A stretch of DNA of 64,000 nt. Source: Erysipelothrix piscisicarius (GTDB taxonomy: Bacteria; Bacillota_I; Bacilli_A; Erysipelotrichales; Erysipelotrichaceae). The stretch spans positions 1 to 64,000 of the forward strand of contig NZ_CP034234.1 in assembly GCF_003931795.1 (NCBI RefSeq). Reading direction: 5' to 3'. The position numbers and the translations under genes are program-made. The notes beneath the pieces were generated by a model, which ran no database searches, was not told the origin of the DNA, and worked only from the letters and a program-made list of their open reading frames with translations. Positions 1 through 64,000 of this stretch are shown piece after piece. The stretch's first letter is position 1; the number at the start of each line of letters is the position of its first letter.

Positions 1-15
1 CGTAATGGACGGTTC

Positions 16-2589
16 CTAATCACAATATCTGCCGTCAAGATCCTGGCAAATCAAATCAAGTTCTTGTCCCCAAACATAATAATCCCAGTTGAGGTTTGTA
101 TTGAGTCGATTTGTATAATTTGTATGACCGTAAGGCTCACCCGTGTCTTTTTCACCGAGAAGTTGGTGCAGCACCCGCACATAAAGCAGTGCGGATTTTG
201 TGATAACTTGTGCCTTAGGCATTGTATTGGTTCGCGTTGCTTGAAGAATATAATCGTCTTCAATCAAATCGTTGCTTCAGACATTACAAAGTCTCCACGA
301 TAATCGCCATCGGTTATAAACCCAACTGCTTCTTCAGATTTAAGTAATGCATTTATGGCTTGATTGAAGCGACACTGTTATTGGAAACAATCACAATTTC
401 ACCCTTACCATCAACATGCGTTGTGGTTTCAGGTGCTGCATCAAGCCATGTAAATTCTGCGCTTTCGAAGGCACCAACTTGGGTGATCACATCCATATCA
501 AAGCCACGTAGCTCTGAGAATGCGGTGAGCGGTTCTGAATAGAGGTCGGTCCAATTTTTAATAACGATGTTGTTGTAGAGTGCTGCATTGGCCATATTTC
601 GTTTTGCCTGATGCAAATCAACAATCATGGTTCCTTTAGGATTCGTGATGCCCTTAACGTCTATCTCATTTCCTAACACTTTTACCTTAACATCATTACG
701 TAAAGATATTCCATCATCTCGGATGCTGCGTAAGTTTTTGCATTGCCGGTTCCATTGAATAACATAATACCAGGAAGAAGTTATTATTTTCTTCATAACG
801 GGCACGGAAGATATCTGCTTCTGCACCTTTTCATCTTGTTGATTTACGTAGTATGGGCGAATTTCATCGGCATCAATATTCTTATGACCTCGGTCCCAAC
901 CTTTCAATTGGTTGGTATAAAATGCTTTATGCATTCCCACATAACGTCCATTGTTGAGTAGTGCATACTTAACTGCTTGCGTCGCATCCTCATTTCCATA
1001 TGGAACTTCAACGGTATAAGCAACGACACCGTGAAGCATCGAATATTGGGGTGTATAACTTGAAGACATATCGTCAAACGGTTCCCATTCATAGCCACCT
1101 TTATCGCTTGCTTTTAAATAATCACGCATCGGCATTTGGAAACTGTTAATTGATTTATTATTTGTAATCGCAACACCCCAAACTCTTCCCTTGTGCGAGT
1201 GCATTCTCAATAAACAAATCATACTCCACGTTTGGCTCATGGTTGGTGAGCAAGGTTCAATTTGGAATTGATTATAGAAACCATGAATTTCATAAAGGTT
1301 CACAGGATTCCACGTTGAAATAAGACGCGCCATGGCTTGTGTTTCTGGTTGTGTTTGTAAGTGTTATCACGATTTAAATCGAACCCATTACCATTTGTTC
1401 GAACATTTGTTGCGGCTGCATCCGCATTTTCTGCAGGCACAACGATAAAGAACACATCCTCGAGCATCGTTTTAATGTTTAAGTCTACTTGCTCCATTTC
1501 ATAAAATTTCGCAAGTTGTTCACTTAATTTGCAGCTGCATCGGTACTGTTAGATGTTCTTCACTTTGAACGCCATTCGGATATAACCACTCCGGTGACAT
1601 CATTTGCAATGAGTTCAGACCACTTAATACTCTGCTTGCTTTTCTGCCTCGACTTGTGCTTTCCTTCAGACGTTAATCCACTAATACGACGGTATTCAAC
1701 ACTTCCATCAGCATTCTCGATCATCACGGATAAAATTCCATAATCGCATCAATTCCCGGATTTTCATCGGAGTGAATGTTATTGTAGAGAATTGAACTTT
1801 ATAATCAATTGATCCCGATTCAATATCTTGAATCACAGATTGTGGATCCGCCTCTGCGCGTTCATTTAACGCAAGGTGATTCGACAGCGTCTCAGCCGTA
1901 TCCGCATAAAGATTGCATTCATCGGTCTTCCCATTGCCGTACGTCCCATTCGCGAACTTCCGCATGAATTCCTTGGATAATGCGAGTGCTGCAAGATCTG
2001 CAAGACGTTGATCGATTTCATTATAAAGTGTAGCTATTATAAGGTTTAAAGGACACGGGCGTTGTTGCCAATACCTGTTCCCTTCCACCAGTTTTAAATC
2101 ATAGGTCCTGTGTAATCAAGAAGTGCATTACGGATTAAGGCGCGATCACGACCATCAATTCCATTCACACCAAACATCAGCACATTCTTAAACGTTAACT
2201 GCAATCCTCCAGGAATGACTTCCGTTTTATATCTTTAAATAGAGTATCGCCTGCAGTGGTAAATTAGTTTTAAAGACAGTCCATTCATTCAAAGGTCCAC
2301 CCAAATACTGATAAGGAAATCCTCCTCATTTTGACCCCTTCATCCCGCGTCAAAGTCCAAGACGCATTCACAAAACTTTAAGTTCCTCAGGCGTTTTCTC
2401 AAACATTACTGTCGCTTTATATTCTTTTGACTCTGTCATGGAATGACTTCAGACTCACCCGTAGTATTTATAAAATCAATGACCGGTTGAGTATCACTAT
2501 AAATTGACGCGCATGACTGAATACCAGTCCAATCGATAGTACAAATATGGTTAAGCATTTAGGATTCTATGTTCATTTCTTTTGTCCAT
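16..2589 (-). pseudogene. Secreted M14-like zinc carboxypeptidase, multiply frameshifted
   Basis: Probable exported metallocarboxypeptidase acting on peptides or wall material. The start is set by a GAGGAG site just before the ATG at 2587-2589; a hydrophobic signal core (TIFVLSIGLVFSHA) follows but in a shifted frame. M14-type signatures appear in order: NGFDLNRDN, then ET-Q-AMARLISTWNP, then YEIHG (about 1280-1330), and a late AYTVEVPYG whose Glu would be the general base (about 1010). These match the NRD, HG and Glu blocks of peptidase family M14; I could not place the first zinc-binding HxxE with confidence. The frame breaks many times across 2.6 kb. Whether this is decay or sequence error is unclear, since neighbours are broken in the same way. 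Family assignment is moderate; substrate is unknown. Confidence 0.55.
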
Positions 2590-2847
2590 TTTTCTCCTCA
2601 TAGTATTAATAAAATATACGAACATCCAATACTTAAACCGCTACAATCCCCTTCCTTACTTTTAATATTTTGTGAGTTCACGGACTCACGCTAAGCATAT
2701 TGTAATCAATTTTATTGGGTGTTGTATTTATAACGACTTTTATGTATAAACGGTTGCACTTTTAGGGAAACTTTTATTGAAATGGCAAGATATCAAAGCC
2801 TTCGTCCCAAATTACGCAGCCATTCATAAAACCGTGCATTTTGAAAA

Positions 2848-2880
2848 TAAAAAAAATGATTGAAATCCAATCATTTTTTA
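2848..2880 (-). terminator. Rho-independent terminator
   Basis: Inverted arms AATGATTG / CAATCATT flanked by A and T runs, just after the stop of the XRE regulator on the minus strand. The stretch 2590-2847 upstream of it holds no gene, only a GTGAGT/ACTCAC hairpin near 2670. Confidence 0.75.
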
Positions 2881-2893
2881 ATTTTGAGAAAAT

Positions 2894-3273
2894 TCATACC
2901 ATATTCGATTGATTCACAGACTTCTTTGGTAAAGGCAGCCACAAAAATGCAACCCATATAAATAAAATCAACCCCGTAAATCGTCTAGAAAATACAGCGA
3001 GCATCATTATTATTTGTGCTCCGATAACCAACACTTCTTCAAAGCGTTCTTTATTGATCATCAACACGTGATTATCTTCGGTCTCAGACTTCAATAAGTC
3101 ATCCACACGCACACCATAATACTTCGCAATTTGAAGCAGCATATTCGCATCGGGGTAACGTTTCCTTGTTCCCATTTGAGACAGCTTGGCGTGAAACGTT
3201 TAAGGCCTTCGCAACCGTATCTGTGTAAGCGATCGTTTTCTCGTAATCGTTTTAAATTATCATTAAGTTTCAT
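2894..3273 (-). pseudogene. XRE-family transcriptional regulator with membrane tail, frameshifted
   Basis: Small DNA-binding regulator. The N-terminus (MKLNDNLKRLREND) and a second-frame segment (KRYPDANMLLQIAKYYGVRVDDLL) together make a standard XRE/Cro helix-turn-helix of about 60 residues; the recognition helix between them is scrambled by two indels near 3180-3250. After the HTH come about 20 linker residues and a hydrophobic segment around GLILFIWVAFLWLPLP, so it may be a membrane-tethered regulator, a known type in Firmicutes. It stands alone, upstream of its own terminator. Target genes cannot be read from the sequence. Confidence 0.65.
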
Positions 3274-3303
3274 AAAGCCTCTAACTCACATTCTAAAGTA
3301 GCT

Positions 3304-3885
3304 TCACCGAATCGTAAAGACATTTTGTTGCATCAAAGTTTTCAAGGACCATAACACCAACCCCAAAGTCCCGTCAAACAATAATCTTCGTAGGATCTAA
3401 CTTAAATTTTCGTAAACCAAGGTTGCGAATACAAATAGAATACCGTTTGAAACATCAAATGACTTATATCGCGGAGACCTTCACCAAAACGCAGTAATAA
3501 GGATTGTAAGCCCCGCTGAAGCAATTAAAGCCACCACGGTAGGTCTTAGTCCATCCAAAACATTTTGAATGATGGTGATATCACTAAACTTGTAATAGAT
3601 TGTCGCAAGAAGAAGGACAATTACAATTGAAGGAAAAACATTACCTAAGGTGGCCGCAACGGCACCTGGAATCCTGCTACCCTTAATCCAACAAACGTAG
3701 CTGCATTCAACGCAATGGGTCCAGGGTCATTTGCGATATTGTAATTAAATCCGTAAACTCGGTCATCGTAAGCCAACCATGACCGACGACCACTTGACTT
3801 TGAATGGGTGCAAGCGCTGCATAACCACCGCCAAAACTTACCAAACCAATTTGCATAAAAGAAATAAAAGTTCCCAAAGAATCAT
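3304..3885 (-). pseudogene. chrA: Chromate transporter (ChrA half), second subunit, frameshifted
   Basis: Second half-size CHR-family membrane protein. Its ATG (3883-3885) overlaps the stop of the first half in an ATGA arrangement, so the two were translationally coupled. Recognisable pieces in different frames: a W-FGGGYAA-L-P segment, TPGPIALNAATFVGLR (the conserved TPGP motif of CHR proteins) and a C-terminal KLDPTKIIV. At least four indels break it. Paired short CHR proteins are usually annotated as chromate transporters, though many function as general anion carriers; the substrate here is not shown by the sequence. Confidence 0.6.
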
Positions 3886-4437
3886 TGTGACTCTATCTTT
3901 CCACCTCGAGACAATGCCCCAACAATCCCTGCCGCAAGGATAATATAAAGGACATTAATCTTAAGGAAATATGCAGCAATAAATGACGTAACCATTATCA
4001 CGATTGGTAAGGTTCGTTTAAGATTAAATACCTGCCGTGCCATCGTCATAACCACATCCACAATCACTGCCGCAACGCCCGCTTGCATCCCATGAAGTGC
4101 TGCATTCACAAACACATTGATTTAAACTCCGCATAAAATTGAGAAATTATTGTGAGGAGAAATAAAGGTGGTAAAATGGTGCCGAGAATGGAAAATATCG
4201 CGCCCATAACCCCATCAACTTTATATCCAACTAAAATGGATGCATTCACCGCTAAAGATCCTGAGAGGATTGCGCAAGTGCCATCAAATCCATCATTTCA
4301 TCCTCATCAATCCAGCCTAATTCTTCCACAAATTTCGTTCGCATTAATGGGATGATAACATAACCACCCCCAAACGTAAATGCACTTAAGTGAAACGATG
4401 ATTTAAACAATTTCCAATATACCTCTGATTTTTTCAT
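3882..4437 (-). pseudogene. chrA: Chromate transporter (ChrA half), first subunit, frameshifted
   Basis: First half-size CHR protein, starting MKKSEVYWKLFKSSFHLSAFTFGGGYVIIPLM, where FTFGGGY is the conserved N-terminal CHR motif. The C-terminal part (about 3882-4115) supplies further hydrophobic helices in another frame. Two breaks, near 4252 and 4115, disrupt about 185 codons. It lies head-on-tail with the second half (4-nt overlap), the normal arrangement for bipartite chromate transporters. Upstream is a clear gap to the terminator of the glycosyltransferase gene. Confidence 0.65.
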
Positions 4438-4502
4438 AATTCACGACCTTCCACTGTTTACTATTCTATCGCGTATCTTTTCAAGATTGCAAATGCGAAA
4501 AA

Positions 4503-4523
4503 AAGAGCGTAACTCACGCTCTA
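4503..4523 (-). terminator. Hairpin terminator after glycosyltransferase
   Basis: AGAGCGT / ACGCTCT stem with a five-base loop immediately after the glycosyltransferase stop at 4525; a run of T residues follows on the minus strand. Confidence 0.7.
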
Positions 4524-4524
4524 A

Positions 4525-5598
4525 TTATTTAACTAAATTTTCATAGATATCTTCCAGTTTTTGAACATTTATCCGCTCGTCAAACCCTTTTCAATTAATT
4601 GTTCCCGAGTACTTCGACGCTCATAGTCTAGATGTCCCACAATATAATCAGCCCACTCATGGGGATTATCTATAGAAATGAAAATGATCTGTGAGAGCAC
4701 TTTGACGATCAATTGTATCGGATGCAAAGCATAAGAGTCCTGCCGCTTGAGCCTCTACCAGCACATATGGCAACCCTTCAAAACGGAAGGAGCAAAAGAC
4801 ATCGAGAACTTGTAAACATCCGGAATATCATCCCTTAATCCAAGGAACTTAACATGATCTTCAATTCCAAAATTTTTCACTTGCAATTTCACATCGTCAA
4901 ACAACTCCCCTTCGCCTGCTAGTGCTAAGATTGCATTGGGTTTTGTTTTCACGACTTCATTAAACACTTCAATCAGAAATTTATGATTTTTTTGGAAGTT
5001 AAAACGACCGATATGACCAAATACCAATTGGTCATCCAAATTCAATGCTTTACGTAATCGTTTTCGTTTCGTTTCATTATACTCGTATTGTTCAAGATCA
5101 ATTCCGTTATTCATAATTGTATATTCTAAATTAGTAGAGAAAATCGCCTGCTTCTTTTGAACACGCTAAAAGCACATCCGCATAATCAGGAATCTTCATC
5201 AATTGATCCTTATATTTGATTAATAGAACATTGTCAACAAAATGACGACTCCCATGGGAATGTGAAATCATATAGGAATTCCATCTTACGAGCAGCTTGG
5301 AATATGAGTGGATTCAGTGCGTTCATATGACTGTGAATAATATCATATTGCTCTTTTCTAACATTTTAGAATTGTTTACGTGAAGGATGTTTCCAAAAAT
5401 CATGGGGTTAATGGAATTCTAAAATTTTACCCCATGCGTAATGACTTCCTTATCGTAATAACCTTCCTTGCATCCAAAACAAGAAAATCAATATGAACTT
5501 TTTGGATCAATATTTCGAAATACACTCATCATATATGCTTCAGTACCCGCTTTTTCAAGCGTTCCACCGTGGGCAAATAATACTTTAATTGGTTTCAT
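4525..5598 (-). pseudogene. Glycosyltransferase family 4-like, frameshifted
   Basis: Cytoplasmic or membrane-associated glycosyltransferase of the GT-B fold. It begins MKPIKVLFAHGGTLEKAGTE, a typical N-terminal nucleotide-sugar enzyme start. The best-preserved block (4755-5114) contains FGHIGRFNFQKNH (the G-R-F...QKN motif of GT1/GT4 enzymes), ILALAGEGEL and VKFLGLRDDIPDVY. The donor-binding E-x7-E region near 4750 lies across a frame break. The full span of about 357 codons is normal for this family. It probably acts on a surface polysaccharide; acceptor unknown. At least five indels interrupt the frame. Confidence 0.65.
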
Positions 5599-5667
5599 AG
5601 ACACCTCGAAAATAATCGTATCATTTAAAAATTACGATTGCAATGACCACAAAATACCACTTGACTG

Positions 5668-6211
5668 TTATTGCTTGACTTGATTGTAATATTCTATAAA
5701 TTGATTCATGACCCCATCGATAAAGGTTACAGTCCCTTCATCAATTAACATCCCGGATTCATCAAATTTTGTATGTACAGCACCAATCAAGATATCATTG
5801 CCAGGTAGAAGCCACATAGGCATTGTATCAAGCACTGTATAGAGGTTTAGATAACCTCGTGCCCAGCCGTTTGTCCCATCGAACAAGAAGCAATTAAACC
5901 CGCTTTATTCTTAAGTCCTGGTTGCGTACGGCTTGCCCAATCAATAGCATTTTTTAATACACCTGATAATCCATGATTATATTCTGGCGTAATCATAAAC
6001 ACTGCATCCGCATCATGAATTTTTTGATTCATAACCTTTACCTTTTCAGGTGTATCCGTTGGATTATCCAAATCACCATTATAGTTTGGAACATCGATAT
6101 CTAGTATTTCAATTTCCATCTGATCTGCATATCGTTTTTGTATATGTTTTCCCAACATCATATTGTAAGAACCTTTACGTAAACTTCCAACCATCATCAC
6201 AATTTTATCAT
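5668..6211 (-). pseudogene. NADPH-dependent FMN reductase, frameshifted
   Basis: Flavodoxin-like oxidoreductase of about 180 residues. N-terminal VGSLRKGSYN is the FMN phosphate-binding loop and TPEYNHGLSGVLKNAIDW is the highly conserved signature of the NADPH-dependent FMN reductase/azoreductase family. A break near 5865 separates the N-terminal two-thirds from a C-terminal block ending FIEYYNQVKQ. The start region also seems to have lost or gained a base: AAAGGAG precedes ATG at 6209-6211, but the frame from that ATG stops at once. Role: flavin or quinone reduction in the cytoplasm. Confidence 0.7.
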
Positions 6212-6369
6212 AGCATGTGCTCCTTTTATTTATAGTATACGTGATTTTAGGGTTCGTATTTGAAATCTGTATTAAATGTTAAATTAATGTGACGAAATGG
6301 TGTTTTAATTGATATTATCTTGCTCTTTCTATATGATAGTCTTAGCGTTTTTAGAAGGAGGTCGAATCG

Positions 6370-7761
6370 ATGAATCTAAAGCGATTTGTAGGCGATAAAG
6401 ACTTTTATAAAAAGGCTTTATTTATTGCAATTCCGTTAATGCTCCAACAGCTTATCAGTACATCCGTAAACTTACTGGATAACTTGATGATCGGTCAGCT
6501 CGGGGACCATGCATTATCGGGTGTTGCCACCGTAAATCGTTACTTTATTATCGCTGTATTTGGAACAAATGGCGTGATTGCTGCATCAGCTGTATTTATG
6601 GCTCAATTCTTCGGAGCAAGAGACAAAGATCATATGAAGCAAACATTCCGTTTTTCAATTCTAACATCAATGTTGATAATGAGTACATTCGTCATCCTCG
6701 CATTACTTTTTCCAGGAAATATTATCCGGTTCTTTGTAAAGGATCCAAAAGTAATTGAGCAAGGTATGAGATATATTTACGTATGTGCGTTGGCGTTTAT
6801 TCCCAACCTATTTACATTGGCCATAGCGGGCTCAATGAGAGCAACTGGAGATTCAAAAACTCCTCTTGTTGCAAGTGTTATTTCAATGATTACAAACTTT
6901 TGTTTTAATTATTGTTTGATTTATGGTAACTTCGGTGCACCACGTCTTGGTGTACTAGGTGGTGCAATTGGAACGTTTATTGCACGATGTGTTGAATTAA
7001 CATTTATCAGTTATTTCCTTGTTACGGGAAATTATGCGTTTAAGACACGCATTCGTGATATGTTTGATATCTCTAAAACACTCGTAAAACGAATTACCGC
7101 CAAAGCCTTTCCCCTTGCTTTAAATGAAGTATTGTGGGCATCAGGAATGGCATTATTACTTCGTTTCTATGCAACCCGTGGAGCGGAAGTTATTTCTGGT
7201 TACTCGATTGCGACTACGGTTTCGGATATGTTCTTCACCATGAATGCCGGTATGTCTGTCGCCATTACCATTCTTGTTTCTCAACCACTTGGAGCTAATA
7301 AACTCGACGAAGCGCGCGAAAACGGGTATCGCCTTATTGGATTTGGTGTATTACTCAATGCAGTCTTTGGCACCCTGCTTTTAGGTTCCACGTTCCTTAT
7401 ACCGAAAATTTATTCAGTATCGGCTGAAGCGATGTGGACCGCTCAAACATTCTTGAGAATTCAAGCACCATTATTTAGTATCTATGTGATTAATACAACA
7501 TGTTACTTTATTCTTCGTGCTGGTGATACACGTTCTACATTACTTCTGGACTCAGGGTATATGTGGTGTGAATTTGGTTGCGGTGGGCATTGCAACCTAC
7601 ACAACAGACTTAAGCATTCTTTGGCTTTATATTGTAGGGCAATCTACAGATATCTTAAAAATGATGCTTGCATTACGATTTGTGAATAAAGAAAATGGAT
7701 CGTAAATCTTGCGGAAGAAGAAAAGCAAGAAGAAGCATTTGTTTTAGAGTTTGAATCTTAA
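6370..7761 (+). pseudogene. MATE family multidrug efflux protein, C-terminal frameshift
   Basis: Polytopic exporter, about 12 helices, expelling cationic drugs or toxic metabolites by cation antiport. The start MNLKRFVGDKDFYKKALFIAIPLMLQQ has a GGAGG site 4 nt upstream and is preceded by intergenic AT-rich DNA. Family marks: LDNLMIGQLGDHALSGVA in helix 2 and the matching second-half signature. The frame is clean to about 7555, then one indel shifts the last 65 codons; restored, the protein ends EEAFVLEFES at 7761, giving about 463 residues, normal for MATE. Followed directly by a hairpin terminator carrying an IS-tip sequence. Confidence 0.8.
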
Positions 7762-7779
7762 TCGATCAATTGAACGAAG

Positions 7780-7836
7780 AAAACACCATCATAGTGAAAG
7801 GAACTGACCTAGTTCCAAATGATGGTGTTTTTTTTA
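7780..7836. terminator. Bidirectional terminator with an IS tip in its loop
   Basis: Stem arms AACACCATCAT (7782-7792) and ATGATGGTGTT (7819-7829) with A and T runs on the outside, between the convergent MATE and membrane-protein genes. The loop is unusually long because it holds the 17-bp sequence at 7800-7816. Confidence 0.8.
7800..7816. repeat. Solitary 17-bp tip of the IS3-family terminal repeat
   Basis: GGAACTGACCTAGTTCC is identical to the first 17 bases of the IS copy at 51511-52780. No other part of the element is present. The motif is flanked by AAA on both sides, consistent with a 3-bp target duplication. Interpreted as an excision footprint. Confidence 0.65.
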
Positions 7837-9420
7837 ATGATCTGGTTTTTCCTTTGCTAATTCAAAGGACACAATTTTAGAACCATTGGTTGTTATGATT
7901 ACATGAGTTCCTTTAGTCAAGAATGCAAGTTCATCATTTAGAATAAGATTTGCTTGATAAATGGCTTCATCCCCTTCAAGACGAATGAGGTAATGCGTAT
8001 TGCCATCAATGATAACTTGTTTAACATCTGAAACGACCCCGGTTTTCTCCACAATTTCTTCTGGAACAATACCTACTTGATTTCCCATAACATTGAGATA
8101 ATTCTTCTCAGATAGTTGATAGGTGTCGCCTACGGCTGACTTGGTGTAATCTTGGTAATTAACCATTGAGAAACCACGAACTACACTCGATGTATCTTTG
8201 AGACATCACATATGTAGAATCCTCCAACGTTTTGTAGAATTGGTGTTGGTGTATATCCTTTTCTTGATCGAACCAACTGAAGTCATTTCAGCCGCTGTAA
8301 TGGAAACCCCTGGTAAATCCATTTGAAGCGTCTCCAGTTCGCTTATTCATAAATAAGAGCCCTGTTGTTGAACTTGAATCTAATTTTATGGGACGTATTC
8401 CAGTATATAGATCTCATCGTCGATACTTACATAGTTATAAGAACCTTCTTGCTGGTCTACAGCCATCACACCTTGTTGTTGCATGAAAGAATTAAAATAA
8501 CTCCCTTTAAAGTGAAATGATCTTTCGCATGCGATAACATCATATCCGTTGGATAAACGGAATCCACCCACTCTGGGATTTCATTGAGTTCATAACGTGC
8601 AGTTTCTCCAGTGACCGCATCCACAACAATCACAGCATCCATGTCTTTAGCGCCCCAAATCCCAACACGTTTTGTAATCGATTGAACAATCCAATAGGGA
8701 TGTCCTGCATCGTCAATTTCAAAGTTCCAATCATCAAGATAACTAAATTTATGGTGTAAAGCCACATGACGACGTAGATCATATTGTAATGGTGCACCTG
8801 GGTAATATTTAATGGGTGCGGGTAACGTTACAATCTCTGACTTCGCATTCATATTTCCGTCCCCTGTAGTTACAAGAACATAGTAGGGCACACCACTTGA
8901 GAAGTTCGTATATTTTTTAAAAGTATCCGCATAAACAAACGGTGCAACACGCGCCATTTTGCCTTGATAATTTATTTGGGTAAATTCATTGGTATTAATA
9001 TCAAAACGCGATGATACCTCACTGAGTTCTCCCATTTTTTTCTCTGCCGATAACAACGCTGAGTCCTTATCTACATAAGAAACTTCAATATTATGATTTT
9101 CACCATAGAGATCTTTAAACTCTACTGGTTTTACTTGCCCCAATACATTTGCATAGCGTTTCGCATTAATCATACGTGATGATGTCACACTACCCACTAA
9201 GAAAACAATGGCAAAGATCCCTACGATGATGCCGAAGGTATTAAAGAACTTTTATAGTTTTCACGGTCGATAAACAGTATTCAGCAATCACTAAGATAAA
9301 TGTACTTAAATAGAGCATCGAGCCGATATCCATGTAGTGATATGTATTTCCAAACCAGATATCAAGTAGGATAAATACAATCACAACGATACCGATTTGT
9401 ATTGATTTGCGTTTATTCAT
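7834..9420 (-). pseudogene. Large membrane-anchored extracellular protein of unknown function, frameshifted
   Basis: About 528 codons. GGAGG lies 6 nt before the ATG at 9418-9420. The N-terminus (MNKRKSIQIGIVVIVFILLDIWFGN) and the next 80 residues contain three hydrophobic helices; the rest is a soluble, probably extracellular part. The longest intact block (8466-9197) carries SSRFDINTNEF, VPYYVLVTTGDG and DAVIVVDAVTGE, which read as repeated beta-strand units. The C-terminal 110 residues (7834-8166) contain a small beta-rich domain. I do not recognise a named family. At least four indels break the gene. It converges on the MATE gene and shares its terminator. Confidence 0.55.
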
Positions 9421-9468
9421 AGTAGAACCTCCATCTCCTTATATCTTAACGATTTCTCGCAGTGCAAA

Positions 9469-9494
9469 TAAAAAGCTAGATAACCTAGCTTTTA
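9469..9494 (-). terminator. Terminator of the DsbA-like gene
   Basis: AAAAGCTAG / CTAGCTTTT stem with a short loop. The likely stop codon of the gene (9485-9487) sits inside the hairpin, as with several genes in this window. Confidence 0.65.
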
Positions 9495-10159
9495 TTCAAC
9501 AGTACAAACCCATCAGTACACATCATTGCATCATTTTTGAGCATTAAGCGTCTCAACATGTTGAGCGCTGACTTAAATGTTTCAATAGGTTGATCCTGAT
9601 AAGGATACTTGGTCATCAATTACAAAGTGTGGAACACCTCGAGCACCAATCATCTGTGCCCATTGCTCGTCTTGACGAACACTTAATCCGTACTCATCAG
9701 ATTCAAATGCATGTTTGATGCCTTCTGCATCAAGTCCAACTGAGACACCAAGTTCAATTAAGGCCTCAAGATCGTTTAAGTAAACACCTTTTGAAAATAC
9801 GCATCCATTAACTTTTCACTGTATTCATTTCTAAACCTTTAAACTTTGCATACTGAAATACTTTATGTGCTTTAAATGTATTAGTATATTTCATCGCATC
9901 AAAATCATAGTTTAATCCAACTGTCTGAGCCATGGACCTACACGTTCGTTATTCAATCGTGCTTCATCAACGGATATGTTATATTTTGAGCCAACATTTC
10001 ATGAATGTTTAAATCCGGTTGATCAACATAGTTTTGATCTAATTCAAAACTCATAAACTCTACTTCAATTTCTTTATCTAATTGCTTTATTGCTTCTTCC
10101 AAATGTCTTTTCCCATAGCAAAATGGGCAGACAAAATCGGACCATACTTGTACTTTCAT
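9485..10159 (-). pseudogene. DsbA family (FrnE-like) oxidoreductase, frameshifted
   Basis: Thioredoxin-fold protein, about 225 codons. MKVQVWSDFVCPFCYGKRHLE at the N-terminus contains the redox motif CPFC right after the first beta strand, with the WSDFxCPFC context of the FrnE/2-hydroxychromene-isomerase-like DsbA branch. There is no signal peptide, so it should be cytoplasmic; such proteins handle disulfides or polyketide isomerisation. Later pieces (DEAR-LNNERV, GVSVGLDAEGI, GARGVPHFVIDD) appear in shifted frames; the last includes the cis-proline loop GVPHF. At least five indels. Confidence 0.65.
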
Positions 10160-10223
10160 CACATTCACCTCTAGATACATATTGTATCGACTAAGCGATT
10201 TGAGCGCCATCAATATGCCCCCA

Positions 10224-10232
10224 TGGTATAAT
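10224..10232 (+). promoter_or_regulatory. Extended -10 promoter element for the nitroreductase
   Basis: TGGTATAAT, a TGN-extended -10 box, lies 18 nt before the ATG, with GGAGG between. No clear -35 is needed for this type. Confidence 0.5.
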
Positions 10233-10249
10233 ATAACCAAGGAGGAATT

Positions 10250-10989
10250 ATGAATAATACAATTAAACAACAACTCAACCATCGTACCATTCGTCAATTT
10301 ACGGATGAACCCATTTCTCAAGAAATTATTGATACGTTGGTTTCCGTCGCTCAAGCGACATCCACAAGTAATTACATGCAATCTTATTCAATTATTAGCG
10401 TAACGGATAAAGCAAAGAAGAAAGCAATCGCAACTATAGGCGCACAACCTTATATCGAAAACGTTGGTCACTTATTTATTTTGTGATTGATCAACATCGT
10501 AATGGGAAAATTGCACACGAAGGAAATATCGACGACATCGAAGTCCTTGAAACATTTGATCGTATGATGATTGATATACCGATGCGATTCTCGCTGCACA
10601 AACACAATGTTAGCTATTGAGAGCCTTGGCATGGGTGGGTATTTTAGAAGTATTCTCAATGATGCTCAAGCAATCATCGACTTATTAGAGTTGCCTGAAT
10701 ATGTTTTCCTGTACTGGGACTTGGTTTTGCTATCCGAATCAAAGCCTCAGCTCAAACCGCGAATGCCACAACAACTCATGCATTTTGAAAATACATATCC
10801 TAACATGGATGCAATTACCGATGCGATGCGCGACTATGACGAGACGGTTACAGAATATTATGACTTACGTGATGCAAACAAACGCATCGACTCATTCACA
10901 AATCAGATTAAACAAAGCATGAGTCGACGACATCCTGACGCATGCAGTTAAAAGATGCGATGCATAAACAAAAGCTCGGTCTAAAATAA
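10250..10989 (+). pseudogene. NfsA-like NADPH nitroreductase / FMN reductase, frameshifted
   Basis: Flavin-dependent oxidoreductase of about 246 codons. The N-terminus NHRTIRQFTDEPISQEIIDTL is the standard nitroreductase opening (HRSIRxFxxxPI), where Arg contacts FMN phosphate. TSTSNYMQSYSIISV is the FMN-side helix. The second half contains MLAIESLGMGGYFRSILND and ends in KRIDSFTNQIKQSMSRRHP, the C-terminal NADPH-recognition part seen in the oxygen-insensitive NfsA group. Breaks near 10485, 10575, 10700 and 10945. It faces the adhesin gene tail to tail, with IS copy 1 between. Confidence 0.7.
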
Positions 10990-11003
10990 AAAGTCTATCA
11001 CTT

Positions 11004-12246
11004 GAACTGACCTAGTTCCTTGGGACTAAAGAAAACCAAGTTAGGATGAAGTTAACCGATAATTTACGGGAGATTGATATCCTAGCTTTTCTTGTATTCG
11101 ATTTTCATTGTAATATTTTAAATAGTTTATCACAGTTTGTGATACAATTTCAGTAGAACCTTTAGTTCTGGGTTTAATTCGAATGTTTCACTTTAGCGAG
11201 GCATGAAACGATTCGATAGAGCATTATCAGCGGTGTACCCTTACGGGACATACCATGGTAATGCTTTTATTTTACTTTGAGTTGATACTCTTTTGATGTA
11301 TAGACACCCCTTGATCAGAATGAAGAATACATGGCTGAACGATATCCGGAAGTTGATTTAATGTATCAACCACACATTCTAGGTTTTGTCTGTCACTCAA
11401 TGTAGACGCAATAATCTCACCATTATATAAATCCATGATCGTAGATAAATAGAGCATCTTATGGCCATAAGGGATGTAAGTGATATCTGTCACCAATTCT
11501 CTAGAGGAAGTAGTGATTTAAAGTCGCGATTAATGATATTGGGCATAATGATCTTCGGATTTTGTTTTTTTTCGATTTGACCTTAACACGGCATTGACAT
11601 TGGTGTTTCTGCATTATCTTTTGAACAGTGTTCTTATTGATAATTCTTTCTTTCGAATTAATGCAGTTATTTTCGATATCCATAACGAAATTTATTTTCT
11701 TTACAAAGTTCAATTACTAATGCTTCATTGACAGAATAATTATTAGACTCTAGTTGCTCTTTTAGTCCAACGGTAATACGTTGACTTAGGTACCCCAAAA
11801 GATTCAAGATATCTTTAAGAGATACAGTGTTGCGATACTCTTCAACGAGCTTGATGATTATTTCAGGAACCACATCCTTCTTTCCAAATACTTTTTAATA
11901 GTTCAATTTGTTGCTCCAAAGATTTAATTCTAAGTCTTTGTGTTTCTTCGACCGTGTCTCCTTCAGGCCCTTCCAAAAGTATATTGCTTGCCTACAGGTT
12001 GAGAAAATCGATAGTGTTCACCATTTCGATACCATCTCCACCATGTTTTGACTTGTGTTACATTTTTATTCCAAGTTCAGTCTGAATAAACCTGCTTGAG
12101 TAGCTGCCAATTTCATTTCTATAACTTTCATCTTTGTCTCATAGCTATGCATAGTTCGTGTTCATATAAAACCTCCTATATTGAACTATTTTACAATAAT
12201 TTCATACAAGAGGTTTTTCTTAGTCCCACGGAACTAGGTCAGTTCC
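11004..12246 (-). mobile_element. IS3-family (IS150-group-like) element, copy 1, degraded
   Basis: 1,243 bp bounded by inverted ends GAACTGACCTAGTTCC and its partner GGAACTAGGTCAGTTCC; the first G of the left end is missing relative to copy 2. It is nearly the same sequence as 51511-52780 but 27 bp shorter, almost entirely through one- or two-base losses in short runs. It lies between the nitroreductase stop and the last codons of the LPXTG adhesin, whose reading frame terminates inside the element's right end. Confidence 0.9.
11050..12165 (-). pseudogene. IS3-family transposase (OrfA and OrfB), copy 1, non-functional
   Basis: The same two-gene transposase as in copy 2, split into many fragments. 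Recognisable segments: an OrfA part near 11900-12160, EIIIKLVEEYRNTVSLKDILNLLGY, and the DDE core LVTDITYIPYGHKMLYLSTIMDLYNGEII followed by CILHSDQG. The catalytic Glu block near 11200 is out of frame. No protein could be made from this copy as written. Confidence 0.85.
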
Positions 12247-15200
12247 TGTTTAAATACGCTACTGATTTTCGTTTTTCTTTTATTCATAAGCATTAAGACA
12301 AATCCTAGAACAACAAGGCCACTTGCAAGAAGTACGGTGTACTCGACTGCAATACCTGTTGATGGAAGGATGAACCCTTGATTCTGAATGCGTTCCGTTC
12401 TCAGAACCGTTACTTGATTCTTGATTGGAACCGTTATTCGATCCATTGCCATTACTGCTATCAACCGTAATATTTAAGTTGACATTCTTGCTCATGGTTT
12501 TCATAAGTCCAAATGTCATTGATCTTTTACGCATGTTTCTTCATCAATAAAGTCACCATCAATCGCGTATGTCAACTCAATATCATAGTTACCGGGTGCA
12601 AGTTCTCAACATCAATTGATCGGTAATCAACTTCTGCTAATTCTGCTTCTTCACCGGTATCCAGATTGATCAGTTTTCCTTCAGCACGGTTGATAATTTT
12701 TCGAGCGTACCGTTTGCTTTAAATGTCTTGAATTCGGTCATTGTCATGTTTAAATCATGACCTACAACTTCATAACGTGCGGATACGACCTAATACCGTG
12801 ACCTGAACACCCCGCTTCAAAGACAAAGTTATGGTATCCAGCGGTTTGAGGTAGTTCGCCAACAAGTTTAATATCTTGAACATCAACTGCATTTCCGCAG
12901 CATCAAATGCAGTAACACCTGCTGCGATACGCACGGAATCTTGTGTCATATGCTTCATTTTAATTTCAAAGTTGTTTGCGTAAATTGAACCGGTTCCAGG
13001 AACAACAGTACCGTTGTAAAGCGTTGCTACTACACTCAGTGTCGACGTTTTCCGAGGTCACTTGTTGCTTCGAAAGTAACTGTATGGTTACCCAATGACT
13101 GTGGAAGGTCTGTAAGTACTGTAATATCTGTAATCGGTGTGATTTGCGTTGATTTGATACATCAAATGCTTCAACTCCTGAATTTGCAATCAGTGCTTCC
13201 GTAGATACATCATCAAGCAACATTGAGAAATCATGAGCATTCATAGCAATCTTATTCACATTATCAATCACATCGAAGACATGGGCAACGACCGTAATCT
13301 GTGTCCCTTCAACGTCGTAAATGTAATGTTATGATCACCAATTGTTGTGGGTAAATCTGAAACGGTAATGGTATCTAGATCTAACGGAAGTGCTGGATTG
13401 ACACTAATATCGTAGGCTTCTAAACCGGATAATTGTTTTACATTAATCATTCACATAAGATAATTGAATTACGAAGTCATCGGCGTTCATTGCTTCTTTA
13501 TTTTCTATATTTACAGAGCTGTAAACATGAGCCGTAACTTCTTTTGACGTACCTTGGTCCGTTTCAAATTTTACAGTGTAATCACCCGTACCGGTAATCG
13601 CATGCGTTACTTTTGTAATCTCAATTTCTTTAGGTTTTCCACCCAATACGATGAATGCTTTGGCTTTGCATGCTCAATAAGATTTTATCATTGACATCCT
13701 CAAGTTGAATATCGAAGTCATGAGCATTTATGGATTCATTTGTATTTGGATCAAATTTATCAACTACATTGACGGTAATGGTCTCAACATTTGAACCCAA
13801 TCCCGCTTTATCGATAACTTGAATTTGGAATTGGTAGCGACCAATTTCATTCCTTTACCGACCCAAAGTCGATTGTAGTTTCTTCAATTCCTGTCATATC
13901 ACCATTATCGGTAAACTTGATTGATTTCTTGTTTAAGGTCCGCATAGGTTAAACCATCGGTCTTTTCAAGCACTACCACATTCTTAGCGATTGTTAAGAT
14001 TGGTGCAGTTGTATCCTTTACCGTTACTTTAACGGTTACAAATTTGTATTGCCTGCACCATCTGTTGCAGTGATTGTGACGTTTACACCAATTGCGGTGT
14101 CTTTGGTCAACGCCAATGGTATCAAAGTCTGATGACACGGTAACATTACCACTGTTATCTGTTGCATTCACATTCACAAGCCCAAGGAATGCACTTTCAT
14201 TAAGATCGGCATCGCTCGAGTTTAAGACTAAGCTTGACTCCGCTGTAATTTCTGGTTTCACATCATCCACCAAGGTTACAGATACAGCGAATACTTGTGT
14301 ATTGTTTGAAGCGTCTGTAGCTTTAAGTGTCACAACAACACTTCGGTTTTGACTGAATTGCTTGCGTTAGCTTGATGTCAAAGTCAGATGTTGTTACAGT
14401 CCCAAGTGAGTTATCCGTAACATGATATTGAATTAGTGCTAAGAACTCTGCTTCTGTTAGCGGCTTGAGTTGTTGATGTTTACCGCATTTAACGTTTCAG
14501 ATCCAATGGTTGGAGCCAATGTATCAACCGTTGTAAATTTGATTGTTTGTTTGACTTCATTGTCATCTCGATCTTTTACCGAGTATTCTACATTTTGTAT
14601 TGCACCCAATACTGATGTATCAAGTGTAGATGGTGTAATCACAACATTAGAAGGATCAATAGGACCATCTTCATTATCCGTAACACTCGCAATATAATCA
14701 CTAAGATTTACCGATGTGTTAATTTCCACATCCGCCACGATTTTTTGAAGCGTTAAGACTGGAGGGGTATTGCTTGTAACAGTAACTTGAATCGTATCAC
14801 TTGCGGTATTACCGTAAATATCAGTAACCGTTACAGTGATATCTGCAGTTCCTACAGCTTGCCCAGTAACACGACCGGTTGATGATACAATTGCCACACT
14901 TTCCTTACTTGAAGTAAAGGTCATTGATTCTTTAATTGAATTAAAGAAATCTGGTGTAATGGTTGTAGCAAGATCAATTTCCTTTTTCGCTTTAACAGTT
15001 TCAGATGATTTATCAAATTTAACCGTTAATTGCGTGAGGTCGTAGTCAATAACACCGACTGTAATTTGTCCAGATTGTGTTGATGTTGGATCAATAGACG
15101 ATACAAGACCAGCATTTGGTCCTTTCACATCGACATCAGAATCTTTCATGCCATCATTACCTTGGCCTTTTAGTGTAAACATTTGATTACTTCCTAATAC

Positions 15201-18200
15201 ACCATTGAAGTTTACTTGGTAATCACCATTTCCTAAATCACCAAAAGCATACGTTCCATCTGCATTCGTGTTCATCGTTTTCACGGAAACATAGGCTCCG
15301 TTTGTATCTTTTTTCAAAAGTTCTACGGGTTTGCTTCCAAGTCCAACTTCTGAACCGTCCATGATCCCATTCTTGTTTGCATCAAGGAATACAAGACCTT
15401 TAATTTCTGCAATTTCTAAATTAGCACCAACACGTGATCCGATGACCCCAACAGTTCCTGCATCAAATGAGTAGAATGGCATAAAGTCATTAATTTTACC
15501 CAATTTGCCAATTGCGGTTGCAGGTGTTTCATCCACAACATAGTCCATCACAAGCACGGCACGTTCTCCACTTTCAACCGATCCGCTTGTATTTTCGAGT
15601 CGAATCATGGTTGTATTGGGGTTAAAGGATGTACCGTAGGCTGCACCTAAATAATTAGCTTCTGTTGTTGCATCGGTAGAGTATGTTAGTTTATAACTTG
15701 AACCTTTTCTATCGAAATGTCAGCACCATTCTTATCGTAAATTTCAATTTTGGTACTGCATTCAGTTTCATATTCCATGCGAATGGTGTCGATTGGAAGT
15801 TCTTTCCGAAATCATTACCCTCTTTTGGTACTGAATATATACTGCGAATCCATTGATTGAACATTTTATTGTTTAATAAATCAACGGTATAGGTCGCTTC
15901 TGTACCTGGTGTAAATGAAACTGCTGTTTCCGGTTTCGTGATATCAAATGAAGGACGACGAATATCTCCTTTAGGTTGGGTATACGTATCAATAATTAAC
16001 TCTTCACGCGAAATAATATTTAATTGGGTAGCTTTGGCATAATGCGTTCTGTTACGTCGTTATCATTATTGATATCGTCAGTATCCGCAACAGATCCAGG
16101 GCCCGGAAACATTTGAAACGGTCCAATTTTATCAATTTCCAGAATCCTGCTTTATTTAGCTCATAAATACCACCAGATTTAATATTGGTGTTTAAGTTAA
16201 AACGAACATAAGGCAATACTGGTAAATAACTGTCTTTATAGTTTGCACCAAAGACGCCTGAGAATTGTACTCTTAATGCACGTTGTCCTGTAGCATTAAT
16301 TGTAAATCTCTGAAGTGTAATCAGAACTTCCTATCGCTTTATTTGATGCCCACACTTTAAATGTGCTCATATCAATTTGTGTATTTTCTGGGATGATAAA
16401 GAAGAATTCTGGATCAATTATACCAAATGAGTTGGCACCATTATCGTAGTAATATTGCTCTGAGAGGTTAAATTGTAACGTTGTAGTGTCTCCGCATTCA
16501 CAACTTTACCGTCGTTGTTTGAAGCATACGTACATGTGGCTTCGCAATTCGACTTACGACTTGAGTTTCTGAAACGACAGACTCTAAATCTTCGGTTCCA
16601 TCTGCAAGGCGCGCAAATACTTTTACAGTAACATTACCGGCAGCAGCACCATTTTAGACGTCCAATGATATTTCCATATTTGCTATTTGAAAGATAGTCA
16701 GCAGATCGATATGCTTTTGGAATATCATTCATCTCAAATACAACGCGTAAAGTACTCATCCGCTTGGAGACCCAGGATTGTTTGGCTTACACCAGTCATA
16801 CCTGCAGAGTTCAAGCCTACAATTTGACTTTATTCTCGAAGCGAAGTGTTCTTATTGGTAACATAGAATACCTTTTAACATTTTTAACGCCACCTGAGCT
16901 AAAGCTGCTTTAACTTCTAAATTCGCATCAAAATCTAATTGAATAATTTGATTTGTTTTGACTGTTGTATTGTCGTTTAAAATTGAGTAACGAACAAGAC
17001 TGTTACTAAAGTCTTCGTGTTGATTCACAAAGGGTGTTTTATCTGTTCGCAATGTTAATTTATTTGGAACTGTTTCAGGATCAATAATGTTTAGTGAAGC
17101 TTTAGGACATCTTTATCCGTAACCTTAATGACAGCGCCATCGTAGGTATTTATTTCGAAATATGACTGATCCGAAGCATAGTAAAATCCTTCAGCTAAAT
17201 GACCATATTTTAAAGGTACAGTAAATAGCTGTAGTTGAACTCGATAGATTATCTGCTGATAAAACAATTTTCCGATTGAATCATCTTTAGATACAACTGT
17301 TTGAGTAAGTTGTGTCATCAATTGTCGTCCAATTGATAATACATGGTAGTTGTAATGTTTTTACAGCAAAGCGTGTTTGATTAAAACGACCATCACGACT
17401 TACACGAGGATTCCCATTATCAATGTGTCTGTATCACCTTTTGATACTGTAGCATGAAAGTTTGAAGACGGCGCACGCAAGAGGTAAGAAACCTTTTCTA
17501 CGGTTGTATGAGAAAATGATTTCATATCTGCAAGATCGCCATTTTTAAATGCTTCTACTTTAATCGCATCGGTAAATGTTTTGGGTCCATAGTAAATTTT
17601 TTCATCTACTTTAACGGTAATCATACGTTCTAACTCAACAATTTGAGTTGTATCGCTGACTTTATAGACAATTTGCCCATTAAAGGATTCGTAATACGTT
17701 GGTTCTAATTTTTGTGATTCTGTAATAACACCATCAACCAGTGTACCATTCATCGAATATTCTGGAGTACCACTTTCTGGTGATCCTTTAACGGGATAGG
17801 AAACGACTTCCATTCCTTCAGGAACGTTAATTCGAATCTCTTTACCGGTTGAGTTATTGTCCTTGAAATCAACCTTTACATTAATCTGATGTTGTTCTCC
17901 CGCTTTCCATTCAACAGAAGGATCATAGTCCACAACTTCTAAGGTAATATCCGCATCACCCAATGCATCCACCGAAACTTCAGGTGCCTTAACATCCTCC
18001 GTTTGTGTTAAGGGTGCTTCAGAATTGGTTTCTGGCTCTACTTCTGTGATTTCATCAACATTTACACTAAATGTAAGTGTTTCTTCACGGTTAATTGCTT
18101 CCGCATCATCTTGAGCTTCCTTGACCTCTTTTGAATACGTTAACTCAAATTCATAGTCATCATTTTCTGAAATTTTAATTTCATACTCATCCTCTGAATC

Positions 18201-18459
18201 ATTGCGTAGCGAAAGTTCCTCTTTCCACACCTTTTTGAGTTTTGATATGAGAAATCTCCTTGGAGTATCTTTCTTCTTATCTTCGAGTTTGATTTTAAAT
18301 CTACTGTAAGATTCGTAGGGTTTAGTTTCTTATCAACGCCCACTTTATAGTCGTCATTTCCAAATCTGCATCCATCGCAAATGTTGGGGCCATTTCAAAT
18401 GATGACATCATGAGAACTGCTGATAAGAATGCTACTAAATTTTTCTTAAATCCCGCCAT
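12234..18459 (-). pseudogene. Giant LPXTG cell-wall adhesin, multiply frameshifted
   Basis: About 2,070 codons when joined. Start ATG at 18457-18459 after AGGAAAAG; signal peptide MAGFKKNLVAFLSAVLMMSS. A long N-terminal adhesin region follows. Near 15280-15430 is an SdrD B-like unit (GLVFLDANKNGIMDGSEVG, DGTYAFGDLGNGDYQV), then a Big_2-like domain (15040-14790: SSTGRVTGQAVGTADITVTV). Next come cadherin- or HYR-like repeats, with PPVLTL and APTIG/APILTI linkers, and a series of 90-100-residue repeats carrying NADDF/NAHDF plus EAFD/EAYD. The C-terminus has LPSTG at about 12355, a hydrophobic helix and KRK, the sortase signal. The last residues run into IS copy 1. About 20 frame breaks. Role: surface adhesion, inferred. 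Confidence 0.8.
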
Positions 18460-18862
18460 ATCTTTTCCTACTTCTGACACACCGCAGTGCGCTTATGTAT
18501 GAATCTTAAAAGAGAATGAACGCGTTAAGCTGGATATGTCACAAACAAAACTATATTTGTCATGAATAAAAACGGGATTTATGTAGATAGTGAAGATGAA
18601 AAGCGTTCGTGAACAAGATTGTGAAACAGCCTTAAATCCTTTAATAAGTGGGTTTGTGTTTTTTCGTATATGAATCATGTTCACATAACCATCTCATTAA
18701 TCTACACAAATTGTTCACAGTGATTTACGTTTTAATGGATAAATTCCATGAAATAATTCATAAATTTAATTTTTATTACATGTATACGTATTTCGAGAAC
18801 ATCAAGACCTTCATATTCTTTAAAAACAGTAAAATTAAATCATAAAAAAAGAGGTGACATTT
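18460..18862. promoter_or_regulatory. Divergent control region between adhesin and two-component system
   Basis: 403 bp without a gene. It contains GTTCAC at 18679-18684 and 18713-18718 (34 bp apart, same orientation) and the inverse GTGAAC at 18609-18614. Such spaced repeats resemble OmpR-type regulator sites, but this is only a candidate. The rest is AT-rich and carries no convincing consensus promoter that I can point to. Confidence 0.3.
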
Positions 18863-19543
18863 ATGAAAAAAATACTATTTGTAGAAGATGATGTTGAGTA
18901 TTCAAACTTTATCACTGAACAACTTTTAAAAGTACCCTATGAGGTCGATTGTGTCTATAGCGGGATTGATGCCATGGAACACTTAGCGTTAAACCAATAT
19001 GATTTATTGCTTACGGATCTAGAGTTAGATGTATTAGATGGATTGCGCTTGGTAGATTCTGCACGGAAAATGGCACCAGGAACCCGTTCCATTATTCTGA
19101 CAGGAAAACCAAGCAATCACACTGAACTTGAATCCTTGAAACTTCATGCTGATCTCTACATTGAGAAATCAAAAAGCTTAAAAGTGATTCTACACTATAT
19201 CGCCAATATTTTGGAACGCGAAAGTTTACCAATCACACACATTAAGTTTCTTTCTTCAAGTGTTGAGAATATCATGATGGACCTAAGAAACCGTACGGTA
19301 TATAAAGAAAATGTATCTTATAAGTTAACGCCTACAGAGTTCAATCTACTTGAATATTTCTTGAATCATAAAAACACATTGGTTATGCGTGAAGATTTAT
19401 TGCGCGCTGTATGGGCTGAAGAACCGACAGCTGACAATATCCGAAAGGTTGATGTTCATCTTAAAAATTTAAGAACTAAAATGGGAATCTTTTCGATTGT
19501 TTCAGTAAGAGGGGCTGGATATAAGTGGAATGAAGGCTCCTAA
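18863..19543 (+). CDS. OmpR-family response regulator
   Basis: DNA-binding response regulator of 226 residues. The ATG at 18863 is preferred over the GTG at 18854 because GAGGTG sits 7 nt before it. Receiver domain 1-120: acidic pair ED at 7-8, phospho-acceptor Asp in LLLTDLELD (about residue 52), Thr in IILTGKP and Lys in YIEKSKSLK. Winged helix 130-226: KLTPTEFNLLEYFLNHKNTLVMREDLL and VDVHLKNLRTKM, then VRGAGYKW, the standard OmpR end. It overlaps the histidine kinase start by 14 nt and is transcribed divergently from the giant adhesin, so it may control surface protein expression; this is inference. Confidence 0.92.
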   Translation: MKKILFVEDDVEYSNFITEQLLKVPYEVDCVYSGIDAMEHLALNQYDLLLTDLELDVLDGLRLVDSARKMAPGTRSIILTGKPSNHTELESLKLHADLYIEKSKSLKVILHYIANILERESLPITHIKFLSSSVENIMMDLRNRTVYKENVSYKLTPTEFNLLEYFLNHKNTLVMREDLLRAVWAEEPTADNIRKVDVHLKNLRTKMGIFSIVSVRGAGYKWNEGS

Positions 19544-20906
19544 ACGAAGTACGTGGGTCGGGGTTGTTTTAACACTTGCCTATGCCGTGCTCATCGTTGT
19601 ATACATTCTTAATCTTGTGAATTTCCCTCAACGCTATCAAGAGGAAGAAAAGAATACCGTGCACCAAATGGAACAACGTATTAGTGAGTCGGTCAATGAG
19701 TATGCATTAACCAAACAAGCTTCATTTGATGAACTTGTGGAAAACTATCCCCTCGATTTACTTGTGTTTGAAGGTGATCAAATGATCTATCATTCTTCTG
19801 AAGTGTTAAATGAAGCAAACTTCTTTGGCGTGGTCTCGTCAAAAGCAGTACTTTATGAATCTAAGGGTTCCTTGAGTGCTTATGATTCTACATACCGTTT
19901 TTGGGTGCGCATGTATAACTTCCCTGATGATGCCTACTTGATCCCCTTTCTTTCGAAACAAGTGTCCGTCCTAGGGGCTTCGTTTGTGGTGATGACAATT
20001 GGTTATTTCTTCATAATGTATTCACTGTTTAAGCCACTTCACTACGCAAAAAAATCGCTTGCGTCCCTTCAAAATTATGATTTTGATGCGATTAAACCAC
20101 GCGATGATGTTATTAACCAAACATTATCCAATGTTTCTACTCAAATACATCATGCCATGACCGCTGCATCGCATCGTTATACCGATTTTGAGAAAGATTT
20201 AGAGATTGGTCGTCAACGTCTAAACAATACGTTACTCGTGTCCAAATCGTTTGTTCATGACCTTAAAACACCGATTCACCAACAAATTATGATGAATGAA
20301 TTGGTGGTTGATGGTATTGATGAATCCAATACACCATTGGATGTCGCAGAAATGAACATTAAGCAAAGCCAAAAAATTATGGAACGGATCAATGAAATCC
20401 TAACAGTCTTAAATCAAGATAACCTGACTTTGGAACATAACTTATCTGAATTTGACTTGGTATCCCTAACCTACGATACGTTACGTTACTTTGGTCAACA
20501 TTTCGCGAAACGAAATCTTATGATTGATTTGGATTCTCCGGATACACTTGTGATTGAATCCAATAAAGTCATCCTTCAACTTTTAATTCACAATTTAATG
20601 TCGAATATTGGAAATTATGCTACGGATAATTCAACGGTTTCAATTGGCTTGACCCTTGATGATGAAACGGTCATCATGACCTATCGTAATCAAACCTTAC
20701 CTGCCAATCTTGAACACATGAAGAAATCAGAATTTTTATTTAATGTATTAACCGATGAAGCACACCAATACAGCAGTGGCAATGGGCTTTTCTTAATTAA
20801 AGATCTCAGTTATCTTGCCAACGGCTCTTACACCCTTCATACAGAAGATGGTGCTGTACTTATAACGATTCCCCTACCTTTGAAAGGTGGAACAAATCAT
20901 GCGTAA
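19530..20906 (+). CDS. Sensor histidine kinase
   Basis: 458-residue membrane kinase, partner of the preceding regulator (overlapping genes). Transmembrane helix 1 at about 10-30, an extracytoplasmic loop of about 120 residues, and helix 2 at about 150-172 ending before FKPLHYAKKSLASL. The phospho-acceptor His is in SFVHDLKTPIHQQ (about residue 242). The ATP-binding part has LLIHNLMSNIGNYA (N box) and SGNGLFLIKDLS (G2 box); the G1 DxGxG motif is not obvious, so catalytic efficiency may be low or the motif variant. The signal sensed is unknown. Confidence 0.9.
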   Translation: MKAPKRSTWVGVVLTLAYAVLIVVYILNLVNFPQRYQEEEKNTVHQMEQRISESVNEYALTKQASFDELVENYPLDLLVFEGDQMIYHSSEVLNEANFFGVVSSKAVLYESKGSLSAYDSTYRFWVRMYNFPDDAYLIPFLSKQVSVLGASFVVMTIGYFFIMYSLFKPLHYAKKSLASLQNYDFDAIKPRDDVINQTLSNVSTQIHHAMTAASHRYTDFEKDLEIGRQRLNNTLLVSKSFVHDLKTPIHQQIMMNELVVDGIDESNTPLDVAEMNIKQSQKIMERINEILTVLNQDNLTLEHNLSEFDLVSLTYDTLRYFGQHFAKRNLMIDLDSPDTLVIESNKVILQLLIHNLMSNIGNYATDNSTVSIGLTLDDETVIMTYRNQTLPANLEHMKKSEFLFNVLTDEAHQYSSGNGLFLIKDLSYLANGSYTLHTEDGAVLITIPLPLKGGTNHA

Positions 20907-21585
20907 AATCGGAGTGATTTTGGGATGTATGGTTTTGATTGTAATGCAATTTACACCCTTATTCGCAACTTATGAAAGTGTCAATCTTGATGAAATCGAT
21001 GCCCCAGGTACATACCTTGTACGGCTCCAATTCCATGATCATGAAGGTCGATCTTATTGGAAACGTGTGCAGATGACGATCACGGCGGATGATCTTAAAA
21101 CCATGGATTTAAAAACGCTTCAATCTGAACCAATCACTTCTAAAACCGAACGAATTGAAGCCTTTGACCTTAAGATACCGGCAGGCAGTTTAGAACGTCT
21201 AACAGACCTCCGTTTAATTGAACTGGCCAAAGCACATGCTTGGATTCTAGAAACACAGCTTGAAGTCCCCATCACCTCTGTCATTAAAGAATATGGGGAT
21301 GGTTCTGATACGGTCCTCTTTAAGACAGCACTTGGCACACAAAAGCTTGTCCAAGTATTTCCGAAATCGTTAAGCAATCCAACATGGACCCCTTCACATC
21401 CATCCCATACTTCCGGACGTAATGATGAAGGATTTCAATCAATCATGTTTACACACATCAAAACAACACTTCTAATCCTGCTTTTACTCCCGATTATTGT
21501 AATTTCATTTATGTATTTGTATACGAAGAAGCAATTGAAAGAAGTCGATGTCATTCTCTATAAAAAAGATCAGAATACCTTCTGA
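20899..21585 (+). CDS. Exported single-pass membrane protein of the two-component operon
   Basis: 228 residues from the ATG at 20899, which overlaps the kinase stop by 8 nt; an alternative GTG lies at 20887. Signal peptide/helix KIGVILGCMVLIVMQFTPLFA, an extracellular domain of about 160 residues starting APGTYLVRLQFHDHEGRSYWKRV, and a C-terminal helix TTLLILLLLPIIVISFMYLYTKK. I do not recognise the family. Its position as third gene of a regulator-kinase operon suggests an accessory sensor or a modulator of the kinase. The stop codon lies inside the terminator hairpin. Confidence 0.75.
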   Translation: MRKIGVILGCMVLIVMQFTPLFATYESVNLDEIDAPGTYLVRLQFHDHEGRSYWKRVQMTITADDLKTMDLKTLQSEPITSKTERIEAFDLKIPAGSLERLTDLRLIELAKAHAWILETQLEVPITSVIKEYGDGSDTVLFKTALGTQKLVQVFPKSLSNPTWTPSHPSHTSGRNDEGFQSIMFTHIKTTLLILLLLPIIVISFMYLYTKKQLKEVDVILYKKDQNTF

Positions 21586-21593
21586 TCTTTTCT
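21561..21593. terminator. Bidirectional terminator
   Basis: AAAAGATCAGAA / TTCTGATCTTTT stem with a four-base loop, shared by the two-component operon and the convergent minus-strand gene at 21593-23143. Confidence 0.85.
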
Positions 21594-23143
21594 TATACCT
21601 TAAATTCATGCACCTTGACTACACCACTCAATGTATCAATTGTCACCCATTCCAATCCTTCATCGATAAGTCGACAGACAATCCCTTTTTCAAGCTCATA
21701 CATTCGATTGGATTTACGATCAATCAAAACCATACGTAATCCTTTTCGGGTTTTCTTGTACCCTACAATAATTGCTTCATTATGAGCAATTGGAAATAAA
21801 TCTTCATATTGTGATGGAAAGGTTTGTTGGTTTAGAACACGATATTGATTCAACCATACTGAAATCCCTTCACGCATTCCTAATAACCATTCTGAATCAT
21901 TAACGGATGCGATATTATAATAGATATTCGCATCATGCTTTAATAAATTTTGGTCATCCAACTGATACTCAAAGACCCCTTTAAAACAACGGGTTCGATT
22001 CATTTTACTGCAATAACCAAAAAGGAAATTATCACCAAATCTGCGCATCATCCCTGCCCCAGAAACGACCTTAAACGTTGATCGTGTGAGAAGGTTAAAG
22101 CGATAGATGTTGGGACATGACACAGAATCTGTTTGTCCTGAAAAGTAAAGCGTATGATTGTGAAGAATTGCTTGATCCAAGAGTTCCAGGCATCCATCCA
22201 AATAGGGCGTGACAAAGTCAATCGTGTTTGAATCCATGCGATAGATTAAATAACAATCATCACCATGACTGTTCTCATAAGCATAATCGACACGAAAGAC
22301 ACAGCGATGATCTGTTGCATCTAAATATTTAATTTTCGCAATCTTCTGACTTAAGAAAATATCATTTTTAGTTCCCGTTTTAAAATCGAACCGAACCAGA
22401 CGCGTTCGATGCTTATGCATATCCACAGCACAATAGAAAAGATATGAATGTGTCGCCGTAAGCAATTCAATCTTCTCCGAAATGGGTTCATTTAAATCAT
22501 AATATTCACTCCGTATTTGAGGATTTAAAGTCTCTTCTTTCTCGACGTTTGGAAATTCATCCATAATTTTTAGATTTACATTCCATTCATTTAAAACTTT
22601 TTCTACGGTTTCTTTTGAATGATTAAAATTATTTTGAAAAGATTGATGGAGGCAAGTTTGGGGAAGGATAATATCAATATCTTTGAGGGCACTCTCTAAG
22701 GTTTCATAACCACCCCATGGTTCGTGATGGTAATAGTTTAAGTCATCCACACACAAGTCAAACATACGATTGGTACCAATCACGTCAAAAAGTTGTGGCA
22801 TGGATGCCTTTCCCATTCCCATCTCCTGTGTTTTATGATACGTCTCATCCGGTGTCGATAAGATTAATTTATAAAATGTGTAACCTTGACTCAATGTCCA
22901 CGCATAAAATCCATCCAGAACCGTTTGTTCGGTTGAACCATTCACAATCGAGCACACCAAAGTAGGCCAAAGACTTTTTTCTAAGATTCGGACATACGTA
23001 TAAAAATAATCGGTAAACCCTTGATAGTCTGATGCCGACATTTTTTGTGTTGTCTTTTCTAAGAGAAAATAGAACAACGCATCATCCTTTTGACTTTGTT
23101 GGCGGACCGTATCCATGATTGTCCAAAAATTTACTTGATTCAT
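21593..23143 (-). CDS. DUF4240-like protein with long C-terminal beta-rich region
   Basis: 516 residues, cytoplasmic. The first about 130 residues (NQVNFWTIMDTVRQQS, LEKSLWPTLVCSIVNGSTEQTVLDGFYAWTLSQGYTFYK, ILSTPDETY) follow the DUF4240 pattern: FW-I-D-R, then W-A..I-GG-SDD-F--FR-WL--G---Y---L--PD. From about residue 210 the protein changes to a run of short beta-strand units (DMHKHRTRLVRFDFKTG, HTLYFSGQTDSVSCPNIYRFN, NEAIIVGYKKTRKGLRMVLIDRKSNRMYEL), which looks like a beta-propeller. This combination is not one I know. It is a single gene with its own promoter region at 23144-23263. Function unknown. Confidence 0.75.
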   Translation of the reverse strand: MNQVNFWTIMDTVRQQSQKDDALFYFLLEKTTQKMSASDYQGFTDYFYTYVRILEKSLWPTLVCSIVNGSTEQTVLDGFYAWTLSQGYTFYKLILSTPDETYHKTQEMGMGKASMPQLFDVIGTNRMFDLCVDDLNYYHHEPWGGYETLESALKDIDIILPQTCLHQSFQNNFNHSKETVEKVLNEWNVNLKIMDEFPNVEKEETLNPQIRSEYYDLNEPISEKIELLTATHSYLFYCAVDMHKHRTRLVRFDFKTGTKNDIFLSQKIAKIKYLDATDHRCVFRVDYAYENSHGDDCYLIYRMDSNTIDFVTPYLDGCLELLDQAILHNHTLYFSGQTDSVSCPNIYRFNLLTRSTFKVVSGAGMMRRFGDNFLFGYCSKMNRTRCFKGVFEYQLDDQNLLKHDANIYYNIASVNDSEWLLGMREGISVWLNQYRVLNQQTFPSQYEDLFPIAHNEAIIVGYKKTRKGLRMVLIDRKSNRMYELEKGIVCRLIDEGLEWVTIDTLSGVVKVHEFKV

Positions 23144-23245
23144 AAAAATACCTCATTTCACCGTTTCATCACAAATAATATAAGCGATTTCGAGAAAATG
23201 GATGGAACTATGTTATCTAAGTGAACAAATTTGTCATCAAAATTA

Positions 23246-23270
23246 AAAAAATAGCCTTTCAGGCTATTTT
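23246..23270 (-). terminator. Terminator of the hydrolase gene
   Basis: AAAATAGCCT / AGGCTATTTT stem; the TAG stop at 23264-23266 is part of the hairpin. Confidence 0.8.
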
Positions 23271-24118
23271 ATGGGTGTTGTGCGATCATCAAGCCAGTCA
23301 ATACTATCTTGCATGACTTCCATACCATTAGGCTCATCGTATAAAACGTGCCTCATGTGTGGATAAATTTTGAGTTGCTTATCCTTCGACTTAATTGAAT
23401 CGTAAAACGTTTCCGAGATATCTTTGGGAACCGTAGGATCTGCTTCCCCTTGTGCAATAAAGGTTGGGTAGCGATAGGCATCAAATTGAGACATTATTGT
23501 CTCTGCGCCATCAAGGAAGACGGTCTTCGCAAAGCGTACTGTAAAATAGGAAAGCTTGAGTGGATTTTTACTGGTAAACGCATAATCACGTTCAAGTGCT
23601 TCTTTTTTAACGGGATTATTTAATTCCAAAGAATCCCCTGAAAACTTTACCAACAGATCATCCGCAAGCTTATTCATGACTTTAAGTGCCAGTTTATTCG
23701 GACCGCGTACGGCACTGACATAGCCTACTGCAGGACCTAAAAAGACTTGTCCACTTAAACTATTAGGATACTTGACCCCATACAAGGCGGAAATCAAGCC
23801 TCCCATACTGAAACCAAGTGTAAAAATGGGACGATGAATATTTTCACGCGTCGCCAAGCGTATGATTGTATGGAGGTCTTTAACGTACGTCTGAAATGAA
23901 TCAATATCACCACGCGCAGACTTCGTCTTACCATGCCCTCTCATATCATAGCGATAGACCGAATAATTATGGTCATTTAATAATCGGGCATAAACATCAT
24001 AATCACCCGAATGATTCGTAAATCCATGACACATCACCACAACCCCACGGGGTTTGGGTACGGTGTTTTTAATATAAAATAACGAAGCATCCTGACTCAC
24101 TTTTAAATAATCATACAT
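23264..24118 (-). CDS. Alpha/beta hydrolase, monoacylglycerol lipase-like
   Basis: 284-residue serine hydrolase of the S33/Hydrolase_4 group that cleaves monoacylglycerols, lysophospholipids or similar esters. The oxyanion-loop motif VMCHGFTNHSGDY is at about 30-42, the nucleophile elbow GFSMGG at about 104-109, the acid Asp in IAQGEADPTVP near 233 and the catalytic His in PHMRHVLYDEP near 263. All three triad residues are in place and the length is normal. No signal peptide is visible. It is a single gene ending in its own terminator; a role in host lipid use is plausible but not shown. Confidence 0.88.
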   Translation of the reverse strand: MYDYLKVSQDASLFYIKNTVPKPRGVVVMCHGFTNHSGDYDVYARLLNDHNYSVYRYDMRGHGKTKSARGDIDSFQTYVKDLHTIIRLATRENIHRPIFTLGFSMGGLISALYGVKYPNSLSGQVFLGPAVGYVSAVRGPNKLALKVMNKLADDLLVKFSGDSLELNNPVKKEALERDYAFTSKNPLKLSYFTVRFAKTVFLDGAETIMSQFDAYRYPTFIAQGEADPTVPKDISETFYDSIKSKDKQLKIYPHMRHVLYDEPNGMEVMQDSIDWLDDRTTPIK

Positions 24119-24161
24119 TTTTATACCTCACATTCTCTAAAACATCATACCACGACACGCC

Positions 24162-24979
24162 CTAATCATCATCTTCATTAAACGCTTCAAGAAAATGGTG
24201 TGATGTTTCATCATCAAAATACGAGATTACCTTGTTTAAATTTACCTGCTCAACACTTCGGAAAATATTTGCCTCAATAAAAGGATTAATCTTCTTATAT
24301 TCTTGAATCCATGACTTAATTTCTATGCGCTTACTCTTTGACTCATGATCGAAGCTATGCTCTGTAAAGCGACAGGCGCATTGAAGAAAGGTGAGTCCCG
24401 TATAATGAACCCAACGTAAAATCGCTGCTTCACGGACCAAATAAAGCGGTCTGATTAATTCAATATGTGGATGACTTGTGGACTTTAGACGGGGCATCAT
24501 CGTTCCAACCTGACCCCATAAAACATATTCATCAGAATTGTCTCAATCACATCATCATAGTGATGTCCGAGTGCAATTTTATTACATCCTAAAGACTCCG
24601 CAAATTCATAAAGATGTCCGCGACGCATCCGTGCACACAAATAGCAGGGATTCTTTTCAATTGTATCCACATAGTCAAAAATCTTAGCGTCAAAGATTGT
24701 GACATCCAAGCCCAGTAAATCTGCATTTTTCTTTATTTGTTCACGATTAAAAGGTGCATAGCCGGGATCCATCACCAAATACTTAACCGTAAATGGAACC
24801 TTGGAATGTTGAACGAGAATACTAAAGCATAATGCCATGAGCATGCTGTCCTTTCCTCCTGAAATACACACGCCAATACAATCCCCTTCTTGAATTAAAT
24901 CATAGTTCGAGATTCCCTTCATAAATGGCGTCCAAATATCTTTACGATACGTTTTTAAAATGATATTTTGATGCGTCAT
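24162..24979 (-). pseudogene. ttcA: TtcA/TilS-like tRNA thiolation ATPase, one frameshift
   Basis: PP-loop ATPase resembling TtcA, which makes 2-thiocytidine in tRNA. The upstream part (24497-24979) has CISGGKDSMLMAL (PP-loop), PCYLCARMRRG (first Cys pair) and ALGHHYDDVIETILMNMFYG. The downstream part (24162-24500) has the second Cys pair in FLQCACRFTEHS. The frame breaks at 24500: TATGGGGTCAGG lacks one G that would restore FYGGQVGTMMPRL, the conserved TtcA junction. The two pieces overlap by ATGA, which mimics coupled genes, but the break in mid-domain argues for a single gene. Either a true one-base deletion or a sequence error in a G run. Confidence 0.8.
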
Positions 24980-25021
24980 AACCGCTACTCCTTTTGCTTG
25001 TAATCAAATCCTAACATAAAC

Positions 25022-26122
25022 TCAAAACGTCACGCAATAAAAAACCAAGCTGTCGCGATACAGCGACCCTTGGTTCTTAGGATGTTTACGTTGTTTCTCC
25101 ACATTGGCCCGTAACTGTCCACATGCAGCATCAATTTCACTTCACTTTTCACGTCGAATGGTACATTGAATTCCATTACGTTTGAGGTAATCATAAAATT
25201 TCGCAGCTTGCTCAGGCTTTGTTTGACGGAATGGATTTTCATCCACTTCGTTATAAGGGATGAGGTTGACATATGCATTCATACCTCGGATTAGTTGTAC
25301 TAATTCCTTGGCATGTTCTAATTGATCATTCACGTTATCAATTAGAATGTACTCAAACGTCAAACGGCGATTGCTTTGATCTTGATAATATTTTAAAGCT
25401 GAAAACAACTTCTCAAGATTAAACATCTTATTGACCGGCATAATCTCAGACCGAAGGGTATCGTTAGGCGCATGAAGCGAAATCGCAAGGTTTACCTGTG
25501 TTTTCTCATCTGCGAATTTTCGAATCACTGGAGCAACACCGGAAGTTGAAACCGTAATGTGTCGAGCACCAATGCCCAAACCATGATCATGATTTACAAT
25601 CCGAAGGAAACGCATGATATTATCATAATTATCAAACGGTTCCCCAATTCCCATGACGACAATATGACTGACACGCTTGTCTTGTTCATCCAAATGACGT
25701 TGTACAAACATAATTTGGTTGACCACCTCAGCTGTAGTCAAATTTCGCTTTTTCTTTAAGAGACCGGATGCACAGAACTTACAGCCCATTGCGCAGCCCA
25801 CCTGCGACGTTACACAAACACTATATCCATAGTCATGTTTCATCATTACCGTCTCAATAAGCGCCCCATCATGACACTCAAGCAAAAATTTAGTCGTTTC
25901 ATCTGAAGCGACTTGTTTCATAACAACATTTAACGTATCCAAGACAAAATCTTGTTTTAATTTTTCTCGTAAAGCAATGCTTAAATCACTCATCTCATCA
26001 AACGAATTTACACGTTTTTGATAGAGCCATTGAAAAAATTGTTTTGCGCGAAAACGTTTCTCCCCATACGACTCAAAGAGATCGCCCATTTCATTTAAAT
26101 CATATTCATAGATTGCTTTCAT
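25022..26122 (-). pseudogene. rlmN: RlmN, 23S rRNA/tRNA adenine C2 methyltransferase, C-terminal frameshift
   Basis: Radical SAM enzyme methylating A2503 of 23S rRNA and A37 of some tRNAs. Start MKAIYEYDLNEM at 26120-26122 is preferred to the in-frame upstream extension because it matches the family N-terminus. The SAM cluster motif CAMGCKFCASG is at about residue 110; GIGEPFDNYDNIMRFLRI and LAISLHAPND follow. After NGIQCTIRREK at 25142 the frame is lost, but the next frame reads SEIDAACGQLRAN, the conserved end containing the catalytic Cys. One base change near 25142 would give a complete protein. The gene's end overlaps a terminator. Confidence 0.88.
25043..25075 (-). terminator. Terminator of rlmN
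   Basis: Long hairpin, arms AACCAAG..TGTCGCG and CAGCGA..CTTGGTT with internal mismatches, followed on the minus strand by a T run (GGTTTTTTATT). Confidence 0.7.
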
Positions 26123-26513
26123 ATTTATCACCGTATCAAGTCTAGCACGGGTAACTGAAACTTCATAGTTCCATATTGCATAATTTAAACTTTTTTTCAC
26201 AAATTAGTTCAATCTAGAATCATATAAAACAATCTTGTGAGAATTGTTAAGGTTCTTAGCAAAATCACAAATAAAAACTCAATCCCCTACAATCTAATTA
26301 GAGATTGCAATTTTAAAATCAAAAGTACCACAACTTATTGTAAGAAAGATTATATTCAAACACGTAAGAATAACGAAATATAACGAAGTAAAAAAAGATA
26401 GAATAAAATAAACTGATTGATTACCTCATATTCTCGACTCTAGATATTCTTAACAGTATTAAAACTACCCACTCCAAAACAACCAAAAATTTGGTCTTGA
26501 ATGTAGAGTAAAT
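26123..26513. other. AT-rich intergenic stretch
   Basis: 391 bp between rlmN and the polysaccharide gene. I see no gene, RNA or strong terminator. Its base composition resembles the AT-rich gene that follows rather than rlmN, so the border of the foreign-looking segment may lie here. Confidence 0.4.
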
Positions 26514-27899
26514 CTAAGCAAAATATTTACTCTTTAGATTTTTAGTCGAATTTATATTTGAAAAAACATAAGAGTTTATCATACTTAAAATTACATAAAG
26601 AATCCAAAAAATATTTTTAAAATTTATTGGGTCAATTAATGACGCAAATAATATAAAGGATTGTAGAAGTAAAGATACTGATATTAAAATTTTCAGGACA
26701 CTAATTGAATAATCTTTGCTTTCATTTGTATTAATTTCACTTAATAAATAACTCGTTTTATAGTAGCTAAACAACAGTGGAGACATTATTCCAAGAAATC
26801 CCACTAATCCTGTTTCTGCAAGCAGTTGTAGAACAATATTATGAACATTTCTTGTAGTTCCCGCTGGTTTTCCTAAAACGAGGTAACCATGTTTGGCAAA
26901 TGATCCCCAGCCCACACCAAAAACTAAGTTTTCCTTAAATAAACTGTATGCTTTATTATATAATTCTATCCGTCCAGAAGTTACTCCGCCCGTCATATTT
27001 GTTCCATTAACTAGTGCATTCAAAGTCATAGTATATCTATGTAAGAACTTTATTTTCAATAAAAACGGAAGACAAATAATGATTAAAATAATAATTCCGA
27101 TAATAGTAGAAACTACTATAGATGCCCTTTTTAACCTACTACCCTGTCTAGCCCTAAAAATGTAATATACGATGAGTGCAACTAAAAAAGCAAGCAATTC
27201 ACCGCGTCGTCCTAATAGTATCAGTGTTAAAGTTAATAAAGCCATAATTGAGTAGAGTCTCAACTTTGACTTAGCATGTAAATCATTATATATTAAGTAG
27301 GATAGTAAAATTATTAATCCAAATACTATGATATATGATGTATATGCAACACCCCCAAACGAAATACTATATCCCTTAAAGAAATATCGCTTTGCTAATT
27401 CTTGAGCTGTTACTGATAAAAGAGGATAAATTAAAGACCAATAGAGATCTTTAAAAACCTGAAAAAATAAAATTATAATTGAAAATACGACTGATGTACC
27501 TAAAAATACTGACAATGATTTTTTTACGTCAATGAGATTTATTTTAGAAAAAACAAAAAAGCCAAAAGTAATAATCATTATAACTATATAAGAAAAACTT
27601 TCCTTATCATGATATGCATCAGGTCTAATAAAATTTAGCAATATGACTATCAACATAAATAAATAAGTATAATGAAAGATATTTAAATTTTCAATACTAA
27701 AATTAGAAAAGTTCTTTAATACAATTCCAATCAGTAATAGTGATAGGACAGCATATCCTAGAACTTGTCTTACTCCAAAATCTTGATAGATAAAATAAGT
27801 ACAGGCATAAACTGATAAAATAGTCATCGGATAATCCAAAAAATCAAATACTTTTTTTTCAAAAATTTCTTTAATATTGCGAGTTAACTTAGTTCCCAT
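26514..27899 (-). CDS. O-antigen ligase / polysaccharide polymerase-like membrane protein
   Basis: 461 residues with about 11 hydrophobic helices and a larger loop (about 265-340) containing RIELYNKAYSLFKENLVFGVGWGSFAKHGYL and NVHNIVLQLLAETGLVGFLGI. H-N...LQ-LAE-G--GF is the Wzy_C signature of O-antigen ligases and polymerases, where the loop carries catalytic Arg and His. It should polymerise or transfer a surface glycan at the outer membrane face. Codon use is much more AT-rich than the flanking genes (many ATA and AAT codons), and it stands beside a truncated gene and a nested IS, so horizontal origin is likely. Confidence 0.82.
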   Translation of the reverse strand: MGTKLTRNIKEIFEKKVFDFLDYPMTILSVYACTYFIYQDFGVRQVLGYAVLSLLLIGIVLKNFSNFSIENLNIFHYTYLFMLIVILLNFIRPDAYHDKESFSYIVIMIITFGFFVFSKINLIDVKKSLSVFLGTSVVFSIIILFFQVFKDLYWSLIYPLLSVTAQELAKRYFFKGYSISFGGVAYTSYIIVFGLIILLSYLIYNDLHAKSKLRLYSIMALLTLTLILLGRRGELLAFLVALIVYYIFRARQGSRLKRASIVVSTIIGIIILIIICLPFLLKIKFLHRYTMTLNALVNGTNMTGGVTSGRIELYNKAYSLFKENLVFGVGWGSFAKHGYLVLGKPAGTTRNVHNIVLQLLAETGLVGFLGIMSPLLFSYYKTSYLLSEINTNESKDYSISVLKILISVSLLLQSFILFASLIDPINFKNIFWILYVILSMINSYVFSNINSTKNLKSKYFA

Positions 27900-28024
27900 T
27901 ATTTCTCCTTTTCAATTCTATCAATTATAGGAAGATACGAATCATTTTTCTATAACTGATAATATTGCTTCTTTCTAAATCATATAAAATAGAAAGAAAT
28001 ATATGTAATTTCCATATATTCAAT

Positions 28025-28147
28025 TTACTTTACTCTAAAATCTTTGTTCTGTTCTAATAATCTATTTAATAAAAATCCCAGAATAATGGAAAGCGGCACA
28101 TAAATTAGACTAAACAATAAAACCTGTGGTCTGGTTTTTCTTTTATC
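28025..28147 (-). pseudogene. C-terminal remnant of a membrane protein, cut by the IS30-type element
   Basis: About 40 codons ending VLLFSLIYVPLSIILGFLLN, then RLLEQNKDFRVK and stop at 28025. The single hydrophobic helix followed by a short basic tail resembles the end of acyltransferase-3 family proteins, which decorate polysaccharides. The 5' part is missing: the frame runs straight into the IS30-type terminal repeat, and nothing matching lies on the far side of the element. The position upstream of the polymerase gene suggests the same glycan locus. Confidence 0.5.
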
Positions 28148-29079
28148 AAATCTCAACCGCACCACTTTCACTTTTATTAAAGTCTATCTCATAGGCCGTT
28201 TTGAAGTCAAATATTTTTCGCGGCATTGAGTTAATTTTGAAGCAAATATCATCAAGATATTGTTGCGCTATATCATACATTGATTTTCCTTTTGGTATAA
28301 ACCTTCTAACGATTGCATTCGCTCGTTCATTGGTTCCACGTTGAAAAGAACAGTATGGATCACACTTATATAGTTTCACACCCAACCGCTTGGCTGTAAT
28401 TCCTAATGTTTTAAATTCAAGGCCATTATCTACTGTTATCGATTTCGTGGTTATATTATTCTCTTCAATAAATTTTCGAATTAAGTTTGATGTGTAATAG
28501 TCATATCGATATTCTGCTTTAATAAGCCAGGTCATTCTTGAGCAGCGGTCTACAATGGATATAATCGCTGCAGATTCATGTCTTACCGATTATAGAGTCG
28601 ATTTCGAGATGGCCAATCTCGTTACGTTCCTCAATGTATTTAGGTCTAAGGCTAATTGGAAGTACCGTTTTCTCTTCCAAGTTCCATCTCAAGTGATTCA
28701 TCATTCCACTAATTCTCTTTTTACGTTTTCGACGTTTATAGCACATTCTATTTGGTTTTATATCAAGTTTACCTTGATTAATCCAGTTATAGACTTGCTG
28801 CGATGAAACACACGGTTTATATGGATGATATCGTTTATAGTTACTCAAGCATACTTCTACCCAATGAACTTTAGGATCATAGTGAGAATGCAGATATTCG
28901 ATTAAGTGGGAATATTTTTCTCGAATATCAATCGTTCGTTTCTTATAGACATTATTTTATATCTAGAAATCGTAGAATGAGATATATTGAGTTTACGTGC
29001 TGCCTTGCGCATAGAGTAGCCGATGCTTAATAGAATATCAATTTGGTCTTTCATTTTTATCTAATTGTTTATACTTCAT
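28146..29079 (-). pseudogene. IS30-family transposase, frameshifted
   Basis: N-terminal helix-turn-helix reads KAARKLNISHSTISRYK with a frame break just after (28950-29060). The middle (28576-28848) has CVSSQQVYNWINQG and EIGHLEIDSIIGKT, whose Asp is the first DDE residue. The C-terminal block (28146-28535) has SITVDNGLEFKTLG (second Asp) and CDPYCSFQRGTNERANAIVRR (catalytic Glu), ideal for IS30. At least three indels separate the blocks. The TGA stop uses two bases outside the element. Confidence 0.85.
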
Positions 29080-29091
29080 ATGGGAGCTTAG

Positions 29092-30475
29092 TGAACCGCA
29101 CCCCGAATCTTGGACAAAGATGAGGAGGTGCGGTTTTATGCTAAGCTAACACGAAAACAAAATTGAAATATATGAAAACGAAAGTTAGGACAATCAGTAT
29201 GTTCATTAGTAAATGAGTATGGTATTAATAAATCAAGTATTAAATATTTGGTAAGACTTATCGATCAACATGGCCCAATGTTCTAAGACGAAACAAAACT
29301 TTTATTCTCATGAATTTAAGTCAAAAGTAATAAATCGGATATTAATGGATGGAGAAAGTACAATAGCTGTCGCCATCGAACTTGGATTAAGTTCTGATGG
29401 ATTGATTTACAATTGATTAAAATTATAAAGAAAACGGCTATAATGTCATAGAACGGAAACGAGGTAAACCATCTATGACAAAACCAACTAAACTATTAAC
29501 AGTTAATGATGAACTAAAGGCATTGAAGAAAAACAAGTATTTGGAAGCGGAGAATGAATATTTAAAAATTGAATGCCGTAGTGAAACAAAGGGTGGAGCG
29601 CGAAAAGAAGAAAACCAGAGTAGTTTCACTACGACAAAATATCCCTTAGAGATTCTTTTAAAATATCCGGACTCGCTCGATCTACTTACTACTTACGTTT
29701 CAAAATTGATTTTGATACCAAAACGACGAACTCATGCAAGAGATTATAGAAATCTATTATGATCACAAAGGACGATATGGTTATCGTAGAATTACTTTAG
29801 AACTAAATAATCGAGGAATTCGTGTAAATCACAAGAAAGTCTTGAGACTTATGAATAAATGGGATTACATTCAATCATAAGAAAGAAACGTATTCTTCAT
29901 ATAAAGGGACAGTGGGAACCATTGTTGAGAATCGAGTTCAAAGAGATTTTGAAGCTGATAAACCCAATCAAAATGGTTTACGGATATCACTGAGTTTAAT
30001 GTGCAAGGAAGAAAATCTATTCACCAATACTTGATGCATATGGTAGATACATTGTATCTTACAACATATCTACAAGTCCTAATTTGATCAAACTAGAGAC
30101 ATGCTTCACAAGGCATTTTCTTGTAACGATACGCAAGGAATTATTCATTCGGATAGAGGATGGCAATACCAACATCAATTTTATGTGAAAGAATTAGAAG
30201 CACATTCGATGATTAGAAGTATGTCAAGAAAGGAAATAGTATTGATAACGGACTCATGGAGGGCTTTTGGGCTACTAAAATCAGAAATGTATTATGACCA
30301 AGAACATAAGTATAAAAAGGTAGAAGAATTAGTTGATGCAATTGATGAATATATCGACTCTTATAATAACAAGAGAATTAAGAGCAAACTAAAAGGACTG
30401 ACCCCTGTTCAATACAGGAATCAATCCTTAAATTTAAAAGATAATTAGCTTGTCCAAAATTTGGGGTTCAGTTCA
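29092..30475 (+). mobile_element. IS3-family element nested in the IS30-type element
   Basis: 1,384 bp with imperfect 26-bp inverted ends: TGAACCGCACCCCGAATC..GGACAA on the left and TGAACTGAACCCCAAATT..GGACAA read inward from the right. TAG occurs on both outer sides (29089-29091 and 30476-30478), a 3-bp target duplication as expected for IS3. This is a different element from copies 1 and 2. Confidence 0.88.
29139..30448 (+). pseudogene. IS3-family transposase (OrfAB), frameshifted
   Basis: OrfA-type start KQKIEIYE-R-LGQSV with an HTH and a second HTH-like unit FYSHEFKSKVINRIL. A coiled region is followed by OrfB: GRYGYR-RITLELNNRGI, IHSIIRKKRYSSY, TDITEFNV (first Asp), IIHSDRGWQYQH (second Asp) and DNGLMEGFWATKI (Glu) in several frames. 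At least eight indels; inactive as written. Confidence 0.8.
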
Positions 30476-30544
30476 TAGTCGGGTGGGCTCCTTTTATTAT
30501 ACAAAAACAACCGCACCTTGGGTGGTGCGGTTGAGATTTATTTA

Positions 30545-30573
30545 GGAAAACACACTTCTAGAGTGTGTTTTTC
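30545..30573 (-). terminator. Terminator of the siderophore transporter operon
   Basis: AAAACACACT / AGTGTGTTTT stem downstream of the binding-protein stop at 30597 and just outside the IS30-type right end. Confidence 0.65.
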
Positions 30574-30596
30574 CGGTAATAGTTTTAATGATTCAA

Positions 30597-31477
30597 TCAT
30601 GGATAAAACTGCGGTTGTTCCTCTTCGGTTAGGTACCAAACTTCAGGATCCACATAGATGATATGGCCGTTTTGGTAAGCACGCGTTGCTTTCACAAAGG
30701 CATTGTCCATCAAGACTTCCGCATTTCCTTCACCACCGGTTCCCCGGGAGCGATCCATTACAAGGATATAATCAGGGTTAAGGTCTTGGATTTGCTCGAA
30801 GGAGAGGGTAGAACCATGGGTTGAGACATCAAATTGTTTGGATACGGGCGTAAATCCGAAATCACGGTACACATGATCATATCGGCTTTCAGGTCCGAAG
30901 GCTTTAATCTCATTACCATTGGCCATTAAGAAAAGCAAGGTGCCCGCTTGTTTTTGTGCTTCATTTTTGAATGCATCTACCTGACTTTCTAAATCAGTCA
31001 TCAAGCCTTCAAGATCACGTCCTGGGTAGAGTTGATGAAGTATCTCAGTATTTGCCTTCATCGATGCGATTAAGCCATCGGGATGGCTGTCTCTTCCCAT
31101 ATAGATGGTAGGGGCAATTTTTGAGAGGGCTTCGTAATGTTTGGCACTGCGAGATAACGATAAGATCCGGGTGTGCTGCGCTTATGCGTTCATAATTGGG
31201 CTCAAAAAAGCGTACCAATATCGGTAAGGTTTGGGTCCAACTTTGACTTAAGCGTTGTCGTTAAGGAGGCAGTAGGCACCCCGGAAATTGGTAAATCATA
31301 GGATTCCATCATATCAATGATTCCCATATCAAAGACAAATACGTTCTGTGGGTTTTCGTTAACCTCGGTTGTTCCTAATTTATGTGTAATGGAAAGGGTG
31401 GTATCTTTTGTTTTTTGAGGTTTACATACCGTCACGAAGATGAGGGCAAAGCACACGATTAATGTTTTAAAGTTCAT
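30597..31477 (-). pseudogene. Siderophore ABC transporter substrate-binding lipoprotein, two frameshifts
   Basis: FatB/CeuE-type iron-siderophore binding protein tethered outside the membrane. N-terminus MNFKTLIVCFALIFVTVCKPQ has a poor lipobox but a Cys in the right place. HKLGTTEVNENPQNVFVFDMG opens the periplasmic-binding fold, and the C-terminal half (30597-31100) carries AFGPESRYDHVYRDFGFTPV, typical of catecholate-siderophore binders. The frame is lost at a T6 run near 31202 and regained after a missing base near 31145; removing one T and adding one base joins LFEPNYERISAAHPDLIVIS to the rest. About 293 residues when joined. Last gene of its operon. Confidence 0.85.
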
Positions 31478-32240
31478 AGTTCCTCGTTTCTACACAACAT
31501 TGTTTGATTGTGTTATGGGTGAAAATTGTAAAGTCTAAATCATAAAGCTGTTTTAGGATGGGTTGTGTTAGCGTTGAATCGACGGCGCCATGCGCAATGC
31601 ATTCCCCATCTTTTAAACAAACAACCGTATCACAATACCGATATACCATATTTACATCGTGCATAATCATGACGATGGTTTTATTGCGATGGGTTACGAA
31701 ATGGTTCATGCATTGCATGAATTCATGGGCATGTTTTAAGTCCCAATTATTTAACGGTTCATCCAAAAGAATTACTTCGGTATCTTGCGCTAAGACCATC
31801 GCGATATAGACACGCTGAAGCTGTCCTCCGGAAAGGGTTTGGATGGATTGGTCTTTAAAATCCCAGCATTCTATGACTTGAAGGCATGTCCTCACAATTT
31901 GATGATCTTCTTCCGTTAGTTGACGTGGATTATGGGGGTAACGACCGTAGGATACAAGATCGTAGACACTTAAATTCAAGTTATGGTGATTGCGTTGTTT
32001 TAAAATCGAAACGTGTTTCGCAAAATCAATGGCTTTGAAGGTTTGGATATCGTTGTCGTGAAGATATGTTTTCCCTGATGAGGGATGGGATAATCGTCCA
32101 ATCAGATTGAGTAAGGTTGATTTGCCCGATCCATTTTCGCCAAGAATGGCGGTCATAGTACCTTTTTGAATTGTGATTGCACAGTTCTCTAAGGCATCAA
32201 GGCTCCCATAGGTTTTAGTAAGTCTTTCTGTTTTAATCAT
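31467..32240 (-). CDS. Siderophore ABC transporter ATP-binding protein
   Basis: 257-residue FecE/FepC-type ATPase powering iron-siderophore uptake. Walker A GENGSGKST (about 34-42), Q-loop in HVSILKQRN, signature LSGGQLQRVYIA (about 137), Walker B VILLDEPLNNWD (about 160) and H-loop MIMHDVN. The C-terminus ending HNTIKQCCVETRNYEL is normal. It overlaps the permease gene upstream by 8 nt and the binding protein downstream by 11 nt, so the operon is tightly coupled. Confidence 0.93.
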   Translation of the reverse strand: MIKTERLTKTYGSLDALENCAITIQKGTMTAILGENGSGKSTLLNLIGRLSHPSSGKTYLHDNDIQTFKAIDFAKHVSILKQRNHHNLNLSVYDLVSYGRYPHNPRQLTEEDHQIVRTCLQVIECWDFKDQSIQTLSGGQLQRVYIAMVLAQDTEVILLDEPLNNWDLKHAHEFMQCMNHFVTHRNKTIVMIMHDVNMVYRYCDTVVCLKDGECIAHGAVDSTLTQPILKQLYDLDFTIFTHNTIKQCCVETRNYEL

Positions 32241-33147
32241 GTTTACGCTCCTTAATCATAAAAATAATAAGTGTGAACGAGCCAATCAAATTAATAAAAA
32301 CGGTGATGGTTCCGGTGAAATTAAAAAGACGTTCGAAGATAAGTTGGGATCCGAGAAGCAGTATAAAGGCTAGAAGCGTTCCGGTGATGATAATAGGTTT
32401 TGTTCTGGCATTTGGACACAGTTCTTGGGCTAAGTTGCTGGTCAGTAGACCAAGAAACGTTAGTGGTCCGACAAGACTTGTGACAAGGGAACTTGCGAGA
32501 ATGACAAGAAATAGGACTTCCTTGTGGACCAAAGGGACATCCACACCTAAACTTTGTGCAGTATCATCCCCAAGGACTAAAACATCAAACTGGTGGCGTT
32601 TGTGGTTGTAGATGCCGATGATGAGAAGCGTAAGCAACACGGAAATTCTTAAAAATTGTGGTTGGATGGCATTAAAGGATACAAAGTTTTGACTTTGAAG
32701 GATACTGAATTCCAGCGGATCCATCATTATTTGTAAGGTTGTGGAGAGTGCACCCATTAAGGTTGAAAAGACTGTCCCAATTAGAAGCATCAAATAGATG
32801 TCATTTCCACATCGATTTAAGATTTTTGGGTAGATCATGAGGCCGATGATTGACATGGTGAATAAGGCGATTAGTGGATTGAGCATCGGATTGTTTAGAA
32901 TCATAAGACACCCGATTTGAATCAAAAGGTACAGGCGTTCAAAGCCCAATAAAGCCGGAGAGACAATGCGGTTATGGGTTAGCCTTTGAAATAACGTTGT
33001 GCTCAGATTAACTAAATACGAAGTGATGCATAGGGTGAGGATTTGAACGCATCGTCGCTGAAAGATATACGCGCTGTTTAAGCCACTCCCCAAATAATAA
33101 ACAGCACAGATAAAGGCAATCCATCCTAAGATTTTTTTATAATTCAT
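32233..33147 (-). CDS. Siderophore ABC transporter permease, second subunit
   Basis: 304-residue FecCD-family permease with about 8-9 helices. The cytoplasmic coupling motif is in LVLGDDTAQSLGVDVPLVHK (about 190-210), followed by GPLTFLGLLTSNLAQELC, the FecCD signature. Forms a heterodimeric channel with the product of the upstream permease gene, which it overlaps by 11 nt. Confidence 0.92.
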   Translation of the reverse strand: MNYKKILGWIAFICAVYYLGSGLNSAYIFQRRCVQILTLCITSYLVNLSTTLFQRLTHNRIVSPALLGFERLYLLIQIGCLMILNNPMLNPLIALFTMSIIGLMIYPKILNRCGNDIYLMLLIGTVFSTLMGALSTTLQIMMDPLEFSILQSQNFVSFNAIQPQFLRISVLLTLLIIGIYNHKRHQFDVLVLGDDTAQSLGVDVPLVHKEVLFLVILASSLVTSLVGPLTFLGLLTSNLAQELCPNARTKPIIITGTLLAFILLLGSQLIFERLFNFTGTITVFINLIGSFTLIIFMIKERKHD

Positions 33148-33998
33148 GGCGAATCATCCCTAGAAATCCTAAAGACCCAACAATTCCCAATATAAATCCT
33201 ACGGGAAGCTCGTAGGGGAAGATTACGATGCGTGCAATAAGATCACATCCTAAGACCAGGCATGACCCATATAGCCCACACAGTAAAAATGAGTTGGATG
33301 ATCCATAACGCATGGCAATCATATTGGGGACAATCAAGCCTATAAAAGGCAGTGTTCCCACCGTCACCACGACCGAAGCGGTAAGCAGTGATACGAGCAC
33401 CAAAGCAAGGTTCATTACGTACTTAGGTTTTAAGCCAAGATTCCGCGCAAAATCATCGCCAAGGGATAGAATATCGAATGTACGGGCGGCAAATAATGCA
33501 CACAATAACAGCGGAACGGCCGTAAAAAGCAACTCATAACGCCCTGCAATCATTTGAGTAAACGATCCCGTCATCATCCCTCCTAAAGCTTGCATTAAAT
33601 CAAACTTAAGGGCTAAAAAGGTGGTCATCGATTCAATCATGGTTCCAAACATAATCCCGAGAAGTGGAATAAAGACTACATTTTTTAAGGGAATTAGACG
33701 TAAGAGCCTCAAAAAAAGGGCGGGACCTAAAATCGCAAAGCCATAGGCAAGCAAAGTCTTATGCAGTAATGATGCCCCTGGAAAGACAATCAACGCGATG
33801 AGAATTCCCATCCGGGATGCATCCATCGCTACAGCGGTTGAGGGAGATACAAATTGGTTACGCGTCACCACTCCCTGTAATCAAGGCGTTAAAAGACAAG
33901 GGCAAGACGCCTACAAATAATGATCCAAAACTTAAAACAAACAAGATCATTACAGCCCATGTGGTGTGTCGATCTTTAAGCGTAAAACGAACAAACAT
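33137..33998 (-). pseudogene. Siderophore ABC transporter permease, first subunit, one frameshift
   Basis: FecCD permease and first gene of the operon. The true start is MFVRFTLKDRHTTWAVMILFV at 33996-33998, with AAAGGAA before it. The frame breaks at about 33865, where LITGSG is followed by a shift into VTRNQFVSPSTAVAMDASRMG; the region corresponds to the conserved LPR-pR---a-l-G motif and looks damaged. From there 240 residues are intact, including ILSLGDDFARNLGLKPKYV (coupling loop) and LPFIGLIVPNMIAMRYG. Total about 287 residues. Confidence 0.85.
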
Positions 33999-34332
33999 AT
34001 TCTTGATTCCTTTCTGTTACTGCCCTTTAGTGTATGGAAGTGCTTTATAACACACAAGCAAAACATTAATTAAGTTTGGCTCTTTTTTCACAAATTCTCG
34101 ATATTTAGCGCTTGTTCTGATTTAAAATGACGTTTTTCAGGTCTAATTGATATTGGTTTTCGTTATCTTGTGAAAAACTACGCTTCATCTACAAAAATCA
34201 CGGTGATTGGGATTCTAAAATGAACGTTTTGTGAAGTGCGTTCATTTTATGACAGAAATTGAATTTTTAAGAACATGAAAACAGTCTTTACGTGCGGAAG
34301 TGATACGATGTGGTTACAAGAGGAGGAATCTT
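33999..34332. other. Divergent intergenic region upstream of the siderophore operon and LPXTG gene
   Basis: 334 bp. Both flanking genes start here, so promoters for both must lie inside. For the LPXTG gene a possible -10 GATACGAT is near 34301-34308 and AGGAGG at 34321-34326. I could not identify a Fur box with confidence. Confidence 0.35.
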
Positions 34333-36091
34333 ATGAAAAAAATCTATAAAAGTTTACTCGTGTTAATGCTTACATTCACAACATTTGTAATCACAAATAG
34401 ACCAACAACGATTGATGCCTTAGGGAGTTTCCAAAAGGCCGTGATTTCAGGTGTTGAATCGCAGTCTGATTACGGTGGGGTATTGATCTATCCCAATGCG
34501 GAAAACCGTCGCATGTATCGTGAAAACTACGTTCAACTTCGAAACTTTTTAAGTTCTGATAATCATATGGTGTGGACTACAATTTCACCCGATGATGGCA
34601 TACAAGACTTTGAAACAGGAAGTTTAAAATTCTATCTCAGTAATAATTATCATGATGACGATCATACCATTCAAGAAATGCATGATAATGGATTCGATTT
34701 CAAATTCTACGTTACTACAGACTACGTAAATTTTGTGGAAGCAACAGATGAACTTGATTTTAATACGGAAACCCATGCCTACTCATACGCAAAACCCCTT
34801 GTAGGGTATAAACTCAGCGTGGATAAACTAATTCCGGGTGCTGTAACGCATAAAACCGTAGCGATTGCGCTTAATCACAATATCGAACTTAATTATAATA
34901 ATATGACACAAGGTCAACTTGAGGGATATGAGCCCTTGGAGAGCTGGAATGGCAGCCGAAGTGCAAATCAACCCGCAACACCAAACCATCAAAACATCTA
35001 TGTAATCCAACCTGAAATCAGTGGTACGATCAAGCATCAAATCATTGATGATGGGGAGACACCAGTATGGAATGATGCAAGCTTAAAAGAAGGTGTATCC
35101 ATTAAGCTTGTGGAAAACACCCCAGCCGGGGATGTGGATGTTGCGACAACCACAACCGATGCGAATGGTAAGTTTATCTTCTCAAATACTAAAGGAGCAG
35201 CTTACTCATTTACGGACAGTCATAATACACTTACAGTTCGCATAAATCATGATGGTTATAAATTGTGGGATGTGACCGGAGCTGCCGTTACCGAAGCATC
35301 GTCCAATGAAGTCTTGATAGGACGAATCACAGATATCAGTCGCTACCAAGCCGACTTTAATACCGCAATTTCAAAAACAAATTGGAAATCACCTTTTGAT
35401 ACGCAACAAGCCGAAGGCGAAAATGCCTTAGGTCGCGAAGCCATCTTAACGGAAAATCCAATCATTGAAGGAACGCTTAATGTTTCTTATGTGCATACTG
35501 ATGGTAATACATTAGAAGCAACGAAAACAACGAAAGAACCGGTTGGAACACCTTATGATACTGAGAAGCTTTCATTCCCAGGTTACACATTTAAGGTGAA
35601 TCAAGGGGATTCATAAAGGAAACTACATTGATGGTGTTCTTAACGTTGTATATGTTTATGAAAAAGATGCGCCCATTGTGATTCCACAAAAGGGTACCGT
35701 TAATGCCCATTATGTGGCTGAAAACGGTAACGTCATTGCGGATCTCGAAACCACTACGGGTGATGTCGGAACATCATATAAAACAATTCAAAAAATAGTG
35801 GATGGCTATACCTTTAAAGAAGTAAAAGGTGATAATGTGGACGGCTTGTATATTAATGGAACTTTAAATGTGACGTACATTTATTCCCCCAAAAATACGC
35901 CAACTCCTGAGAAACCAGTGCCAACCCCAACGCCAGAGACGCCAACTCCAGAAAATCCAACACCGGAAACACCGACGTTGCCTCAAACTGGAATCCAAGC
36001 GAATGATACAGGTGCAATGATCCTAATTGCAGGAGTACTTGTATGTGTAGGATCTTTATTGAATCAAAAAAATAGAAAAGGTCAGTCCTAG
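34333..36091 (+). pseudogene. LPXTG surface protein with MucBP repeats, one frameshift
   Basis: About 586 residues, wall-anchored. Ideal AGGAGG site; signal peptide KKIYKSLLVLMLTFTTFVIT. The N-terminal 210 residues form a domain I do not recognise (QSDYGGVLIYPNAENRRMYREN). A Cna B-like unit follows (about 235-320: EISGTIKHQIIDDGETPVWND, TTDANGKFIFSNT). Then two MucBP-type repeats (GTLNVSYVHTDGN..., GTVNAHYVAENGNVI...), each ending in a G-LNV-Y-Y strand. A Pro/Thr/Glu-rich linker precedes LPQTG, a helix and KNRKG. The frame breaks at 35613 in the first MucBP repeat (QGDS, then KGNYIDGVLNVVYVY); one inserted A would restore it. Likely binds mucin or host glycans. Confidence 0.85.
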
Positions 36092-36110
36092 ACTGAATAG
36101 GGAATCAAAT

Positions 36111-36869
36111 ATGAAAAAAATTATTACTGCTGCATTGATCGTTCTTGTTTTGGTATCGGGATGTTCCAAATCAAACAAACCAAATGATGAACAAAAAGCA
36201 AAGCTCAATGAAGCTTCAGATCGTTTAATGAATGCAAATGCAATTGATATGGACTTAACACTTGAGATGAAACCAGAAAAGCGTGAACAGCTTAACGATG
36301 CGGTATCCGCAAATATTGAAATCCAATATGCGAAAGCAAAATTACCGCTTGATTTTGATTTGATTTTTAAAATTAACGTACCTGATGAAGACGATACATC
36401 AATGAATTTCTATAAAAAAGGTACTGATGTTTATATGGACTTTATGGAACAAAAAATGAAGATTGATCTTAAACAAATTCCACAAGTGGGTATGTTCTTA
36501 GAATTACCATTTAATGATGTGCAATCCGAACCGGCAGATATTAACTTTGAAAAAGCAACCGTTGTATCGGAAAATAATCAACTTGTTTATACCTTCGACC
36601 TAAATGACTTCTTACAGTCTGATACATTTAAAAAAGCATTGGCTGAACAAGGGCAAGATGTGGACTTAGACTTCAAGCAAGGTCAAGCAATTGTGAAGGT
36701 AGGGGACGAAATTGAGACCATCGATTTAAGCTTCATGGTAACTGAAAAAAATTGGATGGAATCCTTGGAAATGTTGATTAATATTGAAGTTGTAGGATTA
36801 AACGATTCAGTAGAAATGTCGTTCCCAAACTTTGATACATTCATCGACATGACTCAGTTATACCAGTAA
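36111..36869 (+). CDS. Lipoprotein of unknown function
   Basis: 252 residues. Signal MKKIITAALIVLVLVSGC gives a perfect lipobox (LVSGC, Cys 18). The mature part is acidic, with repeated patterns such as NAIDMDLTLEMKPEK and KLPLDFDLIFKINVP that suggest an LppX/LolA-like half-barrel, as in DUF6612-type lipoproteins; this is fold-level guessing. It starts 19 nt after the LPXTG gene stop, so they are probably one transcript, and it ends in its own terminator. Role unknown. Confidence 0.75.
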   Translation: MKKIITAALIVLVLVSGCSKSNKPNDEQKAKLNEASDRLMNANAIDMDLTLEMKPEKREQLNDAVSANIEIQYAKAKLPLDFDLIFKINVPDEDDTSMNFYKKGTDVYMDFMEQKMKIDLKQIPQVGMFLELPFNDVQSEPADINFEKATVVSENNQLVYTFDLNDFLQSDTFKKALAEQGQDVDLDFKQGQAIVKVGDEIETIDLSFMVTEKNWMESLEMLINIEVVGLNDSVEMSFPNFDTFIDMTQLYQ

Positions 36870-36891
36870 ACATTAGTAAAATTTACGCAAT

Positions 36892-36927
36892 AAAAAAAGC
36901 AAGAAAATAACATTTCTTGTTTTTTTA
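36892..36927 (+). terminator. Terminator after the lipoprotein gene
   Basis: AAGCAAGAAA / TTTCTTGTTTTTTT stem and T run. Confidence 0.8.
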
Positions 36928-36932
36928 TTACA

Positions 36933-36960
36933 TTGCATTAATCTTGTAAACTGATAAAAT
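36933..36960 (+). promoter_or_regulatory. Promoter of galE
   Basis: TTGCAT (36933-36938), 16-bp spacer and TAAAAT (36955-36960), 39 bp before the galE start. Confidence 0.55.
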
Positions 36961-36999
36961 AAACATAGAAGAAGCCAAGAATTGGCCTTGGGAGGGAGT

Positions 37000-38013
37000 A
37001 TGAAAGTTTTAGTTACAGGTGGTGCTGGTTATATCGGGAGTCATACATGTGTTGAATTATTAAACCAAGGATTTGAAGTTGTTGTGGTTGATAATTTAAG
37101 TAACTCAAGTGTCGAAGCACTCAAACGTGTTGAAGCAATTACTGGAAAAACCGTTACGTTTTATGAAACCAATGTTTTGGATAAACCAAGCTTAAATGCA
37201 ATCTTTGAAAAGGAATCTGTGGATGCCGTCATTCATTTCGCAGCCCTAAAAGCAGTTGGTGAAAGTGTATCCAAACCTTTAGAATATTATCAAAATAATA
37301 TTACAGGAACACTTACACTTTGTGAGGTAATGCGTGATAATAATGTAAAGAATATTATCTTTAGTTCATCCGCAACGGTTTATGGAGCACCTAAAACGGT
37401 TCCAATTAATGAATCATTCCCACTTTCCACGACGAGTCCATATGGAAGTACAAAACTCATGGCAGAAGATATGTTGCGCGATTTAAATATTGCAGATCCT
37501 TCATGGAATGTTGTGATTTTACGTTACTTTAATCCAATTGGTGCCCATGAATCGGGAACGATTGGCGAAGATCCAAAAGGTATTCCAAATAACCTTGTAC
37601 CTTACATTACTCAAGTAGCAGTTGGAAAATTAGATCATCTATCTGTATTTGGTGATGACTATGGCACAGTTGATGGTAGTGGTGTTCGCGATTACATTCA
37701 TGTGGTTGATATTGCTTTAGGCCATGTGGCAGCCCTTAAGAAAATGACCGAAACACCGGAATACCGCGTTTATAATCTTGGTACAGGTCAAGGATATTCG
37801 GTTCTTGAGATGGTTAAAGCATTTAGTGATGTTGTGGGACATGAAATTCCTTATGAAATTAAAGAACGTCGTCCGGGTGACATTGCGGAATGTTATGCTG
37901 ATCCACAAAAGGCTCGTGAAGAGTTAGGTTGGGAAGCAAAACGTGATCTTCATAAAATGTGTGAAGATTCATGGAACTGGCAAAAATCAAATCCAAACGG
38001 ATACGAACAATAA
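37000..38013 (+). CDS. galE: UDP-glucose 4-epimerase
   Basis: 337-residue extended short-chain dehydrogenase interconverting UDP-glucose and UDP-galactose, using tightly bound NAD; feeds surface polysaccharide and galactose metabolism. The ATG at 37000 follows GGGAGGG; the in-frame extension upstream is not needed. NAD site [10 protein letters not shown] (7-16), DNLSNSS, catalytic Tyr148 and Lys152 in [12 protein letters not shown], and [12 protein letters not shown]. Length and motifs are complete. Single-gene unit with its own promoter and terminator. Confidence 0.96.
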
Positions 38014-38017
38014 TCTT

Positions 38018-38048
38018 AAAAAAGAGATCGCATGCGATCTCTTTTTTA
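38018..38048. terminator. Bidirectional terminator between galE and the lipoprotein gene
   Basis: Perfect AAAAAAGAGATCGC / GCGATCTCTTTTTT hairpin; the stop of the minus-strand gene at 38046 touches it. Confidence 0.9.
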
Positions 38049-38492
38049 ACGTGCTGATTCAAGTTGAATGCGGGAGGTAATAATTTGTGGATAAATTTCA
38101 TTCCCATCAACCATAAACTTAAATTGCTCAACTTGTTCATTCACATTCACAGCCATAAATCCATCAAGCTTTGGCTCATCATAATGATCGACAAGATTTT
38201 TGGTTGTGGCAGTAAAGATGACATGAGGTACTCTATCAATTACTTTATTGGAAACACTCATCTGTTCAAAGTTGCGTGCTTTCGAATAAATATAAAAATA
38301 AGCATTGTCCTGGGTGTCGCGTATGAAGTAAAACCCTTCGTTGACGGTAGTCAGTTCATTTTGAATGGTGGATAAACAAAGATCTGTATGACTTACCGTT
38401 CGGATTCCATCATGCATCGACTCAGCACTGTTTTTCGCATTACATCCAGTAAGTGCAGTAATTAAGATTAGAAAAACCATGAAACGCTTCAT
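38046..38492 (-). CDS. Small lipoprotein of unknown function
   Basis: 148 residues from the ATG at 38490-38492, preceded by AAAAGGGGG. Signal MKRFMVFLILITALTGC gives a good lipobox (ALTGC, Cys 17). The mature domain has alternating strands (NAYFYIYSKARNFEQM, PHVIFTATTKN, GFMAVNVNEQVEQFKFMVDG). A longer in-frame extension upstream lacks a ribosome site and would hide the signal peptide. No family recognised. It is divergent from ppdK. Confidence 0.75.
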   Translation of the reverse strand: MKRFMVFLILITALTGCNAKNSAESMHDGIRTVSHTDLCLSTIQNELTTVNEGFYFIRDTQDNAYFYIYSKARNFEQMSVSNKVIDRVPHVIFTATTKNLVDHYDEPKLDGFMAVNVNEQVEQFKFMVDGNEIYPQIITSRIQLESAR

Positions 38493-38544
38493 AAACACGC
38501 CCCCTTTTACAGTCATTGTATCACTAAGATATAACAGTTGCTTT

Positions 38545-38561
38545 AAGGATATTGCTATCCT
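38545..38561. promoter_or_regulatory. Inverted repeat between the divergent lipoprotein and ppdK genes
   Basis: AAGGATA ttg(c) TATCCTT, a 7-bp dyad. Possible operator; no T run follows, so it is unlikely to be a terminator. Confidence 0.3.
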
Positions 38562-38671
38562 TGTGTAATTACGGTGAGATTTATAATTTGTAGGTACTAC
38601 CTTGTTGGCGTGCACCCAAAAAATAAAACGGACAATGTATAATGAAAAGTTTATAAGGAGGGCTTTTCGAT

Positions 38672-41266
38672 ATGCAATATGTTTACATGTTTTCTGAAGG
38701 AAGTGCAGCGATGCGTCCAACCCTCGGTGGTAAGGGCGCATCCCTCTGTGAAATGACGAATTTGGGGTTACCGGTACCCCAAGGATTTGTAATCAGTACG
38801 GATGCGTGTCTTCATTATTATGAAAAAGACCATGCAATCGCACAAAATATACTGGATGAAATTTTCGCAAACCTCAGTCAATTGGAAGCGTTGACGGGGA
38901 AAACGTTTGGGGGAACAGAGAAACCATTGCTTGTTTCCGTTCGAAGTGGTGCCCGTGTTTCCATGCCAGGGATGATGGATACCGTCTTAAACCTTGGTTT
39001 AAACGATGAAGTGGTTGAAGCATTGGCGAAAGATAATGAAAAGATGGCTTATGACTCGTATCGACGTCTGATTCAGATGTATGCGGATGTGGTTATGGGG
39101 ATTGAGAAAGTGAAGATGGACCGAGAAGTCGCATTGGTGGTACATAAATATGGTGTAGACAGTGATCATGATTTAAGTGTTATTGCTTTGAAGGAATTGA
39201 TTCAGCGTCTTAAAGAAACTTATCGAATTGAAGTGGGTGAACCCTTCCCGGATTCTCCTCAAGTTCAATTGGTTCATGCTGTAGAGGCAGTCTTTAGAAG
39301 TTGGAATAATCCAAGAGCGAAGTATTATCGCAGAATGCATGATGTTCCCGATAATTGGGGAACCGCTGTAAACATTCAAGAAATGGTTTTTGGAAATCGT
39401 GGTGACGGGTGCGCTACAGGGGTAGCCTTTTCACGAAATCCTGCAACGGGAGAACATGAGCTTTATGGAGAGTTTTTATACAATGCTCAAGGTGAAGATG
39501 TTGTTGCGGGAACGCATACACCCTTACCCATTTCAACTTTAAAAGAAACAATGCCCGAGGCATATCATGAATTTGAACGCCTCGCAGAGAAACTTGAGAA
39601 ACGTTATCATGATATGCAAGATATGGAGTTTACGATTGAGAAAGGAAAACTCTATATGTTGCAGACACGAAGTGGAAAGCGAACGGCTCAAGCAGCTGTG
39701 AAAATTGCTTATGATATGGTTCATGAAGGAACGATTACCAAACAAGAAGCCATCAACAATCTCGATGTATCCATTTTGGATGGATTACTCCATCCTCAAT
39801 TTGATACCGAAAATCTTAAAACAATTGAACCGATTGCGAAAGGATTACCGGCTTCACCTGGAGCCTCAAGCGGGATGATTGTCTTTGATACTCTTACGGC
39901 AGTCAAATACACTCAAAAAGGAAAACCTGTAATATTAGTTCGTTTAGAGACGTCTCCTGAGGATATTGAAGGGATGCATCTTGCTGAGGGTATCTTAACT
40001 AGTCGTGGTGGGATGACTTCACATGCCGCTGTTGTAGCGCGTGGTATGGGGAAATCCTGTATTGTAGGATGCAGTGATGTGATTGTGCATGATGATAATA
40101 CGTGTGAGATTGATGGGAAGGTTTATAAACTTGGTGATGAAATTTCAATTGATGGAGGAACTGGTTGTGTTTACCATGGCCGACTTAAAACACAAGAAGC
40201 AACCATGTTACAGGAATTTGAAACCCTCCTTGAATGGGCTGATGAATTGAGTCCAATTGATGTATACACCAATGCGGATACGCCAAGTGATGCGCAAACC
40301 GCAATTGAGTTTGGTGCGAAAGGAATTGGCTTAATTCGTACTGAACATATGTTCTTTGAACGCGATCGTATTCGGGCGATGCGTGAGATGATCTTAAGTC
40401 GAACGCCTAAACAACGTGAGGCTGCATTAACGAAAATCTTACCCATTCAACGAAAGGATTTCGAAGCAATCTTTACGGTCATGGAAAATCGAAGTGTTAC
40501 CGTGCGATACCTTGATCCACCCCTACATGAGTTCATGCCAACCACAACACAAGAAATTGAGGAATTAGCGGCATCGATGAACATGGGTGTTGCAGAGATT
40601 AAGACGGTTATGAGATCCTTGCATGAATATAATCCTATGATGGGACATCGTGGCTGCCGTCTTGCAATCACATATCCTGAAATTGCACTCATGCAAACAC
40701 AAGCATTGATTGAAGCTGCAATCAATGTCAATCAAAAAGGTCACCATGTGAATCCAGAAATCATGATTCCTCTTGTCGGAGACGTTCAGGAATTCAACTA
40801 TCTTGCAAGTCGTATTCGAAACCTTGCGGACGCCTTAATTGAGAAGGCGGGTGTAGAAGTTCATTATCGGATTGGTACGATGATTGAGCTTCCGCGTGCG
40901 TGTTTACTTGCGGATAAGATTGCGGAAGAAGCGGAATTCTTCTCATTTGGAACCAATGACTTAACCCAAATGACCTATGGTTTTTCCCGTGATGATGCAG
41001 GATCTTTCTTAAAAGATTATTATGAGCAAGGCATTTATCAACAGGATCCCTTCGCGTCATTAGATCAAGAGGGTGTTGGGCAATTAATTCAACTTGCGAT
41101 AGCAAAAGCACGTGGCGTAAAGCCAAACTTAAAGATTGGAATCTGTGGCGAGCATGGTGGTGATCCACGTTCGGTTAAATTTTTCCGAGATGCAGGATTT
41201 AATTATGTATCCTGTTCACCGTATCGTGTTCCAATTGCACGCATTAGTGCAGCGCAAACTGTCTAA
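38672..41266 (+). CDS. ppdK: Pyruvate, phosphate dikinase
   Basis: 864-residue cytoplasmic enzyme interconverting pyruvate, ATP and phosphate with phosphoenolpyruvate, AMP and diphosphate; in anaerobic Firmicutes it often runs in the glycolytic direction. AAGGAGGG precedes the start. N-terminal ATP-grasp part: RSGARVSMPGMMDTVLNLG. Central phospho-His in GGMTSHAAVVARGMGKSC (His about 452). C-terminal PEP barrel: RTEHMFFE, EIMIPLVGD, FSFGTNDLTQMTYGFSRDD, and GICGEHGGDPRSV with the catalytic Cys. All key residues are present. A -10 box TATAAT lies at 38638-38643. Confidence 0.97.
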   Translation: MQYVYMFSEGSAAMRPTLGGKGASLCEMTNLGLPVPQGFVISTDACLHYYEKDHAIAQNILDEIFANLSQLEALTGKTFGGTEKPLLVSVRSGARVSMPGMMDTVLNLGLNDEVVEALAKDNEKMAYDSYRRLIQMYADVVMGIEKVKMDREVALVVHKYGVDSDHDLSVIALKELIQRLKETYRIEVGEPFPDSPQVQLVHAVEAVFRSWNNPRAKYYRRMHDVPDNWGTAVNIQEMVFGNRGDGCATGVAFSRNPATGEHELYGEFLYNAQGEDVVAGTHTPLPISTLKETMPEAYHEFERLAEKLEKRYHDMQDMEFTIEKGKLYMLQTRSGKRTAQAAVKIAYDMVHEGTITKQEAINNLDVSILDGLLHPQFDTENLKTIEPIAKGLPASPGASSGMIVFDTLTAVKYTQKGKPVILVRLETSPEDIEGMHLAEGILTSRGGMTSHAAVVARGMGKSCIVGCSDVIVHDDNTCEIDGKVYKLGDEISIDGGTGCVYHGRLKTQEATMLQEFETLLEWADELSPIDVYTNADTPSDAQTAIEFGAKGIGLIRTEHMFFERDRIRAMREMILSRTPKQREAALTKILPIQRKDFEAIFTVMENRSVTVRYLDPPLHEFMPTTTQEIEELAASMNMGVAEIKTVMRSLHEYNPMMGHRGCRLAITYPEIALMQTQALIEAAINVNQKGHHVNPEIMIPLVGDVQEFNYLASRIRNLADALIEKAGVEVHYRIGTMIELPRACLLADKIAEEAEFFSFGTNDLTQMTYGFSRDDAGSFLKDYYEQGIYQQDPFASLDQEGVGQLIQLAIAKARGVKPNLKIGICGEHGGDPRSVKFFRDAGFNYVSCSPYRVPIARISAAQTV

Positions 41267-41269
41267 TAG

Positions 41270-41300
41270 AAAACACCTCGTTTACACGAGGTGTTTTTTG
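41270..41300. terminator. Bidirectional terminator after ppdK
   Basis: AAAACACCTCG / CGAGGTGTTTTTT stem, shared with the convergent PASTA gene. Confidence 0.9.
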
Positions 41301-41306
41301 TATTGT

Positions 41307-42650
41307 TTAGGCATCGGGTGTGGCACAAGCTTTGGTACCATCACTGATGTAAATATTAATGTGGTCGGTGGTGGATACAAATTGGTTATTCTTGGAAGCA
41401 CGTACGACCGTTCCTTTTTCACCACATTCCGAAACGCGTGTCACATCATAGGTGATGTGTGCGCCTTTACCACTGAATTCATAGAAATATGCCGGTAAAT
41501 CGCCTTCGGTAAGACCGACAAGCCCTTTAATATAAGGCTGACCCATGGAGTAGTAAACAATCACAATCGTGTCCGGATCATCGTTTAGGATGGTTCCGGG
41601 TTCTGTGTTTTGTTCAACAAAAGCGCCATACGGGTAATTCATTGTATAAATTTGTTTTTGAATCACTTGGGCTCCCATGGAATTAATCGTGTCGAAAGTA
41701 TTGAGATCAGAAGAGGAATAATCCGGGACACGTACGGCTTTTCCTTTTGAAATTACGAAGGTAAGTTCGTCATTTTTCGCAACTTTCTCTGCTGCACTCA
41801 CACTTTGTGAGATCACACCGCCCGCTTCGATTTTGTCATCAAATTGTTCTTCATACGTAAAGGTACTAACAAATTCTTTGTCTTTTGCCCAAAGTTCAAC
41901 ATCCATCTTTGTACGATTTTTAAAGTCTGGAACGATGATGTTTTTTTCGTACTGTTCGGGGCCATTTGAAATTTTAATGAGTGCTTTGTTTTTACGTTGG
42001 AAATGATCTTTTGTGACGTTTTTATCTTTGATTTCAAACGAAATAAAATTACCCTTTGCGACATCTTTGGAGAATACATTTTCGACTTGGATGTAACGCA
42101 TTTTTTGTTCTTCAATCCATGCATTGATTTCAGCTCCACTGAGTTTCTCGAAATCAGGGAGTGTCACGACTTCTTCGAGATCGGGTCCCTTGCTTATGAC
42201 GACACTTACCATGCTGCCTTTTCGGATTTTAGTTTTAGGTTCAAATTCTTGTGAAATGACAACATTTTCATCGTACTCTAAACTGAATTCGTCTTTGAAG
42301 TCAACTTCTACTTTATGTTTTTTTGCCCAGATTTCGACTTCTTGACGTTGCTTGTCCGTAAAATCAGGCATGAGTGTATGTGATTGTTTATTCCATATTA
42401 AACCAATAAGCAGGAGTGATAGAACGGCGGCGATTCCGATAAGGACCATCCTTTTTTGTTTTTTTGCTTTATAAGAAGGATCAAGCTCCGTTTCTTCTTC
42501 ACGAACATAGAAACGCTCTTCATCTTGATAGGTAGTTGTGGTTTCAAGGTCATCCATTTCCATTACGTTTTTCTCTGATTTTTCAGTTCCGATATGAACT
42601 TTATTACGGTCATAAACACCGGGTTTAAATTGATCAAGAAAATTACTCAT
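41307..42650 (-). CDS. Membrane-anchored PASTA-domain protein without a kinase
   Basis: 447 residues from the ATG at 42648-42650, with AGAGGTGA before it. Cytoplasmic N-terminal part of about 80 acidic residues (EMDDLETTTTYQDEERFYVREE), one helix (RMVLIGIAAVLSLLLIGLIW, about 90-110), then extracellular repeats of PASTA type: each begins MPDF/LPDF/VPDF, has a W-containing helix (EIWAKKHK, AWIEEQK, LWAKDKE) and ends VVISKGP, KISNGP or FVISKGK. There are three clear repeats, then VPDYSSSDLNTF and a last degenerate unit. PASTA domains bind uncross-linked peptidoglycan or lipid II, normally on PknB kinases or penicillin-binding proteins; here the cytoplasmic part is not a kinase. Last gene of an ABC exporter operon. 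Confidence 0.85.
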   Translation of the reverse strand: MSNFLDQFKPGVYDRNKVHIGTEKSEKNVMEMDDLETTTTYQDEERFYVREEETELDPSYKAKKQKRMVLIGIAAVLSLLLIGLIWNKQSHTLMPDFTDKQRQEVEIWAKKHKVEVDFKDEFSLEYDENVVISQEFEPKTKIRKGSMVSVVISKGPDLEEVVTLPDFEKLSGAEINAWIEEQKMRYIQVENVFSKDVAKGNFISFEIKDKNVTKDHFQRKNKALIKISNGPEQYEKNIIVPDFKNRTKMDVELWAKDKEFVSTFTYEEQFDDKIEAGGVISQSVSAAEKVAKNDELTFVISKGKAVRVPDYSSSDLNTFDTINSMGAQVIQKQIYTMNYPYGAFVEQNTEPGTILNDDPDTIVIVYYSMGQPYIKGLVGLTEGDLPAYFYEFSGKGAHITYDVTRVSECGEKGTVVRASKNNQFVSTTDHINIYISDGTKACATPDA

Positions 42651-43334
42651 GCAAGTCACCTCTACTAATTTCTTCCAACGATCCTTTTTTTAGATATAAA
42701 ATTTTATCTGCTTGCTTTGCGATTTCTTGGGAGTGCGTCACAACAATAACGCATTTTGGTGATCATGGGCAAGGTGTTGGAAGATATTAATAATTTCGGC
42801 TTCCATTTCTTCGTCCAAGTTTCCAGTAGGCTCATCCGCTAGAATTACATCCACATTGGTTGATAAGGCACGCGCGATGGCAACCCGCTGTTGTTCTCCT
42901 CCAGAAAGCATGGTGACAAGACGATCGGCCTTACTTCGGGTAATGCCAATAAAATCAAGCAGATTGTATGCAACTTCTTTTGTCTCTTCGGGAATTTGAT
43001 TGGTGGTGATGTTCATGGCTACAAGTACATTTTCAACAGCCGTTAAATGAGGAATTAGATTATAACTTTGAAAGATAATCCCAATTTGATTGCGCCGATA
43101 TTCCGCAAGCCCAATCTCAGAGATGTTTTTATTTTTATAATAAACAGCACCTTCACGCGGTGTATCCAGTGCACTCAGTAGGGATAAAAAGGTCGTTTTT
43201 CCAGACCCGGATTGGCCCAAAATGGCATAAAAGGTACCGGCTTCAAAACTGGTATTCACATCCCGCAAAATGAAGCGACGTTGATCGCCATCTTGGTAAA
43301 AATAATTAATGTTTTTGGTTTCTAATAGTTTCAT
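42643..43334 (-). pseudogene. ABC transporter ATP-binding protein (LolD/MacB type), one frameshift
   Basis: About 230 residues. Walker A GQSGSGKTT (about 41), Q-loop GIIFQSYNLIPHLTAVENV, signature [16 protein letters not shown] and Walker [13 protein letters not shown]. The frame stops at 42738 after HDHQNALLL, but the next frame reads VIVVTHSQEIAKQADKILYL, which holds the H-loop, and ends at 42643. One extra A in the run near 42760 (HQK-CVIVVTHS) restores it. Restored, it overlaps the PASTA gene start by 8 nt. Energises the permease encoded upstream. Confidence 0.88.
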
Positions 43335-43344
43335 AATCGCGCTC

Positions 43345-44769
43345 CTACATTAAGATTTTCTTTGGTTTCATGCGTGTAACATAAAACATTGGAAGGATGC
43401 TTGAAGCAACCGCAACACCTGCACCCAAGAGATAGACAGACAAGACATAAGAAGGGGACAGCTCGATGCGATAATCTTCATTTACTTCAATCATATTAAT
43501 TGAAGGGAGATACGAACTTTCCGTATCAATAAATACGTCATCCATATAAGAATCCGAAATAAGAACATCAGAAACCTTATTCGCAAGCATTAAACCCGTT
43601 CCAAACGACAAGGTTAAACCCATAAGTGTAATCATGAGAACTTCCAAGGTTACTTGCCCCAATACGCCCCATTGGCGATCTCCTAACGCAAGATAAATAC
43701 CCATCTCATGCTTACGATCTCTTAAAAAGAGAATCACCACAAGAGATAGCACGATGGTTGTGGTAATGGCTGCACCCTTTAAGGTATAGTCTGCCATTAC
43801 ATTCAACATTGCCATGGGTGCTGCAATCATTTCAAACGATTGTTGGGAGGTTCGAACCATGAGGCCATCTTCCAAAAGATCTTTTGCTTGTTGTGTAAAA
43901 GCGTTTAAATCTGCTTCCGATTCCATTACAAATACGGAATCTCTATAGTTATATTTTTCTTCATTATAGATTGAGTCATTACCGAGGATATCGATCCCTT
44001 GTGCTTCCGCAATCTTCGCTTCTTCAGCGCGTAGCGTTCGTAAACGATGATTAGGAATGTAGATTCGGTTATACATCGAGGCTAGACCCCAGTTTTCATT
44101 ATCAGATTTTTGACTAAACGATACCGGTTTAAACGATCCAACCACTTTAATTTTAAAGCTTATGTTTTGCGCTGCTTCACTCTCATTAACACCATAATTA
44201 GGGAGCATCGTTTTAAGTTCGATGACTTCATCAAGACGAATGTTGTTTTCAGTCATCACAATATCCGAAAGAATGACTGGATAGACATCAGACTTTAAAT
44301 CATCATCGTTAAAGGTACGGCCTGACGTGAGTTCGATCCGCCCGGTTTTTGTATCAAGAAGGTCAAGATATTCGACACCCTGAAATGAGAAATAGTGAAT
44401 CGGTTCTTCAGAATCGGCACGATCTCGCGCATGAGGCATTTGGTATGATTTTAGAGAACGCGATTGAATATCATGCTTTAGCGCATAATCAAAAAATGCG
44501 ACCTCAGGTAGTTTTCCTAATTTTTGAATGGTTGATTCGCTAATCTTCAGCGTTTCGAAATCAATGCGATCAAACGCTTCGTAGTCAAGCGCTACGGTTG
44601 CATTATAACCAAGTTTCTCCTTAAGGTTTGTTTCAACACGGGATGTGCCTTGTTTAATGGCAAATGTTCCTGCAATTAAGTTACCGAGAATAAATACAAC
44701 GGTTAAAAGAATGAAAGACTTCCCTTTGCGTCGTGAGACACTCAACCAGGCTCTTTTAAAATGATTCAT
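43345..44769 (-). CDS. ABC transporter permease, FtsX/MacB type
   Basis: 474 residues. One N-terminal helix (SFILLTVVFILGNLIAGTFA), a large extracellular domain of about 270 residues, then three C-terminal helices around AAITTTIVLSLVVILFLRDRKHEMGIYLALG, where the R-R-EMGI-LA-G motif marks the FtsX/MacB fold. These mechanotransmission permeases act on envelope substrates such as antimicrobial peptides, lipoproteins or wall hydrolases rather than simple transport. First gene of the operon with the ATPase (10-nt gap) and PASTA protein. Confidence 0.88.
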   Translation of the reverse strand: MNHFKRAWLSVSRRKGKSFILLTVVFILGNLIAGTFAIKQGTSRVETNLKEKLGYNATVALDYEAFDRIDFETLKISESTIQKLGKLPEVAFFDYALKHDIQSRSLKSYQMPHARDRADSEEPIHYFSFQGVEYLDLLDTKTGRIELTSGRTFNDDDLKSDVYPVILSDIVMTENNIRLDEVIELKTMLPNYGVNESEAAQNISFKIKVVGSFKPVSFSQKSDNENWGLASMYNRIYIPNHRLRTLRAEEAKIAEAQGIDILGNDSIYNEEKYNYRDSVFVMESEADLNAFTQQAKDLLEDGLMVRTSQQSFEMIAAPMAMLNVMADYTLKGAAITTTIVLSLVVILFLRDRKHEMGIYLALGDRQWGVLGQVTLEVLMITLMGLTLSFGTGLMLANKVSDVLISDSYMDDVFIDTESSYLPSINMIEVNEDYRIELSPSYVLSVYLLGAGVAVASSILPMFYVTRMKPKKILM

Positions 44770-45003
44770 GATACCTCCTGCTGTACTACTTGCAATAGTA
44801 CGCCTGAGATTATAATAGCGTTTACATTACCGTAAAGCAAGAAAAATATCATAAGTGGAAAAGATATTTATATTCCATAAGGGATGATACAGCAATCCGC
44901 AAGTTGGTGTATGAAATTTTCAAAAATATGGTGATTTTTAATAAAATTTCATTCCGTAAAATTAAATCTATGATATGATTTATAAGGTTAAAAGGAGAAG
45001 GAA

Positions 45004-45450
45004 ATGAAAAAAATAATTGTAGCAGTATTATTTTCACTTGTACTTGTTGGATGTTCCGCAAATAAGAACGTTTGTACAGTAGAAGCTGATGGCATTAAAC
45101 GTACACTTAAGTTGGATGTGAAAAATTCTGAAGTTGTTGGTTTAGAAGAAGAAACTGTAATCCAAATGGATAAAGCAACTCAAATGAATACCTATGATGA
45201 CTTGTATAAGCAATTTGCTGAATCAAAAGTAACAGATGGTGTCACCTTTGAATATGAGAAATCCGATACCGCAATCACAGTTAAAACAACTGTTGATCTT
45301 GCAGTTGCTAAAGGGACCCAATTAGAAAAATATTTCTCATATCTAAGCAAGTCCGGTCAAAAAATTATTCTTGATCAAGAAGACTTAAGCGTTGATGCTG
45401 TTAAAGCAGCTCTTGAATCAGAAGGTTCATTCAGCTGTTCAGGAAAATAA
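45004..45450 (+). CDS. DUF1307-like (YehR-type) lipoprotein
   Basis: 148 residues. Signal MKKIIVAVLFSLVLVGC with lipobox LVGC (Cys 17). A second Cys pair (NVCTVEADG near 23 and SFSCSGK at the end) fits the small, secreted DUF1307/YehR pattern of short lipoproteins. AGGAGAAGG precedes the ATG. It stands alone between the ABC operon and the phosphatase gene. Function of the family is unknown. Confidence 0.7.
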   Translation: MKKIIVAVLFSLVLVGCSANKNVCTVEADGIKRTLKLDVKNSEVVGLEEETVIQMDKATQMNTYDDLYKQFAESKVTDGVTFEYEKSDTAITVKTTVDLAVAKGTQLEKYFSYLSKSGQKIILDQEDLSVDAVKAALESEGSFSCSGK

Positions 45451-45524
45451 TATAAACGGATTGATACCAAACACTACTTTGATAACCGAAAACCCTTATA
45501 ATAAAATGTAAGGAGGGTTTAAAG

Positions 45525-46283
45525 ATGCATCATAAAATACGTAATTTTAGAGATTTAGGGGGGATTCCAGTAAAAGGAGGTCACGTAAAACACCATAAAC
45601 TTTTACGGGGTGGTCCGCTCTATGATTTGGATGATGAGACGGTGTCGAGTCTTCTTAACGAATACCACCTTAAAATGGTTATTGATGTAAGATCTGATCG
45701 CGAAATCGAAGAAAAACCAAATAAGGTGATTGAAGATGTTGAAGCCATTCATCTTGACATTATGACTAAAGCACAACAGAATGCAGATCCAGAAAAAATG
45801 GCACTTAAATATCGACGTGAAATTTCTACAGAACACATGAAAGGTTTAAACCGATTGTTTGTGGAAAGTCACGATGCACGGGATGAGTATCGTACATTTT
45901 TTAAATATCTTCTTAAAAATAAAGAAGGAGCTCTTTATTTTCACTGTACTGCAGGTAAAGACCGAACGGGTTTTGCGGCTGCTCAAATTCTTAAAATATT
46001 GGGAGCGAGTGATGAAGCAATCTTAGCAGATTATCTTGAAACCAATACAATGACTCATGAACTCGTTGAAAAAGAATTGGCGGGATTTAAAGTTAAAGAA
46101 AATCTAACGGATGATCAGGTGAATAATATTCGTGGATACATGACGGTGGATACCAGTTACCTTAAAGAAGCATGGGATGCTATTGAAGATATTTACGGGG
46201 ATTTTGAAACTTATGTTTCAGAAGGTTTATTACTATCGGAAGAAGATGTGGAGACACTAAAAAAGATCTATATCGAATACTAA
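45525..46283 (+). CDS. Tyrosine/phosphoinositide protein phosphatase (PTP, LipA/IphP type)
   Basis: 252-residue phosphatase. The N-terminal NFRDLGGIPV and RGGPLYDLDD motifs and the active-site loop HCTAGKDRTG (Cys about 146, the CX5R signature) are those of the IphP/LipA branch of bacterial tyrosine phosphatases. The Lys-Asp inside the loop (CTAGKDRTG) is typical for phosphoinositide-capable members, known in Listeria and mycobacteria as virulence-linked. No signal peptide. AAGGAGGG ribosome site. Followed by a weak hairpin. Confidence 0.9.
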   Translation: MHHKIRNFRDLGGIPVKGGHVKHHKLLRGGPLYDLDDETVSSLLNEYHLKMVIDVRSDREIEEKPNKVIEDVEAIHLDIMTKAQQNADPEKMALKYRREISTEHMKGLNRLFVESHDARDEYRTFFKYLLKNKEGALYFHCTAGKDRTGFAAAQILKILGASDEAILADYLETNTMTHELVEKELAGFKVKENLTDDQVNNIRGYMTVDTSYLKEAWDAIEDIYGDFETYVSEGLLLSEEDVETLKKIYIEY

Positions 46284-46312
46284 CGGTTGCCAATGGCAAT
46301 CGTTTTATTTTA
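46284..46312 (+). terminator. Probable terminator after the phosphatase gene
   Basis: AACGGTTGCC / GGCAATCGTT hairpin and T-rich tail. Confidence 0.6.
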
Positions 46313-46317
46313 AATTA

Positions 46318-46326
46318 TGGTATAAT
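46318..46326 (+). promoter_or_regulatory. Extended -10 promoter of the first M23 gene
   Basis: TGGTATAAT, the same extended -10 form as at 10224-10232, 42 bp before the start. Confidence 0.5.
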
Positions 46327-46368
46327 GTTCACGAAAGTTTCACAAAGTGATTTGAGGGGTTTAGATTC

Positions 46369-47772
46369 ATGGCATCTCGTTTTAAAAAAGGCATTACTAT
46401 CATCCTGGTATTCGCATTGATTGGCATTCAACCCATCAATGCGTTTTCACGCACCGACTATGAACGGGATGAAGGTTATTATCATGAGTTGTGTTCTGGG
46501 GCGAGCGCACGTGATCATCAGGATGAGTGTTCTGGATTTACCGAATATATTAATGAAAAACTTGCGGATTCGGAAACATTATTAAGACGGATTCGTGAAG
46601 AAAAAGAGACGGTTTTAGAGGAAATTGAAGATAATAATGAATTGTTAGAAGTTTACCAAAAAGAAATTTTGGTTTTAAAAGAACGTGTTATGGAGATTCA
46701 AGAGAGTATTCGAATCATTGAAGAAGATGTTTTGGCGACCGAAGCCAAGATTAAAGTGTTTGAAGATAAAATTAAAGTTTTGGAAGAGAAAGTGAAACTC
46801 AATATTCGTGCTTCACAATCCTCTCTTTATGTAAATAATTATATAGAGTTTGTATTTGGAGCTGCAGATTTTGTGGATTTAATTCGTCGCATGGAAGGGT
46901 TGACACGAATTAAGCAGAGTAATGATGGTGTGGTAAATGAGTTGATTGTTGCACGAAAGGCATTTGATGAAGAAAAAGAGCACTTGTTATCTCAAAAAGA
47001 ACAATTGGAAGCGAAAGAAGCGTCTGTAAAAAAAGAAGAGCATGATATCAAAGTCTATCAGATGGAAGTCCGAGATTTGATTCAATCGTTGATGGCCAAA
47101 CATCAAGTGCTTGAGGATCAAAGTAAAGAGGTTCAAGAAAAGATAAGTTTTGAGAACAAACTGTTTTTAGACCTTCGAAATTTACCCAATGAAAATGGAT
47201 TTGTACGACCGATAAAATCAAATTATTGGGTATCAACAGGCACGTGGCATTATGCAAAAGGCGGTCGTCATATGGGTGTTGATTTAGCTCATGTTGATGC
47301 GCGTGTGGGCTTGGAAATTCTTGCTCCGGGCTCGGGTATTATTACTGGGACACAAGGTGGATGTCCAACCTATGGTTCGTATCCTCGCGGGAATTGTAAT
47401 GGAGGTTGGGGTAATTATCTGACAATGATGTTTAGTGTGAATGGAAAAATTTATGGTGCGTTGTTTGCACACCTTGAAGAAAATTCATTTAAGATGTCAC
47501 CCGGATCTGTAGTTCGTGCAGGCGATGTGATTGCGAATATGGGCTCTTCAGGTTTATCCTCGGGTCCTCATCTTCATTTAGAAATTTATTATCTTGGTTC
47601 TGATAGCATTGAGGCTGCATATGATCGTTGGGATGGAAACATAACCTTTGGAACGGGAGGCGCAAATTGGGGCAACGGTTGGGAGAAACGTTGTGAAATG
47701 AACAATCATGATGCTCCATGTCGCGAAAACCCTATGAAAATATTTAATTATACTTATGAAGCAGAATATTAA
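46369..47772 (+). CDS. M23 family peptidoglycan hydrolase with coiled coil (first paralog)
   Basis: 467-residue exported murein endopeptidase or amidase activator. Signal FKKGITIILVFALIGIQPINAFS. An N-terminal Cys pair (HELCSGASARDHQDECSGF, about 42-60). A long coiled coil (about 60-270, rich in EEIEDNNELLEVYQKEI). Then the M23 zinc domain: HMGVDLA (His and Asp ligands, about 301) and GPHLHLEIYY (HxH, about 401). The coiled coil plus M23 layout is that of EnvC/PcsB-like proteins. All metal ligands are present, so it is probably active. Its paralog lies at 48860-50263. Confidence 0.92.
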   Translation: MASRFKKGITIILVFALIGIQPINAFSRTDYERDEGYYHELCSGASARDHQDECSGFTEYINEKLADSETLLRRIREEKETVLEEIEDNNELLEVYQKEILVLKERVMEIQESIRIIEEDVLATEAKIKVFEDKIKVLEEKVKLNIRASQSSLYVNNYIEFVFGAADFVDLIRRMEGLTRIKQSNDGVVNELIVARKAFDEEKEHLLSQKEQLEAKEASVKKEEHDIKVYQMEVRDLIQSLMAKHQVLEDQSKEVQEKISFENKLFLDLRNLPNENGFVRPIKSNYWVSTGTWHYAKGGRHMGVDLAHVDARVGLEILAPGSGIITGTQGGCPTYGSYPRGNCNGGWGNYLTMMFSVNGKIYGALFAHLEENSFKMSPGSVVRAGDVIANMGSSGLSSGPHLHLEIYYLGSDSIEAAYDRWDGNITFGTGGANWGNGWEKRCEMNNHDAPCRENPMKIFNYTYEAEY

Positions 47773-47808
47773 AAGTCGAGTGAAAATCTCGACTTTTTTA
47801 TTTTTTTG
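47773..47808 (+). terminator. Terminator after the first M23 gene
   Basis: AAAGTCGAG / CTCGACTTT stem with a long T run; separates this gene from the zinc operon. Confidence 0.9.
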
Positions 47809-47818
47809 AACATATCCA

Positions 47819-47867
47819 TTGACAAAAAAGGAGAACAAAGTTATTCTTTTGTTGCAAACGTTTCGCA
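47819..47867 (+). promoter_or_regulatory. Strong promoter and candidate operator of the zinc-binding-protein operon
   Basis: TTGACA (47819-47824), exact 17-bp spacer, TATTCT (47842-47847). At the expected start point lies TGCAAACGTTTCGCA (47853-47867), a near-perfect dyad centred on AAACGTTT; it could be a Zur or CcpA-type site but matches neither consensus fully. Confidence 0.6.
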
Positions 47868-47951
47868 TTTAAATAAATGGGTGTGAATTTAGGGTAACAC
47901 TTAAAACATTCATATTTTGGAAATGCAAGGCCACGAAAGTGAGGATTTGAA

Positions 47952-48860
47952 ATGAAAAAATTAGGTTTAGTATTGCTTGTCTTGATGATGCTAGTGGGTT
48001 GTCAAGCACAGAATAAAGATGAATCTGGAAAATTAAAAGTAATGACAAGTTTTTATCCACTCTATGATTTCGCGCAAAAAGTCGGAGGCGATAAAGTAGC
48101 AGTCGAAAACATTATTGAAGGTGGGGAAGCACATAGATATGAACCAAGTGCAAATGATATCATTCGTATTCAAGAATCCGATGTTTTTATTATGAATGGT
48201 GCTGGTTTTGAGGCATGGGCTCCTAAAACATTACAAAGTGTAAAAAATGAAAAATTAAAGATTCTTGATTCGAGCCAAGGGGTGACCTTCCATGAGGGTC
48301 ATGACGATCACGATCATGATGATGATCATCACGGTGAATATGATCCGCATATTTGGATGAATCCCATGAATGCCTATCAACAAATGAAAAACATTAAAGA
48401 TGCTTTTGTGGAAGTAGATCCAGAAAACAAAGAATATTACGAAGAAAACTTTAAACGTTATGGTGCTGAGTTTGAGTCATTAAGCAATGATTTTGAAAAT
48501 AAGTTACGCAATGTGAAAAACAAAGAAGTTGTCGTAGATCATACAGCATATGGATATATGCTTGAGCCCTATGGTATCGAACAAGTTGCCATTGCAGGCA
48601 GTCTTCTAAGTAGTGAACCAACTGCAAAGCAAGTGGATGAATCCATCCAATACATTAAGAATCAAAACATCAAAGCAATCTATATGGAATCACTCAGTAA
48701 TGATAAATTACTCCAAACGATATCCAAAGAAACGGGTGTGAGAATTCTTAAATTAAACACGCTTGAGAGTTTATCAAAGCAAGATTTAGAAAAGGGCACC
48801 GATTATTTTAAAGTCATGCATGAAAACTTGGAAAGTCTTGTCGAGGGATTGTCACTCTAA
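47952..48860 (+). CDS. Zinc ABC transporter substrate-binding lipoprotein (ZnuA/AdcA-like)
   Basis: 302-residue cluster A-I binding protein. Signal MKKLGLVLLVLMMLVGC (lipobox LVGC). Zinc ligands: His in GGEAHRYEPSA (about 57), His after the flexible His/Asp-rich loop (HEGHDDHDHDDDHHGEYDPHIWMNP, about 114-138), His in VVDHTAYGY (about 197) and an acidic C-terminal ligand. The His-rich loop marks zinc rather than manganese specificity. No transporter ATPase or permease is adjacent; instead an M23 gene overlaps its stop by one base, so the partner ABC genes must be elsewhere. Confidence 0.93.
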   Translation: MKKLGLVLLVLMMLVGCQAQNKDESGKLKVMTSFYPLYDFAQKVGGDKVAVENIIEGGEAHRYEPSANDIIRIQESDVFIMNGAGFEAWAPKTLQSVKNEKLKILDSSQGVTFHEGHDDHDHDDDHHGEYDPHIWMNPMNAYQQMKNIKDAFVEVDPENKEYYEENFKRYGAEFESLSNDFENKLRNVKNKEVVVDHTAYGYMLEPYGIEQVAIAGSLLSSEPTAKQVDESIQYIKNQNIKAIYMESLSNDKLLQTISKETGVRILKLNTLESLSKQDLEKGTDYFKVMHENLESLVEGLSL

Positions 48861-50263
48861 TGATTGAAAAACGAAAGGGTGTAAGTATACTCACAGTGCT
48901 TGCACTCTTTTTTTCCATTTCGCCCATTCACGCCCTATCTGAAAATGACTTTAAAAAAGATGAAGCATATTTCCATGACCTATGCTCTGGTCAAGCATCG
49001 CGGGAGCATGAAACCTTATGCAGTCAATTCACAGAGTATATTAATCAAAAAATAAGCGATTCCCAAACACGTCTTAAAGATATTGAAAAGCAAAAAGACG
49101 ATATCAATACATCGATTGATACCCAACAGGAAACAATTCGAGTTTATCAAGAAGAGATTAATACCCTTTCCGCAACTGCTCGTGAATTAAAAGATTCCAT
49201 TACCGCAATCAATGAAGATATCAAACAAACACAAATTAATATCGATGTCTATCAAAAAGAAATTGATGTGCTAAATGAAAAAGTAAAGAAAAACATTGCA
49301 ACCTCTCAATCACAACTTTACGTCGATCCGCTAGTCGAGTTTGTCTTTGCGGCCGTCGATTTTGTCTCCCTCATTCGCCGTGTCGAAGGGATTGCGCGCA
49401 TTAAGGAAAGCAATGATCTTACCGTAAATAAATTAATTGAAGCAAAGAAGGTTTTTGATTTAGAAAAAGAACATTTAAATCATCAACGCCAAGAATTAGA
49501 GAAAAAAAACAAGCTGATTGAAGAACAAGAAACGATTAAGAAAGCATATATGGAAAAAGTCAAAAAGACGATTGCCTCCTTGATGGAGAAAAACAAAACA
49601 CTCGAACTTCAATATGACGAACTCCAAGAAAAAATCGATCTTGACAGTCGCTTGTTCAGTCGAATCTCGAGTATTGAAGAAACCAATGGCTTTATTCGCC
49701 CCGTTGAAAGTGGATACTGGGTATCCGCAGGAACTTGGACTTATCCATGGGGTGGTCATCACATGGGGGTGGATTTAGCTTCCGTTACAGGATCGATTGG
49801 TCTCAATATATTGGCACCGGGGTCGGGACTTATAACGGCAGTTAATGGAGGGTGTCCCACATATGGATCGTATCCAAACGGCTCGTGTAATGGAGGATTT
49901 GGTAATTACATCACCATGATCTTTAAGACAAATGGTGTTGTTTATGGCGCGATGTTTGCTCATTTAAAAGAAGGAAGTATGACCGTTTCCCCAGGTGATA
50001 TCGTTTCGGGCGGAACAGTGTTAGCGCAAATGGGTTCTTCAGGACTATCCATGGGACCCCATCTACATCATGAACTTTATTATCTTGGTGAAGATTCGAT
50101 TGAAGCAGCATACGAGCGATGGGATCGGTCGGTAACCTTTGGTACAGGTTGTGCTTATTGGGGGAATGGGTGGAATATGCGCTGTGATACCAATGGTCGA
50201 AGTGTTCCACGTCGTGAAAACCCTATGACGATATACCAATACACACTTGGAGGTGAATATTGA
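48860..50263 (+). CDS. M23 family peptidoglycan hydrolase with coiled coil (second paralog)
   Basis: 467 residues, the same length and layout as the protein at 46369-47772: signal peptide, Cys pair (HDLCSGQASREHETLC), coiled coil about 60-270, M23 domain with HHMGVDLAS and GPHLHHELYY. The differences (HLHHE for HLHLE, an extra His before HMGVD) do not touch the zinc ligands. It is translationally coupled to the zinc-binding protein upstream (ATG overlaps TAA by one base) and to YibE/F downstream. A gene duplication with one copy moved under zinc-linked control is the likely history. Confidence 0.92.
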   Translation: MIEKRKGVSILTVLALFFSISPIHALSENDFKKDEAYFHDLCSGQASREHETLCSQFTEYINQKISDSQTRLKDIEKQKDDINTSIDTQQETIRVYQEEINTLSATARELKDSITAINEDIKQTQINIDVYQKEIDVLNEKVKKNIATSQSQLYVDPLVEFVFAAVDFVSLIRRVEGIARIKESNDLTVNKLIEAKKVFDLEKEHLNHQRQELEKKNKLIEEQETIKKAYMEKVKKTIASLMEKNKTLELQYDELQEKIDLDSRLFSRISSIEETNGFIRPVESGYWVSAGTWTYPWGGHHMGVDLASVTGSIGLNILAPGSGLITAVNGGCPTYGSYPNGSCNGGFGNYITMIFKTNGVVYGAMFAHLKEGSMTVSPGDIVSGGTVLAQMGSSGLSMGPHLHHELYYLGEDSIEAAYERWDRSVTFGTGCAYWGNGWNMRCDTNGRSVPRRENPMTIYQYTLGGEY

Positions 50264-51408
50264 TGCGAAAATACCTACCTCACGGGGTCATCCTTCTAAT
50301 CATCATTTTATGTTCGTTGTTATCGTATCACTTTCAAAATCATGCGGTTATGGCACAGTCCTTGGAAAGTAAACATGACGCTTTGTATCAAGGAACCGTA
50401 ACAAAGGTCCGAACCGAAAAAGATGAAACAACGAAAATGACGAAGCTATTTTTAGAAGTATACTCTGAATCTTTTCCATATCTTAATAAAACAATTTCAA
50501 TCGAACAATCCTTGAGTGAAAATACGGCTCAGGCCCTTCTTCCATTACAAAAAGGGGACTCTGTTCTATTGAATCAAACGACAAATGATGAGGGGGTCCA
50601 GTATACGCTCAATGGTCCAACCCGAAGCATGCGTGTATTTGTCGTGATTGGGATCTTTAGTATCCTCTTACTGGTTATTGCAAGAAAACAAGGTTTGAAA
50701 ACGTTAATGTCGTTTGCGTCAACGGTTTTCGTGGTTGGAACCGTCTTTATACCTGGTATTTTAGCCCAACAAAATATGTATCTTTTGGTATTGGTTGTTG
50801 CGCTCTGCATTACCCTTCTATCATTTATCACATTGTCGGGATTCTCCAAGAAAACAATGGCTTCTATTATTGGGACACTGGGGGGTGTTTTGGTCGCAAT
50901 CGTATCGGCAATGCTGATTGTCTTCTTTTTAAAGATTCGAGGTGCAGCGTCAGAAGAATACTCGTATATTGCGATGATGAATCGCGAACAGCCTTTCAAT
51001 GTAAATCAAATTCTCTTCGGTGCTGTAATCATTGGGGGACTTGGGGCGATGATGGATATTTCAATGTCTATTGCTTCATCAATGTGCGAGATGATTGAAA
51101 TCGAAGCGTCCTTACCAAGACGCGATCTCGTGAAAGCAGGGATGAACGTGGGCATTGATGCAATCTCAACCATGGTCACAACGCTTGTCTTGGCATATAC
51201 AGGAGGTGCTTTGCCATCAATCATCCTCTTAAATCTCTATCAGCGAAGTGGTACCTATATTCTCAATAGCTTATGGTTTTCCGTTGAAGTCCTCCAAGCA
51301 CTTGTTGGTTCCATCGGCATGATGGCAGCCGTTCCATTAACCGTATATTTTATGAGTTGGATTCAAAAGCATTTACAACGAAAAACGAATACGAAAACCT
51401 GTAGTTAA
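50263..51408 (+). CDS. YibE/F family membrane protein
   Basis: 381 residues from ATG 50263, overlapping the stop of the M23 gene by one base (TGATG). One N-terminal helix, an extracellular beta-rich domain (YQGTVTKVRTEKDETTKM, about 45-115), then about seven helices. The family signature is in GAVIIGGLGAMMDISMSIASSM (about 255-275). YibE/F proteins are of unknown function; some are thought to be transporters. Its place in a zinc/wall-hydrolase operon hints at a role in metal or envelope processes. Confidence 0.88.
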   Translation: MRKYLPHGVILLIIILCSLLSYHFQNHAVMAQSLESKHDALYQGTVTKVRTEKDETTKMTKLFLEVYSESFPYLNKTISIEQSLSENTAQALLPLQKGDSVLLNQTTNDEGVQYTLNGPTRSMRVFVVIGIFSILLLVIARKQGLKTLMSFASTVFVVGTVFIPGILAQQNMYLLVLVVALCITLLSFITLSGFSKKTMASIIGTLGGVLVAIVSAMLIVFFLKIRGAASEEYSYIAMMNREQPFNVNQILFGAVIIGGLGAMMDISMSIASSMCEMIEIEASLPRRDLVKAGMNVGIDAISTMVTTLVLAYTGGALPSIILLNLYQRSGTYILNSLWFSVEVLQALVGSIGMMAAVPLTVYFMSWIQKHLQRKTNTKTCS

Positions 51409-51485
51409 ATGGTTGTATATCATAGTTTTTCATATCTATGTATGGTAATTATCATCCGTACAAATAGATGATAAGGGGTGTTTAT

Positions 51486-51510
51486 ATGAAAAAAACTATT
51501 GTACCAGAAG
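51486..51510. terminator. Left half of a terminator split by IS copy 2
   Basis: AAAAACTATTGTACC here can pair with GGATAATGGTTTTT at 52787-52800 on the other side of the element, forming a 14-bp stem with two GU pairs and one bulge. T runs on both outer sides would serve the convergent yibEF and OCD genes. Confidence 0.6.
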
Positions 51511-51550
51511 GGAACTGACCTAGTTCCTTGGGACTAAAGAAAAACCCAAG

Positions 51551-52411
51551 TTAGGATGAAGTTAACCGATAATTTACGGGAGATTGATATCCTAGCTTTT
51601 CTTGTATTCGATTTTCATTGTAATATTTTAAATAGTTTATCACAGTTTGTGATACAATTTCAGTAGAACCCTTTAGTTCTGGGTTTAATTCGAATGTTTC
51701 ACACTTTAGCGAGGCATGAAACGATTCGATAGGAGCATTATCAGCGGGTGTCCCCTTACGGGACATACTCATGGTAATGCTTTTATTTTTTACTTTGAGT
51801 TGATACTCTTTTGATGTATAGACACTCCCTTGATCAGAATGAAGAATACATGGCTGAACGATATCCGGAAGTTGATTTAATGTATCAACCACACATTCTG
51901 GGTTTTGTCTGTCACTCAATGTAGACGCAATAATCTCACCATTATATAAATCCATGATCGTAGATAAATAGAGCATCTTATGGCCATAAGGGATGTAAGT
52001 GATATCTGTCACCAATTTCTCTAGAGGACGTAGTGATTTAAAGTCGCGATTAATGATATTGGGCATAATGATCTTCGGATTTTGTTTTTCGATACCGTTT
52101 GACCTTAACACGGCATTGACATTGGTGTTTCTGCATTATCTTTTGAACAGTGTTCTTATTGATAATTCTTTCTTTCGAATTAATGCAGTTATTTTCGATA
52201 TCCATAACGAAATTTATTTTCTTTACAAAGTTCAATTACTAATCCTTCATTGACAGAATAATTATTAGACTCTAGTTGCTCTTTTAGTCCAACGGTAATA
52301 CGTTGACTTAGGTACCCAAAAGATTCAAGATATCTTTAAGAGATACAGTGTTGCGATACTCTTCAACGAGCTTGATGATTATTTCAGGAACCACATCCTT
52401 TCTCTTTCAAA
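51551..52411 (-). pseudogene. IS3-family transposase OrfB, copy 2, frame broken
   Basis: DDE integrase. The C-terminal 186 residues are intact: LVTDITYIPYGHK (first Asp), CILHSDQGSVYTSKEY (second Asp), APIESFHASLKCETF (Glu), then ENRIQEKLGYQSPVNYR. Upstream, FRYGYRK and the next block are in different frames, and a second break lies near 52095. The first break is shared with copy 1, so it is old or part of the element; the second is not. Confidence 0.8.
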
Positions 52412-52694
52412 TACTTTTTAATAGTTCAATTTGTTGCTCCAAAGATTTAATTCTAAGTCTTTGTGTTTCTTCGACCGTGTCTCCTTCAGGCCCTTTTCCA
52501 AAAGTATATTGCTTGCCTACAGGTTGAGAAAATCGATAGTGTTCACCATTTCGATACCATCTCCACCATGTTTTGACTTGTGTTACATTTTTTATTCCAA
52601 GTTCAGTCTGAATAAACCTGCTTGAGTAGCCTGCCAATTTCATTTCTATAACTTTCATCTTTGTCTCATAGCTATGCATAGTTCGTGTTCCCAT
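52407..52694 (-). CDS. IS3-family transposase OrfA, copy 2
   Basis: 95-residue DNA-binding subunit. MHSYETKMKVIEMKLAGYSSRFIQTELGIKNVTQVKTWWRWY is the HTH; the C-terminus TVEETQRLRIKSLEQQIELL is the leucine-zipper part. The gene ends in TTAAAAAGT, a possible slippery site for the -1 shift that joins OrfA and OrfB in IS3 elements. AGGAGG precedes the start. Confidence 0.85.
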   Translation of the reverse strand: MGTRTMHSYETKMKVIEMKLAGYSSRFIQTELGIKNVTQVKTWWRWYRNGEHYRFSQPVGKQYTFGKGPEGDTVEETQRLRIKSLEQQIELLKSI

Positions 52695-52828
52695 ATAAAA
52701 ACCTCCTATATTGAACTATTTTACAATAATTCTCATACAAGAGGTTTTTTTCTTTAGTCCCACGGAACTAGGTCAGTTCCAAACATGGATAATGGTTTTT
52801 CATTTGTATACATCGAAACGTACCGTAA

Positions 52829-53806
52829 TTAAATTTCAGTACCAATTCCTAGTTCGCGTGCTTTTTCATAAATCTTATGTGCCACAACAACATCAAGAAC
52901 TGCAGTCCCTACAGATTTAAAGAATGTAATTTGATCATCACGTTGACGTCCTTTTGAACCGTCAAGTGCTAAAGTACCCATCTCCACAAAATCTTCTTTT
53001 GTTTTAAGATTTTGTTCCAAGGCACTCAAGACATCCCCAGCTTCTGCAAAGACACCATCAAAGGTATCAACCACAACAACATCTGCTTTCGCAATCGCTT
53101 CAACAGGAACTTCTTTCATTTCTGAAGTATACGCACCCACACCATTAACGTGAGCGCCTGGTTTCACAAGGGAACCATCAAATACAGGACGTTTTGATGT
53201 TGTAACTGCAGTAATAATATCCGCATTTGAAATGGCTGTATCAACATCTTCAACTAAATAAATTTCAGTATTGTATGACGCAAATTTTTCATTCATGCGT
53301 GCTACAAATTTTTCCGCAAATTCACGGTTAAGATCCACAACACCCACACGGTCTAAATCACGAACAACAAGCATTGCTTCAAGTTGAGATTCCGCTTGTC
53401 CACCTGCTCCAATTAAAACCGCTTCTTTCGCATCAGCACATGCAAGGTAATCCGTTGCAGCACCTTGAACAGCACCCGTTCTTAATTGTGTTAAATAAGT
53501 ACCATCCAACATGGCACAAACTTCTCCCGTTTTCCCATCAAGTAGCACCATTTGTGCAGGTACTGCTGGTTTTCCAAGACTTGGATTATTTGGGAATACA
53601 GAAACAATTTTAATTCCTGTAGTATTCAACTCTGAAACATAAGCAGGCATAAATAAGTTTTGCCCATTTTTCGCATCAATATTTGTACGAAGGGGTACTG
53701 TGGTACCACCTTCTGTATACATGCGTAACGCTTCTTTATCCGCTTCAATGGCTTCTTTCATTGAAAATACATTTTCGATATCACTCTTACTAATAACTAA
53801 CATCAT
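52829..53806 (-). CDS. Ornithine cyclodeaminase / mu-crystallin family dehydrogenase
   Basis: 325-residue NAD(P)-dependent enzyme. The Rossmann motif is in AVLIGAGGQAESQLEAMLVVRDLDRVGVVD (about 130-158), with substrate-side RTGAVQGAATDYLA and VNGVGAYTSEMKEVP. Members act as ornithine cyclodeaminases, alanine dehydrogenases or pyrroline/ketimine reductases; the sequence does not decide among them. Strong AGGAGG site. It is the last gene of an operon with a TSUP exporter (6-nt gap) and a TrmB regulator. Confidence 0.9.
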   Translation of the reverse strand: MMLVISKSDIENVFSMKEAIEADKEALRMYTEGGTTVPLRTNIDAKNGQNLFMPAYVSELNTTGIKIVSVFPNNPSLGKPAVPAQMVLLDGKTGEVCAMLDGTYLTQLRTGAVQGAATDYLACADAKEAVLIGAGGQAESQLEAMLVVRDLDRVGVVDLNREFAEKFVARMNEKFASYNTEIYLVEDVDTAISNADIITAVTTSKRPVFDGSLVKPGAHVNGVGAYTSEMKEVPVEAIAKADVVVVDTFDGVFAEAGDVLSALEQNLKTKEDFVEMGTLALDGSKGRQRDDQITFFKSVGTAVLDVVVAHKIYEKARELGIGTEI

Positions 53807-53812
53807 AGCCTC

Positions 53813-54697
53813 CTAGTTTGCTTCTACCATTTTTTTTGATTTAAAGAACTCTTCATAAATCATGTTTGCTCCACTATAGAGAAGAATTCCCGCTACAAGC
53901 CATTGTAACATACTTACATCTAACGACTTCACAAGGAAAACTGCAATAAGAACCCCTAAAACACCAAGTGTTGACGTGAATAATGTAATCTTACGGCTGT
54001 ATTCACCAAATTTAATAAATTGCATGCTTCCAACAGGAACTGAGAATGTCGCAGCACCCATCATAATTGGGAATGCAACCCCTGGGTTCAGACCCATTCC
54101 ATAAACCGTAACCATTGTTAGTGCATAAGAACCAATACCAATATTATTTAAAGCGCCAAAGATAAAGATTAAGATTGCAGTCACAACAAGTTTCACGCCA
54201 TAAAGTCCCGTAGCCGTTCCACCTGATGGAATAATATTCATTTTACCTGCAACAATTAATGTTGATGCAATCACAAGACCAATACCGATAAATTTACGAA
54301 TCAATTCAACGGGTAGTTTCACAACAAAGCGTGGTCCGACATAAGCACCTAAAATTTGTGCTCCAATACATACAAGTAATGTAGTAAGATCGACTTGAAT
54401 TCCAGAGATGTATGATAATGCCATAACTGCTACGGGTAACACACATTGTGTATTTAATGTACCAGGTAAGCGTTTATCATCCACCCACTTTAATTTACGA
54501 TACAAGACCGTTGAAATCGCAAAGTCTGAAATTCCAAATGTTGATAAAAAGAACATAATAAATGATGAAATAGCGAGACCAACAGTCGGTGCGGGTTCTG
54601 CTTTTGTTTCTTCACGGTGGGCTAATAAGTCCATAACAAATTTCACTAAGAAGGCCCCGTTAATTAAAACGATGGCTCCTAAAATTATTCCTAACAT
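53813..54697 (-). CDS. TSUP family (TauE/SafE) membrane transporter
   Basis: 294 residues, about eight helices. Two-fold repeat: AISSFIMFFLSTFGISDFAISTVLYRK in the first half and ILIFIFGALNNIGIGSYALTMVTVYGMG in the second, as in TauE/SafE proteins that export sulfite, sulfoacetate or other organosulfur anions. The paired OCD gene suggests an amino- or sulfo-amino-acid product, but that is inference. Starts 13 nt after the TrmB gene stop. Confidence 0.85.
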   Translation of the reverse strand: MLGIILGAIVLINGAFLVKFVMDLLAHREETKAEPAPTVGLAISSFIMFFLSTFGISDFAISTVLYRKLKWVDDKRLPGTLNTQCVLPVAVMALSYISGIQVDLTTLLVCIGAQILGAYVGPRFVVKLPVELIRKFIGIGLVIASTLIVAGKMNIIPSGGTATGLYGVKLVVTAILIFIFGALNNIGIGSYALTMVTVYGMGLNPGVAFPIMMGAATFSVPVGSMQFIKFGEYSRKITLFTSTLGVLGVLIAVFLVKSLDVSMLQWLVAGILLYSGANMIYEEFFKSKKMVEAN

Positions 54698-54710
54698 AAT
54701 GTTTTCTCCC

Positions 54711-55508
54711 TTAGAATAGTGTTTTTATTTTGAGTAAGTCGGGTCCAAATTCTTTCTTCGCTTCTTCATCTAACGCATCAATCAATCTTAAGCAATACGC
54801 ATCATGACGTACATTCTCTTTGGCTAAAAACACCATGCTGGGTGCTTTTGTCCACAAGACCTCTACATTTTGTGGCTCTATATGACCAAAGATGAGTGCT
54901 TCATCATCCACAACAAGATTAATCCATCGACAACCACGGTTTTCCGCTAACATCGCTTCCTCAAAACCATGAGCGTAAACGTGTTTTAAATCGACCTCAT
55001 AGTTCTTATCCTTGCTGTAAAGAATCACAACAAGATTTCCAGATCGTGCCTCGAATTGTTTAAGTTCATCATAGATTAGCGGTAAATCCTCTTTCCAAAC
55101 TTGTAACAAAACGGTTGATTTTGCTTCATGAATCAAACGACGACAGCGATTAAAGACATTTTCATAACCTTTTAAACTCCATAACTCCGTTGATTCAATT
55201 TTATGACTAAAACGTTGTAATTCATCCGAAACATCACCAAGACGATCATTCATTTGATATTTAAAATTATCAATGACCCCTTGAATATCCACAGCACTGT
55301 AATGCACCGGATCTGTTTGTTTAGAAACCAATACAGCACCCTTATCTCTAAGGCTCTCGAGTATGTTATACACCTTAGAACGGGCTACCCCTGATAATTT
55401 ACTGGCTTCATATCCTGTCATTGGATTGTTTTGTAAAAGCGTCAAATAGACTTTTGACTCTGATTTTGAAAAGTTTAAACTCTTTAACAATGAAACAGCT
55501 TTTTCCAT
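54711..55508 (-). CDS. TrmB-family transcriptional regulator
   Basis: 265 residues. Winged helix 5-75: SLNFSKSESKVYLTLLQNNPMTGYEASKLSGVARSKVYNILESLRDKG, the typical TrmB HTH. Then a coiled linker and a phospholipase-D-like sensor domain (about 110-260: RRLIHEAKSTVLLQVWKEDLPLIYDELKQF). First gene of the OCD operon, and therefore its likely repressor or activator. A perfect palindrome between its -10 and start codon supports autoregulation. Confidence 0.9.
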   Translation of the reverse strand: MEKAVSLLKSLNFSKSESKVYLTLLQNNPMTGYEASKLSGVARSKVYNILESLRDKGAVLVSKQTDPVHYSAVDIQGVIDNFKYQMNDRLGDVSDELQRFSHKIESTELWSLKGYENVFNRCRRLIHEAKSTVLLQVWKEDLPLIYDELKQFEARSGNLVVILYSKDKNYEVDLKHVYAHGFEEAMLAENRGCRWINLVVDDEALIFGHIEPQNVEVLWTKAPSMVFLAKENVRHDAYCLRLIDALDEEAKKEFGPDLLKIKTLF

Positions 55509-55528
55509 TGAATCACCTCATTTATTGT

Positions 55529-55554
55529 AGTAGCTACTTACAGGTACTATTATA
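55529..55554 (-). promoter_or_regulatory. Promoter -10 and candidate TrmB operator
   Basis: Minus-strand TATAAT at 55549-55554 and, at the start point, the perfect 10-bp palindrome AGTAGCTACT (55529-55538) within a longer dyad (AGTACC...GGTACT-like). The 235-bp gap 55509-55743 holds nothing else I recognise. Confidence 0.4.
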
Positions 55555-55709
55555 ATCATCATCCTATTTTCTTGACGAGTGTTTCAAAGTACAAAACCGC
55601 AGAATAATACAAATTAAAGCATAAAAAAACCAAAAAGAACCTTACTTTGTGAAAATCATAGCAAAGTTCAACAATAACCTTCGTAATCCATTCACACAAA
55701 AAGAAAAAA

Positions 55710-55729
55710 AAAACTGGTCTCCCAGTTTT
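55710..55729 (-). terminator. Terminator of the small membrane protein gene
   Basis: AAAACTGG / CCCAGTTTT hairpin with flanking A/T runs. Confidence 0.8.
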
Positions 55730-55743
55730 CCAATCGTCCTAAA

Positions 55744-56001
55744 TTATGATTTGCGACGTTTTCCAAGATATTTAAGAACAAGCGATACCAAGACACAAGC
55801 CATCGCAATGTATAAATACCATTGTTGCTTCGTGAATACTCCAATAAACACAAAAATTAATGAAGCAATGCTTAATGCAAGCGAAGCAATTTCTGACTTT
55901 TCATTTGCTTGAGCTTCTTTAACACTTGCCTGTTTTAACTGTTTCTTACTCACATGTTCCCCCGGAACACGGTTTTTCTTCTCACGTGATTTACGACCCA
56001 T
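55744..56001 (-). CDS. Small two-helix membrane protein
   Basis: 85 residues. A very basic N-terminus (MGRKSREKKNRVPGEHVSKKQLKQ) is followed by two helices (IASLALSIASLIFVFIGVF and WYLYIAMACVLVSLVLKYL) and a basic tail. AGGAGG-like site (AAGGAGGAC) 9 nt upstream. No family recognised; monocistronic. Confidence 0.75.
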   Translation of the reverse strand: MGRKSREKKNRVPGEHVSKKQLKQASVKEAQANEKSEIASLALSIASLIFVFIGVFTKQQWYLYIAMACVLVSLVLKYLGKRRKS

Positions 56002-56102
56002 GATCAGTCCTCCTTATTTTCCATAATCTGCACCATCGTTTGCATTGGTGATGTACACGATACATATTATACGTTAAATCGTTTTATTTCAATTCATGAT
56101 GA

Positions 56103-56133
56103 CATAAGAAAAACTACACAGGGTGTAGTTTAG
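56103..56133 (-). terminator. Terminator after the pyrophosphatase-like gene
   Basis: AAACTACAC / GTGTAGTTT stem; the gene's stop is at 56130. Confidence 0.75.
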
Positions 56134-56513
56134 TCAGTCATTGCCCATTCCGGTAACACATTGCCACGTCGAACTAAAATCCCTTTTTGATAATCCGTTT
56201 GGTTAATAAAACGAATGGTTTCAAGTTCTTCCGCTTCAGTACAACCCCATAAAAGTTTCACTTCTAAATCTCTCTTTAAAATATCCGCGACAATCATCAC
56301 AGCGTCTGCACTTGAACGTTTTAAACTTCCTTTGAATACCTTGATTTGATCTGTGTCTTCAAGATACCCATAATCAACAGGATACACCATATTCATATAC
56401 TTAGGATGGTGAGACCCTTTGACTTGAGAAATTACTACATTTGTTGATAAAACGAGTGAATCGATTTTCTGCCAAAAATAACCATTGTTTAATAATTCCT
56501 GCATGTACATCAT
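56130..56513 (-). CDS. Inorganic pyrophosphatase-like protein, short
   Basis: 127 residues. KGSHHPKYMNMVYPVDYGYLED matches the beta-strand signature of family I pyrophosphatases (HP-Y---YP-NYGY), but the usual triad motif D-D-PxD is absent: the corresponding region is VFKGSLKRSSADAVMIV. It is also shorter than the 160-175-residue enzymes. This small variant is widespread in Clostridia and relatives; enzymatic activity is doubtful. Either a binding protein or a minimal enzyme. Confidence 0.7.
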   Translation of the reverse strand: MMYMQELLNNGYFWQKIDSLVLSTNVVISQVKGSHHPKYMNMVYPVDYGYLEDTDQIKVFKGSLKRSSADAVMIVADILKRDLEVKLLWGCTEAEELETIRFINQTDYQKGILVRRGNVLPEWAMTD

Positions 56514-56656
56514 CCTTATCTCTCTACTGGTGATATTATAACCTTTGTTTCATAAAATGTAAATATATGATATTTTTCATGAAAAATGCTTACAATTAAT
56601 CACACCGCTACGCAAACGGTGATTTAAAATCCAAACTTTATCTTTATATTTTTCGT

Positions 56657-56690
56657 AAAAAAAACATGAATGCTTTGATTCATGTTTTTT
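56657..56690 (-). terminator. Terminator of the metal-ATPase operon
   Basis: AAAAAACATGAAT / ATTCATGTTTTTT hairpin just after the ATPase stop. Confidence 0.9.
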
Positions 56691-56698
56691 GGTTTTGA

Positions 56699-58795
56699 CT
56701 AACGTTTAACGTGCATAATGCGCATTGCATTCAGAACTGCAAGAATGCTTACACCAACATCCGCAATAACTGCCATCCACATTTTCGCAAGCCCTAAACT
56801 TCCTAGGACTAATACTAATATTTTGATAACCATAATGAGAATAATATTCATATACGTAATGCGTTGCGTTTTCTTTGCAATATCAATCGTTTCTAGAATT
56901 TGATGCGGGTTGTCATTGACCAACACAACATCAGAATATTCAATCGCAAGATCATTTCCACCCGCACCCATTGAAAATCCGACATCACTCAATCCCAACA
57001 CCGCAGCATCATTCATACCATCACCTGCATACGCTAAAGTTGCATTGCGTTGTGCTTTTATTTTTGAAAATTGAGAAACTTTATCTTCTGGAAGTAATTC
57101 CCCATATGCAACATCAATCCCCATCTCTTTCGCAACGCGATCCACAACGCTTTGACGGTCTCCACTTAACATGACGCTGAAAATATGACGTTTGTGTAAA
57201 TCTTCAATTAACTGCTTACTGTCATCACGAAGTGTATCATCCAATTCTATGCCACCAATTAATACATCATTTAAAACAACCAGAACGGATGTCATATCAG
57301 TTTCATAAAGACTGACATCATACCCTTCTTCTTTGACATTTTTAAGCGATCCTACAAAGACCGGATCACCATCCCAAAGGCCTCGAATCCCCTTACCAAA
57401 AACTTCCTTAACATCCGAAACACGATCTAAATTCACCGGTTTGTCGTATGCACCCACAATCGCTTTCCCAATCGGGTGGTTTGAATACGATTCTAAATGT
57501 GCTGCAATTTCTAAAACATCATCACGACCTTGAACGTCTGTAACTACAAGTTCCCCTTTTGTAAGAGTTCCGGTCTTATCAAAGACCACACCATCGACGG
57601 CTGCAAGAGCTTCAATCGATTCGCCACCTTTAATTAAGATACCTGATTTACTTGCTCGTCCGATACCCGCAAAATAACCAAGTGGAATGGACAAGACTAA
57701 GGCACAAGGACAACTAATGACTAAGAATACAAGACCCCGATAAATCCCATCATATGCAACGCCAGTTGTAATCGCCACATAAAGCATAATCACAAGGGCA
57801 AGTACAAATACAATTGGAGTATAAATACGCGAGAATTTCGTCATAAAGATTTCTGTTTTCGCTTTATTATCGGAAGATGCTTCAATCAGTGTCAACATCT
57901 TCGAGATTGTGGAATTTGAATATTCTTTCGTTACTTCCACTTCAATTGGAGATGAAAGGTTAATGGACCCCGAGAGAATCGTATCCCCTTCAAAAATATT
58001 TTCGGGCATCGATTCACCCGTGAGTGACGACATATCAAATGTTGTATTTCCTGCAACGACACGACCGTCTAGAGGAACCTGATCTGAAGGATTAATGCGA
58101 ATGCGATCCCCAATCTGAACCGTTTCACACGCGACGATTTCCTCAACACTATCTACAAGTTTACGTGCAAACTGAGGACGTTTATTCAATAATGCTTTAA
58201 TAGAATCACGGGAATCATCAACGGCTTTATGTTGGAAATATTCCCCAACACTATAGAAAACCATAACACCCAAAGCTTCTCCGTATTCCCCAATGGCCAA
58301 TGCACCAAGTGTCGCTACCGACATTAAGACATTTTCATCAAAAAATTGTTTTCGTGATAAACCACTTACAAATGCTTTGAGTACTGGCCATCCAACGACA
58401 AAATACACCGCAATGGTTAAAACGTTTAACCAACTTGCATCGATAAAGAGACGTAAAAGAATTATGAGTACCCCCAGCCAAATAAATGGTGACATGCCCG
58501 CATCCTCATGATCGTGATCATGGCCTTTATGGTCATCGTGGGGATGTTCTTGAAGGCCCTCTTCTAAGGTGACACCGATGTTCTCAATACTCTGGATGGA
58601 ATTGGTTACATTCTTTACAAACGCATCATCCACGTCAATACCTTCTTTAATTTTGAGCTTTGCTTTTCCCAAAACTACATCAACACGAGCATCTTCGATA
58701 TAGTCTTGCTTTTGAAGTTCGCGTTCAATTTTACCGGCACAATCCGCACAATGTAACCCTTCCAATTCAAATTTAACTTCTTTAATTGTTTTCAT
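56699..58795 (-). CDS. cadA: Zinc/cadmium/lead-exporting P-type ATPase (CadA/ZntA type)
   Basis: 698-residue P1B-2 ATPase exporting divalent soft metals. N-terminal metal-binding domain with GLHCADCAGKIE (Cys pair), then a His-rich stretch (HPHDDHKGHDHDHED, about 83-97). Membrane part with the CPC motif ISCPCALVLSIPLG, phosphorylation DKTGTLTKG, SNHPIGKA, and hinge AGDGMNDAAVLG. CPC together with a later conserved Asp fits zinc, cadmium and lead rather than copper. Four nt after the ArsR-type regulator, so the pair is an inducible resistance unit. Confidence 0.95.
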   Translation of the reverse strand: MKTIKEVKFELEGLHCADCAGKIERELQKQDYIEDARVDVVLGKAKLKIKEGIDVDDAFVKNVTNSIQSIENIGVTLEEGLQEHPHDDHKGHDHDHEDAGMSPFIWLGVLIILLRLFIDASWLNVLTIAVYFVVGWPVLKAFVSGLSRKQFFDENVLMSVATLGALAIGEYGEALGVMVFYSVGEYFQHKAVDDSRDSIKALLNKRPQFARKLVDSVEEIVACETVQIGDRIRINPSDQVPLDGRVVAGNTTFDMSSLTGESMPENIFEGDTILSGSINLSSPIEVEVTKEYSNSTISKMLTLIEASSDNKAKTEIFMTKFSRIYTPIVFVLALVIMLYVAITTGVAYDGIYRGLVFLVISCPCALVLSIPLGYFAGIGRASKSGILIKGGESIEALAAVDGVVFDKTGTLTKGELVVTDVQGRDDVLEIAAHLESYSNHPIGKAIVGAYDKPVNLDRVSDVKEVFGKGIRGLWDGDPVFVGSLKNVKEEGYDVSLYETDMTSVLVVLNDVLIGGIELDDTLRDDSKQLIEDLHKRHIFSVMLSGDRQSVVDRVAKEMGIDVAYGELLPEDKVSQFSKIKAQRNATLAYAGDGMNDAAVLGLSDVGFSMGAGGNDLAIEYSDVVLVNDNPHQILETIDIAKKTQRITYMNIILIMVIKILVLVLGSLGLAKMWMAVIADVGVSILAVLNAMRIMHVKR

Positions 58796-58798
58796 GAT

Positions 58799-59134
58799 TT
58801 ACTCCTTTACGTGATCCAGTGCTTGACTGAAGATTTGCATTACGTGACTATCCGCCAAGTGATAGTATGCATTTTTCCCAACTTTTGAACTTCTTACAAG
58901 ATTCATCTTTCGAAGTGAAGCCAACTGATGTGATACTGCAGATTGGGTCATCCCCAAGATTGCCGCTAAGTCATCAACACAAACCGTTTCTTGAGACAAG
59001 ATGGTAAAGATACGCAAACGTGTCGGGTCTGCAAACATTTTACACAACATCGATAAATCTGTATATTCTTCTTCCGCTAAGAGTGTTTCTTGAAGTGCTT
59101 TAATTTCGTGGTGTTCCAATTCTTTTTGATCCAT
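58799..59134 (-). CDS. ArsR/SmtB-family metal-sensing repressor (CzrA/CadC-like)
   Basis: 111 residues. Winged HTH 25-95: MFADPTRLRIFTILSQETVCVDDLAAILGMTQSAVSHQLASLRKMNLV. The alpha-3 ETVCVDDLA region has one Cys. The alpha-5 metal site is clear: D-S-H followed ten residues later by H and then E (ADSHVMQIFSQALDHVKE), i.e. the DxHx10HxxE pattern of zinc/cobalt-sensing CzrA/SmtB. It represses its own operon with the P-type ATPase until zinc or a similar ion binds. Confidence 0.93.
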   Translation of the reverse strand: MDQKELEHHEIKALQETLLAEEEYTDLSMLCKMFADPTRLRIFTILSQETVCVDDLAAILGMTQSAVSHQLASLRKMNLVRSSKVGKNAYYHLADSHVMQIFSQALDHVKE

Positions 59135-59151
59135 AAGTGTTATCCTTTCAT

Positions 59152-59204
59152 ATGATCAGTTGTTCATGTATTCATATTATACGTTACGATTGATCAAACC
59201 ACAA
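59152..59204 (-). promoter_or_regulatory. Promoter and operator of the metal-efflux operon
   Basis: Minus-strand -35 TTGTGG (59199-59204), 17-bp spacer, -10 TATAAT (59176-59181), and downstream the dyad ATGATCAGTTGTTCAT (59152-59167), resembling SmtB/CzrA operators built from TGAA/TTCA half-sites. Placement over the start point fits repression. Confidence 0.6.
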
Positions 59205-59216
59205 CCCCAAAACGTC

Positions 59217-59255
59217 AAAAAGTGGCGATGCCATTCTTTTGCATCGCCACTTTTT
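59217..59255 (-). terminator. Terminator after the Mrr-like gene
   Basis: AAAAAGTGGCGATG / CATCGCCACTTTTT stem, 11-base loop. Confidence 0.9.
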
Positions 59256-59257
59256 GA

Positions 59258-60538
59258 TTAAACTGTTTCTAAGTCACTTAAGCGCTTAATAATATCCAAA
59301 TCATGAATGCGTTTCTTACGTGTCGCATAATGTTTGATTACACCTAAATCTTTCCCATTTAATAATTGAACGTGATGCGTTTCCGCAAGATCTCGTGCTT
59401 CTGGAGTATAGTCCGCATTGGAAAGAATTACCCGGGCATCAACGCGATCCCAGTAGGGTGATGACAAGCCATCTATAATGGATTGTTGGTCCACTCGAGA
59501 GGTCATGTATAAAATGCGAATATAGTAGGTAAACCGATCCGCTCGGTAAAGAACCATCTCGGATGGATTCACTTCCTGGTCACGTCCCAATACGGTATAA
59601 CAAAACTTACTTAACAAATCTTTGGTATACTGATAAAACTGTAAATCCGTTTTAATATGAGCACATGCAAGATTTAAAGATTGATCGCGTTCCTTTTCTT
59701 CTTCGAAGGCTTGAAACGTATCTGCATATTTTAATTGATAATCGTTAAAGTACGCTTCATAGTTTCCCAGTTGTCTTAAAATCCAAATAATATCTTTTGA
59801 TTTAGTGCTTTCGATTCCTACCCCTCTTCGAATGCATGCATGCATAATCGGACGCGTAATGCTTTGGTGTGCCTGCTCAGGATGTTTTGCATAGTGTTCC
59901 AACCAATGACAAATGGTGTCGTGAAGGCTCTTATCTGGATCTACAACCACATCATTAAAAATTGAACGGCCGTCTTGATCATATTTACTATGGTAAACAT
60001 CATTCACGAGATACCGGTATTCAAATCGATCACGAATCCCAGGCAAGGGATCCAGTGCATACGTTTCAACCGTCTCCTGATACACCCCGACAACGGAATC
60101 CGTTTTAAAACATGCTTCTGAAAGCATTTTATACAATGGATGACGTGTGTCTAAGCTTACTGCGATGCGCTCAAAGAATAAAAGTTTTGAAATCGCAACG
60201 GCACTTGCAATTGTCACAAAGACAGTATTAACCCGTGTTGTACGGAAAAAATTCGGTGCTCCTTCTGGCAATTCAATCGTTTCATTGAGTAAATAATCAC
60301 TTAAACGATGAATTTCTAAGAAACGGTTATCAAACATACTCTTTGGACCGTTAAAGTTATAACGATCATTTTCGATTTCCTTGTTTAATCGATTCCAATC
60401 TGAAGGATCTAACATCCATTGGGTCAAGGTAATTAAATAGCGAACATCCAACCCTTTTAAAAAATGTTCATACGAATCAAAGTTTAAACTGTGACCAAAA
60501 ACATGTTGAATGCATGTATCCATACGCAAGGGCTTCAC
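59258..60538 (-). CDS. Cytoplasmic protein with Mrr-like C-terminus; probably the 3' part of a split gene
   Basis: 426 residues as drawn from a GTG at 60536-60538, which lacks a ribosome site. Residues 1-330 are helical and unfamiliar. The last about 100 residues contain VDARVILSNADYTPEARDLAETHHVQLLNGKDLGVI, matching the end of the Mrr-type restriction-endonuclease fold (VT---FT--A--LA-----LI-G--L). The preceding strand that should hold catalytic Q/E-x-K reads FTYYIRILYM, so the nuclease site looks lost. The frame is open upstream through the G9 tract, and one added G joins it to the membrane protein gene. Confidence 0.7.
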   Translation of the reverse strand: MKPLRMDTCIQHVFGHSLNFDSYEHFLKGLDVRYLITLTQWMLDPSDWNRLNKEIENDRYNFNGPKSMFDNRFLEIHRLSDYLLNETIELPEGAPNFFRTTRVNTVFVTIASAVAISKLLFFERIAVSLDTRHPLYKMLSEACFKTDSVVGVYQETVETYALDPLPGIRDRFEYRYLVNDVYHSKYDQDGRSIFNDVVVDPDKSLHDTICHWLEHYAKHPEQAHQSITRPIMHACIRRGVGIESTKSKDIIWILRQLGNYEAYFNDYQLKYADTFQAFEEEKERDQSLNLACAHIKTDLQFYQYTKDLLSKFCYTVLGRDQEVNPSEMVLYRADRFTYYIRILYMTSRVDQQSIIDGLSSPYWDRVDARVILSNADYTPEARDLAETHHVQLLNGKDLGVIKHYATRKKRIHDLDIIKRLSDLETV

Positions 60539-61074
60539 AAGCTGTGCTTGGTCCTCACCCCCCCCCGTTGCACATCAAGAATTTTTGAAATCTGACACAT
60601 CGTTTGATATGACTGGGTTTCAAGGGCATTACGAAATGCTTGTTCTTCAGTAAAATGTGTTTGTTGTTTAACAGGTCGTTTAGGACGAACACACTTTCCT
60701 GGCCAACGCCACCAACTTAAAATCCCCAGTCCAATACTCCAGACAATAACCAGTCCCATATAGATGTAATAGAGATCAAAAACACGCAAAACAGGATAGG
60801 ATAAAATCCACATAATTACGGATAAAGACGCTAACGCAAGTAAAATTTGTCCTGGAATGCACATACAAATTTCATATTTTTGACCAAGTTTGGTTAATTC
60901 ACCGCTGATCATAAATCCTAAGATCATCAGCATCAGTCCCAATCCATGCATTTGAATTGATATTTCAAGTTTTCCTGGTGCGAGGAAATAAAAACATGCA
61001 CCTAAAGCTAGAATTGCTCCGGCCAAAAACACAATAAAGCCAAGAAGCATCTGAAACCTCTTATAAATCTTCAT
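60535..61074 (-). CDS. Four-helix membrane protein, probably the 5' part of a split gene
   Basis: 179 residues from the ATG at 61072-61074 (GAGGGG site 7 nt upstream). Helices at about 9-31, 44-61, 74-92 and 98-120 (MLLGFIVFLAGAILALGACF, GLGLMLMILGFMISGEL, ILLALASLSVIMWIL, YYIYMGLVIVWSIGLGIL), then a basic cytoplasmic tail. The last in-frame codons are read through a run of nine G and end 31 nt later at TGA (DVQRGGVRTKHSL). With ten G the frame continues into the next gene to give a 605-residue protein. Family unknown. Confidence 0.7.
   Translation of the reverse strand: MKIYKRFQMLLGFIVFLAGAILALGACFYFLAPGKLEISIQMHGLGLMLMILGFMISGELTKLGQKYEICMCIPGQILLALASLSVIMWILSYPVLRVFDLYYIYMGLVIVWSIGLGILSWWRWPGKCVRPKRPVKQQTHFTEEQAFRNALETQSYQTMCQISKILDVQRGGVRTKHSL
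60558..60566 (-). repeat. G9 homopolymer tract at the junction of two reading frames
   Basis: Nine consecutive C on the plus strand (G on the coding strand), by far the longest G/C run in the window. CAAC-G10-TGAGG would be open throughout; G9 terminates. Such tracts are classic slipped-strand phase-variation switches and also frequent sites of sequencing error. Confidence 0.9.
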
Positions 61075-61130
61075 AGAATTCCCCTCTTCGTCCTTTATAA
61101 TAACAGTTTTTATCGCTTTAAACATAGAAA

Positions 61131-61153
61131 AAACAAGCAATCATGCTTGTTTC
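61131..61153 (-). terminator. Terminator after the HAD gene
   Basis: AAACAAGC / GCTTGTTT stem. Confidence 0.75.
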
Positions 61154-61154
61154 G

Positions 61155-61922
61155 CTATTTTTTATTAAAAAGTGTGGAGAGTGCGTCACCAACGCTAGAA
61201 TAATGTGCTACACCCATTTCTTTTACCAAGGCTTCTCCCGTAGAAATTACAAACCCCTGAAATGCTTTAAGCATTGGAACATCATTATAACTATCCCCCA
61301 TCGTGTAGATGGGCCCTTTGTAGTCATAGTAATCGATTATCTTTTGAAGTCCGGTTGCTTTTGAAATCCCGTGAGCTCCAATATCCACAGCACAAACATT
61401 CTGACTCGCCTCAACATGCAACGCACCATAATGTTGATTAATATGATTGGTAAGTGCTAAGGCTTGCCTTGGTGATGATGTCACAACATACAATGCCTGA
61501 ACACCACGTTCTTGTTTTAAAACATCTAAATCGGTAAGCGGGATATTGGGGACCATAGAATGGGCGGATGCATCCAACACAACGCGACTTAACCGGTACC
61601 CATCATTGACCCCATAGAAAGAAACCTCAAAGGCTTTAAAATCATCAATCATGGCATCCACCACAGATTGATCTAAATCACTGATAAAAATTTCTTGGTG
61701 ATCATGGGTTAACACGACACCCCCATTAATCCCGACAATAAAATCAACCGGAATATTGTAGGCTTCAATCTCAGTCTGAATGGAATGAATCGTACGGCCT
61801 GTGACAATTCCAAACTTATTTCCCAATGCTCGAAATGTCCTAATGGCCTCAAGATCGTCGTGACTTACCGTTGAATTTCGAAAGAGCGTGCCGTCATAAT
61901 CCGATGCGAAAATCTGAATCAC
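61155..61922 (-). CDS. HAD superfamily (Cof-type) sugar/nucleotide phosphatase
   Basis: 255 residues. Motif I ASDYDGTLFRNS (Asp 8 and 10), motif II VTGRTI, motif III Lys near KATGLQKIIDYY, motif IV YTMGDSYNDVPML. The large C2-type cap between motifs II and III is the Cof/YbjI type, which acts on phosphorylated sugars, flavin or PLP compounds. The gene overlaps the thioredoxin-reductase-like gene upstream by 4 nt (ATGA). Confidence 0.9.
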   Translation of the reverse strand: MIQIFASDYDGTLFRNSTVSHDDLEAIRTFRALGNKFGIVTGRTIHSIQTEIEAYNIPVDFIVGINGGVVLTHDHQEIFISDLDQSVVDAMIDDFKAFEVSFYGVNDGYRLSRVVLDASAHSMVPNIPLTDLDVLKQERGVQALYVVTSSPRQALALTNHINQHYGALHVEASQNVCAVDIGAHGISKATGLQKIIDYYDYKGPIYTMGDSYNDVPMLKAFQGFVISTGEALVKEMGVAHYSSVGDALSTLFNKK

Positions 61923-62797
61923 GTCGTCAAACCCCGTTTAATCCGACGGATATAACTGATCATGTTCATCCCGGCAATACAACCATCCCCTACAGCTTTC
62001 GCAATTTGTTGGACCCCAAACGTACAATCTCCTGCGGCATACAACCCTGGCATATTCGTTTCCATATTCTCATTAACAAGAATCCGACCATTTTCAACAC
62101 CTAGACCTAATTTATTTGCGAGATCGGTGCTGGTAGCAGAACCAATGGCAACAAAGATACCATCCAATTCTAAGATACCTGATTCCATTTCCACGCCCGA
62201 AACCTTTTCCTCACCAACCACGGTCTTTACTTTTTCTTCGAGAATAATACAACGGTCATCAAAAGTTCCTGTGATTGGCTCACCATTGGTCAATACATAG
62301 ACTTTCGATGCTACCTCTACAAGTTCCGCTGCTTCATGAGCTGCATACTCAGCACTTCCAACCACGGCAACCGTTTTACCGCGATAGAAAAATGCATCGC
62401 ATACTGCACAATATGAAACACCACGTCCATTATAATTACGGATTTTTCGAATTCTTGGAATGTTTCGATGAGACCCCGTCGCTAACAACACACTGATGGC
62501 TTTATACGTTTCATGAATCGTTTCAACAACATAAGTTGCTCCATCAAAACCAATGGACAACACTTCATCCGTCACAACTTCAATGCCCAACTCAATGGCT
62601 TGATCAATCCCACGTTGAACCAATTCAACACCACCAATTGAGGTGAATCCGTAGAAATTATCCACATCCCGTGCCGTTTCACTTGCGCCTAAATCTTTAC
62701 CAATAACCGTTGTGTTTACATTCCCACGTTTAAGATATACGGCAGCTTGAATCCCCGCAGGTCCCTTGCCAATTATTAATGCATCCGTTTCTTTCAT
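61919..62797 (-). CDS. Thioredoxin-reductase-like FAD/NAD(P) oxidoreductase
   Basis: 292 residues from the ATG at 62795-62797 (AAGGAG 7 nt before). FAD site IGKGPAGIQAAVYLKRG, redox pair GVSYCAVCDAFFYRGK (CAVC), NAD(P) site VAVVGSAEYAAHEAAELV, and FAD contact GLYAAGDCTFGVQQI. Low-molecular-weight thioredoxin reductase layout. The N-terminal glycine motif is GKGPAG, not GxGxxG strictly, and the NAD(P) site has GSAEYA in place of GGGDSA, so cofactor use may differ from classical TrxB. No thioredoxin gene is adjacent. Confidence 0.87.
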   Translation of the reverse strand: MKETDALIIGKGPAGIQAAVYLKRGNVNTTVIGKDLGASETARDVDNFYGFTSIGGVELVQRGIDQAIELGIEVVTDEVLSIGFDGATYVVETIHETYKAISVLLATGSHRNIPRIRKIRNYNGRGVSYCAVCDAFFYRGKTVAVVGSAEYAAHEAAELVEVASKVYVLTNGEPITGTFDDRCIILEEKVKTVVGEEKVSGVEMESGILELDGIFVAIGSATSTDLANKLGLGVENGRILVNENMETNMPGLYAAGDCTFGVQQIAKAVGDGCIAGMNMISYIRRIKRGLTT

Positions 62798-62883
62798 AGA
62801 TATCTCCTTCAAACTCTTTCAATTATATGATATATGATTTTCGCATTCAAGTTTGATGTTTTTGAAAAAAATTAAAGTTTTTA

Positions 62884-62911
62884 TTGAATTTAAAAATCAT
62901 AGCGTTATAAT
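62884..62911 (+). promoter_or_regulatory. Promoter of the tRNA-Lys gene
   Basis: TTGAAT (62884-62889), 16-bp spacer, TATAAT (62906-62911), 12 bp before the mature 5' end. Confidence 0.6.
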
Positions 62912-62923
62912 ATAAAGGCAAAC

Positions 62924-62999
62924 GCTCCGTTAGCTCAGTCGGTAGAGCAACTGACTCTTAATCAGTGGGTCCACGGTTCGAGCCCGTGACGGAGCACCA
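62924..62999 (+). tRNA. tRNA-Lys (anticodon CTT)
   Basis: 76-nt cloverleaf with encoded CCA. Acceptor arms GCTCCGT / ACGGAGC, D-arm GCTCAGTCGGTAGAGC, anticodon arm CTGACTCTTAATCAG with CTT in the loop, T-arm GGTTCGAGCC. All invariant positions are present. Confidence 0.97.
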
Positions 63000-63012
63000 T
63001 TGAGTTTATTAC

Positions 63013-63034
63013 ACCACTTTCGAGTGGTTTTTTT
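63013..63034 (+). terminator. Terminator of the tRNA gene
   Basis: ACCACT / AGTGGT stem, TTCG loop, seven T. Confidence 0.9.
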
Positions 63035-63046
63035 ATGTTCAAGCAA

Positions 63047-63083
63047 AAACAGTTGGCGGTTCCAAACGAAACACCAACTGTTT
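63047..63083 (-). terminator. Terminator of the peptidase E gene
   Basis: AAACAGTTGG / CCAACTGTTT stem with a long loop, T run on the minus strand. Confidence 0.75.
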
Positions 63084-63088
63084 ATTTT

Positions 63089-63814
63089 TTAAAGATTCAA
63101 TTCAATTTCCAAGACGTCATCTTCATGAATTTCATGCTTTTGAATCGTACCATCAACATGCGTCAAAACATACGCTTTACAGTGATTATGTTCTTTAAAA
63201 ATATGTGCTTTCGATCCTTCGTAAATCATCGCAACCCCATTCTCCAACGCAATCCCTGGTACAGATGGATACGCTTTATAAAATGCATCAAATGTCTCAC
63301 GACCTGGCTCATTATAGTTTGGTACATGAACTGCTTGAATAAAACCAAGACCTGATGTCATGATGAACTTCCAATCTTCCTTATTATCAAAGGACTCTGA
63401 ATCACTATGACTGTATTGGTACCAGCAATTGGACCCTGCACTAAGACCTGCGAGGATAATTCCACGGTGATACGCATCTTTTAACACATGATCAACACCC
63501 CGTTGACGCCATACTTTAATCATCATACGAGTATCCCCACCACCAACATAAATTAAATCGGTATTTAATAATTTATACTGAATGACAGCTTGAGATGGAG
63601 ACTCCGACACAAGTTTTAAAACGTCTACAACACACCCAAGCGCTTCAAATCGTTGCGTGAGCGCCTCGATATATTCAACACGATCTGAGCTCGCAGTCGG
63701 TAACACAAGCACGCGTGGCTCCTTCTTTCCGGTCATTGCGATTAATTCCTTTTCGATCGCGGGTGCACTTCCAAATACATCGGTGCCCCCACCAATTGTT
63801 ACGATTGTTCCCAT
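63089..63814 (-). CDS. Peptidase E / cyanophycinase-like serine peptidase (S51)
   Basis: 241 residues from the ATG at 63812-63814 (AGAGGTGA 5 nt upstream); a longer extension has no ribosome site. TIGGGTD at 4-10, DLIYVGGGDTRMMI near 83, and the nucleophile elbow IILAGLSAGSNCWYQY (Ser about 119), the GxSAG motif of family S51. Catalytic His in VHVPNYNEPGRE. Such enzymes are aspartyl dipeptidases or handle beta-aspartyl peptides in the cytoplasm. Single gene. Confidence 0.9.
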   Translation of the reverse strand: MGTIVTIGGGTDVFGSAPAIEKELIAMTGKKEPRVLVLPTASSDRVEYIEALTQRFEALGCVVDVLKLVSESPSQAVIQYKLLNTDLIYVGGGDTRMMIKVWRQRGVDHVLKDAYHRGIILAGLSAGSNCWYQYSHSDSESFDNKEDWKFIMTSGLGFIQAVHVPNYNEPGRETFDAFYKAYPSVPGIALENGVAMIYEGSKAHIFKEHNHCKAYVLTHVDGTIQKHEIHEDDVLEIELNL

Positions 63815-63895
63815 AAAATCACCTCTTTGATATATGAGATTAACACAAGATTGCTTAAAACACAAGAAATTTAAAATGCCACTCAACCCACAACG

Positions 63896-64000
63896 CTATT
63901 TGTGATCTTTATCTTTTAGACCCAATAACCCATAAAGAAAGTGTTCATTCAACATTATAAATACAAATAAAATTACAACGATTCCCGTAATCTTTACTTC
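63896..64000 (-). CDS. C-terminal end of a membrane protein, cut by the window edge
   Basis: 34 codons on the minus strand: a hydrophobic helix (ITGIVVILFVFIMLNEHFL) and a basic tail ending LGLKDKDHK, stop at 63896. The frame is open to the end of the window. Too little to assign. Confidence 0.5.
   Translation of the reverse strand, partial: EVKITGIVVILFVFIMLNEHFLYGLLGLKDKDHK

Follow-up and report, generated by a model that had tools for sequence, protein, structure and literature searches.

Mrr_cat (PF04471) is the catalytic domain of type IV restriction endonucleases. In inactive restriction-endonuclease-like domains, such as NA-iREase1 (PF22722) and, by fold, Rpb5, the nuclease fold is kept without its catalytic residues and presumably serves binding. 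Contingency loci, among them inlA of Listeria monocytogenes with its poly-A run (PMC2831843) and the ESX-1 tracts of Mycobacterium tuberculosis (PMC11898584), carry a long single-base run within one gene, and changes in the length of the run shift the reading frame. Genes can also appear broken at such runs in the deposited sequence, as long-read assemblies fragment genes through homopolymer indels (Kastor, PMC12007338).

The locus described here lies within the first 64,000 nucleotides of contig NZ_CP034234.1 of Erysipelothrix piscisicarius (assembly GCF_003931795.1); this whole stretch was analysed and is called the window. Nine consecutive Gs (G9) of the minus strand, read directly in the sequence, lie between two open frames (Table 1) and divide a membrane part from an Mrr-like part, just as the preliminary description had it. 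The upstream frame, starting from an ATG at 61074 or a TTG at 61140, passes through the run and ends in a TGA 20 nt past it; the 31 nt given earlier fits only if counted from the start of the tract. Beyond the tract, the downstream frame has no stop for 1.3 kb. This part had been thought to have no ribosome site of its own, but there is a candidate GTG start (60538) that overlaps the upstream TGA as GTGA, with a GAGG 14 nt before it, and the downstream part could possibly be made through translational coupling there.

Table 1. Features of the locus, its neighbours and the controls used for assembly quality (positions are those of the window).
Feature	Positions	Strand	Basis or remark
G9 tract, junction of both frames	60558-60566	-	Direct reading; genome's sole run of at least nine Gs; absent in three sister species
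Upstream frame, four-helix membrane part, cut by TGA at 60535-60537	60535-61074	-	ORF and translation
Downstream frame, cytosolic part with degenerate Mrr domain at its end	59258-60557	-	ORF and translation
GTGA overlap of upstream stop and possible downstream start	60535-60538	-	Sequence; absent in sister species
Mrr_cat-like stretch, catalytic residues replaced	59345-59536	-	Pfam PF04471, alignments, fold
HAD-type hydrolase, upstream neighbour, kept in all four species	61155-61922	-	ORF, synteny
Thioredoxin-reductase-like protein, conserved neighbour	61919-62812	-	ORF, synteny
ArsR-type regulator, downstream neighbour	58799-59134	-	ORF, synteny
Metal P-type ATPase, downstream neighbour	56699-58795	-	ORF, synteny
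Control: IS element copy for indel load	51511-52760	+	One of ~20 copies
Control: frameshift in ABC-type ATPase at short A run, unique sequence	42741-42756	-	Split matches to both sister genomes

The gene is present in 4 of 13 Erysipelothrix genomes. In the three other carriers (G001, G005, and E. tonsillarum DSM 14972) it is one unbroken frame of 604 codons at the same syntenic locus, which agrees well with the length of about 605 residues predicted earlier for the joined protein. The upstream 170 residues are 96% identical to those of G001 and G005 and 85% identical to those of E. tonsillarum, and the downstream 432 residues (173-604 of the intact orthologues) are 76-85% identical. Gene order is common to all four: thioredoxin-reductase-like protein, HAD hydrolase, membrane-Mrr gene, ArsR regulator, and metal P-type ATPase, the neighbours' functions being named by resemblance only. 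No full-length member of the family was found outside Erysipelothrix in 196 genomes of the order and 392 of the phylum, where the weak matches were to the Mrr domain only.

Because three sister species carry a single open frame at the same syntenic locus, it is strongly supported by comparison that the two frames belong to one gene. The preliminary description had proposed this, naming orthologues that are always separate as the finding that would speak against it; all three sisters have the two parts fused in one frame. It had also looked for fused orthologues with ten Gs, and here the fusion was found but the tract was not: in the alignment of the three sister species, seven mixed bases stand at the position of the nine Gs. 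Since none of the sisters carries a G tract, the run is specific to the lineage of this genome, in a variable linker between the membrane and cytosolic parts.

The half of the gene behind the frameshift is under strong constraint, with no extra or long-standing decay. Decay of long standing is contradicted by the low dN/dS of this half (about 0.05-0.08, pairwise where computable, with synonymous sites near saturation) together with the lack of excess changes confined to the window copy, which has 20 such residues in the C-terminal half, vs. 15 and 16 along two sister lineages.

At its C-terminus, the protein resembles Mrr_cat in both profile and fold. Against the curated PF04471 cut-off of 21 bits, the orthologues score 25-27 bits in the genome search and 21.5 with hmmscan, and the window copy 16.7-19.5, just below it. 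A model of the C-terminal part (pLDDT 77.5) matches proteins of the PD-(D/E)XK fold (AF1548, Z 11.9; AspBHI, 10.2; MspJI, 9.7); its input alignment held Mrr relatives, so that the fold match is not fully independent of the sequence match. The fold search was made with this model only, as the full-length one (pLDDT 37.5) was unusable. Alignment with active Mrr domains shows that all four species have other residues at the positions of the catalytic E, D, and Q-x-K, with R-I-L in place of the last. These results support an Mrr-type PD-(D/E)XK domain that is predicted to be catalytically dead. The four-helix membrane part that had been described earlier is upheld, and so, by Pfam and fold, is its Mrr-type C-terminus; the loss, first noted for the catalytic Lys, extends over the whole active site in all four species. 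Because the active site is lost and the fold retained, the intact protein would most likely be a membrane-tethered sensor or scaffold, binding a ligand or nucleic acid without cutting it.

A 611-residue paralogue in E. tonsillarum has a similar layout and retains the catalytic residues. It adjoins a gene on the same strand for a 300-residue membrane protein, and the two genes may work together in defence as an uncharacterised pair. A second dead Mrr family of the clade is a small Mrr_cat-like protein kept in all four species (in this genome at G000:C1:1671183-1671494), also with its catalytic residues replaced; its open frame is longer here, with a C-terminal hydrophobic helix.

The tract is the sole run of at least nine Gs in the 1.72-Mb genome, where the maximal G runs counted were 54 G6, two G7, one G8, and one G9. 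A first-order composition model predicts about 1.4 runs of at least nine Gs per genome, vs. the one seen, and as many G8 words as in the window arise in 8% of its dinucleotide shuffles, so a single G9 is no statistical anomaly, and the tract alone is not beyond chance. Runs of at least six Gs are rarer than the same model predicts (58 seen vs. about 170 expected).

Assembly quality was judged from stretches of the genome. The copies of one IS3-like element are a built-in gauge of assembly error in repeats: 20 copies in this genome contain 87 deletion and 19 insertion events (106) in 25.0 kb, vs. none in the 16.4 kb of the 13 copies in the sister genome G001. A second copy in the window is at 11004-12246, and some 18 further copies are elsewhere in the genome. 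The rate obtained from them probably overstates the error in unique sequence, because short-read polishing works poorly in repeats. In unique sequence, the A run in the ABC-type ATPase gene (Table 1) is one base short of the length expected from the protein of the sisters. Comparison with the sisters reveals further frameshifted window genes, for a binding protein (30.6-31.2 kb), for a TtcA-like protein (24.5 kb), and others in the first 10 kb, and these likely share the same origin. The extents of the split genes, relative to two sister genomes, are 42738-43334, 30574-31477, 24174-24976, and 8217-9420. With so many homopolymer indels in the assembly, the caveat of sequencing error made in the preliminary description gains weight. 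Deletions are the commonest error, and an undercall implies a longer tract, so a miscount of this kind would leave a slippage-prone run.

The G9 itself may be real, because 38 of the 39 gene-internal G6-G8 runs in the whole genome are in frame, with no other G9 for comparison, and because the neighbouring genes are intact (nine others compared between 52.8 and 63.8 kb). Base calling therefore looks sound both at long G runs and in this part of the window. The sole broken run of these 39, a G6 at G000:C1:1475446-1475451, coincides with a frame break and is a possible miscall.

The reading that we favour, and consider quite probable, is of one core gene in which the G9 is a miscount or the product of incidental slippage and not an evolved switch. 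This gene, seen in one clade of Erysipelothrix and nowhere else, encodes a four-helix membrane protein with a dead Mrr (PD-(D/E)XK) domain as its cytosolic C-terminus. Subject to the reliability of the assembly, the G run has grown in the variable linker in this lineage. With the nine Gs of the deposited sequence, translation ends just past the membrane part, and the cytosolic part is left unjoined. The tract might well have been miscounted in an assembly so rich in indels, and it could instead have slipped incidentally in the sequenced culture; the two are about equally likely. If the former is true, some of the pseudogenes counted in this assembly may be products of sequencing error.

It is unlikely that the tract is an evolved phase-variable element, as first proposed, kept by selection so that slipped-strand changes in its length reversibly join and unjoin the cytosolic domain and the membrane anchor. 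A change in tract length would shift the frame of one gene, as both sides are open in different frames and the orthologues have a single frame; the run is the longest G run in the genome and the only one of its kind, it lies in a gene, and the second frame is fully open and constrained. However, the tract is absent in all three of the sisters, whose genes are fused without it, and the gene belongs to a conserved core operon whose position is fixed. One state is visible, a single tract length having been seen with one genome per species compared. A contig scan for conspecific sequences returned E. tonsillarum only, a search of viral contigs with the tract flanks gave no match, and no report on the gene or tract in Erysipelothrix was found in the literature. 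Contingency loci can be recognized by runs that are longer or commoner than composition predicts, or that are kept in relatives; here the number of runs is as composition predicts, the sisters have mixed bases, and the assembly is error-prone.

A point in favour of a switch comes from G001, the genome with no indels in its IS copies, where the only G9 is 3 nt ahead of the ATG of a different Mrr protein, likewise of the membrane type. This hints at a pattern and stands against the reading preferred here; it is also a post hoc coincidence in a genome with three Mrr_cat genes. The protein that follows the G001 run (G001:C1:810955-810963) has 375 residues and an intact Mrr_cat domain (PF04471, 71 bits), with an XRE-type regulator upstream, and the run is possibly a ribosome-site contingency tract. 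It is rather improbable that poly-G tracts in Erysipelothrix are, more broadly, contingency switches on membrane-linked Mrr-family proteins, toggling DNA-sensing or defence from the coding linker of a dead-Mrr protein here and, in G001, from a site just ahead of the start codon of an active one. The idea that G tracts generally go with Mrr genes was tested and discarded: at 28 further Mrr_cat loci of the order, the flanks read contain no run of at least seven Gs, which also counts against a switch at this locus. The remaining long G runs in Erysipelothrix (a G8 in this genome, G000, and G9-G10 in G009 and G012) were not seen to split any gene.

It is very unlikely that the loss is fixed, through a genuine and stable frameshift that is turning the gene into a pseudogene in this strain. 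The out-of-frame state could be real, given how well G6-G8 runs are called, and a conspecific fish isolate, E. piscisicarius 15TAL0474, has been reported with 286 pseudogenes, the figures for two further isolates of E. piscisicarius being 21 and 16 (PMC7873064). However, the downstream half has neither stop codons nor excess amino-acid changes, and the reported pseudogene number may itself stem from indel errors; if 15TAL0474 is the source of the present assembly, the claim of genome decay for the fish isolate may partly reflect sequencing error. Two coupled products made by restart at the GTG on the stop, or a frame change during expression through polymerase or ribosome slippage on the G run, are just as improbable: the GTGA overlap and the GAGG upstream of it would suit the first, but overlap and tract are both absent in the relatives, which make one protein, and one report (PMC5574713) describes transcription insertions at homopolymers mainly in A and T runs.

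One core gene with a miscounted or incidentally slipped tract thus remains the preferred reading, and its product can be set beside the described systems. It is similar to the Mrr_cat domain of type IV restriction endonucleases in the near-cut-off profile scores of its orthologues and in a fold like that of AF1548, AspBHI, and MspJI, but it differs in its replaced catalytic residues, in its fusion to four membrane helices, and in lying in no defence island. With NA-iREase1 and Rpb5 it shares a nuclease fold without catalytic residues; it has no match to PF22722, however, and no NACHT or polymerase context. The tract is similar to those of inlA and the ESX-1 genes in being a long single-base run in one gene whose length would set the frame, but no length variation was seen, it is not kept in the sisters, and it lies mid-gene at a domain junction in an error-prone assembly. 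Should its length vary in culture, Erysipelothrix would have a poly-G switch that acts where two domains meet. The likeness to long-read indel errors (Kastor, PMC12007338) is one of indel pattern, with homopolymer-biased single-base indels, a deletion bias, and split genes that are whole in relatives; in contrast to such errors, the G6-G8 runs and the surrounding genes here are mostly right.
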